From the NCBI RefSeq assembly GCF_000337595.1, contig NZ_AOIL01000009.1, forward strand, positions 73,396 to 111,662: 38,267 nucleotides of DNA, read 5' to 3'. The stretch is from Natrialba taiwanensis DSM 12281. GTDB lineage: Archaea > Halobacteriota > Halobacteria > Halobacteriales > Natrialbaceae. Numbering within the stretch: the first letter of the stretch is position 1; each line of letters starts with the position of its first letter. A program made the translations under genes and the position numbers. The notes under the pieces were generated by a model that made no database searches, was not told where the DNA came from, and worked only from the letters and a program-made list of their open reading frames with translations. Shown here one piece after another: positions 1-38,267 of the stretch.

Positions 1-453
1 TGGATCGGTGCCTCGCCGTCCAAAGAGCGCTACATCGAGAATGAGCTTCGTGTCAAGGTCTATTGCAGCGTACACCCAAGATCGGATGCTAGTAATCCTG
101 ACAGCGGTTTCATCAACCGCGACCCGCGACGGCTGCGCCGTCCTCAGAACGCAAAGCGTTCTGATGGGCCGCACGAGAGCGCCGCTCTCGTGGACGTCAG
201 CGGGTCTGGGACGCTGTCAGCCAGGCGATGTACCCAGTGCCAGATTGCTTGATGAGAGCGTTCAACGCCGAGTGAGCGAAGAATCGCTTGTGTTTCTCGA
301 AGCGAACAACCGGTCGCGTGGAGCCGGACGGCGAACGCTCCCAACATTCATCAAATTCCGCCGCGTAGCTCTTGCTGAGCAGGTCTGCGAGCATGGATTC
401 AAACTAACTCTACGACCTGCTCGTTCCTCAAACTGCGCTAACTAGACGGTGCC
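1..453 (-). mobile_element. IS6-family element remnant, cut by the window edge
   Basis: The minus strand encodes pieces of an IS6-type DDE transposase in several frames. The N-terminal piece starts at 394 (MLADLLSKSYAAEFDECWER); after a frameshift the helix-turn-helix region follows (RLHATGCSLRETQAIL, VERSHQAIWHWVHRLADS), and a third frame carries the stretch around the first catalytic Asp, then ALFGRRGTDP at the window edge. The terminal inverted repeat is at 437-453, reading inward from GGCACCGTCTAG, and is shared with the two other copies in this window. The reading frame is broken both near the N-terminus and by inserted hairpins at 144-192, so this copy cannot make an active enzyme. The left end lies outside the window. 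Confidence 0.85.
128..192. repeat. Three tandem perfect hairpins inside the IS6 remnant
   Basis: Three consecutive perfect inverted repeats occur here. 128-142 has 6-bp arms GACGGC/GCCGTC with a 3-nt loop. 144-164 has 9-bp arms TCAGAACGC/GCGTTCTGA with loop AAA. 172-192 has 9-bp arms CACGAGAGC/GCTCTCGTG with loop GCC. The first lies in normal transposase sequence; the other two interrupt the protein between its helix-turn-helix part and the first catalytic Asp. The IS6 remnant at 19792-20242 has related hairpins at the same position. Confidence 0.85.
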
Positions 454-471
454 ATGTCGTACTCATACTCC

Positions 472-496
472 TCACGGCGAGCGGCGTCAGCCGTGA
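472..496. repeat. Inverted repeat just outside the IS6 end
   Basis: Arms TCACGGC (472-478) and GCCGTGA (490-496) flank an 11-nt spacer, 19 nt beyond the IS6 terminal repeat. It could be a hairpin of the same general class as those inside the IS remnant, or a terminator-like structure. No function is shown. Confidence 0.45.
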
Positions 497-626
497 TCAA
501 ATAGGGTAGTTCACATATAACTCACAGACTTTTTCACGCGATTATTCCCTCATTATCTTCATCAATAAGTAAGTGTTTCCGATTACCATCGAGAATATTT
601 TTATAGATTATTCTCGCGGTTGGTGC

Positions 627-1565
627 ATGGTCTCAGATGATCCAGAAGACAGCATTGACGACAGGGAGCAGTACGACGTGACGACCTGGGAAGAGCGAAC
701 GAGACTCGATCATCTTGCGGTCAGGGCCTCCGGATTCATTGGTCGGTGGTGGGTTTTCCTCGCGGCTGTGATCGCCATACTCTTTGCCGCACACCCACTT
801 GGGGCCGTCGGGACCGAGCTGGTCCAGTATCCGTGGCTCGGCGGCGTGATGGTGCTCTCTCTGGTGGGAGGTCTGCTTATCGTCTGGTATATCCGACGGA
901 TTAATCCGACGACGGTCTCGCGCAAAGCGCTAGTCGTAACGTTCCTCCTCGGCGGGGCATTCGCCGGCATCGCCATCCTGGTTGAGGGCAGTCTTCAGTC
1001 TATCATCGACCATATTCCTCTCATTGGGACGGCTCTGACCTTACTCCTGGTCGTCGGGCCGGTCGAAGAACTCGTGAAGTGGGCGGCTGTCCGGCTATAT
1101 GCTTTCGAGCGTTCGAGCTTTCGGACAGCTCTTGATGGGGCACTTTACGGGGCCGCCGCGGGGCTGGGCTTTGCTGCCTTAGAGAGTTCGGAATACATCG
1201 CAAGGGCAGTTGCACAAGGCTCGGCGAGCGATCCAGCACTCTCACTGGCCGTGGGCGGGGCGATCGGGCGGGTGCCCGCTGTGCCGCTCCACGTGTTCCT
1301 TACTGCCTTGGCCGGGTATTACCTCGGCCTCGCGAAGGCCAATCCAGAGTCGTATGCTCCCATTGTCATCAAGGGATTGCTCATCGCCGCGGTCCTCCAC
1401 GGAATCTACGATACCCTCGTGACGTACCTCCCGGGCGTCGTCGGACTTGTCGTCGCAGTCGTCTACGTTGGTGGTATCGGACTATTGCTGTATAAGAAGC
1501 TCTCTCGGTACCAGCAGCAGGCACCCAGTGATGGCTCACCTGCACCGACGACGGCGGGTTCGTAG
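627..1565 (+). CDS. PrsW-family intramembrane metalloprotease
   Basis: A polytopic membrane protein of 312 aa with a short acidic cytoplasmic N-terminus and the WEERTRLD stretch seen in haloarchaeal PrsW-like proteins. It then has about eight hydrophobic segments. The predicted active-site elements are visible: EE at residues 147-148 in GPVEELVKW, E186 in the LESSEYI segment, and histidines at 222 (PLHVFL) and 258 (VLHGIYD). The family is named after Bacillus PrsW, which cleaves an anti-sigma factor; archaeal substrates are unknown. An upstream in-frame ATG at 573 adds a non-acidic stretch, so ATG 627 (MVSDDPEDS) is preferred. It stands alone between IS debris and a decayed region. Family membership is firm, substrate unknown. 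Confidence 0.88.
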   Translation: MVSDDPEDSIDDREQYDVTTWEERTRLDHLAVRASGFIGRWWVFLAAVIAILFAAHPLGAVGTELVQYPWLGGVMVLSLVGGLLIVWYIRRINPTTVSRKALVVTFLLGGAFAGIAILVEGSLQSIIDHIPLIGTALTLLLVVGPVEELVKWAAVRLYAFERSSFRTALDGALYGAAAGLGFAALESSEYIARAVAQGSASDPALSLAVGGAIGRVPAVPLHVFLTALAGYYLGLAKANPESYAPIVIKGLLIAAVLHGIYDTLVTYLPGVVGLVVAVVYVGGIGLLLYKKLSRYQQQAPSDGSPAPTTAGS

Positions 1566-2195
1566 GTCATACCCTCGTACTGCGAACCCGGCTAAAGGAT
1601 GGTGGTGTTGTTTGCTCCTCAGAGAGGTGAGAGGATCCGACGATGTCAGAGACTGCTTGCACTGTTGAGTCACTGACGCCACAACAACGCCTCGAGTCGC
1701 TCGAATCCCCCGCTCATTGACACGGGAATCGCGATGACCATCGGTATGGAGACTCTTCGATCATGTGTCGCCTACGAAACCCAGTACCAACAACGCCTTT
1801 CGTTCCTCAACCAGATTGCCCGGCGAGCAGAGAAACTCCGTGAGGAGAGCAGACTCACTCAGTGGCCGTGCAGTGTGAGAATCAGCTGACCAGCGGGTAC
1901 GGCGTCACTACGCATCCCACGTCGCCGGTTGGAACGTCCTTTCCACCGAGTGACCTATATAGTGAACTAGGACTGTAATCGCTCAATGAGCCCGATTCAG
2001 TCACGTGAGTAGACCTGATGCTATTAGGTCGTTGTTATGATTGCCGTGAGCATGATAATACTCCCCGCAATCTCACTCATAGGTTGTAATTTCTGTTGAA
2101 TTTAGTACTCCCTATAGATGCTACTTATCGAATACCGAACATGTATTCATTACTAAACGAATACCTACCCAGTGGACATAGCGAGTGGTTCGACT
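1566..2195. other. Intergenic region with a small ORF remnant
   Basis: Only scraps of coding sequence are seen. A 51-codon plus-strand ORF at 1734-1889 (MTIGMETLRSCVAYETQYQQ...) is helical, Arg/Glu-rich and may be the tail of a lost gene; no family was recognised. The part from about 1926 on is not random: it aligns with the sequence upstream of the second subtilase at 7889-8159. Confidence 0.5.
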
Positions 2196-3437
2196 ATGAC
2201 CAACCCAACTGAAACGCGACTCAAGACACGCATTGGACGACGATCGTACCTCCGAGCAGCTGCCACGGCAGGAATCGCCGGTGCAGCACTTGGAAGCATC
2301 GGAACGGCTGCGGCACAGGACGACGCAGAGGCGACGAGCCAGTACAACGTCGGCCACGAGACCGAGGCAGGAAGAGCGCATGCGAGAGATATCGCGCTGG
2401 AAGTTCACCACGAGTTCGAAGCGCTGGATATCACCACGGTCGAAGTTACAGAGAGCGACCTCGACGCCCTCGGTGACCATGAGGATATTCGATTCGTCGA
2501 AGAGAACATCGAGCGGAGCCTCGATCTCCCTGACACCGATCCTGACAACCAAATACAAGAGGAACTCGAAGCCGAGCAATGGAAGCCCTGGGGAATCGAA
2601 CGAGTTGGTGCGCTTGCGGCGCACGAACGAGATGAGACCGGGTGTGGCGTCCACGTTGCGGTCATCGATACCGGCATCGACCCCACGCACGAGGACCTGC
2701 ATGCCAACATCGGCGAGGGTGTTGCCTTCGTCGAGACCACGGCCGAGAGCGATGAAGCGTGGGCCGATGACGACGGCCACGGCACGCACGTCTCGGGGAC
2801 GATCGCCGCAGTCGATAACGACTTTGGAGTCGTCGGCATGAGTCCATCCGCGACGCTCCATCCGGTGAAGGTGCTCGATAACCAGGGAACTGGAACCGAT
2901 GCGGACATAGCTGCTGGTATCATGCATGCGGCACGAAAAGGCTACGACATCGCCAATCTTAGCGTGGGCGAACCAGAGACAACGCAGACACAAACCGAGG
3001 CTGTCAAGTTCGCTCACGAGGAGGGGCTCCTGCTCGTTGCGGCGACTGGGAATGACGGTCACCCGCCGGTGGACTACCCTGCGGACCTCGATGAAGTGAT
3101 TGGTGTAAGTGCGATCGCGAAAGACGATTCGCTTGCATCGTTTTCGAACACGGGCCCCGAAGTGAACCTGACCGCTCCTGGTACTCTCGTGCTATCGACG
3201 ATGCCTGGAAATCAGTATGGGGTCATGGAAGGCACCTCGATGGCAACACCGCACGTGACGGGTTCGGCAGCGTTGCTGGCCGCACATGGCCTCTCTAACG
3301 ATGAAATCCGCGAACTCCTCACCGCATCCGCAGAAAACATCGGACTTGGGCCCGACCAGCAAGGGTCCGGGCTTGTCAACGCGAATGCTGCCCTCGAGGA
3401 GGTCGAGAAACTGGAAGGAAAGGCACTGGCCAAGTAA
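2196..3437 (+). CDS. Tat-exported subtilisin-like serine protease (halolysin-like), copy A
   Basis: A 413-aa S8-family peptidase. It has a twin-arginine signal (GRRSYLRAAATAGIAGAALG, residues 14-33, cleavage near AAA-QDD), a short propeptide of inhibitor-I9 type (about 45-125) and the catalytic domain. The predicted triad is D158 in VAVIDTG, H195 in GHGTHVSGT and S348 in GTSMATPHVTG, with oxyanion N286 in VAATGND. It should fold in the cytoplasm and act outside the cell. It ends soon after the catalytic domain, without the C-terminal extension of classical halolysins. A GTG at 2172 is in frame, but alignment with copy B puts the start at ATG 2196. Its paralogue is 8160-9401, with the same length and the same residue positions. 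Confidence 0.95.
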   Translation: MTNPTETRLKTRIGRRSYLRAAATAGIAGAALGSIGTAAAQDDAEATSQYNVGHETEAGRAHARDIALEVHHEFEALDITTVEVTESDLDALGDHEDIRFVEENIERSLDLPDTDPDNQIQEELEAEQWKPWGIERVGALAAHERDETGCGVHVAVIDTGIDPTHEDLHANIGEGVAFVETTAESDEAWADDDGHGTHVSGTIAAVDNDFGVVGMSPSATLHPVKVLDNQGTGTDADIAAGIMHAARKGYDIANLSVGEPETTQTQTEAVKFAHEEGLLLVAATGNDGHPPVDYPADLDEVIGVSAIAKDDSLASFSNTGPEVNLTAPGTLVLSTMPGNQYGVMEGTSMATPHVTGSAALLAAHGLSNDEIRELLTASAENIGLGPDQQGSGLVNANAALEEVEKLEGKALAK

Positions 3438-3572
3438 CAACGCCACCTGTGATACAATCATTTTTCGCGGTTTGCGGTTGCTATTGACCGGAGGTCTCCT
3501 CACATTGGCTGGAAACTGAGTAGTCTTAGTGAAGCCTTCTCAGTGATGGTTTTCAGCTGACCTGCTGCATAC

Positions 3573-3650
3573 ATAGTGCGGATGTAGCACGAGATTCGGC
3601 TCGGATTCGTGGGTTACCCCATTCGATTGGCTGCAATGCCAATATTGACA
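3573..3650 (+). repeat. Conserved 75-bp noncoding block, copy A
   Basis: Nearly identical to 9527-9600 (only a few substitutions, with a run of about 40 identical bases) although the spacer just before it shows no similarity between the copies. Here it lies directly upstream of the menA promoter and start at 3676; at copy B it abuts an IS5 end. It may be a promoter or regulatory element carried along in the duplication, or a small mobile or RNA element. Confidence 0.7.
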
Positions 3651-3675
3651 TGTATACGAGTCGGATGATTGTCAC

Positions 3676-4614
3676 ATGAGTACGGGCGAGGGTGACGTGT
3701 CACGGACAAGGGCGTGGTTGCTGGCTGCCCGCCCGCAGACCTTGCCCGCAGCCGCGGCACCAGTTATCGTCGGTGCGGGACTCGCAACCCATGAGAGCGT
3801 TTTCGAACTGTTGCCCGCGCTGATGGCGTTCGTCGGTATCGCGTTGATCCAGATTGGAACGAACTTCGCGAACGACTACTACGACGCGATCAGAGGTGTG
3901 GACACCGAGGATCGGGAGGGATTCACTCGTGTCACGCAAGCGGGGATCATTCCTGCTCGGCAGGTCAAACTTGCAGCGTTCGCGATGTTCGCGCTGGCGA
4001 TCTGCTCCGGTTCCTATCTGGTTTCCATCGGCGGTGTGCCGATCATCGTCTTCGGACTCATAAGCGTCTTCTGTGGATGGGCCTATACCGGTGGTCCGTA
4101 TCCGCTTGGCTATCACGGTCTCGGTGATCTCCTCGTCTTCATCTTCTTTGGTATCGTCGCCGTCGTCGGCACCTACTACATACAGGTCGTTTCCGCGGTC
4201 GAACCGTTTGTAATGACGATTCCTGACGGAACCGTCACCCGGCAGGCGTTCCTCGCGAGCCTTCCCATTGCCGGGCTCTCCACAGCGATGATCGTCGTGA
4301 ACAACGTTCGCGACATGGAAACTGATGCCGAGACCGGCAAACGCACGCTCGCCGTCCGCCTCGGCTACCGTGGGAGTCGCATCGAGTTCACCGCGATGCT
4401 CTCGCTCGCGTACCTCACGCCGATCTGGTTCTGGCTCGGTGGGGGGTTCGGCGCGAGCATCTTGCTCCCGCTCGTTTCGCTTCCCTACGCAGTGATGATC
4501 TCACGGACAGTCTGGTCCAGAACCGACGGTAAGGCGCTCAACCCGGCGCTCGAGGCGACCGGCAAACTTCTGGCGCTCTACGCGGTGCTGTTTGCCGTAG
4601 GGCTGGTGATGTAA
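3676..4614 (+). CDS. menA: 1,4-dihydroxy-2-naphthoate polyprenyltransferase
   Basis: A UbiA-superfamily membrane prenyltransferase of 312 aa with about nine hydrophobic helices. The N-terminal ARPQTLPAAAAPV stretch is characteristic of MenA. The first Asp-rich motif is NDYYDAIRGVD (66-76), which binds prenyl diphosphate through Mg2+; the second is NNVRDMETDAETGKRT (209-224). It would attach the isoprenoid tail to 1,4-dihydroxy-2-naphthoate in menaquinone synthesis, and menaquinones are the main haloarchaeal quinones. A TATA-like GTATAC about 24 nt before ATG 3676 suggests a leaderless transcript. No other men genes are nearby. Confusion with other UbiA enzymes is possible but the motif set favours MenA. 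Confidence 0.87.
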   Translation: MSTGEGDVSRTRAWLLAARPQTLPAAAAPVIVGAGLATHESVFELLPALMAFVGIALIQIGTNFANDYYDAIRGVDTEDREGFTRVTQAGIIPARQVKLAAFAMFALAICSGSYLVSIGGVPIIVFGLISVFCGWAYTGGPYPLGYHGLGDLLVFIFFGIVAVVGTYYIQVVSAVEPFVMTIPDGTVTRQAFLASLPIAGLSTAMIVVNNVRDMETDAETGKRTLAVRLGYRGSRIEFTAMLSLAYLTPIWFWLGGGFGASILLPLVSLPYAVMISRTVWSRTDGKALNPALEATGKLLALYAVLFAVGLVM

Positions 4615-4664
4615 GCTCGACCTCGACCTCCTGGAGACGTGACCTGTGTTGGGGCAGATCAACA

Positions 4665-4769
4665 ATCGAGAATGAAGTTTCGTGAAATTACGCTGATGTG
4701 TGTCGTCTACAACATCAAACGTGCTATTAAACAGTGAAATCCAACGCAGTATGGCGATTCAACAGAGCC
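4665..4769 (+). mobile_element. IS5-family element, 3' end remnant
   Basis: The plus strand encodes the last residues of an IS5-type transposase (MKFREITLMCVVYNIKRAIKQ, from 4672, stop at 4735-4737), followed by a terminal repeat whose inward strand reads GGCTCTGTTGAATCGC. Both match the remnant at 9602-9861, which is on the opposite strand. The rest of the element is gone. Confidence 0.75.
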
Positions 4770-5306
4770 GAGGATACAAAATAAAGCAATGCGACTCTGA
4801 CACCATCTCGGTAACTTTGCACACGTAGTTAGCGAACTGCCCGACTCACTTTCAGGTATCATTCTGCATAAATAAATCGGGCTACTACATACTGATGATT
4901 TTTAGTACGATAAGGAGGCCAAACAGCGGCAATCCCTTCTCCCACTCCTCAAGAGGTCTTTCTCGTGATCGAGTCACTTATCGAATAAATGACCATCACA
5001 TAGAGAACAGCCCGATCGCGTCCATCGTGCTGGACTCGTCGACGAGTTCAGTGGTCACCGAATCGCACAGACTCACGCTTGAGGATGCACTTCAACAGCG
5101 AGCAGACATCAAATAGCCGACATCATTACTCAAGTTCAGTGACCCACTTGCGAAGATCGGCGGCCAATTCGCCGTTCTCTGTTGCGCCAGCATAGACGCG
5201 CAGTGCTGCCTGAGCTGTCGGATTATCGCCGGGAGCGATCACTTTCGCTTCGCTAGGATCGCATATTTGGGTGAGAGTTCCGTTGACAACATTGCAGACC
5301 AAAGCC
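4770..5306. other. Intergenic region with possible minus-strand gene tail
   Basis: There is no convincing complete gene. On the minus strand 5126-5280 carries a protein-like tail (CDPSEAKVIAPGDNP then TAQAALRVYAGATENGEL, ending RKWVTELE at a stop at 5126) with haloarchaeal composition. It has no plausible start before it runs into the next gene, so it is probably the 3' end of a lost gene. The family was not recognised. A 73-codon plus-strand ORF at 4895-5116 looks random. Confidence 0.4.
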
Positions 5307-5735
5307 ATGAATGTCAAAGCTACAGATTTCGTTTTCCAGACCGTGACTGATTTCAGCACATCGGTACCGTTCTATCGTGATACACTCGGACTAGAGCCGG
5401 AGTTGGTAGATGACGAAAATGGATGGGCGGAGTTTTCTCTCCCACCGACCACGCTCGCACTCGGAGAGGAAAGCCCGCAGATGCCCTTCACACCGGGAGA
5501 AAGTGGCAGTGGTGTCGCAATGGCAGTTGATGATGTCGAAACGGCCACCGATGAACTTCAAGATGAAGGGGTAACTATCCTGATGGACCCCATCGACAGT
5601 GGTGTGTGCCATATGTCAATAATTGCTGATCCGGACGGTAATCCAATCTCCTCCATAGGCGCAACGATGGCACCTCCGGACGGGTTGATCCGTTCCCCTG
5701 AGTCTGAATGGTCGCAGGAGATAGGTAAACCATGA
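5307..5735 (+). CDS. VOC-fold protein (glyoxalase/dioxygenase superfamily)
   Basis: A 142-aa single-module vicinal-oxygen-chelate protein. It begins with a beta strand and helix typical of the fold (TDFVFQTVTDFSTSVPFYRD then TLGLEPE), has a central AVDDVETATDELQDEGV repeat half, and finishes with MSIIADPDGNPISSIG. Members bind divalent metals or drugs and include glyoxalase I, extradiol dioxygenases and bleomycin-binding proteins; the substrate cannot be inferred. The earlier in-frame start at 5271 adds MRVPLTTLQTKA, which is not family-like, so ATG 5307 is chosen. It converges with a second VOC gene at 5782-6195, and the two share only weak similarity. Confidence 0.82.
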   Translation: MNVKATDFVFQTVTDFSTSVPFYRDTLGLEPELVDDENGWAEFSLPPTTLALGEESPQMPFTPGESGSGVAMAVDDVETATDELQDEGVTILMDPIDSGVCHMSIIADPDGNPISSIGATMAPPDGLIRSPESEWSQEIGKP

Positions 5736-5781
5736 CCGGTTGAAACGCGTAGGTCAGAAAGTGGAAAGCGGATCGAGAGAA

Positions 5782-6195
5782 TCACTCGCCGCCGTCTGGT
5801 GGTCGCTCGACGAAGACGACGCCGTTCCCATAGAGGTCACGTGCGACGGCCTCGATGCCGTAGGGCTGTTCTTCAGGCTCGGCCGTGAACTCGACACCGC
5901 GCTCGCGCAGGGTTTCGTAGGTTGCGTGGCAATCGTCCACGGTAAAGGCGAGTGCTGGTTGTTCACCGACCATCGCGGCTCGACGGTCGGCTTCTTCCTC
6001 GTCTTCAGACCAGTCGGGGAGTTCGAGGACGATCTCTGCAGTGTCGTCTTGTTCAGCTGCGACAGTGACCCAGCGGTTATCGGGTCCGAACGGTTCGTCC
6101 GCTTTCTTCACGAGGCCGAGCTTCTCGATGTAGAAACGCAGCGCTTCGTCCTGGTCATCGACGAGACGAGTGGTGAGACGGAGCTTTTCGATCAT
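5782..6195 (-). CDS. VOC-fold protein (glyoxalase-like)
   Basis: A 137-aa VOC-family protein starting MIEKLRLTTRLVDDQDEALR. The first half pairs the helix EALRFYIEKLGL with the strand RWVTVAAEQDD; the second half has ALAFTVDDCHATYETLRERG and the final ARDLYGNGVVFVERP, which often carries a metal-ligand region. It resembles the widespread small VOC proteins of haloarchaea of unknown substrate. ATG 6195 is preferred over 6231 because GGAGG lies four bases before it and the family alignment begins there. It converges with the VOC gene at 5307-5735, with about 45 bp between stops. Confidence 0.85.
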   Translation of the reverse strand: MIEKLRLTTRLVDDQDEALRFYIEKLGLVKKADEPFGPDNRWVTVAAEQDDTAEIVLELPDWSEDEEEADRRAAMVGEQPALAFTVDDCHATYETLRERGVEFTAEPEEQPYGIEAVARDLYGNGVVFVERPPDGGE

Positions 6196-6199
6196 AATT

Positions 6200-6204
6200 C
6201 CTCC
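6200..6204 (-). promoter_or_regulatory. Shine-Dalgarno site for the VOC gene at 6195
   Basis: GGAGG on the minus strand is separated by AATT from ATG 6195. It decides between two in-frame starts. Many genes here look leaderless, so this site is comparatively unusual. Confidence 0.6.
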
Positions 6205-6362
6205 ATCTGTACCGACGACGCGTGCCGGCAAATACGTTCACCTAGCACACTGAAAGTGATAGCTGCTCTGCTCACAAGACCTTCTCCCTTACTGATTGGC
6301 TGTCAACAGTGTACCCCCTTCATATGTGGTGAACCCATTTGAACCGCTGTTGCCGTTCGTCA

Positions 6363-7142
6363 CTACTCGCGGGTCTTCCGAGCAACGACGCGAAGCCGCC
6401 GATAGTCCGCGATCCACGTCCCGTCCTGAAGCTGGTCCTCTCGAAGGCGATCCTCGACGGAGGAGATGACTGTTGACTGTTCATCATCGGGGATCGTAGA
6501 CAATAGACTGTCACCGAACATACCGAGCCAGTCCGCAAGTCCATCGGTCCCGTTATCGAGTTCAGTCGGTCGGTCGAAGAGTGTCGCGTAGCGCGTTTCG
6601 AAACCGTGTGATTCCAGTTTCGAGGTGTATTCGCCGACACTCGGGAAGTACCATGGACTCTCAACATCGTAGCCGCGTGCAGCCGCTTCGTCACGAACTG
6701 CGTTCACAATGGCAGCGACGTTTCCTGTTCCACCAAGCTCCGCGACGAACCGACCACCGGGAACAAGTGCGTCGGCGACCGATTCAAGAACGGCATCCTG
6801 CTCAGGGATCCAGTGGAGGGCCGCGTTGGAGAACACGGCGTCGAACGGATTGTCGAACGAGAAGTCTCGGGCGTCCTCGTTGACGAATGGATACTCGGGA
6901 TAGGTTTCGTGGGGCCGTCTCAACCATCTCTTCAGAGGCATCGCGACCGACGACAGTTGCTCCTGACTCGGCAATTCGATCTGTAAGGTGTCCAGTCCCA
7001 CACCCAAGATCGAGTATCCGCTCCCCGTGCTCTGGCTCCAGTAGATCGACTACCCCTTCACCGTACTCAAAGACGAAGGAGTGTCCCTCGTCATAGCTAT
7101 CGGAATTCCACTTGTTCGCGGTCTTCTCGACCGGTTTCCCAT
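6363..7142 (-). pseudogene. SAM-dependent class I methyltransferase, frameshifted
   Basis: The C-terminal 200 codons (7007-6363) are in one frame: PFDAVFSNAALHWIPEQDAV is the motif region after the SAM site, then LVPGGRFVAELGG. The SAM-binding motif itself (RILDLGCGTGHLTDRIAESG) is upstream in another frame, read from about 7140 to 6910. The frames separate near 6913, where one extra C in a run of C would explain the shift between EEMVET-A and R-ETYPEYPFVNEDARDF. The upstream frame also lacks a usable start codon (a stop precedes it and the ATG at 7142 is in a third frame), so at least two lesions exist. The intact relative would be about 255 aa, of trans-aconitate-methyltransferase-like type. 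A sequencing error could explain one lesion but less easily both. Confidence 0.8.
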
Positions 7143-7294
7143 ACAGATCGCTACTCTATACATTCACTTCTACCTGTTGAAATAACAGGTGTTGCTTTCT
7201 GTTCCACCAATCTCGGCCATACACGAGTTACTGTGACTGTGCTTTTCCTACCGCTGACATCAACTGATCGGAGGGACGAACCCCTGGCGCTCCC

Positions 7295-7311
7295 ATGTAA
7301 ATTATTTACAT
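7295..7311. promoter_or_regulatory. Perfect palindrome overlapping the promoter of the HalOD1 gene
   Basis: Arms ATGTAAAT and ATTTACAT surround a single T. The AT-rich centre is also the best TATA-like element, 16-25 nt before ATG 7327. A dimeric repressor bound here would block TBP, so autoregulation or stress control of the downstream gene is plausible. Confidence 0.55.
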
Positions 7312-7326
7312 TTTCGAGTGGTGCGT

Positions 7327-7767
7327 ATGCAGACGATGGCTCATAGCAATGCCAGTCTGTCAACTCGAGTGGTATTCACTGTTGCAGAGGCAATTGACAC
7401 GGATCCCGTGGATCTTCCGTCGCTCGAAAAAACGATCAGTAGTGAGGCACTCAATAACCTCTTCCACGAGGACACATCACTTCCCGGCGCATATCTGGTG
7501 TTTCCGTACAGTGATGTCTGGGTGATAGTTCACGGCGACAGAACCGTTGATGTATTCATGGAGTACGCCGCGACCACAGCCGTTGACGACGTTCCAACCG
7601 ATAGTGAAGGGCAACCAACTGACGATCAAATGGTCGTACTATCCGCTGAAAATGGACGACACGCATTCACCGACGACGAATTGAAGACACTCCACGAAAT
7701 CGTGGAGGAGGCGGACGATGCTACGGAAGCGTGGGAGGATACCATTAACTATGCCGAGCAACGATAG
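7327..7767 (+). CDS. HalOD1 output-domain protein
   Basis: A protein of about 146 aa with the haloarchaeal HalOD1 output domain: a first part VVFTVAEAIDTDPVDLPSLE (roughly residues 11-35), then ISSEALNNLF, followed by the strand region AYLVFPYSDVWVIVHGDRTV. HalOD1 domains are found alone or fused to response regulators in haloarchaea, and their molecular role is not established. The acidic C-terminal half (DDELKTLHEIVEEADDATEA) extends beyond the usual minimal domain. GTG 7318, ATG 7327 and ATG 7336 are all possible; 7327 fits a leaderless start with the TATA-like element near 7301. It is a single gene between a methyltransferase pseudogene and the second protease. Confidence 0.75.
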   Translation: MQTMAHSNASLSTRVVFTVAEAIDTDPVDLPSLEKTISSEALNNLFHEDTSLPGAYLVFPYSDVWVIVHGDRTVDVFMEYAATTAVDDVPTDSEGQPTDDQMVVLSAENGRHAFTDDELKTLHEIVEEADDATEAWEDTINYAEQR

Positions 7768-8159
7768 ATCTCGCGATCTCTGAGATCACGTTGTGAGTTA
7801 GTGTCTGGCGCGAACATACTCACCGAGAAGCCACAGGGTGTGGCACTCAGGTGCTCAGAGATACGGTCTCACTAAATGCACAGTTCATCGGTTGGAACGC
7901 TCTTACTCTCGAGTGATACCCCTAGTAAATTATAACTGTGATTATTAAGTGAGTCAGATTCAATCATGTGAGGAAATCCGATTGTAGTAGGTCTGTACTA
8001 TGACTGCCGTGAGCACGATGAGATTCCCCAACAATCTCACTCTTAGATTGCAATTTCCGTTGGATTTAACACTACCTATAGACACCAACCATGATATATT
8101 TATTACGTATGGGTGAGTGAACGAACACCTACTCAGGTGATATAGCGATTGGTTCGTCT

Positions 8160-9401
8160 ATGGACCAACCACCTGAAACGCAATTCGAAACACGTGTTAG
8201 ACGACGGTCATATCTCCGAACAGCTACCACAGCAGGAATCGCAAGTGTAGCACTTGGAAGCATCGGAACGGCTGCAGCACAAGACGACACAGAGACGACG
8301 CGTCAGTATAATGTCGGCCATGAGACTGAGGTAGGAAGAGAACACGCGAGAGATGTTGCGGTGGAGGTACACCACGAGTTCGAAGCGCTGGATATCACCA
8401 CGGTCGAAGTCGCAAAGAGCAACCTCGATGCCCTTGATGACCATGAGGATATCCGGTTCGTCGAAGCGAACGCCGCGCAGAGTATCGATCTCCCTGACAT
8501 CGATCCTGACCACCAACTGCCAGAGGAACTCGAAGTCGAGCAATGGAACCGCTGGGGAATCGAACGAGTTGGTGCTCTTGCTGCACACGAACTCGGCGAG
8601 ACCGGGTGTGGCGTCCACGTGGGGGTCATCGATACTGGTATCGACCCCACGCACGAAGACCTACATGCCAACATCGGCGAGGGTGTTGCCTTCGTTGAGA
8701 CCACAGTAGAGAGCAGTGAAGAGTGGGCCGATGACTTCGGCCACGGCACGCACGTGTCGGGGACGATCGCAGCACTCGATAACGACATCGGGGTCGTCGG
8801 TGTGAGTCCATCCGCAACGCTCCATCCGGTGAAGGTGCTCGATAACCAGGGAACGGGAACCGATGCGGATATCGCTGCTGGGATCGAGTACGCGGCACGC
8901 CAAGGCTATGATGTCGCCAATATCAGCGTGACCGAACAGGAGACATCGCAGACACAGACTGAAGCTGTACGGTTCGCCCACAAGGAGGGGCTCTTGCTCG
9001 TTGCAGCGACGGGCAACGAGGGCCTCCCGAAGGTGGACTACCCTGCGGCACACAAGGAAGTGATCGGTGTGGGTGCGATCGCGCAAGACGATTCGCTCGC
9101 ATCGTTTTCGAACACGGGCTCGGAAGTGAACCTGGCCGCTCCAGGGACCGCTGTGTTATCGACGATTCCTGGCAGTCAGTATGGAGTCATGGAAGGTACT
9201 TCGATGGCGACGCCGCACGTGACTGGTTCGGCAGCGTTGCTGGCCGCACATGGCCTCGCTATCGATGAAATCCGCGAACTCCTCACCACGTCCGCAGAAG
9301 ACGTTAGCCTCGCGCCCGACCAGCAAGGATCCGGGCTTGTCAACGCGAGTACTGCCACCGAGGAACTCGAGAGACTGGAAGGAAAGGCACTGGCCAAGTA
9401 A
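8160..9401 (+). CDS. Tat-exported subtilisin-like serine protease (halolysin-like), copy B
   Basis: A paralogue of the protease at 2196-3437, also 413 aa. The Tat signal is RRRSYLRTATTAGIASVALG (14-33) with cleavage near AAA-QDD. The propeptide is present and the catalytic residues occupy the same positions: D158 in VGVIDTG, H195 in GHGTHVSGT, N286 in VAATGNE and S348 in GTSMATPHVTG. Differences are spread over the whole protein, many conservative, and the frame is intact, which suggests both copies are or recently were functional rather than one being a fresh or dead copy. The propeptide and the region 180-260 vary most. A leader of 270 bp is also shared with copy A, so the two may share regulation. 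Confidence 0.95.
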   Translation: MDQPPETQFETRVRRRSYLRTATTAGIASVALGSIGTAAAQDDTETTRQYNVGHETEVGREHARDVAVEVHHEFEALDITTVEVAKSNLDALDDHEDIRFVEANAAQSIDLPDIDPDHQLPEELEVEQWNRWGIERVGALAAHELGETGCGVHVGVIDTGIDPTHEDLHANIGEGVAFVETTVESSEEWADDFGHGTHVSGTIAALDNDIGVVGVSPSATLHPVKVLDNQGTGTDADIAAGIEYAARQGYDVANISVTEQETSQTQTEAVRFAHKEGLLLVAATGNEGLPKVDYPAAHKEVIGVGAIAQDDSLASFSNTGSEVNLAAPGTAVLSTIPGSQYGVMEGTSMATPHVTGSAALLAAHGLAIDEIRELLTTSAEDVSLAPDQQGSGLVNASTATEELERLEGKALAK

Positions 9402-9526
9402 CCCCTCGATATTGGTTTATGTCCGCGTTGTCGGATTCACTCCCGCCCTGTTCGTTCGGCGGTTCCGACAGCGCGTCGGAACACTCCTCACTCACGGGAG
9501 GGGCGGAATTCTCTCCTGGGAGGGAG

Positions 9527-9600
9527 ATAGTGCGAATGTAGCACGAGATTCGGCTCGGATTCGTGGGTTACCCCATTCAGTTGGCTGCAATACCAATAGT
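9527..9600 (+). repeat. Conserved 75-bp noncoding block, copy B
   Basis: Matches 3573-3650 with few substitutions. Here no menA follows; the block runs straight into an IS5 terminal repeat, which suggests that the insertion or a deletion removed what once followed. Confidence 0.7.
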
Positions 9601-9601
9601 G

Positions 9602-9861
9602 GGCCTTGTTGAATCGCTGTAAGGCGGTGGGTTTCACTGTTTGATGGCACACTTGATGTTGTAGACGGCACACATCAGAGCAATTTCACTGAACTCTCGA
9701 TACCAGCTATGCGCTCGCGCGGCGTAGCCGAGCGAACGCTTGACGGCGGAGTTGACGGTTTCGGTCAGTGAGCGCTGAGCGTACCGATCGTCGTCAATAT
9801 TGGTGAGCAACAGTGATCCAGAATCGCCGCGAGCTCCCTCCGGTTGAGGAACGACGGACAA
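9602..9861 (-). mobile_element. IS5-family transposase, C-terminal remnant with terminal repeat
   Basis: The minus-strand frame 9861-9634 ends with DDDRYAQRSLTETVNSAVKR then SLGYAARAHSWYREFSEIAL and CAVYNIKCAIKQ, the C-terminal part of an IS5-type (ISH-group) transposase including the final catalytic-region residues. The stop is followed by a terminal repeat at about 9602-9628 whose outer strand reads GGCCTTGTTGAATCGC, similar to the one at 4735-4769. The N-terminal two thirds are absent. Confidence 0.85.
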
Positions 9862-9985
9862 CTGATGCTGAAGCTACATTGTCTCAGAGTAGCGCCGCAA
9901 ACTACCGGATCACACCGCAGAAGTCGACGCCATCTAGTGGTTCATTAGATCCATATAGTGGTAATATCAATGCTGGGAGAAGGTG

Positions 9986-10768
9986 TCAGTGACGAGTGTC
10001 CACCGGACTCCCGAGTTCAGCTCTGATTCCCGCGACAGAGTCGACGAAATCATGCGCCGTCCGTTCACGCGGGCGTTCTACGTCGATAGGGATGGTCGAC
10101 TGCACGGTTCCTGGGTCAGCGTCCATGACGACGACGCGGTCGGCCAGTGTCACCGCTTCGTCGATGTCGTGGGTGACGAACACGACTGTCTGTCCGGTCT
10201 GTGCCCAGATATCTAGTAATTCGGCGTGTAGGCGGTCTCGCGTCCGCGCGTCGACACTGCCGAACGGTTCGTCCATCAACAGGATCTCCGGGTCGACGGC
10301 GAGGGCGCGGGCGATCCCGACGCGCTGTTTCATGCCGCCGGACAGTTCCTTCGGGTAGGCGTCCTCGAAACCCTCGAGCCCGACGAGATCGATCAACTCC
10401 CGAACTCGTGCCACGCAGTCTGCACACTCACACGCGGGCCGGTTGAGACCGAATCGGATGTTCCCGCGGACGGTTCGCCAAGGGAACAGTGCATACTCCT
10501 GAAAGACCATTCCCCGATCCAGACCCGGGTCAGTAACCGGGTCACCGCCAACTAGGACCGAGCCACTGTCCGGGTCATCGAGGCCGGCTATTGCTCGCAA
10601 CAGCGTGGTCTTTCCACACCCGGACGGTCCGACGACACAGCAGAACTCGCCCTCTGAAACCGAGAACGAGACAGTATCGAGTGCTTGCGTCGACTCGTAC
10701 GCCTTGCTAACGTTCTGAATGCTGATCTTCTCACTGAACTCCTGGTCGGTGGATGGTATCTCACTCAT
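9986..10768 (-). CDS. ABC transporter ATP-binding protein, NitT/TauT type
   Basis: A 260-aa importer ATPase of the nitrate/sulfonate/taurine family. It has a Walker [10 protein letters not shown] (47-55), Q-loop Q90, signature LSGGMKQ (142-148), Walker B ILLMDEP and H-loop VTHDIDEA. Between the Q-loop and the signature is the Cys cluster CECADC (C113, C115, C118), in a place where most SsuB/TauB proteins have a charged helix. It is the third gene of a minus-strand operon; ATG 10768 overlaps the permease stop as ATGA, the same arrangement as at the previous junction, so it is preferred over ATG 10774. The transported anion or organosulfur compound cannot be determined from sequence. Confidence 0.9.
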
Positions 10769-11607
10769 CGCCATGAAAGTACACTCCGTTCGACGAGTCG
10801 GAACCCAACGTCCATACAGAGGAACGCCAGGCTGATCAGAAACATGTAAGCGACGCTGGTCGCCATCGCGAGATTGTTCGAAGCGTTGATGATCTCGTAG
10901 CCGACGCCGGGTGCGCCGAACAACTCAGCGCCGACGACGATCATCCAGCACCGGCCGATGCTCGTCCGGAACCCCGTCAACACTTGGGGAGCCGCGCTCG
11001 GGAGAGCGACGAGTTTTAACATCGAGAGGTCGCGTTCCACACCGAGCGTCGACGCGGCATCGGTCAATTCGCTCGAAACGCCCTCGACGCCACCGTAGGC
11101 GCCATAGAAGTTGATCCAGAACGCGCCGACGAAGACGATGAACGCCGCGCCGGTGTGATGGATGCCGAACCAGACGATCGAGAAGACGACCCACGCTAGC
11201 GGCGGGATCGGCCGGAGCACTCGGACGAGTGGCCGTAACCAGTCGTCGAGTGCACCGTTCCAGCCCATCGCCAACCCGAGCGATATCCCACAGCTAGCAC
11301 CGAGGAGGAGGCCAGGAACGTAGTGGAACAACGTCTCTGCGAGGTGTGCGGGCCCAGTCGGCAGCACCAACTCCGACCCGAAGATGGGGACCACAATCGC
11401 AGTTGAAGTTGCGAACAGGTCGAAAAAGGCGTGCACCGAATCGACCGGTCCCGGCACCAAATACGACGGCTGGGTCGTCATCGCTCCGGCCCACCAGACG
11501 AGAAGGAACACGAGCAGACCGCCCAGCCCGCGAAGATACCGCTGCAGGTCTCCTTCAAATCTGGCCGTGACCATCGTGTTGGTATTGGTGTCGGTTTGGT
11601 GGCTCAT
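10765..11607 (-). CDS. ABC transporter permease, NitT/TauT type
   Basis: A 280-aa inner-membrane permease of the SsuC/TauC/NrtB type with about six helices. The EAA-like coupling loop is [16 protein letters not shown] followed by [20 protein letters not shown], the stretch that docks on the ATPase. A cytoplasmic N-terminus of about 30 residues precedes the first helix ([14 protein letters not shown]). The start codon overlaps the stop of the binding-protein gene as ATGA, indicating translational coupling. It would form the homodimeric channel with the ATPase at 9986-10768. Confidence 0.92.
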
Positions 11608-12632
11608 TCTTGGATAGCGTCGTAGGGGTCGAACGCGAACAGGTTCTCGGTCGCGATCGGTTCCTCGATGTTGCCGACGTTCGCGACGAACTCACCCATC
11701 GTTTCGGTTTGGTCGGTGATCGCGTGGGGGTCCGAAATGAAATCCGACGCCTGTGAGTCCATGGCAGCCGTAGCGAGATCCTCGCTCACTCCGGACCCGA
11801 TTACCGACGCAGCATCGGCCGCGGCTGCATCCGGTGAGTTCGCCGTGAACTCGGTTGCCACCATATGCTGTTCGATCAGTGACTGCGAGACGTCGCTATC
11901 GTCGATCACCTGTTGGTTCGCAAACAGCACCGTGACCGGATGGTTTTCTAGAATATTCCCGGACCAGACGAGTTCACCGAAGTCGTCATCCTGGCCGATG
12001 ATCGTCGCGAACGGCTCTTGGATGATCGTCGCATCGATGTCACCCGACTGGATCGTCTGGACCGCTTTCGCCGGGGGGACTTTCGACTTGTTGATGGCGG
12101 CGGCCACGTCGCCAACATCGAGGTCCTCCTGGATCCAGTACCGAAGCACAATATCGGGGACGCTCCCATCCGGTGGAGCGCCGAATCGTATCTTGCGGCC
12201 GTTCTCCTGCTTGAATCGCTCGAACGTGTCCGTCCCTTCCTGGTCGTACAGATCGACGAGTTCGGTCGTCCCCATGATCTTGAAGCCGTTTTTCGAGTTC
12301 GCCGCGAGGATACCGGCGTCGGTGCCCTTGTCGACGAGGACCATCGCAGGGGTGATCCCGAAGAGCGCAGCGTCGACATCCCCGCTGGCGAACGCCTTGA
12401 CCACGTTCGGTCCGGAACTGAATCGCTCGATAGTGACATCCACTGGGACGTTCTCATAATACTCCTCCTGTTCCATCACGTAGTGTTGCATGTTCGGATA
12501 GATTGGGACGTACGCGAGAGTCATGGAGTCGAGGGACCTACTACTTCGACCGAGGCAACCGGCGAGTCCCGTTGTAGCAACCGTACTCGCGCCTGCCCCC
12601 TGGAGCAGTCTTCGTCGCGTGGTTTGGACCAT
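11604..12632 (-). CDS. Tat-lipoprotein substrate-binding protein, NMT1/SsuA-like
   Basis: A 342-aa periplasmic-type binding protein. The N-terminus has a twin-arginine motif (TTRRRLLQGAGAST) and a lipobox LAGC, with C26 as the probable lipidated residue, so it is anchored outside the membrane. The fold is that of NMT1/THI5-like ligand binders: LAYVPIYPNMQHYVMEQEE, then FASGDVDAALFGITPAMVLV, and GDIDATIIQEPFATII. Such proteins bind sulfonates, nitrate, bicarbonate or thiamine precursors; the ligand is unknown here. It is the first gene of the operon and has its own TATA box. It lies 330 bp after the arsC stop on the same strand, so it is probably transcribed separately from the ars genes. Confidence 0.9.
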   Translation of the reverse strand: MVQTTRRRLLQGAGASTVATTGLAGCLGRSSRSLDSMTLAYVPIYPNMQHYVMEQEEYYENVPVDVTIERFSSGPNVVKAFASGDVDAALFGITPAMVLVDKGTDAGILAANSKNGFKIMGTTELVDLYDQEGTDTFERFKQENGRKIRFGAPPDGSVPDIVLRYWIQEDLDVGDVAAAINKSKVPPAKAVQTIQSGDIDATIIQEPFATIIGQDDDFGELVWSGNILENHPVTVLFANQQVIDDSDVSQSLIEQHMVATEFTANSPDAAAADAASVIGSGVSEDLATAAMDSQASDFISDPHAITDQTETMGEFVANVGNIEEPIATENLFAFDPYDAIQE

Positions 12633-12655
12633 CGATGTTGATAACTTATTCCTCG

Positions 12656-12663
12656 AATATAAT
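12656..12663 (-). promoter_or_regulatory. TATA box of the ABC importer operon
   Basis: On the minus strand the AT-rich element TTATATT is centred about 27 nt before ATG 12632, the spacing expected for a leaderless haloarchaeal transcript. Confidence 0.55.
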
Positions 12664-12965
12664 AACTACTGTGATCTCATACTCCATCTTTAATATGATC
12701 CAGAACTATTGGAATAGTGCTAGTTTGAGAATACACCCGGTATCGGAACGTCACAGCAACTGCGGTCACTGAGTCAGACCGTCGAGCGACTCCCGCGACA
12801 GCAGTTGTCGACGACGAACTCGTGACCGTCGACGACTTCGTTCAACAGCCTGTCGTCAGCCCGTCAGCACATCTCACGGATCTCCGCGATAGCGGTCACG
12901 AATATGCTTGCGATAGTTGTTCGACCCCATCAAAAACCGGGTACTAGGCGCGGTAGTGCTGTTGC
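12664..12965. other. Intergenic region with a plus-strand coding remnant
   Basis: Plus-strand 12730-12947 is open and protein-like (VVDDELVTVDDFVQQPVV, then LRDSGHEYACDSC, ending PSKTGY), acidic, with a CDSC motif, but a stop at 12727 precedes it and no start codon fits. It is probably the tail of a deleted gene. No family was recognised. Confidence 0.4.
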
Positions 12966-13412
12966 TCAGGACGGCGTACTGAACTCGTCGAACAGTGCAA
13001 TGACTCGCTGTTCGATTTCATCACGGATCTCGCGTACTCGGTCGAAATCCTTTCCATCGGGATCTGCAAGCGCCCAATCACGGACGTCGACGGCTTCGCC
13101 AACGTCGCCGACGTCGAGTGTCGAACAGCCCATCGTGGCGACGTAGTCGCAGGACTGCAGTTCGTCGATCGTGATTTCACGGGGCGTTCGATCGGAGAGG
13201 TCGAATCCCGCTTCGTCCATTACCTCGATTACTCCCTCGTGGACGTGGTCGGCCGGATGGGTCCCGCCGGTGAGGATTTCGACGCGGTCGGAGAGACCAC
13301 GGCGGTCCCGTTCGCGCTCTGCAAAGGCCGTGGACATCTGGGAGCGGCCGGCGTTCTGGACGCACATGAAGGCGATACGGATCGGGTCGTCTGAAGCGCT
13401 GTTAGTGGACAT
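12966..13412 (-). CDS. arsC: Arsenate reductase, LMW-protein-tyrosine-phosphatase type
   Basis: A 148-aa protein with the CX5R active-site loop CVQNAGRS (C17-S24) near the N-terminus, as in low-molecular-weight phosphatases and the thioredoxin-coupled arsenate reductases. Two further cysteines, C88 (LQSCDYVATM) and C96 (MGCSTLD), sit about where the resolving pair of Staphylococcus ArsC lies, supporting reduction of arsenate to arsenite rather than phosphatase activity. The frame is open 60 codons upstream, but that part lies over acr3, and ATG 13412 (MSTNSASDDPIRIAF) is the family start. It follows acr3 after 13 bp, the last gene of the arsR-acr3-arsC unit, and supplies arsenite to Acr3 and ArsA. 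Confidence 0.9.
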   Translation of the reverse strand: MSTNSASDDPIRIAFMCVQNAGRSQMSTAFAERERDRRGLSDRVEILTGGTHPADHVHEGVIEVMDEAGFDLSDRTPREITIDELQSCDYVATMGCSTLDVGDVGEAVDVRDWALADPDGKDFDRVREIRDEIEQRVIALFDEFSTPS

Positions 13413-13425
13413 GATTGTCGTATGG

Positions 13426-14586
13426 TTAATCGTTGGCTGCTGGATCGGGCGCTGATGCATCGAGACTGCCGGTATTAGATCCACTCCAGTCAAATTTCCG
13501 CTGGAAGTACAGGGAGACATTGACCAACGCAAGTAGGACCGGGACCTCGATGAGCGGACCGACGACGGTCGCGAACGCGACGCCAGAACCGACACCGAAC
13601 ACGGCGACTGCGACCGCGATTGCTAACTCGAAGTTGTTCGAGGCAGCCGTGAATCCAATCGCGGTCGTCGTCGAGTAGTCCGCGCCGATACCGCGGCCCA
13701 TCCCGAAGCTCACGAGGAACATCACGACGAAGTAGATCGTCAGCGGAACGGCGATCAACAAGACGTCACCCGGCGAGGCGACTATGTTCTCCCCCTGCGT
13801 GGCGAACATGACGATTACGGTAAACAGCAATGCAACGAGGGTGAGGGGATCGATTTTCGGGATGAACTCCTCATCGTACCACTCCTCACTCTTTTTTCGA
13901 GTGGCGACGTAGCGGGTAAGGAAGCCGCCGGCAAACGGAATCCCGAGGAAGATGACGATCGCTTTGAATACGTCCCACGGCGTGATCTCGAAGGTCGTAA
14001 TCCCGGTGACAAGCGCGTCCATGCCGAGCAGCGGCGGGAGGAACAACGCGAAGAACCAGACGTACACCCCGTACGTAATGATCTGGAAGAGGCTGTTAAA
14101 CGCGACCAGGCCAGTCACGTACTCGGTCGAGCCCTCAGCGAGTTCGTTCCAAACGAGCACCATCGCGATACACCGGGCCATCCCGATAAACACGAGTCCG
14201 AGGAAGAACTCGGGGCGGGCCGGAAGACCGGGGACAAGCCCGCTGAAGAAGATCACCGCGAGCCCGAACATGAGAGTTGGGCCGATGAGCCAGTTCTGGA
14301 CGAGACTGAGCCCGAGCACTCGCCAGTTACTGAACACCGCCCGGAGCTGCGAATAATCGGCTTTCGCCAGCGGCGGATACATCATCAGTACCAACCCGAT
14401 CTCCACGAAGTGGAGGTTCTGAATCGGCTCGGTGACCGACGGGGCGACATAGCCCAATCCCACACCGATTGCCATCGCGGCGAAGATCCAGACGGTGAGA
14501 TACTTATCGAGGAAATCCATCGACCGCGGGCCCCCACAATCTGGACAGTCGCAGTTCGGGCCGTGTTCGTGTTCGACGTTACTCAT
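13426..14586 (-). CDS. acr3: Arsenite efflux transporter Acr3
   Basis: A 386-aa secondary arsenite exporter of the BART superfamily with about ten membrane helices. The conserved Cys in helix four is C139 (GMARCIAMVLVWNELAEG), needed for arsenite transport in characterised Acr3 proteins. Other family stretches are visible, such as GLVAFNSLFQIITYGVYVWF and the late TAIGFTAASNNFELAIAVAV region. The cytoplasmic N-terminus has an additional CDCPDC cluster (C12, C14, C17) that could bind arsenite or another metal. ATG 14586 overlaps the end of arsR by eight bases. GTG 14589 is also possible. Confidence 0.93.
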   Translation of the reverse strand: MSNVEHEHGPNCDCPDCGGPRSMDFLDKYLTVWIFAAMAIGVGLGYVAPSVTEPIQNLHFVEIGLVLMMYPPLAKADYSQLRAVFSNWRVLGLSLVQNWLIGPTLMFGLAVIFFSGLVPGLPARPEFFLGLVFIGMARCIAMVLVWNELAEGSTEYVTGLVAFNSLFQIITYGVYVWFFALFLPPLLGMDALVTGITTFEITPWDVFKAIVIFLGIPFAGGFLTRYVATRKKSEEWYDEEFIPKIDPLTLVALLFTVIVMFATQGENIVASPGDVLLIAVPLTIYFVVMFLVSFGMGRGIGADYSTTTAIGFTAASNNFELAIAVAVAVFGVGSGVAFATVVGPLIEVPVLLALVNVSLYFQRKFDWSGSNTGSLDASAPDPAAND

Positions 14587-14980
14587 CACCGTTCACGCTC
14601 CCTTCGAGGACCGTGACGAGTGCTATCGCACGATTGGTTGCCCGGTACTTCTTCCAGCGCCCGTCCTTCCGGCCGTCGACGAGACCCGCATCGACGAGTT
14701 TCGAGAGGGCGTGACTGAGACCGCTCTCGGTCACGTCAACGACTGCGTTCAACTCGCAAACGCAGAGTTCCTCCTGTGCCGCAACCAGTACGCGCACGAG
14801 CGTGTAGCGCGTCTCGTTACCGAGTGCCGAGAGGACATCGAGTTCGGCTTCGGCCTGTGCCGTCCCGAGTCCCGCCTCGAGCGTCCCTAACTCGTCGAGT
14901 CGACGCTCGATATCCTCGCTCCGACACTCTTCGAGTTCGTCATCGAGATAGCGTCGAAGCCGTTCCGTCGATTGTGCCAT
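14579..14980 (-). CDS. arsR: ArsR-family arsenite-responsive repressor
   Basis: A 133-aa winged-helix regulator. The metalloid site is ELCVCEL (C73, C75), the CxC of ArsR in its alpha-3 region; the recognition helix is TESGLSHALSKLVDAG and the wing VDGRKDGRWKKYRA. It has a 45-aa acidic N-terminal extension (MAQSTERLRRYLDDELEECR...) common in haloarchaeal members. The frame is open to 15073, but ATG 14980 lies 30 nt from a good TATA element, which supports a leaderless start there. It heads the minus-strand ars unit and diverges from arsDA, where a perfect palindrome is a likely binding site. Arsenite binding should release it from DNA. Confidence 0.9.
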   Translation of the reverse strand: MAQSTERLRRYLDDELEECRSEDIERRLDELGTLEAGLGTAQAEAELDVLSALGNETRYTLVRVLVAAQEELCVCELNAVVDVTESGLSHALSKLVDAGLVDGRKDGRWKKYRATNRAIALVTVLEGSVNGDE

Positions 14981-15004
14981 CGAAAACGACTTGACCATCT
15001 TCTC

Positions 15005-15010
15005 AATTAA
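15005..15010 (-). promoter_or_regulatory. TATA box of arsR
   Basis: The minus strand reads TTAATT with its centre about 27 nt before ATG 14980, which supports that start over the longer frame. Confidence 0.55.
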
Positions 15011-15129
15011 CTCTTCCGGATAATCCACGAGAGAATGCGTCGAGAAGACACTGTATTCACCCCACACCAACATACGACCGGCTTAGAGCTCATACAACAC
15101 GGTGATCGTTTTGGGATCCGACCAAAGGA

Positions 15130-15167
15130 TTTATGGATATGCCTGAGTAGCAATTCAATTGAATTGC
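15130..15167 (+). promoter_or_regulatory. arsDA promoter with an 18-bp perfect palindrome (probable ArsR operator)
   Basis: TTTATG (15130-15135), preceded by a purine-rich BRE-like CCAAAGGA, is a likely TATA box. The perfect palindrome GCAATTCAATTGAATTGC at 15150-15167 would cover the transcription start. The 5' leader to ATG 15235 would be about 75 nt. The site lies between the divergent arsR and arsD genes, 170 bp from the arsR start, so control of arsDA is more direct than autoregulation. Confidence 0.65.
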
Positions 15168-15234
15168 GAATCAAGTGAGTTGAACGCGATCATCGTGCGA
15201 CGGCTGACTCCCAGCCTGGACGAGTTCACCACAA

Positions 15235-15564
15235 ATGAACGAACTTACACTATACGAAGAGGCGATGTGTTGTGCAACCGGTATCTGCGGTCCCGACCCC
15301 GACGATGAACTCGTCGCGGTCAGCGCCGCGCTCGACCAGCTCGAAGACGAGTTCGATGTCGAAGTGACGAGAGCAAACATGCAACACGATATCGACCAGT
15401 TTCTCGAGACCCAGCGTATCTACGATCTGGTGCAGGAACACGGCCCGTCGATTCTCCCGATCACGGTCCTCGACGGCGAAATAGTCGCCAAATCGGAGTA
15501 CCCCTCTTACGACGAGCTCACAGCCGAACTGACCCGCAACCGGAACCAGTCGCAGGAGGCCTGA
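15235..15564 (+). CDS. arsD: Arsenite metallochaperone ArsD
   Basis: A 109-aa thioredoxin-fold protein with C12, C13 and C18 in MCCATGICGPD, exactly the three cysteines used by E. coli ArsD to bind As(III) and hand it to ArsA. The rest follows the family: DELVAVSAALDQLEDEFDVE, HDIDQFLETQRIYDLV, GPSILPITVLDGEIV. The C-terminal vicinal Cys pairs of the E. coli protein are absent, as in most ArsD. It is first in the plus-strand unit, and its stop is 3 bp before the arsA start. Confidence 0.93.
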   Translation: MNELTLYEEAMCCATGICGPDPDDELVAVSAALDQLEDEFDVEVTRANMQHDIDQFLETQRIYDLVQEHGPSILPITVLDGEIVAKSEYPSYDELTAELTRNRNQSQEA

Positions 15565-15567
15565 TCG

Positions 15568-17493
15568 ATGGGTGAACGAACCGCACCTCGAGAACTCGTC
15601 GAGCCGAGTGGTGAAGACACCGAGTTCGTCTTCTTTAGCGGGAAAGGCGGCGTCGGCAAGAGCACGGTCAGCTGTGCCACTGCGACGTGGCTGGCAGACA
15701 ACGGCTACGAGACGCTGCTGGTAACGACCGATCCTGCGCCGAACCTCTCTGATATCTTCGGCCAGCAAATCGGCCACGATGTGACCGAAATCGACGATAT
15801 CGAGCGTCTGTCGGCCATCGAAATCGATCCCGACACGGCGGCCGAAGAGTACCGACAGGAGACGATCGAGCCGATGCGTGAACTGCTCGATGACGAACAG
15901 CTCGAAACGGTCGAAGAGCAACTCAACAGTCCCTGCGTCGAGGAGATTGCTGCGTTCGACAATTTCGTCGACTTCATGGACAGCCCGGCGTACGACGCGG
16001 TCGTCTTCGACACCGCCCCGACCGGCCACACGATCCGGTTGATGGAGCTGCCATCCGACTGGAACGCCGAGCTCGAGAAGGGCGGATCGACGTGTATCGG
16101 CCCTGCCGCCTCGATGGAGGACAGAAAGGCCCAGTACGAGCGGGCCATCGACACGCTGCAGGACGCTGAGCGGACCTCCTTCGCCTTCGTTGGGAAACCC
16201 GAGGACAGTTCGATAGACGAAATCGAACGCAGCGCGGACGATCTCGGTGAACTCGGCATCGAGTCACAGTTACTCGTCGTCAATGGCTACCTCCCGGAAA
16301 CGGTCTGTGACGATCCCTTCTTCGAGGGGAAACGCGAGGACGAGCGGACGGTCATCGACCGCGTTGAGAGCGAGTTTTCGGAGGAGGCGATTGCGACCTA
16401 TCCGCTCCAGCCCGGCGAAATCACCGGTATCGATCTGCTGTCCGACGTCGCTGGCGTCATCTACGACGGAGCGGAAGCGACCGTCAACGTCGGCTCGACG
16501 AGCGAGACTGACGCGGGAAGCGCTATCGACTTCGACTCGCTGGCCGATTCCGACGCCGTCGCCGAACAGCTACAGCCGGTCGACGGCACCCGGTATCTAT
16601 TCTTCACCGGGAAAGGCGGCGTCGGCAAGAGCACGGTTGCTGCGACGACCGCCACGAAACTCGCCGAAAGCGGCTACGAGACGCTGATCGTGACTACCGA
16701 CCCGGCCGCCCACCTGACGGACATTTTCGGTGAGACGGTCGGCCACGAACCTACCTCAGTGAGCCAGGCGAACCTCGACGCGGCTCGAATCGATCAAGCT
16801 CAGGCCCTCGAGGAGTACCGCACGCAGGTCCTCGATCACGTCACCGAGATGTACGAGGACAAAGACGATACCGAGATCGACGTCGAGGCGGCCATCTCCA
16901 ACGTAGAGGAGGAGTTGGAGTCGCCGTGTGCCGAGGAGATGGCGGCCCTCGAGAAGTTCGTCAGCTACTTCGAGGAGGACGGCTACGATGTGGTCGTCTT
17001 CGACACCGCCCCGACCGGCCACACGCTCCGGCTATTAGAGCTCCCCTCCGACTGGAAGGGATTCATGGACCTGGGTTCGCTGACGAAAGGCGCAGCGCCG
17101 GAGAACGGCGACCAGTACGAGGAAGTCATCGAGACGATGCAAAACCCCGAGAAGAGTTCGTTTGCCTTCGTCATGTATCCCGAGTACACACCGATGATGG
17201 AGGCCCATCGGGCCGCCGAGGACCTCAAAGAGCAGGTCGGTATCGAAACCTCACTGGTCGTCGCGAACTATTTGCTGCCGGAGGAGTACGGAGACAACGA
17301 CTTCTTCGCGAACCGCCGCGCCCAACAGCAGCAGTACCTCGAGGAGATCAATGACCGGTTCGACGCGCCGATGATGCTGGCACCGCTGCGTCAGGATGAG
17401 CCGGTCGGACTGGCGGAACTCCACGCGTTCGGCGACGATCTCACTGGGCTCTCGGGAGTATTGAAGGAACAGAAGGGGGTGACGGTTTCATGA
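15568..17493 (+). CDS. arsA: Arsenite-activated ATPase ArsA (two-domain)
   Basis: A 641-aa tandem ATPase. Each half has a deviant Walker A GKGGVGKST (25-33 and 348-356) and the signal-transduction motif DTAPTGHT (148-155 and 479-486). The three metalloid-binding cysteines of E. coli ArsA have clear counterparts: C123 (NSPCVEE) and C176 (GSTCIGP) in the first half and C454 (ESPCAEE) in the second. The first half has DPAPNLSD where the second has DPAAHLTD. ArsA normally drives ArsB; here the exporter in the locus is Acr3, so it probably energises Acr3 or works with the downstream proteins. Its stop overlaps the next start as ATGA. Confidence 0.95.
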   Translation: MGERTAPRELVEPSGEDTEFVFFSGKGGVGKSTVSCATATWLADNGYETLLVTTDPAPNLSDIFGQQIGHDVTEIDDIERLSAIEIDPDTAAEEYRQETIEPMRELLDDEQLETVEEQLNSPCVEEIAAFDNFVDFMDSPAYDAVVFDTAPTGHTIRLMELPSDWNAELEKGGSTCIGPAASMEDRKAQYERAIDTLQDAERTSFAFVGKPEDSSIDEIERSADDLGELGIESQLLVVNGYLPETVCDDPFFEGKREDERTVIDRVESEFSEEAIATYPLQPGEITGIDLLSDVAGVIYDGAEATVNVGSTSETDAGSAIDFDSLADSDAVAEQLQPVDGTRYLFFTGKGGVGKSTVAATTATKLAESGYETLIVTTDPAAHLTDIFGETVGHEPTSVSQANLDAARIDQAQALEEYRTQVLDHVTEMYEDKDDTEIDVEAAISNVEEELESPCAEEMAALEKFVSYFEEDGYDVVVFDTAPTGHTLRLLELPSDWKGFMDLGSLTKGAAPENGDQYEEVIETMQNPEKSSFAFVMYPEYTPMMEAHRAAEDLKEQVGIETSLVVANYLLPEEYGDNDFFANRRAQQQQYLEEINDRFDAPMMLAPLRQDEPVGLAELHAFGDDLTGLSGVLKEQKGVTVS

Positions 17494-17858
17494 GCGAAAT
17501 TCAATCTGCGGACGCAGCTGTCGAGGCGAAACTCCAGGCGTTCGTGGAGACACTCAAAGAGTCTTCGACCTATCAGGAGTTCACCGAGGCCAGCGAGGCG
17601 CTCGAGAACGACACGAAGGCAATGGCGCTGCTCCAGGAATTCCAACAGAAACAGAAACGAATGCAACGCGGCGGCTTTGACCAATCGCTTATGAGCGAGC
17701 TTCGAGACCTCAAGTCAGAGATGTCGACCAACGAGACCATTCAGCGACACCAAGCCGCCCAGGAGGAGGTTGTAGAACTCCTCCAGGAGACCAACGACGT
17801 GATCAGCGAACAGATCGATCGGGAGTTCGCCCAGTCAATCGGAGGTGAGTGCTGTTGA
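17490..17858 (+). CDS. YlbF-like small protein ending in Cys-Cys (halo-CC-star type, large)
   Basis: A 122-aa all-helical, very acidic protein of the YlbF/YmcA class (KLQAFVETLKESSTYQEFTE, LQEFQQKQKRMQRG), with the only cysteines in the terminal GGECC. It overlaps arsA by four bases (ATGA), so it is translationally coupled. I recall a database family called halo-CC-star HcsL for such proteins, but could not check it. A terminal vicinal Cys pair is well suited to binding As(III), so an accessory chaperone or sensor for ArsA is the best inference; a role in RNA or complex assembly, as for bacterial YlbF/YmcA, is the alternative. The GGAGGTGA encoding Gly-Gly-Glu is also the Shine-Dalgarno site of the next gene. 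Confidence 0.78.
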   Translation: MSEIQSADAAVEAKLQAFVETLKESSTYQEFTEASEALENDTKAMALLQEFQQKQKRMQRGGFDQSLMSELRDLKSEMSTNETIQRHQAAQEEVVELLQETNDVISEQIDREFAQSIGGECC

Positions 17859-18031
17859 GCGAAACCGACGAAGCCGTGCTGGCTGCCGCCGAAGCACTCG
17901 GAGAAGAACTCGCCGACACGCAGTCGACCTCGGCGGAATTTGAAACGGTGCTGAGACAGTGCAACGAAACGATCAGTCAGGAGATCGGGATCCAGTACGG
18001 CGACGCCTGCGGGGCGGGTGACTGCTGTTGA
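17855..18031 (+). CDS. Small YlbF-like protein ending in Cys-Cys (halo-CC-star type, small)
   Basis: A 58-aa acidic helical protein, TTG-started: MSETDEAVLAAAEALGEELA then a helix VLRQCNETISQEIGIQ and the tail ACGAGDCC. Cysteines are C36, C52, C57 and C58. The start overlaps the previous stop as TTGA, and GGAGGTGA (17841-17848) lies six bases before it, which favours TTG 17855 over GTG 17849, the latter touching that site. It looks like a shortened paralogue of the preceding protein, with the same Cys-Cys end, and the two probably act as a pair with ArsD and ArsA. It matches what I recall as HcsS. It is the last gene of the unit. Confidence 0.72.
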   Translation: MSETDEAVLAAAEALGEELADTQSTSAEFETVLRQCNETISQEIGIQYGDACGAGDCC

Positions 18032-18178
18032 CCGTCATCCCGTGACCGAGTAGCCGGCGATCATCTAATTTTCTGCTCCGAAATGGAGAGAAAAAGACCG
18101 GTGCGGCTCGCCGGACAGCGTCGTGGCGACTTCAAAACTCGACACCGTCTGCTCCCCCGACAGAAGAACTAATGCTCC

Positions 18179-18206
18179 ACAGCACGAGTGCTGTACTGGG
18201 TTTACG
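18179..18206 (+). promoter_or_regulatory. Palindrome and TATA-like element before the cupin gene
   Basis: Arms ACAGCAC and GTGCTGT around GA (18179-18194) form a perfect inverted repeat, followed by a TTTACG element (18201-18206) about 20 nt before ATG 18223. The site would suit a dimeric regulator acting at BRE/TATA. Confidence 0.5.
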
Positions 18207-18222
18207 AACCGGGGACATCACA

Positions 18223-18591
18223 ATGGCTGATTCCAACACAACAGCGTACCACCCGTTCATCGAAAGAGAGGCAGCAGGCGAACACACCATCCTCGAAGAT
18301 TGTGAGATCGACGCACGGACTCACGAGTCGGACAAGGCCAGTGAACTCCACACGCACGATGAAACCCACATCATCTTCATGCGGACAGGAGAAATGTACT
18401 GGGAAGTTGGTGACGAGGGGTTCCATGCCACGCCCGGTGACACGATCGTTACGCCGCCAGACACCGAGCACAAATTCGAGGTGGTCGGGGACGAACCATC
18501 GAAGACGTTGTGTTTGATCGCACCCGCTCGCCCAACCGAGGATCAGGGCCCATCTGGCACACACGAAATCACCAAACCCGACGATATTTGA
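18223..18591 (+). CDS. Cupin-domain protein
   Basis: A 122-aa single cupin. Motif 1 is ELHTHDETHIIFMRTGEMYW (His, His and Glu/His metal ligands in the HxH-x3-4 pattern) and motif 2 is TPGDTIVTPPDTEHKFEVVG, ending with the late His. The core is a small metal-binding beta barrel; activities in this class range from isomerases and dioxygenases to non-enzymatic binders. The ATG at 18172 is in frame, but the intervening region holds the palindrome and TATA, so 18223 is chosen. It lies 190 bp after the ars unit and is probably independently transcribed. Confidence 0.85.
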   Translation: MADSNTTAYHPFIEREAAGEHTILEDCEIDARTHESDKASELHTHDETHIIFMRTGEMYWEVGDEGFHATPGDTIVTPPDTEHKFEVVGDEPSKTLCLIAPARPTEDQGPSGTHEITKPDDI

Positions 18592-18962
18592 TTCGTACAA
18601 TCAGACCGCGTTCAGATCTACTGCTCACTCCTTCCCTCGCTGTCCGAACGCGAACCCGGCGGCATCCCGTTTGAACTCGCGACAGAACAGCGATAGTAAC
18701 AACTGAAACGATTTCCGCACCGATCACACGAGAGTTGTGCGATCGGATGTGCAGTGACTTGCAGTGGCTGCTATAGGACCTACAGTCGATGGCGATCACG
18801 ATACGCTCGGGCGCTCGTTGTGCTCCCCATGGCTCGAAGAAGACCGAGAGCTGATCGAAAGACAGCACCAATCAGTTGCTATGTATCCTATATCCGGTCA
18901 AACGGATAGTATGGGGCGAGTTGTGGCGATAGACTGATTGTTCCGACTCCAGTAGTGCAGGT
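18592..18962. other. Noncoding region with an imperfect hairpin block
   Basis: No gene is seen. At 18721-18745 an imperfect hairpin has arms CGATCACAC and GTGCGATCG (one mismatch, 7-nt loop), followed by the run GTGACTTGCAGTGGCTGCTA. From memory such blocks recur in noncoding DNA of related haloarchaea, but this was not checked. A short related fragment (GGTTGTGCGATC) occurs near 20863-20874. Before the next gene, ATCCG and CGGAT form another short inverted repeat at about 18892-18907. Confidence 0.4.
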
Positions 18963-19385
18963 ATGCCAATCGAAGAGACGGACGAACTCCGACGAATCCT
19001 TGAGTACGACCGGGTTGCAGTCGTCGGAGCGTCGACGTCGTACGAGAAGGCAGCACACATCGTACCAGCGTATCTTCAGCGTCACGGCTACGAAATCACT
19101 CCTATCAATCCAAATGCGGACGAGATATTCGGTGAACAGACGTACGATTCGCTGGCCGACGTTACGGAGCCTATCGATATTGTCGAAATCTTCCGGCCAA
19201 GCGCGGAGGTTCCGGAAATAGTAGAACAGGCGCTCGCTCGGGACGACGTGAAGGTGATCTGGATGCAACTTGGGATACGGCACGATGAGGCTGCACAAAC
19301 GGCAGAAGCAGCCGGGTTAGAAGTGGTTCAAGATCACTGTATGAAGGTCGAACATGGCCGACTTATTCGCCATCCTATGGACTGA
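18963..19385 (+). CDS. CoA-binding domain protein (YccU-like)
   Basis: A 140-aa single-domain Rossmann protein of the CoA_binding family. It has the N-terminal strand-loop VAVVGASTSYEKAAHIVPAY (residues 18-37; nucleotide loop), the strand YEITPINPNADEIFG, and EIFRPSAEVPEIVEQAL, VIWMQLGIRHDEAAQTAEAA, then the typical end VVQDHCMKVEHGRL. Related proteins form the CoA-binding module of succinyl-CoA synthetases, and free-standing versions have no settled function. It stands alone. Confidence 0.9.
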   Translation: MPIEETDELRRILEYDRVAVVGASTSYEKAAHIVPAYLQRHGYEITPINPNADEIFGEQTYDSLADVTEPIDIVEIFRPSAEVPEIVEQALARDDVKVIWMQLGIRHDEAAQTAEAAGLEVVQDHCMKVEHGRLIRHPMD

Positions 19386-19791
19386 CCAGAGAGACTCACT
19401 CCGTCTTACTCCCTTCGAGTCCCCTGATCTACGGTGGTCGAGTTCACTGTTGGTAGCGGTGGTTGATCTATCTCCATTCACAGATTTCGTCGGCACTGAC
19501 TAGATACCCTCCGCAGGTATTCGTTCATCAAGTGCGTGATTCGGTCGCTGTTGATTAGAAGACTTGCTGAACTGCTGGAACCACCGTCTACCAGTCGGTC
19601 GGCTGTCCACTGAACTCGTATGAAAACGGCGGTCCGTCCGTTGAGGTTGCGAAATTACGTCTCGACACAGTTTCAGAGCGATCCGTCGAATCGGTGCGGG
19701 AACGCGGTAACTGAATCAGTGCTTCGCCGTTCGAAGAGTAGATGTCAAGAATACGTGTTGACTCGACACCTCTTGCAGCAGACATCCAAGA
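19386..19791. other. Noncoding region with decayed plus-strand coding sequence
   Basis: Around 19597-19790 one plus frame gives haloarchaeal-looking protein interrupted by two stops (VEVAKLRLDTVSERSVESV, RERGN, stop, ISASPFEE, stop, MSRIRVDSTPLAADIQD). It is probably a dead gene, possibly regulator-like, but it was not recognised. Confidence 0.35.
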
Positions 19792-20242
19792 CTAGTTGCC
19801 GGTTCTCTTAACAGGGTATTCATCAATGGCCACCCGCGGTAGCATCGCCGTCTGCAGAACGCTCCGCGTTCTGCTGTCGAGGCGAATCCGAGCTCGCCGA
19901 ACATTGGAGAACGAAATTCTCCAAATGGCCGCACAAGAGCACTGTTCCCGTGGGCGTCGGCGGGTCTGGAACACTAGCAGTGAATCGATGTATAGAGTGC
20001 CAGATTGCTTGGTGAGAGCGTTTTATGCCAACCAAGCGAAGAAGAGCATGTATCGCTCGGAGCGGACAACCGGTCGCGTGTAGCCGGATAACGAATACCT
20101 TGGCGGGGGTTACTGTCCTCTCACGCTTGCACAACTCGACAGATTTCGCCGCGTCACACTCACTGAGCAGGTCTGCGAACGGCCTGACCAAACTAGCACT
20201 CCCACCTGCTCGCTTCTCAAACTGGCCGACATAGACGGTGCC
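19792..20242 (-). mobile_element. IS6-family element remnant, second copy
   Basis: The minus-strand transposase frame 20191-19823 runs from FADLLSECDAAKS through FVIRLHATGCPLRAIHALLR and IKRSHQAIWHSIHRFTAS to SVPDPPTPTG. It then hits inserted hairpin sequence and continues in another frame as RVAIDEYPVKRTGN, around the first catalytic Asp, before ending near 19792. The terminal repeat is at 20225-20242 (inward GGCACCGTCTATG). The distal part with the other catalytic residues is missing. The architecture matches the remnant at 1-453. Confidence 0.85.
19854..19952. repeat. Hairpin cluster inside the second IS6 remnant
   Basis: 19854-19874 is a perfect hairpin with 9-bp arms GCAGAACGC/GCGTTCTGC and loop TCC. 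19904-19924 has arms TTGGAGAAC and ATTCTCCAA around GAA, one mismatch. 19932-19952 (CACAAGAGC, ACT, GTTCCCGTG) is a degenerate match, six of nine pairs, to the perfect hairpin at 172-192. The insertion point in the transposase is the same as at 128-192. Confidence 0.75.
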
Positions 20243-21068
20243 GTACTCACTAGTCGGAGTTCATCTCGAGGCGGTTGTATTGTGTATGTTGAGCAAGAGA
20301 GATCGCTAGGCAAGGTGTCGGTATCCAGTTATTAGCGAGTTACAATCCGCGATTCGTGCCGAGATATATCGATCTCGATGAATTCGATACACCGGGCCGT
20401 CTCGCGTGATTTGCTCTCGTCGACATGGGGATATCTACGCCAGTCCCCCACCACTCCTCCGTCACCGGAAACTGCGCCTCAACTGCGCACCGAGTCACGT
20501 TGTACACAGGTAATGGAGTTCGCATTCCTATCACCCTAGTCCGATATTGCCGGAATGGGGTTCTTCACTCTTGAACGCTGGTTCTGAGCTTCCTTCCGGA
20601 ATATCGCTGCTGAATACTTGTACCGCCTCTTTAGGAAGGGCGAACCGTCTACCTAGTGGATTACAAATGCACTTCTGTAAATGATGTGGTGCCATACTGA
20701 AGAGAAGCGGTTGTCTTGATAGAGTGCACGGTCAGGCTCCGTCTACTGCTCGATAGTGGCGATAGTGGTTGTCTCGAGAGTTCACTGGATCGGAATAGGT
20801 CGTAATCGATTCTGAACTCGCTGTAGAGCAGATTCGGATCGCAAGATCTCGGCCGTCGCAGGACGGTTGTGCGATCACAGTTAACGTGGCCCCTGTCTTT
20901 CAGTGCAGCCCATTCGATTAATTCGGGTCGAGGGCCTTCAGTGGATACCAGGCTGCTCTTTCGCTGACCTTGGTCCGGTATTATCGGATAAATCGGTGTA
21001 AGTCGCTTCTTCGGCAGGAATTTTTGCCCGGTTGCGTGCCGAAATGTGGCTCACAGTGGTTCACGATC
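20243..21068. other. Long noncoding region
   Basis: No gene could be supported in about 825 bp. All frames are broken. A minus-strand stretch at 20340-20534 and another near 20590-20660 (FALPKEAVQVFSSDIPEGSS) have some protein-like character and may be gene debris. Confidence 0.4.
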
Positions 21069-21254
21069 GTCGCAGTAGAGACTGAAGCGGACGCCCGCGA
21101 GTACTTCATCATGGGCTCGCCCGAGGAGTGTGCCGACGCGATCGAACGACGGATCGAAGCGGGCGTCACGAAGTTCCAGTGCTGGTTCATCGACTTCCCG
21201 GAGACGACCGGAATGGAACTGTTCGCGGACGACGTGATGTCCGAGTTCAGGTGA
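21069..21254 (+). pseudogene. LLM-class flavin/F420 oxidoreductase, C-terminal fragment
   Basis: Only the last 60 or so residues remain: EADAREYFIMGSPEECADAI, ERRIEAGVTKFQCWFIDFPE and the end MELFADDVMSEFR. The SPEECADAIERRIEAGV pattern is typical of the final helices of luciferase-like monooxygenases. The preceding sequence back to 20970 is in frame but unrelated. About 80% of the gene is missing. Confidence 0.72.
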
Positions 21255-21570
21255 GCCGCGCCCGTCACGCGACACGGCGGTCGCTCGCTGCCCCCCTGGG
21301 TTCGCTTCCCTGCCGGTTTCGTCGCAGTCACAATCGTCGGATCGGCGGATGGTGACTGCCCCCTGAGTTCGCTACGACCGGTCGAACATGATTGTGATGA
21401 TCACACATATTATGAGCGGGAGTTCGTTATTTACCTCGGCTCGGAATGGGGTTGCGGTGACGAGAACGTAGGTGAGCGAAAGTCGCCGCCAGTACCGCTA
21501 ACAGACCGATTAGTGGCGAAACTATCATTCCACGACTGGAAACGATTCGCACAACCCGACCGACGAACGG
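21255..21570. other. Noncoding gap between gene fragments
   Basis: No open frame with protein-like composition was found. It separates the LLM tail from the fragment chain at 21571-22731. Confidence 0.4.
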
Positions 21571-21681
21571 ACAGAGACGACAATCGACCAAGATGGTTCG
21601 ATACCGCTCGTAGACAGGCGCAAGTATCTGAAATACGGCGGCGTGATCGGGACGCTGCCGTCCTTTCCGAGCAGAATCTAG
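21571..21681 (+). pseudogene. N-terminal Tat-signal fragment of a binding protein
   Basis: One frame reads DQDGSIPLVDRRKYLKYGGV then IGTLPSFPSRI and a stop at 21679. The RRKYLKYGG motif is a standard Tat signal start for haloarchaeal ABC substrate-binding proteins; everything beyond the signal is missing. It is followed within 15 bp by a fragment of an unrelated regulator, so a deletion or splice is implied. Confidence 0.55.
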
Positions 21682-21693
21682 CACGGCCCGGCA

Positions 21694-21885
21694 AGCGAAA
21701 CGGTGATCGCCGAGCGAACGCTGCTCCCGAAACGAACTGTCCGATACGCGCTCGGGAAACTCGAGCACGCGGACTTGATCGAGGAACAACCGTCGGTTCG
21801 CGATGCGCGGACCCAGTACTACTCGGCCAAATCGGTCGAACGGACGGGTGACGACGAACTCCTTCCAGACGGGCGTCGCTGGTGA
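21694..21885 (+). pseudogene. MarR-type winged-helix regulator fragment
   Basis: The frame reads SETVIAERTLLPKRTVRYAL, GKLEHADLIEEQPSVRDART and QYYSAKS. RTVRYALGKLEHADLI is the recognition helix and wing of haloarchaeal MarR-like regulators of about 110 aa. The N-terminal helices are missing and the fragment is joined to a binding-protein start. Confidence 0.65.
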
Positions 21886-21952
21886 GAGGGTGTCCGATAC
21901 TACCGGAAGCTTTTTCTTGACTAGTGCGAACAGTTCGCATATATCGAGCACG

Positions 21953-22060
21953 GTTCCGGTCAAGGCGACGAAGATCTCGTTGGAAATCGTGGAGGTGCTC
22001 CGCGAACGCAACGGAGCGGGGGGTTCCGAAGTGGCTACCTGCGTCGATAAGCCGACGAGT
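21953..22060 (+). pseudogene. IclR-family regulator, N-terminal fragment
   Basis: The frame reads VPVKATKISLEIVEVLRERN and GAGGSEVATCVDKPTS, the first helices of an IclR winged-helix domain, where VKAT-SLEIVE is the usual start in haloarchaea. It breaks after KPTS and joins, out of frame, directly to the FAH-family sequence at 22060. No effector domain is present. Confidence 0.7.
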
Positions 22061-22731
22061 TGGCGTTTCCGGCGGCCGAGGCGAACCTGCTTGCTCCCGT
22101 CCCACGGCCGGGCAAGATCGTATGCGTCGGATTGAACTATCACGATCACGCCGAAGAACAGAACGAGGCGGTTCCCGACCGTCCGCTCCTGTTCGGGAAA
22201 GTCGGAACGGCCGTGACGAATCCCGGCGATCCAATCGTCTATCCCTCGGCACTCGACGAGGTCGACTACGAGGTCGAACTCGGCGTCGTCATCGGGCGGA
22301 CCGCCAAAGACGTTTCCGCGGACGACGCTTCGGACTACATCGCCGGCTACACGGCGATAAATGACGTTAGCGGTCGCGACGCCCAGTTCGCGGACGAACA
22401 GTTCTTCCGCGGAAAGAGCTATGATACGTTCGCCCCGATGGGGCCCGACGCTCGACTCGATCCGTCACAGTTGGACATCGCCTGTCGCGTCAACAGGGAG
22501 ACGATGCAGTCTTCGAACACGCAGGAGTTCATCTTCGACATCGATGAACTCGTCGAGTACATTAGCGGTATCACGACGCTTCGCCCGGGAGACGTGATCT
22601 CGACCGGGACACCCGGCGGTGTCGGCATTTTCCGGGACCCGCCTGAACTGCTCGAGCCGGGTGATACGGTCGAAGTCGAGATCGATGGAATCGGAACCCT
22701 GGCGAATCCCGTCGTCGCCGAACGCGAGTAG
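22060..22731 (+). pseudogene. Fumarylacetoacetate-hydrolase family protein, 5'-truncated
   Basis: The catalytic FAH domain is intact over 223 codons: LLAPVPRPGKIVCVGLNYHD, HAEEQNEAVPDRPLLFGK, then the metal-binding acidic residues in DYEVELGVVIG and INDVSGRDAQFADEQFFRGK, and the end PGDVISTGTPGGVGIF. The usual N-terminal 50-60 residues are absent; the frame opens at a TTG inside the junction with the IclR fragment and there is no plausible start. Relatives are 2-keto-3-deoxy-sugar-acid or acylpyruvate hydrolases, which would fit the dehydratase at 23833. Whether a shortened protein is still made is unknown. Confidence 0.8.
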
Positions 22732-23802
22732 TATAGTCGCCACCGAGACGGACTGCTGTCAGTCAGTGCCGGCGCACCCGCGACCGTCTGCGAGTGCGCC
22801 GGAAATCGATACAGGGGACCGTCTGAAAGGCGATGACACCCGATCGCACGACGGCTGTACGAGTAGCGTGTGAACAGTTTCAGTCGGAACTCTATACTCC
22901 CTCGTCAATACGTGATCTACGCGAGAACGTGGATCACGCAGTTGGGTGGCGATTTCGATTACAGTTCGACAGCGAACACAGACGAACGGTGACGCCACTC
23001 GAACTCTTCTTTCGAGGGCGACCGTTCCTCCGAGTTCGCTCCTATCGGAAGCCGTTTCGATTACACTGAACGAGAACGCTCGCTCGAACGGGCCAAAATC
23101 GATCTCTGCGACCCGCAATCGACAGTATACTCTCTTGGATCCCAGCATGGCGGAGCATGGGGCACGTTGCACGCCGGTGGAATTTCGACTGGTGAGCGAT
23201 TCAGTTTCCGGTAATACCGGAACAAAGACACCCTCATCGTAGGCAGGATACGGTAGACAATACGATCGAGAATGTCGATTGTCTGTAGAACAGCGGGGTT
23301 CTTTACGGGATCAACCCGATATGCGTCGGTTGCGAGCGTGACAGTTACCGCGGATTGCGAGTTCACAATCGCCGTCACCAATACTGAACACCACCCCAAA
23401 CATGTTCCGCTGGTTCGACACTGTCGCGACGGAACGTGGGTCAACGACCGTCGGGAAGCCGGGATCGATCGATCTCGAATTACAGACATACAACCGTAAA
23501 TAATGGGGAAATCTCGACGGTAGTGGCCGAACGGGAGTCGCTCCCCTCGAACCGCTATCCGGCACACGGTGTCCGTTGTTCAGTATTAGAGAACTCGACG
23601 ATGACGTGTATTCGAAATTTCACAGTCGGACGCTGATAGTCGCTCTCGAGTAGGATATCGCCTGATGGAGCATCGAGAATGGGAGTGTCACGCTATCCGA
23701 CGACAGACGCAATTCGGCCGTTCGCCCGACTGGGAAAGCGCATCCAGGAGAGTTCCACTGTATAACGCCCGAGTTCGCGCGATCGGTGCTCGTTCAGGGA
23801 AA
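22732..23802. other. Long noncoding region between FAH fragment and dehydratase
   Basis: More than 1 kb without a supportable gene. The longest frames (minus 23061-23567; plus 23272-23499) have no recognisable family, though the plus frame has some beta-rich protein-like text (VASVTVTADCEFTIAVTN). It may contain further decayed genes of the same cluster. Confidence 0.4.
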
Positions 23803-23808
23803 TTTATA
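23803..23808 (+). promoter_or_regulatory. TATA box of the enolase-superfamily gene
   Basis: TTTATA begins 30 nt before ATG 23833, typical of a leaderless haloarchaeal promoter, and supports that start over upstream ATG 23665. Confidence 0.6.
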
Positions 23809-23832
23809 GTGCTGGTCATCAGACACCGTCGT

Positions 23833-25008
23833 ATGGCACCGACGATAACGAAAATCGAGAGCCGGGAGTTCGAGTATCCGCTCGAGGACGTCGGAACCGA
23901 CCAAAACGGCTTCAACCTCGTCTACGATCCCGGTGAGACGACGTGGCGCAAACTGTTCGGAATCACGATCCATACAGACGTCGGCATCACCGGCGAGTAC
24001 GTGGGCGGGAACTCGCCCGGTGCGGCCCAGATCAACATGTTCGCCGATTACCTCGTCGGACGAAACCCGCTCAAGCGGGAGAAACACTGGAGCGAGATCA
24101 AGCGGGCGCTCCGGAAGTACGACCGAATGGGAATCGGCCCGATCGACATCGCCCTCTGGGATTTCGCGGGAAAGTACTACGACGCGCCGATTCACGAACT
24201 GCTCGGAACCTACCGCGAGTCGATTCCAGCCTACGCCTCGACGTACCACGGCGACGAAAACGGCGGACTGGACTCGCCAGAGGCCTTCGCCGACTTCGCA
24301 GAGGCGTGTCTCGAACGCGGCTTCCCGGGCTACAAAATCCACGGATGGGGCGGCAGCGACGCTAGCCGGGAGATCGACCGCGAACTCGATGCGATCGCAG
24401 CCGTCGGCGAGCGCGTCGGCAACGACATGGACCTCATGTTCGATCCGGCCTGCGAGTACGAAACGTTCGGCGACGCGCTCAAAGTCGGGCGCGCGCTCGA
24501 CGAGTACGAGTTCTTCTGGTACGAAGACCCCTATCGTGACGGCGGCATCTCCCAGCAGGGACACCGTCGGCTCCGCGATCGACTCGATACTCCAATCTTG
24601 CAGACCGAGCACATCCGCGGCCTCGAATCCCACGCCGACTTCGTCGTCGGCGACGGGACCGATTTCGTCCGCGCGGATCCGGAGTACGACGGCGGGATCA
24701 CCGGAGCGATGAAAATCGTTCACATGGCCGAGTCCTTCGGCCTCGACATCGAGTTCCACGCGCCGGGGCCGGCCCAGCGCCACTGTATCGCCGCGACGCG
24801 CAACACGAACTACTACGAACTCGCGCTGCTCCATCCCCGCTGTCAAAACACGCAGCCGCCAGTTTACGAGGGCGGCTACTCGGATATGATCGACACGGTC
24901 GACGACCGGGGCCACGTCACCGTGCCCGACGGGCCGGGTCTCGGCGTCGATTACGACTGGGACTACATCGAGGAGAACGGGACGGGCTCGGTCCACGTCT
25001 ATGAGTAA
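23833..25008 (+). CDS. Enolase-superfamily (mandelate racemase/muconate lactonizing) enzyme, acid-sugar dehydratase-like
   Basis: A 391-aa protein with the N-terminal capping domain and the barrel. Putative Mg2+ ligands are D204 (LMFDPACEY), E231 (WYEDPY) and E259 (LQTEH). The second barrel strand has YKIHGWG with K168 and H170, a K-x-H arrangement seen in several sugar-acid dehydratases, and a late His-bearing strand is IEFHAPGPAQRHC (H309). It should dehydrate an aldonate or similar acid to a 2-keto-3-deoxy acid, but the substrate is not predictable. The nearby FAH fragment and aldehyde dehydrogenase are consistent with a sugar-acid degradation pathway, now partly decayed. Confidence 0.88.
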   Translation: MAPTITKIESREFEYPLEDVGTDQNGFNLVYDPGETTWRKLFGITIHTDVGITGEYVGGNSPGAAQINMFADYLVGRNPLKREKHWSEIKRALRKYDRMGIGPIDIALWDFAGKYYDAPIHELLGTYRESIPAYASTYHGDENGGLDSPEAFADFAEACLERGFPGYKIHGWGGSDASREIDRELDAIAAVGERVGNDMDLMFDPACEYETFGDALKVGRALDEYEFFWYEDPYRDGGISQQGHRRLRDRLDTPILQTEHIRGLESHADFVVGDGTDFVRADPEYDGGITGAMKIVHMAESFGLDIEFHAPGPAQRHCIAATRNTNYYELALLHPRCQNTQPPVYEGGYSDMIDTVDDRGHVTVPDGPGLGVDYDWDYIEENGTGSVHVYE

Positions 25009-25119
25009 ACCTCGTTGACGGACACTGCAGGCATCATCGGGACCGCGGGATCGCCGGGGAGGGGCTCCTCGGCGTGGACGACGAGGACGGGAGCGCGTTG
25101 AGGGACTCCGCTGTGCAGT

Positions 25120-25706
25120 GGCACCGATCTGCAGCAAGAGGAGGCCAGTTTGAGAGGCGCGCAGATCGGAGCGCTAGTTTGGCTATGCTGCTCGCAGACC
25201 TACTCAACGAGTGTGACGCGGCGTAATCTGCTGAACCGTGGGAACGTGAGCGGACGGCGAAGCCGTCGCGGGTCGCTATTGATAAGATCACTGTCTGGAT
25301 TAATGACGAGTAGTCTTGGGTGTATACTGCAACAGACATGGAATCAAAGCGAATCCGTGATGTCGCAGTCTGTGGTCGTCGAGGCGCTGATCCAGCCGCT
25401 GCATTTCTGCACCGATTGACCGAGAAACGCGATCTTAGCGGCACGATGTTTCTCGTCGATGGCGACGGCTCGTTGACTGCCCTCTCGAGTAGGAGCGGTC
25501 AGTTCGACGACGCCGACCGATACCGCATCGAAAAGTGGTTTCACAGGCTCAAAACACGCGTTTATCGTTTCCAGAACTCGTAGGTTGGCAGTCGGGCGAC
25601 CGTCAGCGGTCTGCTTGCCCAGTTCGCACACTACCCTAACAGAGAATGGACAAACCAGTCACGAAACAGATAGATGAAACGCGGAGATGCTAAACTAGAC
25701 AGTGCC
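25120..25706 (+). mobile_element. IS6-family element, internally deleted, third copy
   Basis: The plus strand begins at GGCACCG (25120) and ends with the terminal repeat GCTAAACTAGACAGTGCC at 25689-25706. The transposase frame opens at ATG 25185 (LLADLLNECDAA), has stops after CDAA and INDE, and skips from WERERTA directly to KPSRVAID, an in-frame loss of the whole helix-turn-helix region (about 55 codons). It then continues through SWVYTATDMESKR, GADPAAAFLHRLTEKRDLSG and YRIEKWFHRLKTRVYRFQNS to a third stop and the end near 25673. Unlike the other copies it lacks the extra hairpins, although GACGGC/GCCGTC (loop GAA) is present. Confidence 0.85.
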
Positions 25707-25748
25707 GGGCCTAGAAGGGACGTGTAATAAATCAGCTGTGTTACCCAT

Positions 25749-25766
25749 ACACAGTTAACTCTGTGT
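25749..25766. promoter_or_regulatory. Inverted repeat upstream of the aldehyde dehydrogenase gene
   Basis: Arms ACACAG and CTGTGT around TTAACT lie about 100 bp before ATG 25867. AT-rich TATA candidates (TTTATA near 25819, TTTTAT near 25833) lie between. It is a possible activator or repressor site. Confidence 0.4.
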
Positions 25767-25866
25767 TCTAATCAAAAATTCACCGGCCATTCGTAACCAA
25801 TACTAGTTATTATGTGAGTTTATATTCATATGGTTTTATGTGCTGGATGCTGGTTGTTCACATGGA

Positions 25867-27393
25867 ATGTCTACTGAATCTCAGCCAGTCAGCGATCGAA
25901 AGGGCAACATCGAACAACGCCATCAGGAGACCGCAGCGGATGTCGTTCCGCCGAACCTGAAGCTCTATATCGGCGGCGAATGGACAACGAGTTCGTCGGG
26001 AGAAACGTTCGAAACCCGTGACCCGACGACCGGCGACTCGCTCGCGACTATCCAAGCGGGGAATCACGAGGATATCGATCGAGCGGTCGAGGCGGCGTGG
26101 ACCGCCTACGACGAAACGTGGTCGGACTACACAGCGGCGGACCGGCAGCGCGTTCTCGAAGAAATCGCGGACAGAGTCGAGGAAAATAAAGAGGAGTTTG
26201 CCCTTCTCGAAACGCTCGATAACGGGAAGCCGATCAGCGAGTCCAGGGTCGATATGGAGCTAGTCGCCGACCACTTCCGCTATTTCGCCGGCGCGGTCCG
26301 CGTCAACGGCGGTGAGACGATCCCGAGCGGCGGTGATAGCCAACACGTCCAAACGATTTCTGAACCGTACGGCGTCGTCGGCCAAATCATCCCGTGGAAC
26401 TTCCCGCTGTTGATGGCGGCGTGGAAGCTCGGCCCAGCACTCGCCGCCGGAAACTGCTCCGTGCTCAAGCCGGCCGAAGAGACACCGTTGACGATCCTCA
26501 AACTCATGGATGAAGTCGATGACGTGCTCCCCGACGGAGTTGTAAACGTCGTCACCGGGTTCGGTCCCGAGGCCGGCGAACCGCTGGCTACGCATCCGGA
26601 TATTCGAAAGCTCGCGTTCACCGGCTCGACCGAAATCGGCAAGCAGGTAATGGCACAGGCCGCCGAGAACGTCCACGACATCACACTCGAACTCGGCGGG
26701 AAGAGCCCGTTGGTCATCTATCCCGATGCTGATCTCGACAAGGCGGTCAACACGACGATAACAGCCATCTTCTACAACACGGGTGAGTGCTGTTCCGCGG
26801 GTTCGCGGCTGTTCATCCACAGCGACATTAAAGACGAGTTCCTCGACGCCTTGGCGTCCACCGCGGAGGATCTCGTTGTCGACGATCCGCTCCTCGAAGA
26901 GACAACCCTGGGACCGAAGGTGACCGAAGAACAAGCCCAAAACACGCTCGAGTACATCCAGGAAGCGCGCGACGCCGGTGCCGATTTCATCACCGGTGGA
27001 GACGTGCCGGACGACGAAGCACTCGAAGAGGGAAGCTTCGTTTCGCCGACGCTGATCGACAACATCGACCACGACAATCGTGCCGTCCAGGAGGAAATCT
27101 TCGGTCCAGTCCAAGAAGTCTTCGAGTGGACTGACTACGAGAAGATGATCGAACTGGCGAACGACGTCGATTACGGACTCGCAGCCGGGATCCTCACTAA
27201 CGACCTCACGAAAGCCTATCGGACGGCAAAAGACATCGAAGCCGGGACGATATGGGTGAACCAGTACAACTCCTTCCCAGCCGGGCAACCCTTCGGCGGC
27301 TACAAAGAGTCCGGTATCGGTCGTGAGATCGGGTACGAAGCGCTCGCCGACCACTATACGCAGACGAAAACCATCAACGTCGCGTTGGAGTAG
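25867..27393 (+). CDS. Aldehyde dehydrogenase (NAD(P)+)
   Basis: A 508-aa class ALDH. Key elements: IIPWNFPLLMAAWKLGPALA (175-194), cofactor loop FTGSTEIGKQ (251-260), general base E275 in LELGGKSP, catalytic C309 in FYNTGECCSAGSR, and EEIFGPVQEV and PFGGYKESGIGRE near the end. It is closest in look to betaine-aldehyde/acetaldehyde-type dehydrogenases of haloarchaea. A 20-30 residue hydrophilic extension precedes LKLYIGGEW. ATG 25867 (MSTESQ) is chosen over the upstream GTG/ATG starts. The following gene begins three bases after its stop, so the two are one transcript. Confidence 0.93.
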   Translation: MSTESQPVSDRKGNIEQRHQETAADVVPPNLKLYIGGEWTTSSSGETFETRDPTTGDSLATIQAGNHEDIDRAVEAAWTAYDETWSDYTAADRQRVLEEIADRVEENKEEFALLETLDNGKPISESRVDMELVADHFRYFAGAVRVNGGETIPSGGDSQHVQTISEPYGVVGQIIPWNFPLLMAAWKLGPALAAGNCSVLKPAEETPLTILKLMDEVDDVLPDGVVNVVTGFGPEAGEPLATHPDIRKLAFTGSTEIGKQVMAQAAENVHDITLELGGKSPLVIYPDADLDKAVNTTITAIFYNTGECCSAGSRLFIHSDIKDEFLDALASTAEDLVVDDPLLEETTLGPKVTEEQAQNTLEYIQEARDAGADFITGGDVPDDEALEEGSFVSPTLIDNIDHDNRAVQEEIFGPVQEVFEWTDYEKMIELANDVDYGLAAGILTNDLTKAYRTAKDIEAGTIWVNQYNSFPAGQPFGGYKESGIGREIGYEALADHYTQTKTINVALE

Positions 27394-27396
27394 GCG

Positions 27397-27822
27397 ATGC
27401 GTGATCCGGTCTCGGTCCCATTTCCCGAATGGGACGGCGAGCACGCCCGTCATCTCACCGTTGCACCTGACGGCAGTGTTTACGTCGTCCCGTCGGGAGC
27501 CCACGAGCGCTTGCATCAACTCGTCGTTGGGAACTCGGCTATCGGAGCGCAGTTCGACGGGCCGATCGGAACGAAGGTCGAACTCGCGCTTGCGGGCTGG
27601 GTGCAACTCCAGAGCGATCAGCTGATCGATCGAGTCAACGTCGACGCCCCCGACGGATTCGACGACACTGAACTCGTCCGAACGTTCGCTCAAATGCACG
27701 AGGCCGGATCGATCGCCGTCGCACTCCATCCGTCCGGGGAGGTACGGACGTGCACGATCCCCGAACTATCCCTTCCCGGTATCGGAGATCGCGTGCCGGT
27801 TTCATTGGGAGACGGGAACTAA
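27397..27822 (+). CDS. Hypothetical protein coupled to the aldehyde dehydrogenase gene
   Basis: A 141-aa acidic soluble protein starting three bases after the dehydrogenase stop. It has a beta-rich first half (HLTVAPDGSVYVVPSGAHER, LVVGNSAIGAQFDGPIGTKV), a helix FDDTELVRTFAQMHEAGSIA and an end VALHPSGEVRTCTIPELSLP. No family was recognised, and no signal peptide or membrane segment is seen. Codon use and composition match real haloarchaeal genes, and the spacing implies co-expression. A role in the same aldehyde pathway is only inference from context. Confidence 0.78.
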   Translation: MRDPVSVPFPEWDGEHARHLTVAPDGSVYVVPSGAHERLHQLVVGNSAIGAQFDGPIGTKVELALAGWVQLQSDQLIDRVNVDAPDGFDDTELVRTFAQMHEAGSIAVALHPSGEVRTCTIPELSLPGIGDRVPVSLGDGN

Positions 27823-27894
27823 TACCGGTCGGCTGAATCCTCGAGTTCAATCGAGCGTATAACCCGACATGTACGTACTCGAATCGGTAGGAGT

Positions 27895-27960
27895 ATGCTC
27901 CCGCTGACGGAGAACTGGCTCGAACCCGGCGAACGGGTGTACCACTGGCCATCGTTTTGA
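27895..27960 (+). other. Possible microORF in the intergenic region
   Basis: A 21-codon frame, MLPLTENWLEPGERVYHWPS followed by F and a stop, preceded by GGAG four bases before the ATG. Its composition is protein-like. It could be the start of a truncated gene or a micropeptide; chance is not excluded. The rest of 27823-28110 shows nothing else. Confidence 0.25.
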
Positions 27961-28110
27961 GCAAACTGCACGATGTTGTGCCAGCAGTGACGGAACGACA
28001 ATCTGCGGTTCCTTCAGCACCATCGGTTCAGCGCAGCCGCCACGCGTTCCGTCGATAGAGTAATACCAACAGTTATATTATTAGATGGAATTATTACTCT
28101 AGTGAGTACA

Positions 28111-29265
28111 ATGACGAAGACCACAGATCGGATCCACACGACTCATATCGGTAGTCTCCCGCGGCCGCCAGAACTGCTGGAACTGCTTAAAGCCCACCAG
28201 GACGGGGAAGACATCGACGAAGACGAGTGGACCACAACCGTCGCAGCCGCCACGAATGCTGTCCTCGAACGACAGGCCGAGGTCGGCCTCGATGTCGTCA
28301 ATAACGGCGAACAGCCGCGAGTCTCGTTCAACTGGTATGTCGCGGACCGACTCAGTGGCATTGACGGCACGCGCGAGCAGGATCTCTGGGCCGACCTGCA
28401 AGCGTTTCCGGAGTACGCCGAGGAGACGTTCGAGACTGATATCATCGACCTCGCGATGCAGCCTGTCGTCACCGGTCCCGTCGAGTATACCGGCCACAAG
28501 GAGGCCGAAGCTGAACTCGACGGATTCCGCGACGCGCTCGAAGCCGCTGACACCGACTTCGATGGAACGTTCGTAACCTCGGCATCGCCGAGTATCGTCG
28601 CAACCACACACGTCGACGAGTATTATGACTCGTACGAGGAGTTCCTTTTCGCCGTCGCGGATGCGATGCAAAAGGAGTACGAACTGATTGCCGAGACCGG
28701 AATGACCCTTCAACTCGACGCACCCGAACTGCTCACCATCGGCCAAACGTCGGCCTATGCGGACGAATCCCTCGAAGAAATCAGGGACGCTACTCGCCTT
28801 CACGTCGAGGCGCTCAACAAGGCATTGGAGAACGTCCCTGCCGAGCAGGTTCGCCTTCACACCTGCTGGGGAAGCTACGAGGGCCCACACCATCTCGATA
28901 CGGATCTCGTTGACCTCCTTCCAGAAATCTACGATGCCGACATTACGGGACTAAGTATCGAACAGGCAAACCCTCGCCACCAGCACGAGTACCGTGCATT
29001 TGCGGAACATCCACTTCCAGACGGTTGGACGCTGCTACCAGGTGTTGTCGATGTGAAGACGAACATCATCGACCACCCTGAGACGATCGCGGACCGTCTC
29101 GAACGCGCCGCCGATGCGGTCGACGACGAGACGCCGCTGGTCGCCGCACCCGATTGCGGCTTTGGGACGCAGGCTGGACTCGGCATGGTCCACCCCGAAA
29201 TCGCGTGGGCGAAACTCGAGGCGCTCGTCGAAGGTGCCGAGATCGCGACCGAACGTATCTACTGA
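28111..29265 (+). CDS. Cobalamin-independent methionine-synthase-family protein (MetE C-domain-like)
   Basis: A 384-aa single-barrel protein of the UROD/MetE superfamily. Putative zinc ligands are H250 and C252 in RLHTCWGSY, E284 in LSIEQANPR and C349 in APDCGFGT, as in the MetE catalytic domain; the start IHTTHIGSLPRP also fits. Such stand-alone archaeal proteins lack the N-terminal folate-binding domain and may take methyl groups from corrinoid proteins or act on other thiols. ATG 28111 follows an AT-rich stretch TTATATTATTA (28075 onward); GTG 28102 is also in frame. It is a single gene, not clearly tied to neighbours. Confidence 0.85.
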   Translation: MTKTTDRIHTTHIGSLPRPPELLELLKAHQDGEDIDEDEWTTTVAAATNAVLERQAEVGLDVVNNGEQPRVSFNWYVADRLSGIDGTREQDLWADLQAFPEYAEETFETDIIDLAMQPVVTGPVEYTGHKEAEAELDGFRDALEAADTDFDGTFVTSASPSIVATTHVDEYYDSYEEFLFAVADAMQKEYELIAETGMTLQLDAPELLTIGQTSAYADESLEEIRDATRLHVEALNKALENVPAEQVRLHTCWGSYEGPHHLDTDLVDLLPEIYDADITGLSIEQANPRHQHEYRAFAEHPLPDGWTLLPGVVDVKTNIIDHPETIADRLERAADAVDDETPLVAAPDCGFGTQAGLGMVHPEIAWAKLEALVEGAEIATERIY

Positions 29266-29767
29266 CAGAAGCCTATATCATTCAGTATTTATGATTCGTA
29301 ATAGTTCGAAGTACACGTATTTACACCGAGGCAATAAGACGCATTCGTCTTTACTCACATTCCTTCAGAGGTACTGTCTTGCCCGTTCGCTTCGTCAATA
29401 GTCACAAGATCATTTGAAGGCGATCATAGCGGCAGTTGCCGTCTATAGATACTACCCACGAATGCGAGTTCAGTTGGACGTCGCGGACAGTAGAACGAGT
29501 CAGTCGTCGTTATGGTATCCGCCTCCACAGACGGAAATTGGGTTCGAAATACCAGATCACGAAAATACTAGATGAAAGGATAATCGTGATCGACACCGGT
29601 CGTGAAGATGAACCAATTAAAATCGAACGACACCATCGAACGACGAACTCGAAACCGGAGATATCCACGGGGTCGCGGTTGATTGCGGACAACTACGAGG
29701 ATTTCCTGAAGCGGTCACGATTGCTGCTTCAGCCGAACTGTCAGAACGTTTTTCCTGTGTTACTCTG
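29266..29767. other. Noncoding region with possible decayed gene
   Basis: Frames around 29455-29750 show short protein-like text in different frames (VQLDVADSRTSQSSLWYPPP, then ERIIVIDTGREDEPIKIERH), suggesting a frameshifted dead gene. No family was recognised. Confidence 0.35.
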
Positions 29768-29786
29768 TACGTGTTTGTAACACGTA
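29768..29786. promoter_or_regulatory. Perfect inverted repeat at the start of the HEAT-repeat gene
   Basis: Arms TACGTGTT and AACACGTA around TGT end 10 bases before ATG 29797. The position is within the expected promoter and start-site region of a leaderless gene, so it is a good repressor-site candidate. Confidence 0.55.
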
Positions 29787-29796
29787 TCGATTGACA

Positions 29797-30804
29797 ATGG
29801 ATGAATTCCTTGACCAACCACCAAGTGACGAACTGATCCAACAACTTCGAGGGAGTAGCCGCGAGCAGGTTTGTGATCGACTCGAGGGGTACCGCGAGGC
29901 AAATGCCGACACACAGAAAGAACTCCTTCGAGCGTTGCAATCGATCGCAGTCGAGCAGCCGGCTGTACTCACTCCGTTCGTTCCCGAACTGCTCCCATTT
30001 CTCACTGCTGAAGAACGATCGGTTCGACTGACGACCGCGAAGCTATTCGTTTCCCTATCGAAGACGAGACCCGACGCAATGGTCGATACTGCCGACGCAC
30101 TAGCTGCTCGACTCGCTGACAAGTCAGAGTTCTACTACGTCCGGGCGCGCTTGGCCGAGACACTTGGGTACGTTGCAGTCGAGTATCCCGAGAAAGCCAC
30201 AACACCGGACCTGCTCGCAGATCTCCGGACTGGCCTCTCGTTCGACGAGCCGGAGGTAAAAGAAAAACTGGCGAAAGCGCTCGCCTACGTCGCACTCGGC
30301 AACCCCCGTCGATTGTGCTACTGGATTTCGGATCTCGCAGCCCATCTCGATGCCGAGGACGAACTCGTCCGCTATTACCTTAGCACGGCGATTGTGGCAG
30401 TCGGCTGTGAGCAACCCGCTGCACTGTCCGACAGTGTCGGCGAACTCGGTTCCCGTCTCGACGACGAGTGTCCGTACGTCTGTGGACGTGCGGCCGAAGC
30501 ACTTGGGTTGCTCGCGGGTGCTACTTCGGACACGTCGATAGTTCCAGAGGAACGGCTTGTCACCGTCGGGTCGGCGAGTGACGAACCGTTTGTGACCGAT
30601 CGCACACGGTTTGCGCTTGCTCGTCTCGAGAGCGAGAGTTCAGTCGACTCCGGTGACGGGATCGCCTCACTCGAATCGATCCGCGATCAGGTGGATGAAA
30701 TTGCCGACGCAATCGCGGCACCTGACGGTGAATGTACTCAGTGTGGGTGTTCACTTCCCGAGAGTGGGCCGCCGATGTGCCCGCGCTGCGGGACGCCATA
30801 TTGA
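29797..30804 (+). CDS. HEAT-repeat protein with C-terminal zinc ribbon
   Basis: A 335-aa protein built of about seven two-helix repeats, for example QKELLRALQSIAVEQPAVL, SVRLTTAKLFVSLSKTRPDA, YYVRARLAETLGYVAVEYPE, EVKEKLAKALAYVALGNPRR and LVRYYLSTAIVAVGCEQPAA, which give a HEAT/armadillo-like scaffold. The C-terminal 23 residues hold C313, C316, C318, C328 and C331 (CTQCGC then CPRCG), a rubredoxin-like zinc ribbon. A scaffold or adaptor function is likely, but partner and process are unknown. No signal peptide. The gene lies 60 bp before the iron-box operon and may be expressed separately. TTG 29791 is in frame; ATG 29797 is preferred. Confidence 0.8.
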   Translation: MDEFLDQPPSDELIQQLRGSSREQVCDRLEGYREANADTQKELLRALQSIAVEQPAVLTPFVPELLPFLTAEERSVRLTTAKLFVSLSKTRPDAMVDTADALAARLADKSEFYYVRARLAETLGYVAVEYPEKATTPDLLADLRTGLSFDEPEVKEKLAKALAYVALGNPRRLCYWISDLAAHLDAEDELVRYYLSTAIVAVGCEQPAALSDSVGELGSRLDDECPYVCGRAAEALGLLAGATSDTSIVPEERLVTVGSASDEPFVTDRTRFALARLESESSVDSGDGIASLESIRDQVDEIADAIAAPDGECTQCGCSLPESGPPMCPRCGTPY

Positions 30805-30840
30805 GCCAGATGTTTAGGCAGGCCAAAAACGAAGCAGTTA

Positions 30841-30862
30841 TTATATTTTAGGTTAGCCTAAA
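30841..30862 (+). promoter_or_regulatory. Iron-box-like operator overlapping a TATA box
   Basis: TTTAGGTTAGCCTAAA (30847-30862) closely matches the half-sites of the DtxR/IdeR/SirR operator (TTAGGTTAGGCTAACCTAA in bacteria; haloarchaeal Idr sites are similar). A TATA element (TTATATTTTA, 30841-30850) overlaps its left end and ATG 30867 follows, so an iron-bound repressor would block TBP or the start site. Confidence 0.75.
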
Positions 30863-30866
30863 TAGT

Positions 30867-32030
30867 ATGTCAAGCATCAACGCGGCATGTGAGGGGCCGA
30901 CGCGGCGGGAGTACGTGATGTACGGTGGGACAGTTGCGGTCGGCGGGGTTCTCGCCGGCTGTACCGGCGGAACGGGAAACATGGGGGACGGGTCGAGCGA
31001 TTCAACTGATTCGACGGACTCGTACACCGTTTCGATGGAACCGGTTGGCGACGTCACCTTCGATCGGGTACCGGATCGGTTTGTCGCCTACGACGGCGGG
31101 TATGCAGATATGGCCGTTGCCCTCGGGAAAGCCGATGGGCTACGTGGTCTCGGTGGTGCGGACCGGTATTACACGTCCGTCTACGATGACGTTCCAGGCG
31201 TCGATATCGATCGAAGTATCATCGAATCACATCCGGAAGTTCGGACGAAAGAAGAGTTCTACGAACTCAACGCAGATATCCATCTGTACGATCCGGAGAT
31301 GCTAATTAACTGGTACGGGTGGAACGGTTCGGATGTCGAGGAAATCGCTTCGAACGTTGCTCCGTTCTTCGGCAATCTGATCTTTCGCCGATCCGATTCG
31401 TGGCACGACTACCGGTATTACACGCTCTATGAAGCCTTCGAAATGATCGCCCGTGTGTTCCAACGCGAGGAGCGATTCGAAGCGTTTGCAACACTCCACG
31501 ACGAGTTCATCGCTTCGATTCGCTCTCGTCTCCCACCCGTCGAGGACCGTCCCGACGTGCTTCTTACCTTCGCGGGCATGGAGGAGCCCACGACGTTTTC
31601 CCCGTATCGACTCACCGACGCAGGGACGAGCAAGAAACAGTGGCGCGATCTCGGCGTTGCGGACGCGCTTGCCGGGACGGCTATCGAGAACCTCAGTACG
31701 ACGAACCGCGGTAAACTCGACTACGAGAACCTTCTGGAGGTCGATCCGGACGTAATTCTCATTCGAGGTCACGAGCAAAAATCGCCGACAGCGTTTCGCG
31801 ACACTGTCCTCGCTTACATGGAGGACCACCCCGTCGGAAGCGAACTCACAGCCGTCCAGAACGGCCGAGTATATCGTGGTGGATATCTACATCAGGGACC
31901 GATTCACAACCTGTTTCTGACGGAGCGCGCTGCAAAACAACTCTATCCCGACGAGTTCGGTGACGTAACCGACGAGACAGAACTCTTCGACCGACAGCGT
32001 GTTTCGGCTATCATCAACGGGGAGTTCTAA
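30867..32030 (+). CDS. Tat-lipoprotein, Fe-siderophore-type ABC binding protein 1
   Basis: A 387-aa secreted lipoprotein. N-terminal Tat motif TRREYVMYGG and lipobox LAGC (C32). The periplasmic-binding fold of the FepB/BtuF class is shown by VTFDRVPDRFVAYDGGYADM, DADIHLYD-type middle strands (NADIHLYDPEMLINWYG) and the terminal part VQNGRVYRGGYLHQGPIHNL followed by FLTERAAKQLYP. It starts 5 bp after the iron-box-like operator, so probably leaderless and derepressed when iron is short. The second paralogue starts one base after its stop. No permease or ATPase gene is adjacent. Confidence 0.9.
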   Translation: MSSINAACEGPTRREYVMYGGTVAVGGVLAGCTGGTGNMGDGSSDSTDSTDSYTVSMEPVGDVTFDRVPDRFVAYDGGYADMAVALGKADGLRGLGGADRYYTSVYDDVPGVDIDRSIIESHPEVRTKEEFYELNADIHLYDPEMLINWYGWNGSDVEEIASNVAPFFGNLIFRRSDSWHDYRYYTLYEAFEMIARVFQREERFEAFATLHDEFIASIRSRLPPVEDRPDVLLTFAGMEEPTTFSPYRLTDAGTSKKQWRDLGVADALAGTAIENLSTTNRGKLDYENLLEVDPDVILIRGHEQKSPTAFRDTVLAYMEDHPVGSELTAVQNGRVYRGGYLHQGPIHNLFLTERAAKQLYPDEFGDVTDETELFDRQRVSAIINGEF

Positions 32031-32031
32031 C

Positions 32032-33210
32032 ATGACGGCCGATAGTGATCCGGAAACGACGAGACAGTCGACGCGACGAGATGTCATGAGATATGGCGGT
32101 GCAGTCGTTGGGGCTGGGGTACTCGCCGGGTGCCTCAATAGTGGGCCGGTCCAATCGGAGGGGGCAGGAGAGACGGGCTATACCGTCGAAATATCGCCTG
32201 TGGGAGAAGTTTCCTTCGACTCACCGCCGGAAACCGTTTTCACTCGGTTGACACACCATGCTGGAATGGCGTTTGCACTCGGGCATGGGAATACCGTTAA
32301 CGCGATGCACTCGCCCGAGTATTACGATGCACTGTGGAATCAGTTCGTCGAGCGCCTTCCGGGTGTGTCACTCGATTGGACGGGACTGTACTCCTCGTGG
32401 GAGCCCGACAAGGAGACGTTGTACGAACTGGACAGTGATATCCACCTCGCTGATGTTGCGGGGATCACGCAACTCAGTAGCTGGACTCGTGACGACGTCG
32501 ACGAGATTGCCGCGAACATCGCGCCGTGGTTCGGAAATTCGCTTAGCGATCGTCATCAAGAACCGGCTGGAGAGTGGGCGGACGGCTACCAGTATTACGG
32601 ATTGTGGGAGCAGTTCGAAATCGTCGCCGAAGCCTTCCAGGAGCAAGCGCGGTATCGGGAACTGGCAACGATACGGCGGGAATTGCTCGACACGATCGAG
32701 GCGGGTCTTCCATCGGATGGGGCCCGTCCGACCGTCGCGCTGATTGGACTGAGCGAAATCGAGAGCCCCTACGTCTATACCACCGATGCGCCCGGATTTC
32801 TAACCGCACATCTGCGGCCGTTCGATCCGTTGGACGCGTTCGATGCGTCCATCGGCTCCGGCGACCAGGTGGATATGGAAGCGATGTTGGACGCTGACCC
32901 CGACGTGATCTTCACACTCGGCGGGATGGTTCCGGATACGGATATGGCGACGTTACGAACTGAACTGCGCGAGCACGCAGTTGGCCAAGAACTCGCTGCA
33001 GTCGAGAACAACCGCGTGTATGCACAGGGCGCGCGCTACCAGGGGCCGATTCTGAATCTCTTTCAGATAGAGATGACGGCGAAACAGCTGTATCCCGACC
33101 AGTTTGGAGACTGGCCAACCTACGAAGCGGGAGCGTATCCCGAAATCCCGGACGACGAACAACTCTTCGATCGCCAGCGGGTTGCAGACATCATTACGGG
33201 TGATACATAA
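32032..33210 (+). CDS. Tat-lipoprotein, Fe-siderophore-type ABC binding protein 2
   Basis: A 392-aa paralogue of the preceding protein, with Tat motif STRRDVMRYGG and lipobox LAGC (C34). Shared features include VSFDSPPETVFTRLTHHAGM, YELDSDIHLADVAGITQL, DDVDEIAANIAPWFGNS and the end FDRQRVADIITGDT, parallel to FDRQRVSAIINGEF in protein 1. It has an additional 15-residue stretch (YEAGAYPEIPDDEQL) near the end. The ATG begins two bases after the first gene's stop, so both come from one transcript under the iron box. The two may bind different siderophores or form a relay; the transporter they serve must be encoded elsewhere. Confidence 0.9.
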   Translation: MTADSDPETTRQSTRRDVMRYGGAVVGAGVLAGCLNSGPVQSEGAGETGYTVEISPVGEVSFDSPPETVFTRLTHHAGMAFALGHGNTVNAMHSPEYYDALWNQFVERLPGVSLDWTGLYSSWEPDKETLYELDSDIHLADVAGITQLSSWTRDDVDEIAANIAPWFGNSLSDRHQEPAGEWADGYQYYGLWEQFEIVAEAFQEQARYRELATIRRELLDTIEAGLPSDGARPTVALIGLSEIESPYVYTTDAPGFLTAHLRPFDPLDAFDASIGSGDQVDMEAMLDADPDVIFTLGGMVPDTDMATLRTELREHAVGQELAAVENNRVYAQGARYQGPILNLFQIEMTAKQLYPDQFGDWPTYEAGAYPEIPDDEQLFDRQRVADIITGDT

Positions 33211-33837
33211 CCGATCTGTGGGAACGGCCGGGTGTGACCGCGATCGCTATCGAGATCGCCGGTTACAGCCGATTCAGGTTCGTTCTGCCGCTCAGATATT
33301 TACATACGTACTACCGTAAATGTCGTGAACGCCAGCACTAGTCGTTCGACGAGTTCAGTGCGTGTAATTGTCGGGTGTTGGAGTGAGTCAGCTCGCGGCC
33401 GCGGTCGTTTGAGAGCGGTGTCTTTCGCCACAAACCGGTCTTCTGAGGGAAAATCAGTAGGAAAGAGTCCGTCAAAATCGCGGTAAGAATCCGGCGCGAT
33501 ACCGTGGTGTGCGATAGTAGCCGTGATTACTTCGTGGAGTGACTCCGCTGTAGCCGTACTCGCACACCATTACAAAAATAGAAATACAATTATCATATGT
33601 TATAAATTCGGGCGTAAAACAACCGACGCGGAGACAGTAGACTGGCCGTCGAATTCGAGGCCATCAGAGCGAACACCGGTTTGGTCCAGTGGTAATACCT
33701 AGTGGATACTGGACGGTAGCTGGTGATTTCAGTGGTGGTTCGTCGGCACTCGTAGGCGACGCCTGTATCGGGAGGTTCCCCAGCGGTCCGACGATGATAG
33801 GACGCTGTTACCGGAGTGACGACCCATAGGTTTAGAT
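33211..33837. other. Noncoding region after the binding-protein operon
   Basis: No gene is supported. An inverted repeat with arms ATTTAC and GTAAAT (33298-33321, 12-nt spacer) could be a regulator site but no plus-strand gene starts close to it. A Tat/ABC permease gene expected here is absent. Confidence 0.45.
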
Positions 33838-34143
33838 ATGATGCGCTATCAGTTCGAAGTACCAGTGGCACACCGTCGACTACAGTTCGTTCGCGGACAG
33901 CTCGCGTGGATGCTGGCACTCGTCATCGCCCTGTCGGCCGTTAGCCTGTTCTCGTACGAATTGTTCTTTGTCGGGTCGCTACTCGGGCTTCTGCTCATCG
34001 TCGAACTGACTGCGCCGGTCACTGTCCGGCCCCGGTGGAGACGACGACTGATGTGGGTCGTTCTCATCGGTTTCGTCGCCTTCATCCTCGCCGTCGGTTA
34101 CCGGTTCGTCGAAGTTCTGCCGCCGGAGGTGATACCGTGGTGA
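33838..34143 (+). CDS. Small membrane protein
   Basis: A 101-aa protein with about three hydrophobic segments: LAWMLALVIALSAVSLFSYE, LFFVGSLLGLLLIVELTAPV and LMWVVLIGFVAFILAVGYRF. A positively charged PRWRRRL loop is on the likely cytoplasmic side. No family was recognised; in haloarchaea genes of this size often precede DUF4350 proteins in MoxR/DUF58 clusters, which is consistent with its neighbour. The next gene starts GTGA over its stop codon, so the two are translationally coupled. Confidence 0.72.
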   Translation: MMRYQFEVPVAHRRLQFVRGQLAWMLALVIALSAVSLFSYELFFVGSLLGLLLIVELTAPVTVRPRWRRRLMWVVLIGFVAFILAVGYRFVEVLPPEVIPW

Positions 34144-34829
34144 ACGATGCTGGGCGATCGACATCCGGACCAGCAGTGTTCGATCGACGGTTCGAGTGGC
34201 TGACGCTCCTTGCGTGGGCCCTCGGAGTCGCGGTAGGCGGCACGCTGCTGCTAGCCGCCGTGACATCGACGGCGGCGTTCGATCCGTTCAACCCCTCATG
34301 GAACGGGACGGCAGACCTCCGAAACCACCTCGAATCCGATCCCGATGTAGAGAGCGAATTGGTTCGCGACACGAACTCGTACGAGACGGAAGATCCGGAC
34401 GAAACGGTTGCGATCGTCATCGCACCTGACGAGCCGTACACCGGCGCGGACGCAAAGCGAGTTCGGTCGTTCGTCGACGAGGGCGGAACGCTCGTCGTCT
34501 TCGAAAACGTTGGAGCCGAGGGGAACGCCCTGCTTGAAGCCGTCGACGCCGACGCTCGGGTCGATGGACGGCTGCTTCGCGACGAACAACACTACTATCG
34601 CGGCCCGAAGATGCCGATCGCGACCGGCGTCGCGAACCATTCGATAACCGCCGACGTCGAGCAGTTGACGTTGAACCACGGAACGGCAGTGAATCCCGGA
34701 TCAAACGAGACGACCGAACTCGTCACGACGAGCAGTATCGCGTCTCTCGAGGGTGATGGTGGCGATACCGGAAACCCTCCGTCCCCTTCCTCGGGTTCCG
34801 CCGGAGCCGACACCTCGACCCACCGATGA
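34140..34829 (+). CDS. DUF4350-domain protein, apparently C-terminally truncated
   Basis: A 229-aa protein with one N-terminal membrane helix (LTLLAWALGVAVGGTLLLAA) and an extracellular DUF4350 fold: DETVAIVIAPDEPYTGADAK, VRSFVDEGGTLVVFENVGAE, and YYRGPKMPIATGVANHSITA. GTG 34140 overlaps the previous stop. Full-length relatives normally continue after a TSSIA-like stretch with an acidic EF-hand-like segment and a GDGRVVVVGDPS-type motif; here after VTTSSIASLEGDGGDTG the sequence turns into low-complexity Pro/Ser and stops. The tail overlaps the convergent DUF1616 gene by 235 bp, suggesting a deletion joined the two. Confidence 0.78.
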   Translation: MNDAGRSTSGPAVFDRRFEWLTLLAWALGVAVGGTLLLAAVTSTAAFDPFNPSWNGTADLRNHLESDPDVESELVRDTNSYETEDPDETVAIVIAPDEPYTGADAKRVRSFVDEGGTLVVFENVGAEGNALLEAVDADARVDGRLLRDEQHYYRGPKMPIATGVANHSITADVEQLTLNHGTAVNPGSNETTELVTTSSIASLEGDGGDTGNPPSPSSGSAGADTSTHR

Positions 34830-35497
34830 GTCGAATAGTCGGCGTTCTCGAGCGATGGCGATTCAGGCACGTCTCCGTCGAGATAGACGAGCCAGGCGAG
34901 ACGAACGGTCTCCCCGGACACGGTCGGCTGTACGTCGTGAGCGTGGTTCCACGTCCGCCCGTGTTCGAGTTCCGTTTCGAACCGCTTCAGTTCGCGCTGT
35001 TCGGCGACCGAGTCGTTCTCGACGGCTTGTTCGATGACGACCACGGTGTAGCCGACGGTCCGTCGCTCCCGGTTCTCGACGGTGAATACGAGTTCATGAC
35101 TCTCTCCATCATCGAACGTCGTCGGGTAGTTACCGGCGACGAGTTCGCCGTCGTTCGTCTCCGTGAGGATGGACACTTCCGAGAACTGCTCGCCCGTTTG
35201 GGGACCCACGACGGCGTACCCGATGCTGCTTACGGCCAGAAGGAGGACGATCGCAACGGAGATGTGGATCGCCGCGGCGGGCCGCGATTCCGCGGCGGAT
35301 GCTGGGGCGCGAACGGCAGCGATCCACCGTTCGACGGGGGGCTGAAAACGCTCGGCTGGAGGGAGCGCGTGCCGTCGCTTGGCCCCAATAAGCGTCGCGA
35401 CGAGCGTAATCGCACTGAGCGTACCGACGAGCGGTTGGGCGGCCACCGTTCCCAAGCCGAAGTACAAGACCAGCCCGACCAGCGACACGACCGACAC
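34595..35497 (-). CDS. DUF1616-domain protein, truncated at one or both ends
   Basis: The 300-codon frame has the membrane segment SLVGLVLYFGLG and AAIHISVAIVLLLAVSSIGY, then the extracellular DUF1616 domain: FSEVSILTETNDGELVAGNY, ESHELVFTVENRERRTVGYT, and RTWNHAHDVQPTVSGETVRL ending about DYSTHRWVEVSA. Full-length relatives have roughly 90 more residues of membrane helices before the first of these; here the frame begins inside that region. After the domain the frame runs 70 codons into the antisense of the DUF4350 gene. Family assignment is good; the integrity of the protein is doubtful. Confidence 0.7.
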   Translation of the reverse strand: MSVVSLVGLVLYFGLGTVAAQPLVGTLSAITLVATLIGAKRRHALPPAERFQPPVERWIAAVRAPASAAESRPAAAIHISVAIVLLLAVSSIGYAVVGPQTGEQFSEVSILTETNDGELVAGNYPTTFDDGESHELVFTVENRERRTVGYTVVVIEQAVENDSVAEQRELKRFETELEHGRTWNHAHDVQPTVSGETVRLAWLVYLDGDVPESPSLENADYSTHRWVEVSAPAEPEEGDGGFPVSPPSPSRDAILLVVTSSVVSFDPGFTAVPWFNVNCSTSAVIEWFATPVAIGIFGPR

Positions 35498-35499
35498 AC

Positions 35500-36138
35500 T
35501 CAGCGCGAGCGCTCTGACTCCGAGAGGGTCGCGTCGGTCGACTCCTCGAGTTCGTCGTACTGGTCGCGCAACTGCGTCCCCGTCTCGGTCGCAGTGGTTG
35601 CGACGCTGTCGAGTTCACGTGCGAGTTCGCGAGCGCGAGCCTCGTCACCGGCGTCTCGTGCTCGCTCGTACTCGTCTCTGAGCTCCTGATACCGTTGTGC
35701 CGCATCGGTGACCCGAGTTTGGTCTTCGCGTATGGCCTCGAACAGTTCGGCGTGGTCCTCGCCCTCCGTTTGGGCGGCAACGTCGAGGTACGCATCGTAG
35801 TCGTCCCCGACGTATCGGCCGGCGCGGTCGTAGTTTCCGTCCTCGAGTTGGACGGCGCTTTCGTCGATGTTTTCGACCATCCGATCCATCAGCCACGTTT
35901 CGAGTGTCGCCGGGTTTCCGGACTCCCTGTACTCGTCGGGGTTTTCGTGGCGGACCGTGTCGTTATCCGCACTGTCGGCCTCGATCTGTGCAAACTGTGC
36001 CTGCGAGGCGGGTCCTATCGAGGCCGTCTGTGCGTCTGCGTGACCGGTGATCGTTGCTCCAGTAAGGCTGGAGGGACCGATTGTGAACCCGATCACGAGA
36101 AAGCCACAGAGGAGAATGCGCGTATCGAGACGACTCAC
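35500..36138 (-). CDS. Secreted coiled-coil protein, probably C-terminally truncated
   Basis: A 212-aa protein with a Sec-type signal (ILLCGFLVIGFTIGPSS, cleavage probably near ADA-QT), an acidic region, and a long charged helix (RVTDAAQRYQELRDEYERAR then DAGDEARARELARELDSV). From memory haloarchaea have longer proteins with this N-terminal half beside DUF1616 genes; here it stops two bases before the DUF1616 frame. The upstream DUF1616 frame (VRALALSVSVVSLVGLVLYF) extends across that stop and resembles the lost helix region, implying that a deletion fused the two genes. Function unknown. Confidence 0.65.
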   Translation of the reverse strand: MSRLDTRILLCGFLVIGFTIGPSSLTGATITGHADAQTASIGPASQAQFAQIEADSADNDTVRHENPDEYRESGNPATLETWLMDRMVENIDESAVQLEDGNYDRAGRYVGDDYDAYLDVAAQTEGEDHAELFEAIREDQTRVTDAAQRYQELRDEYERARDAGDEARARELARELDSVATTATETGTQLRDQYDELEESTDATLSESERSR

Positions 36139-36332
36139 GCCCGTATCCTCTACGCTGATACCTAAAAGCTATTGTTTTCGTTTTCGATAGTGATTATCAG
36201 TGGGACGACGAAACAGTCTCGTACAACGACACGTGTGGATACTATGGTCTGAATACCGGCGGAAGGTCAGGTCGTAAGCGGGTCGTGACTACCGGTTGAG
36301 CGATACGCGGCACCAAACGGATAAGACGTAAC

Positions 36333-37103
36333 TCAGACTGCTTCGACGCGTTCGAAGAGATACGTTCCGATGGCGACCATCAGCACCGACGAAACGACGA
36401 GTGCGCCGAAATCGAGGAAAAGCGGATACGCTGCGGAGCCGACTAACACCGCTCGCAATCCGTCGACACCATAGGTCAGCGGATTCATGAACGCGAGTAT
36501 TCGAATCGGGTCCGGAAGGCTCTCGACCGGGTAGAGCGCGCCCGAAAGGAAGAAGAGTGGAAAGATGACGAACTGGATGATCAGTCCGAATCCCTCACTA
36601 TCGCTAAACTGCGAGGCGAGCGCCACCCCGAATCCGACGAACGTCACCGCGATGAGCACGAGAAAAACCGCCGCGAGCGGCAACAAGAGTAAACTGTCGA
36701 ATCGAAATCCGAGTGGAACCGACAGGACGAGAATGAGCACCGCCTGTACGAGAGCCGTCGTGGATCCACCGGCGATCCGTCCGAGAACGATGGACGTGCG
36801 ACTCACAGGGGCGACCAGAATCTCCTTCAGGAAGCCAACGTCCTGATCGGAGAGGATCGAAAGCCCGGCGAACGACGAGCCAAATAGCATCGTAAACCCC
36901 ACCATTCCAGGGACGAGATACTGGAGATAGTCGACATCCGCCGGCAACCCGGGAATAGCGGCATCGCTAAAGCCGAATCCCAAAAACACGAGGAACAAAA
37001 GCGGCATCGAGATGGACCCAATGATTCGAGAGGGTGTCCGTACGAATCGCGTGACATCGCGTCGCCAGAGCGCATAAATGCTACGCGGGTCGATGAGGTT
37101 CAT
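36333..37103 (-). CDS. ABC-2 type transporter permease
   Basis: A 256-aa membrane protein with six helices of the ABC-2 exporter class. The first cytoplasmic part is YALWRRDVTRFVRTPSRIIG, followed by MPLLFLVFLGFGFSDAAIPG, and the conserved end FLSGALYPVESLPDPIRILA followed by MNPLTYGVDGLRA. The latter pair is the ABC-2 signature. It resembles DrrB-type (daunorubicin-resistance) exporters of antibiotics or lipids; the substrate is unknown. Its start overlaps the ATPase stop by four bases, and they form one transporter. Confidence 0.92.
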   Translation of the reverse strand: MNLIDPRSIYALWRRDVTRFVRTPSRIIGSISMPLLFLVFLGFGFSDAAIPGLPADVDYLQYLVPGMVGFTMLFGSSFAGLSILSDQDVGFLKEILVAPVSRTSIVLGRIAGGSTTALVQAVLILVLSVPLGFRFDSLLLLPLAAVFLVLIAVTFVGFGVALASQFSDSEGFGLIIQFVIFPLFFLSGALYPVESLPDPIRILAFMNPLTYGVDGLRAVLVGSAAYPLFLDFGALVVSSVLMVAIGTYLFERVEAV

Positions 37104-38140
37104 TCGTCATCCTCCGGTGTCGTCGACGCGTGTCGATCAGCCGTCGTAGACGGGTGAATACCCTCAAGAGCGCTATCGTTCGCATCACCGGACGAGTTCG
37201 ACTCGCGTTCCGCAATCGTTGCACCGGTCAGCGAAAGAAAGACGGTTTCGAGGTTCGGTTTGTGAATATCGACGGACGCGATCGCAACACCGGTCTCATC
37301 GGCCAGTCGAACGAGATCGGCAATGCGAGTCTCGCCGTGCTCTACCGTGATCCGTACCTGAGTTGGACTGGTGGTGTACTCCATGACCCACGGACAGGCA
37401 TCCAATCGACTGCAAAACGATGACAGTGATCCGTCGACCTCCAAGATCACGACATCACCACCGAGCGAGTCCTTGAGAGCGGCGGGCGTATCGATGGCCG
37501 CGATTTCACCGTCATCGACGATGGCGACGCGGTCACAGAGCTGTTCCGCTTCTTCGATATAGTGGGACGTCAGGACGATGGAAACCCCAGCCTCGTCGTT
37601 CATTCGCTGGATGTACTCCCACGTGTCTCTCCGCGTCCGCGCGTCGAGTCCGACCGTCGGCTCGTCGAGGAAGAGTACCGACGGTTCGTGCAACAGTCCG
37701 CGTCCGATTTCGAGACGGCGTTTCATCCCCCCAGAGTAAGATCCGACGGGGTCGTCGCGTTCCGCCTCCAGGCCGACGAGTTCAAACACCTCGTCGATGC
37801 GCTCGTCGCGGTCGGCCTTGTGCTGTCCATACAGTTGTGCGTGGAACGTCAGGTTCTCCTCACCGGTCAGCTCCTCGTCCAACGCCGGTTCCTGAAAGAC
37901 GATCCCGAGGCTGTTGCGAACGGCCGCGGTCTCTTCGATGATATCGTGGCCGTTGACGGTTGCGGTCCCCGATGACGGACGAAGGAGGGTGACAAGCATG
38001 TTGATGAGCGTCGACTTCCCTGCGCCGTTCGGACCGAGCAACCCGAACAGTTCACCGTCTTCGACGCGAAAGGAGAGGTCGTCGACCGCAGTCGTCTCCC
38101 CGAACGTCTTGGACAAGCCATCGACCTGTATCGCAACCAT
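37100..38140 (-). CDS. ABC-2 type transporter ATP-binding protein (DrrA-like)
   Basis: A 346-aa exporter ATPase. Walker A is GPNGAGKS (35-42), signature YSGGMKRRLEIG, Walker B VLFLDEPTVGLD and H-loop VLTSHYIEEA. The 100 residues after the ATPase core (VVILEVDGSLSSFCSRLDAC to LETVFLSLTGATIAE) form the regulatory domain seen in DrrA/NodI types. The final 30 residues are low-complexity and acidic. It is the first gene of the operon; an AT-rich stretch at 38155-38185 precedes it. The rest of the window after 38140 shows no gene. Confidence 0.94.
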   Translation of the reverse strand: MVAIQVDGLSKTFGETTAVDDLSFRVEDGELFGLLGPNGAGKSTLINMLVTLLRPSSGTATVNGHDIIEETAAVRNSLGIVFQEPALDEELTGEENLTFHAQLYGQHKADRDERIDEVFELVGLEAERDDPVGSYSGGMKRRLEIGRGLLHEPSVLFLDEPTVGLDARTRRDTWEYIQRMNDEAGVSIVLTSHYIEEAEQLCDRVAIVDDGEIAAIDTPAALKDSLGGDVVILEVDGSLSSFCSRLDACPWVMEYTTSPTQVRITVEHGETRIADLVRLADETGVAIASVDIHKPNLETVFLSLTGATIAERESNSSGDANDSALEGIHPSTTADRHASTTPEDDE

Positions 38141-38267
38141 GATAGTATGTTAGTACTCCTAATTAGCCGTTCAATACATAAGTATCCATTGGAGAGTTTA
38201 GAGGAAAGTTGCCCCCGTAGTGCGCAAAGAGAGAGAGAAGATGATCTACAGGCGGCGCAGGCCGAGG

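Follow-up and report, generated by a model that had tools for sequence, protein, structure and literature searches.

A probable mobile double-hairpin DNA element of Halobacteria that recurs at a single site in IS6 transposase genes

The 38,267-nt stretch of Natrialba taiwanensis DSM 12281 analysed here (the window; assembly GCF_000337595.1, contig NZ_AOIL01000009.1, positions 73,396–111,662 of the forward strand) carries near its start a pair of hairpins that very probably represent a single mobile DNA element of a protein-free kind that lives in the Halobacteria. In this reading, the element consists of two perfect hairpins with arms of 8–11 bp and 3-nt loops, joined by a short GC..CA linker, preceded by CGTY and followed by RNGACG, and it would move as a DNA hairpin and join at GAC(G). 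Such elements exist throughout the class. They recur at one exact nucleotide of IS6 transposase genes, which lies at the foot of a palindrome native to the gene. Most of the transposase copies concerned are damaged, and the inserts of one genome are alike across IS6 subfamilies.

A gene for an IS6 transposase, encoded on the minus strand, has its 5′ part in the first 0.4 kb of the window (Table 1). As the earlier note had claimed, both hairpins within it are perfect 9-3-9 structures without a mismatch; on the forward strand, hairpin 2 reads TCAGAACGC-AAA-GCGTTCTGA and hairpin 1 reads CACGAGAGC-GCC-GCTCTCGTG. They had been described as two separate 21-bp modules, a description that we correct to one 56-nt double hairpin, interrupting the gene as TCCACGAGAGC-GGC-GCTCTCGTGCGGCCCATCAGAACGC-TTT-GCGTTCTGAGGACG with GACG on either side. 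Since GACG stands at either end, the element is placed equally well at 143–198 as at 139–194. The 6-3-6 palindrome reported next to the hairpins is indeed natural to the gene. Translation of the reading frames also agrees with the proposed location of the insert, after the helix-turn-helix half and before the first catalytic Asp, which belongs to the ..PSRVAVDE.. motif: the transposase frame runs from the helix-turn-helix half (..HQAIWHWVHRLADSVPDPLT) into STRAALSCGPSERFAF and ends at TGA, and the downstream half (..PSRVAVDETAV..) continues in a different frame. With 56 nt, a frameshift and an in-frame TGA, the hairpins do not form part of an intact, functional transposase. A seeming 66-nt tandem repeat over the window start (1–66 with C9:73329–73395) has one N between its two copies, and repeats joined by N in a similar way lie at C62:20887 and C12:21240; because of the N and the recurrence elsewhere, these are probably assembly joins, not real duplications.

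Table 1. Positions of the double hairpin and associated features in the window
Feature	Position	Strand	Basis
Whole element: 56-nt double hairpin in IS6 transposase gene	139..194	−	Covariance-model match 137–198 (−), 85.8 bits; same 56 nt missing from closely related IS6 copy (L307 empty, L294 inserted)
Hairpin 1, coding strand CACGAGAGC-GGC-GCTCTCGTG	172..192	−	Hairpin scan and family alignment
Linker CGGCCCA, subtype typical of IS6 inserts	165..171	−	Alignment of family and IS6 inserts
Hairpin 2, coding strand TCAGAACGC-TTT-GCGTTCTGA	144..164	−	Hairpin scan; same arms at 153 distinct places
Left GACG, target side, native gene	195..198	−	Empty-site comparison L294/L307
Right GACG, either tip of the element or duplicated 4-bp target	139..142	−	Empty-site comparison L294/L307
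Native 6-3-6 palindrome GACGGC-GCA-GCCGTC (forward GACGGC-TGC-GCCGTC)	128..142	−	Also in empty IS6 copies; insertion point at palindrome foot
IS6 transposase N-terminal frame, enters insert, stops at insert's TGA (..SERFAF*)	144..347	−	Reading frames
Four-hairpin version of insert in second, decayed IS6 remnant	19854..19952	−	Hairpin scan and covariance model

Perfect hairpins whose arms measure at least 9 bp and whose loop measures 3 nt are more frequent than expected. The window contains three, against 0.25 expected from first-order Markov sequences of 38 kb, and a 400-kb sample of the same genome contains 17 where about 4.5 are expected. A second haloarchaeon (G161) has 63 such hairpins against 6 expected in 400 kb, although some of the stretches sampled were picked around known copies. 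The window also holds a lone perfect 8-3-8 hairpin, TACGTGTT-TGT-AACACGTA (29768–29786), without the family scaffold; about one of this kind is expected by chance.

The earlier suggestion of a mobile hairpin family of haloarchaea is supported by the distribution of the element, with the double hairpin as the mobile unit; many other insertion sites were found, so that the hairpins are not confined to this IS lineage. The exact pattern CAGAACGC-n3-GCGTTCTG occurs in 82 of 125 genomes of the same family as the host, and a reversed control pattern gave no match in them. A covariance model of the double hairpin matched 231 of 242 Halobacteria genomes; its E-values are rough, and with at most 22 candidates scored per genome the copy numbers are lower bounds. 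The model was seeded from a smaller alignment, a first MAFFT alignment having placed the variable hairpin wrongly. A scan of the genomes of 84,980 species for the exact-arm pattern yielded at least 119 stretches, most of those listed coming from many genera of Halobacteria; by inspection, the matches listed outside the Halobacteria are isolated hairpins that lack the neighbouring hairpin and the GACG scaffold. Viral contigs gave five exact matches. The 153 distinct places that were aligned, mostly haloarchaeal, have one architecture in common, namely CGTY, hairpin 1, linker, hairpin 2 and RNGACG, over some 51–56 nt. The arms measure 8–11 bp, mostly 9–10, and are varied in sequence (45 distinct octamers for arm 1 and 17 for arm 2), and the linkers include CGGCCCA, TCGCACA, AGCCA and TAGCA. 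Most copies have the 5′ CGTY and the 3′ GACG, the IS6 insert taking the form CGTC-hairpin1 ... hairpin2-GGACG.

Ordinary genes provide occupied and empty versions of the same site. In-frame copies in purA, in a gene for a Hef-like helicase and in trpC are present in only three of the seven species of the genus (this genome, G000, together with G042 and G043), and in all three genes the reading frame is kept. The purA gene of G000 has 51 extra nt, that is 17 residues (DTAEQSSASNQNASRSD), which follow a GAC codon and end in GAC; they are missing from four congeners and from the other readable orthologues. The copy in G042 is shorter by 6 nt, and that in G043 has decayed arms. A different 51-nt copy follows GAC in the Hef-like gene. 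The copy in trpC measures 54 nt; on the left it is flanked by GGC instead of GAC, and on the right the junction is blurred. A further copy lies in an HNH-type gene. From these occupied and empty orthologous sites, as compared at the sequence level, we conclude that the element is mobile. Read in the same way, it inserts at GAC(G) in unrelated genes and does so in frame in purA, the Hef-like gene and trpC, a target rule that stands on a few clean junctions (IS6, purA and Hef-like), since in many other copies the left end reads GGC and not GAC. The presence of GAC(G) at both ends fits either a target duplication of 3–4 bp or the resemblance between target and tip that is typical of transposons of the IS200/IS605 kind, which move as single strands. 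Another double hairpin, CGCAAAAGC / CAAAATCAC, lies within a gene that we named IS5-like transposase by reading its sequence (G000 C9:2239–2300; L025).

In IS6, the 56-nt insert occupies one exact nucleotide in copies from three subfamilies and about 20 genomes, always as the same subtype (CACGAGAGC / CGGCCCA / TCAGAACGC). The cleanest pair, L294 (inserted) and L307 (empty), is nearly identical in the element; the whole difference is exactly 56 nt, flanked by GACG at either end. Our first sample of IS6 copies was biased because its query contained the insert, and a second sample was drawn with an insert-free query from the other half of the gene. With this query 12 of 70 copies proved to be inserted, the inserted state being called by a simple sequence pattern that strongly decayed inserts can escape. 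Both halves of the gene were open in 2 of the 12 inserted copies and in 32 of the 58 empty ones (Fisher p = 0.024). Inserted copies sit on the tips, scattered over the IS6 trees, and are mostly damaged; 25 inserted tips require 19 parsimony changes against a shuffled mean of 21.8, on a tree that also includes copies of the first sample. The earlier note had left the choice between one old insertion and a site that attracts the hairpins, and this scatter fits the attracting site better, although copying of the insert among IS6 copies may contribute. The loops of the inserts are 67% identical within and 21% between genomes (permutation p = 0.0002, all within-genome pairs), and still 69% identical between different IS6 subfamilies of one genome; the clearest case is G053, where one odd loop variant is found in three copies. 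Loop variants common to different subfamilies of one genome indicate that the element spreads within a genome to this single site, either by repeated insertion or by short-tract gene conversion. Two further IS6 copies deserve mention: in L067 (1666–1727), a further double hairpin, whose arms are different (CACGAGAAC, TCAGAAATC), lies farther downstream in the same gene, at the GTDPA codons, and L349 (G063:C110:24500–26200) aligns over its full length and has about 192 extra in-frame nt with no stop codon.

Covariation of the arms bears on whether the structure is maintained as DNA or as RNA. Arm variation with compensatory change had been named as a check in the earlier note, and it is pronounced: 539 cells have changed on both arms and 15 on one, against a shuffled mean of 121 two-sided changes. 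Despite the diversity of the arms 98.2% of pair cells are paired; fitting the alignment to the model biases such percentages in favour of pairing, and the contrast with slid controls is far larger than that bias. G.T pairs number 29 among about 2,529 paired cells (~1%). RNA-selected stems normally contain many wobble intermediates. Of 178 loops, 166 are exactly 3 nt long, and GAA, TTC, GGA and TCC are common among them; in the model-free scan of G161 they are GNA or TNC in 43 of 63 hairpins, against one in eight if loops were uniform. In single-stranded DNA the triloop C-GNA-G is unusually stable. Taken together, the two-sided changes, the scarcity of G.T and the 3-nt loops of the C-GNA-G type point to a DNA hairpin rather than to RNA selection. 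A double stem-loop kept by selection for a regulatory role in RNA, terminator or riboswitch-like, would account for the strong fold (z = −5.96 with DNA parameters) and for the many intergenic copies, but we rejected it as very improbable because one-sided and G.T changes are nearly absent; the DNA-type triloops and the insertions within coding sequence also speak against it. We give hardly any credence to the idea that the IS is still active because its transposase gene tolerates the insert through ribosome bypassing or splicing of the RNA. The 56 nt are bordered by identical ACG codons, a few inserted copies have both halves open, and inserted copies have dN/dS values lower than 1 (0.45 and 0.32). 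Those ratios are nevertheless higher than in empty copies (0.24 and 0.185), and low values can date from before the insertion; the tip position and mostly broken state of inserted copies in the insert-free sample led us to reject retained function of the transposase.

Two other explanations concern how the element reached its sites. A rare insertion into IS6 followed by gene conversion among IS6 copies could have produced the scattered pattern, and we regard this as quite possible while leaning somewhat against it. The constant subtype and nucleotide in IS6, the loops common to the inserts of one genome across subfamilies and the conserved palindrome at the site are all consistent with conversion. 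Against this, L294 and L307 agree as far as the edges of the insert: neither the 25 nt to its right nor the left flank close by shows a foreign tract. Moreover, the inserts in purA, the Hef-like gene and trpC have no such homology, so that true insertion does exist. The element might also be a non-autonomous IS200/IS605-type relic, similar to a PATE with its left and right end hairpins fused, and moved through single-stranded DNA by a Y1 HUH transposase. Palindromes near the ends, little or no target duplication, a target that resembles the right tip (GAC(G) on both sides) and stable DNA triloops would all suit such an origin, as would the copy at C12:20136, which lies just past a gene named tnpB-like by reading its sequence; fused-end PATEs are moreover described for Haloquadratum (PMC3119063). 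However, Y1_Tnp (PF01797) has no match in the genome of the window, an absence that is not absolute in an assembly 97.85% complete, and the presence of the hairpin is independent of the presence of Y1 over 125 genomes (61/21/32/11, Fisher p = 1). On this negative presence/absence test we rejected a Y1 transposase as the mover. Nor did we find a transposon bounded by the two hairpins, and we consider the relic origin doubtful. The reading that we prefer remains that of a mobile double hairpin in its own right.

Several known systems invite comparison. GTAG REPs and REPINs with their RAYT transposases are paired short palindromes with inferred single-strand mobility. The element described here is alike in its paired palindromes, but its tag is GACG/CGTC instead of GTAG and it has no association with Y1 (PF01797). 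A classical MITE has a target duplication and terminal inverted repeats related to those of a transposon; here the inverted ends are CGTC/GACG only, the repeat is a GAC(G) of 3–4 nt, and no parent transposon was identified. In the mitochondria of Allomyces, the double-hairpin elements (DHE) are mobile hairpins that encode no protein and measure a few tens of bases. The GC clusters (GC42) of yeast mitochondria are likewise protein-free and a few tens of bases long, with flanking repeats of 2–3 nt and merging (PMC4478555); neither kind has a known mover. These mitochondrial elements are alike in working to the double hairpin, whereas genomes, sequence and target differ, and we claim no homology. 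By way of working the closest kin, on analogy, appear to be the CGTC-tagged REP/RPE repeats, which include Rickettsia RPE-4/RPE-6 and neisserial dRS3 (Di Nocera et al., 2013, PMC3733652). They have stems of 8–9 bp with CGTC on one side, loops of 4–5 nt and no dedicated transposase known; they are mostly dimers with the tags outside (HH), often with two different stems, lie inside ORFs in some species, and are listed for five bacterial phyla and for no archaea. Our element shares the CGTC tag at one stem-loop end, the stem length and the dimers with outward tags; for the unpaired tail on the untagged side, which in those repeats fits CCA, the linkers seen here are GCCCA, GCCA, GCACA and GCAG. 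With regard to the mover, the comparison here covers Y1_Tnp, which has no association. Unlike those repeats, the two partners are fused into a unit of 51–56 nt with a fixed linker, the hosts are Halobacteria, and insertion recurs at one IS6 site, a behaviour that does not figure in the parts of PMC3733652 consulted. We have not filed the double hairpin with the CGTC families because its loops are 3 nt long, not 4–5 nt.

Among haloarchaeal elements, PMC3119063 describes the PATEs of Haloquadratum walsbyi as transposase-free, with palindromes near ends that are shared with IS605-type transposons, and the SMRs as likewise transposase-free elements of ~80–110 bp with terminal inverted repeats, of which SMR-A inserts into palindromes of other mobile elements. 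Host group and lack of a transposase, the palindromes near the ends of PATEs and the palindrome targeting of SMR-A all recall the double hairpin; neither type is described in the text consulted as a short double hairpin or as an in-frame gene insert. At 51–56 nt our element is smaller than the SMRs with their prominent terminal inverted repeats. As to PATEs, whose ends are common with a tnpA/tnpB transposon, one tnpB-like neighbour was seen (C12:20136) and no element with matching ends was found; PATEs are possible relatives. A search of the open-licence literature gave no archaeal description of such double-hairpin elements; in the IS6 review the word 'hairpin' is absent, and its remarks on frameshifts name no archaeal element.

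The element may move as a DNA hairpin, in single-stranded or cruciform state, and a putative enzyme encoded elsewhere could recognise the hairpin shape together with the GAC(G)/CGTC tag. Joining would take place adjacent to GAC(G), with a preference for sites where a palindrome already stands, and arm-to-arm templated repair would keep the palindromes perfect. Tentatively, we propose a class-wide archaeal DNA mobility without a transposase of its own, possible rather than probable, in which a perfect double hairpin is copied by a host or other putative enzyme into GAC(G) and homes to the IS6 palindrome, its arms being kept complementary by hairpin-templated repair and replaceable as blocks. 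Protein-free mobile hairpins are already known in bacteria and mitochondria; the present family occurs in nearly all the Halobacteria examined. The Halobacteria include the genetically tractable Haloferax and Haloarcula, and clean filled and empty sites, a recurrent target and tractable hosts make the movement of such elements directly testable. The family adds short in-frame peptides to housekeeping proteins and turns up repeatedly in broken IS6 transposase genes. For annotation, in-frame hairpin inserts of 51–54 nt that belong to it should be treated as insertions, not as conserved protein loops.

A second IS6 remnant in the window had been noted to hold related, partly degenerate units. Related hairpins are indeed found there, but they are four, not two: CAGAACGC at 19854–19874, an imperfect one near 19876–19899, TTGGAGAA at 19904–19924 and the degenerate CACAAGAGC at 19932–19952. 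We read them as a second double hairpin nested in the linker of the first. The four-hairpin form is found again at C12:8864 and in L070. In the Halorubrum-like G161, a second type of double hairpin, TGGTT-hairpin-TCATC-hairpin-CGA, is present in some copies and precisely missing from others of the same intergenic repeat scaffold (for example L459:4150–4210 compared with L468, L469 and L470), and arms are exchanged from copy to copy (GAGAGAGC or GAGACGCC). What may be a third double hairpin (GTGGCGC-tac-GCGCCAC + GTCGGC-gaa-GCCGGC type) lies in the same scaffold near position 4507 of L468, in one copy only.

Follow-up and report, generated by a model that had tools for sequence, protein, structure and literature searches.

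Among metalloid pumps, ArsDA is a textbook case. The bacterial arsRDABC and arsRDA-acr3 operons share with the haloarchaeal locus described here ArsR, ArsD and ArsA with intact As(III) sites; the haloarchaeal block differs from them in having two extra coupled subunits, and in the genomes that carry it no ArsB was found and Acr3 is often absent. In Halobacterium sp. NRC-1, deletion of the arsADRC cluster raises arsenite sensitivity and deletion of a chromosomal arsB homolog is without effect (PMC1447603; PMC3600143); from the latter result a novel arsenite pump was proposed by the authors (PMC1447603). The NRC-1 cluster is the same block as the one described here: in the current annotation the pNRC100 locus reads arsD-arsA-hcsL-hcsS, with hcsL and hcsS situated between arsA and arsR2-arsM, but the published gene names omit both.

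HcsL and HcsS correspond to two NCBIfam families (halo-CC-star) that have been named only; a literature search for halo-CC-star, or for HcsL and HcsS together, found no paper. The closest described proteins are RicA (YmcA) and RicF (YlbF) of Bacillus subtilis, whose C-terminal cysteines, together with RicT, co-ligate a [4Fe-4S] cluster; without RicT, RicAF does not take up the cluster (PMC6751060). Both pairs consist of two small, related partners with disordered Cys tails, and HcsL is predicted to share the Ric fold. However, HcsS represents only about half of the domain, the vicinal cysteines lie at the extreme end of HcsL and HcsS, and the haloarchaeal pair is linked to arsDA. RicT (PSP1) was found in none of the 10 haloarchaeal genomes searched for it, including the genome described here. 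There is also a resemblance to ArsD, in that the CCx4C of ArsD and the Cx4CC of HcsS, which have mirror order, both combine vicinal cysteines with a third Cys and are encoded in the same operon; however, the ArsD fold differs from those of HcsL and HcsS, ArsD itself is also encoded alongside, and neither HcsL nor HcsS matches the ArsD domain (PF06953).

The window, by which we mean the whole 38,267-nt stretch of Natrialba taiwanensis DSM 12281 that was analyzed, encodes on its forward strand ArsD (15235-15564), a putative As(III) metallochaperone with a CC-x4-C site (NF033727, 114 bits; match to structure 3ktb), followed by a two-domain arsenite ATPase of the ArsA_halo clade (15568-17493; NF041417, 1155 bits), HcsL (17490-17858; 122 aa) and HcsS (17855-18031; 58 aa, with a TTG start). 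On the reverse strand are genes for a divergent ArsR-family regulator (14579-15073; PF01022, E 8.2e-8), the arsenite efflux carrier Acr3 (13426-14589; TIGR00832, 380 bits) and a low-molecular-weight phosphatase family protein that is a probable arsenate reductase (12966-13595; PF01451, E 1.7e-28; start codon uncertain). The arsA stop and hcsL start overlap by 4 nt (ATGA), as do the hcsL stop and hcsS start (TTGA); an upstream GTG at 17849 is an alternative start for hcsS and is favored by the list of open reading frames. Among the gene calls within the window, HcsL and HcsS are the only proteins that end in Cys-Cys. Directly 3′ of hcsS is a gene for a cupin-domain protein (18172-18591), and a cupin-like gene is located 5′ of arsD in 11 further loci. 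A fragment resembling a transposase (19823-20191, reverse strand) lies close to the ars cluster and fits a mobile origin. Elsewhere in the window, the genes at 2172-3437 and 8160-9401 encode secreted proteins that resemble each other and have a twin-arginine-like start (RRSYLR...GSIGTAAAQDD), apparently as a result of duplication within the window.

HcsL and HcsS of the window pass the curated NCBIfam cut-offs and are encoded in this same order behind arsA, which bears out the label halo-CC-star that the original prediction had given. HcsL covers the whole NF041416 profile (positions 1-113 of 113; 164.6 bits, cut-off 140) and also matches Com_YlbF (PF06133; 64.3 bits vs. a gathering score of 23.9, E 1.6e-17). 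By sequence profile, the closest solved structures are RicA, RicF and their kin (2pih, E 4.6e-10; 6prk, E 3.3e-9). One row taken from a plasmid record was excluded from structure modeling. An AF2 structure model of HcsL, built on a 52-sequence alignment, has a mean pLDDT of 89.4 and consists of five helices followed by a disordered tail (residues 119-122 below 50). A fold search with this model matched 6prk_A with a Z score of 12.0 (rmsd 1.7 over 108 residues; TM 0.77/0.81), and Ric-family structures ranked above unrelated helical proteins (Z 7.8 and below). A Z score of about 12 between helical proteins needs support from sequence, and the HcsL match has such support. Thus, profile and model both assign to HcsL the RicA/RicF (YmcA/YlbF) fold with a predicted flexible Cys-Cys tail. 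The tail (GGECC in the window) contains the only cysteines of the protein, as had been claimed. It reads GGGCC in 60 of 63 distinct loci, so that the Glu of the window is an outlier, and it stays conserved while HcsL sequences diverge by 43% on average.

HcsS of the window likewise covers its entire profile (NF041415, positions 1-55 of 55; 89.6 bits, cut-off 55), and a Pfam search with HcsS gave no match. Against the HcsL profile it aligned to positions 73-113 only (E 5.5e-6), and profile-profile comparison using hhalign related HcsS to HcsL with a probability of 95.9%. The idea that the two proteins are long and short versions of one YlbF-like fold therefore stands for HcsL but has to be modified for HcsS, which, judged by these alignments, is a shortened HcsL relative comprising about half of the domain (the C-terminal part), and not a whole short fold. 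In the AF2 model of HcsS, two long helices lead into a disordered tail, and the low confidence of the model (pLDDT 67.8) makes it too weak for a fold search. HcsS of the window has four cysteines (C36, C52, C57, and C58) and ends in ACGAGDCC, as predicted; across loci, one Cys is in the second helix, one is 7-9 residues from the end, and one is final. Conservation of the terminal cysteines, the lack of which would have refuted the original prediction, is thus seen in HcsL, but less strictly in HcsS: of 61 loci, 52 encode a protein that ends in CC, 8 have Ser, Gly or Asp at the penultimate position (SC, GC or DC), and 1 ends in CG.

Co-occurrence with ArsA, on which the original prediction had staked itself in advance, was pronounced in a sample of 391 Halobacteria genomes. 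HcsL (counted above about 130 bits) was identified in 67 genomes, ArsA_halo in 67 and HcsS in 71, and 65 genomes have all three. ArsA_halo is encoded directly upstream of 69 of the 73 HcsL genes, and HcsS directly downstream of 72; where HcsL lacks a full ArsA_halo match, ArsA remnants still adjoin it in the stretches examined. The coupling described for the window was confirmed at its coordinates and is retained elsewhere: arsA and hcsL overlap by 4 nt in 63 of 63 distinct loci (ATGA in 36, GTGA in 27), and of 62 loci, 59 have TTGA as the hcsL/hcsS overlap and the other 3 have TGATG. This coupling of arsA, hcsL and hcsS exceeds chance. Sequence distances also co-vary (r 0.68 for ArsA/HcsL; r 0.84 for HcsL/HcsS). 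In nearly every wide stretch, arsD-arsA-hcsL-hcsS forms a constant core with an ArsR gene alongside, around which arsM, an arsP-like permease, the phosphatase and acr3 vary from locus to locus. The tail is not a by-product of the TTGA overlap: TTGA was considered as the sole keeper of the terminal Cys codons and rejected, as these codons persist in loci that lack it (three in haloarchaea, plus L186 from outside Halobacteria), where the protein still ends in CC. Many of the loci are on plasmids, and searches for HcsL, ArsA_halo and HcsS showed the cassette to be absent from all six other genomes of the genus to which the window belongs.

Intact HcsL is missing from two genomes with ArsA_halo. 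In G246 (L110:5400-6900), an insertion of ~1.1 kb splits hcsL near profile position 70, and arsA and hcsS are intact. G129 (L109:2856-8644) has the most divergent ArsA_halo and neither HcsL nor HcsS; there, ArsA_halo adjoins a molybdopterin oxidoreductase-like protein and a 4Fe-4S subunit, and the locus is possibly one for arsenic respiration or oxidation.

A phylum-wide search identified two genomes outside Halobacteria (G455 and G576) with arsR-arsD-arsA-hcsL-hcsS-acr3 on a single strand, which shows that the pair is not purely haloarchaeal. In G576, ArsA scores 1143 bits (ArsA_halo), HcsL 100 bits and HcsS 54.9 bits; as the last two values fall below the respective cut-offs of 140 and 55, the NCBIfam models for HcsL and HcsS miss these non-haloarchaeal relatives. 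In both genomes HcsL ends in GGCC without a TTGA overlap, and HcsS ends in CDCGGKC. In the tree, their HcsL sequences group with haloarchaeal HcsL and are separated from YlbF proteins of chromosomal or other archaeal origin (support 98/90); together with the operons themselves, this indicates that the ars-linked clade is old and not bound to halophily. In one further, related genome, G633 (L199:5890-7213), two tandem hcsL-hcsS pairs have no ars genes nearby, and their tails read GGCY and GGCR; thus, away from ArsA, the pairing is kept but the vicinal thiol is lost. These tandem pairs lie near a flavodoxin/ferredoxin-like gene. Relatives of the pair were also sought in viral contigs, and none were found.

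More than half of the haloarchaeal genomes encode a chromosomal YlbF paralog. The paralogs inspected (L114:5901-6302, L115-L120, and L174-L180) end in DFGxxxGGCC plus one to three residues, and their neighborhoods have no constant partner and no ars linkage; in some genomes (L114) a MinD/ParA-like ATPase follows the paralog. We therefore rejected the CC tail as proof of an arsenic function: GGCC is common to paralogs without ars neighbors, and so is a feature of the family and not an arsenic signature.

Positions 124, 177 and 455 of ArsA (numbered on the aligned open frame) are Cys in 60 of 60 loci, and we take them to be equivalent to C113, C172 and C422 of E. coli ArsA. The CCx4C of ArsD is conserved in 59 of 59 loci. 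By alignment, ArsA and ArsD thus retain all predicted As(III)-binding cysteines. The exporter is less constant. Acr3 adjoins about 8-9 of the haloarchaeal loci examined, including the window, and is encoded directly downstream of hcsS in the operons of G455 and G576. No ArsB family match was found in any of the 67 ArsA_halo genomes, and Acr3 above the curated cut-off is absent from 48 of them; in 19 of these 48, relaxing the threshold to 1e-5 still gave no Acr3 match, and in two (G177 and G015) Acr3 is present as broken or partial pieces. Being adjacent in few loci and absent at full length from 48 of 67 genomes, Acr3 is not a universal partner, and other transporters may serve instead. We do not use the depletion of Acr3 as an argument: across the class, Acr3 above the cut-off occurs in 19 of 67 ArsA_halo genomes vs. 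189 of the 324 others (Fisher p 7.6e-6), but within genus g30 the trend is the opposite (7 of 25 genomes with ArsA_halo vs. 1 of 21 without), so that the depletion tracks lineage and is confounded. Acr3 of the window has an N-terminal HGPNCDCPDCG; the protein begins HEHGPNCDCPDCGGPRSMDF (near 14530-14589). The motif HGPxCxCxxCG is common to all nine Acr3 that adjoin haloarchaeal loci and is absent from Acr3 of L185 and L186; it is a possible metalloid acceptor.

HcsL and HcsS are members of named but uncharacterized families, and the system is a variant of ArsDA to which two subunits related to Ric proteins are added. Given the near-constant company of the ArsA ATPase and the likeness to a bacterial metal-cluster pair, they are probably overlooked arsenic-handling components of this pump. 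More specifically, we posit, with a likelihood that we put just short of even, that HcsL and HcsS serve ArsDA as dedicated accessory subunits: they would form a heterodimer of the Ric type, with tails whose thiols accept As(III) or pass it on at ArsA. HcsL would pair with HcsS as RicA does with RicF, and the flexible tails (the CC of HcsL and the C-x4..6-CC of HcsS) would converge into a thiolate site, with ArsA or ArsD occupying the place of RicT in the Bacillus complex. Docked on ArsA, this site would accept As(III) or Sb(III), which would then be relayed at ArsA, or the ATPase would be gated in response; the metalloid would exit by Acr3 where acr3 is linked, and elsewhere by some other carrier. 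In favor of this proposal are the co-occurrence and tight linkage with ArsA, the conserved 4-nt couplings, the co-varying distances, the operons of the same order outside Halobacteria, the fold match and cluster precedent of the Ric proteins, the invariant As(III) ligands of ArsA and ArsD, and the loss of the terminal CC in the ars-free pairs of G633. Counting against it are the GGCC of the unlinked paralogs, the variable penultimate Cys of HcsS, and the ArsA_halo of G129 that has neither protein; furthermore, ArsD already fills the role of chaperone, so that a second relay may be redundant. A bolder version, which we consider rather doubtful, is that ArsDA-HcsLS constitutes a distinct archaeal arsenite machine, in which a Ric-type thiol-tailed heterodimer stands in for the usual channel or forms a bridge to it.

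As the nearest solved relatives of HcsL ligate [4Fe-4S] through C-terminal Cys tails, the pair could instead be a Ric-like iron-sulfur unit that does not carry As(III): an Fe-S cluster held by the tails, jointly with ArsA, ArsD or some further protein, would sense redox state or arsenite and thereby tune expression or ArsA activity; the chromosomal GGCC paralogs suggest, moreover, that the ancestral ligand may not have been arsenic. The absence of RicT from the haloarchaeal genomes tested, given that RicAF alone takes up no cluster, makes this unlikely, as does the fact that the only constant partners of the pair are arsenic-handling proteins. A regulatory role is less probable still: HcsL-HcsS might act on ars genes post-transcriptionally or transcriptionally, much as the Ric complex does together with RNase Y, in response to As(III) or to oxidation of the tails. 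The family offers a precedent in Bacillus (PMC6751060; PMC10470536), and a chromosomal haloarchaeal YlbF is up-regulated in aerial hyphae (PMC10067837). However, this reading also lacks the RicT partner, the block already includes an ArsR, and the strict coupling downstream of arsA points to stoichiometry with ArsA.

The inconstancy of the exporter bears on another reading, in which the pair is a structural linker: it would tie ArsA physically to an exporter in the membrane (Acr3, ArsP or another carrier), whose entry would be the docking site of the Cys tails. The position of hcsS between arsA and acr3 in two genomes, the lack of ArsB and frequent lack of full-length Acr3 noted above, and the CxCxxC motif at the N-terminus of adjoining Acr3 are in keeping with this role, and CstX has been proposed as a linker with other ArsA homologs (PMC2963123); yet neither HcsL nor HcsS has a membrane segment, and the type of neighboring transporter is inconstant and often there is none, such that a linker function seems improbable. 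Finally, the plasmid location of many loci and the absence of the cassette from other genomes of the genus might mean that hcsL and hcsS are passengers, linked to arsDA through the spread of one plasmid-borne cassette and without an arsenic role. This is very improbable, as the pair is conserved over many genera and outside Halobacteria even though the flanking ars genes vary, and the tail is kept despite the divergence of HcsL sequences.

The work on NRC-1 left open which pump ArsA serves, and two constant, translationally coupled subunits are obvious candidates for the missing part. The Ric fold offers a concrete model for an accessory role, in which two proteins jointly provide a thiol site that docks on an ATPase with a deviant Walker A. 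If the pair does handle As(III), the YlbF/YmcA family would reach from RNA processing to metal handling, with the tail chemistry reused; and if ArsDA-HcsLS is a distinct machine, it would explain ArsA-based arsenite resistance in haloarchaea whose genomes show neither ArsB nor Acr3.
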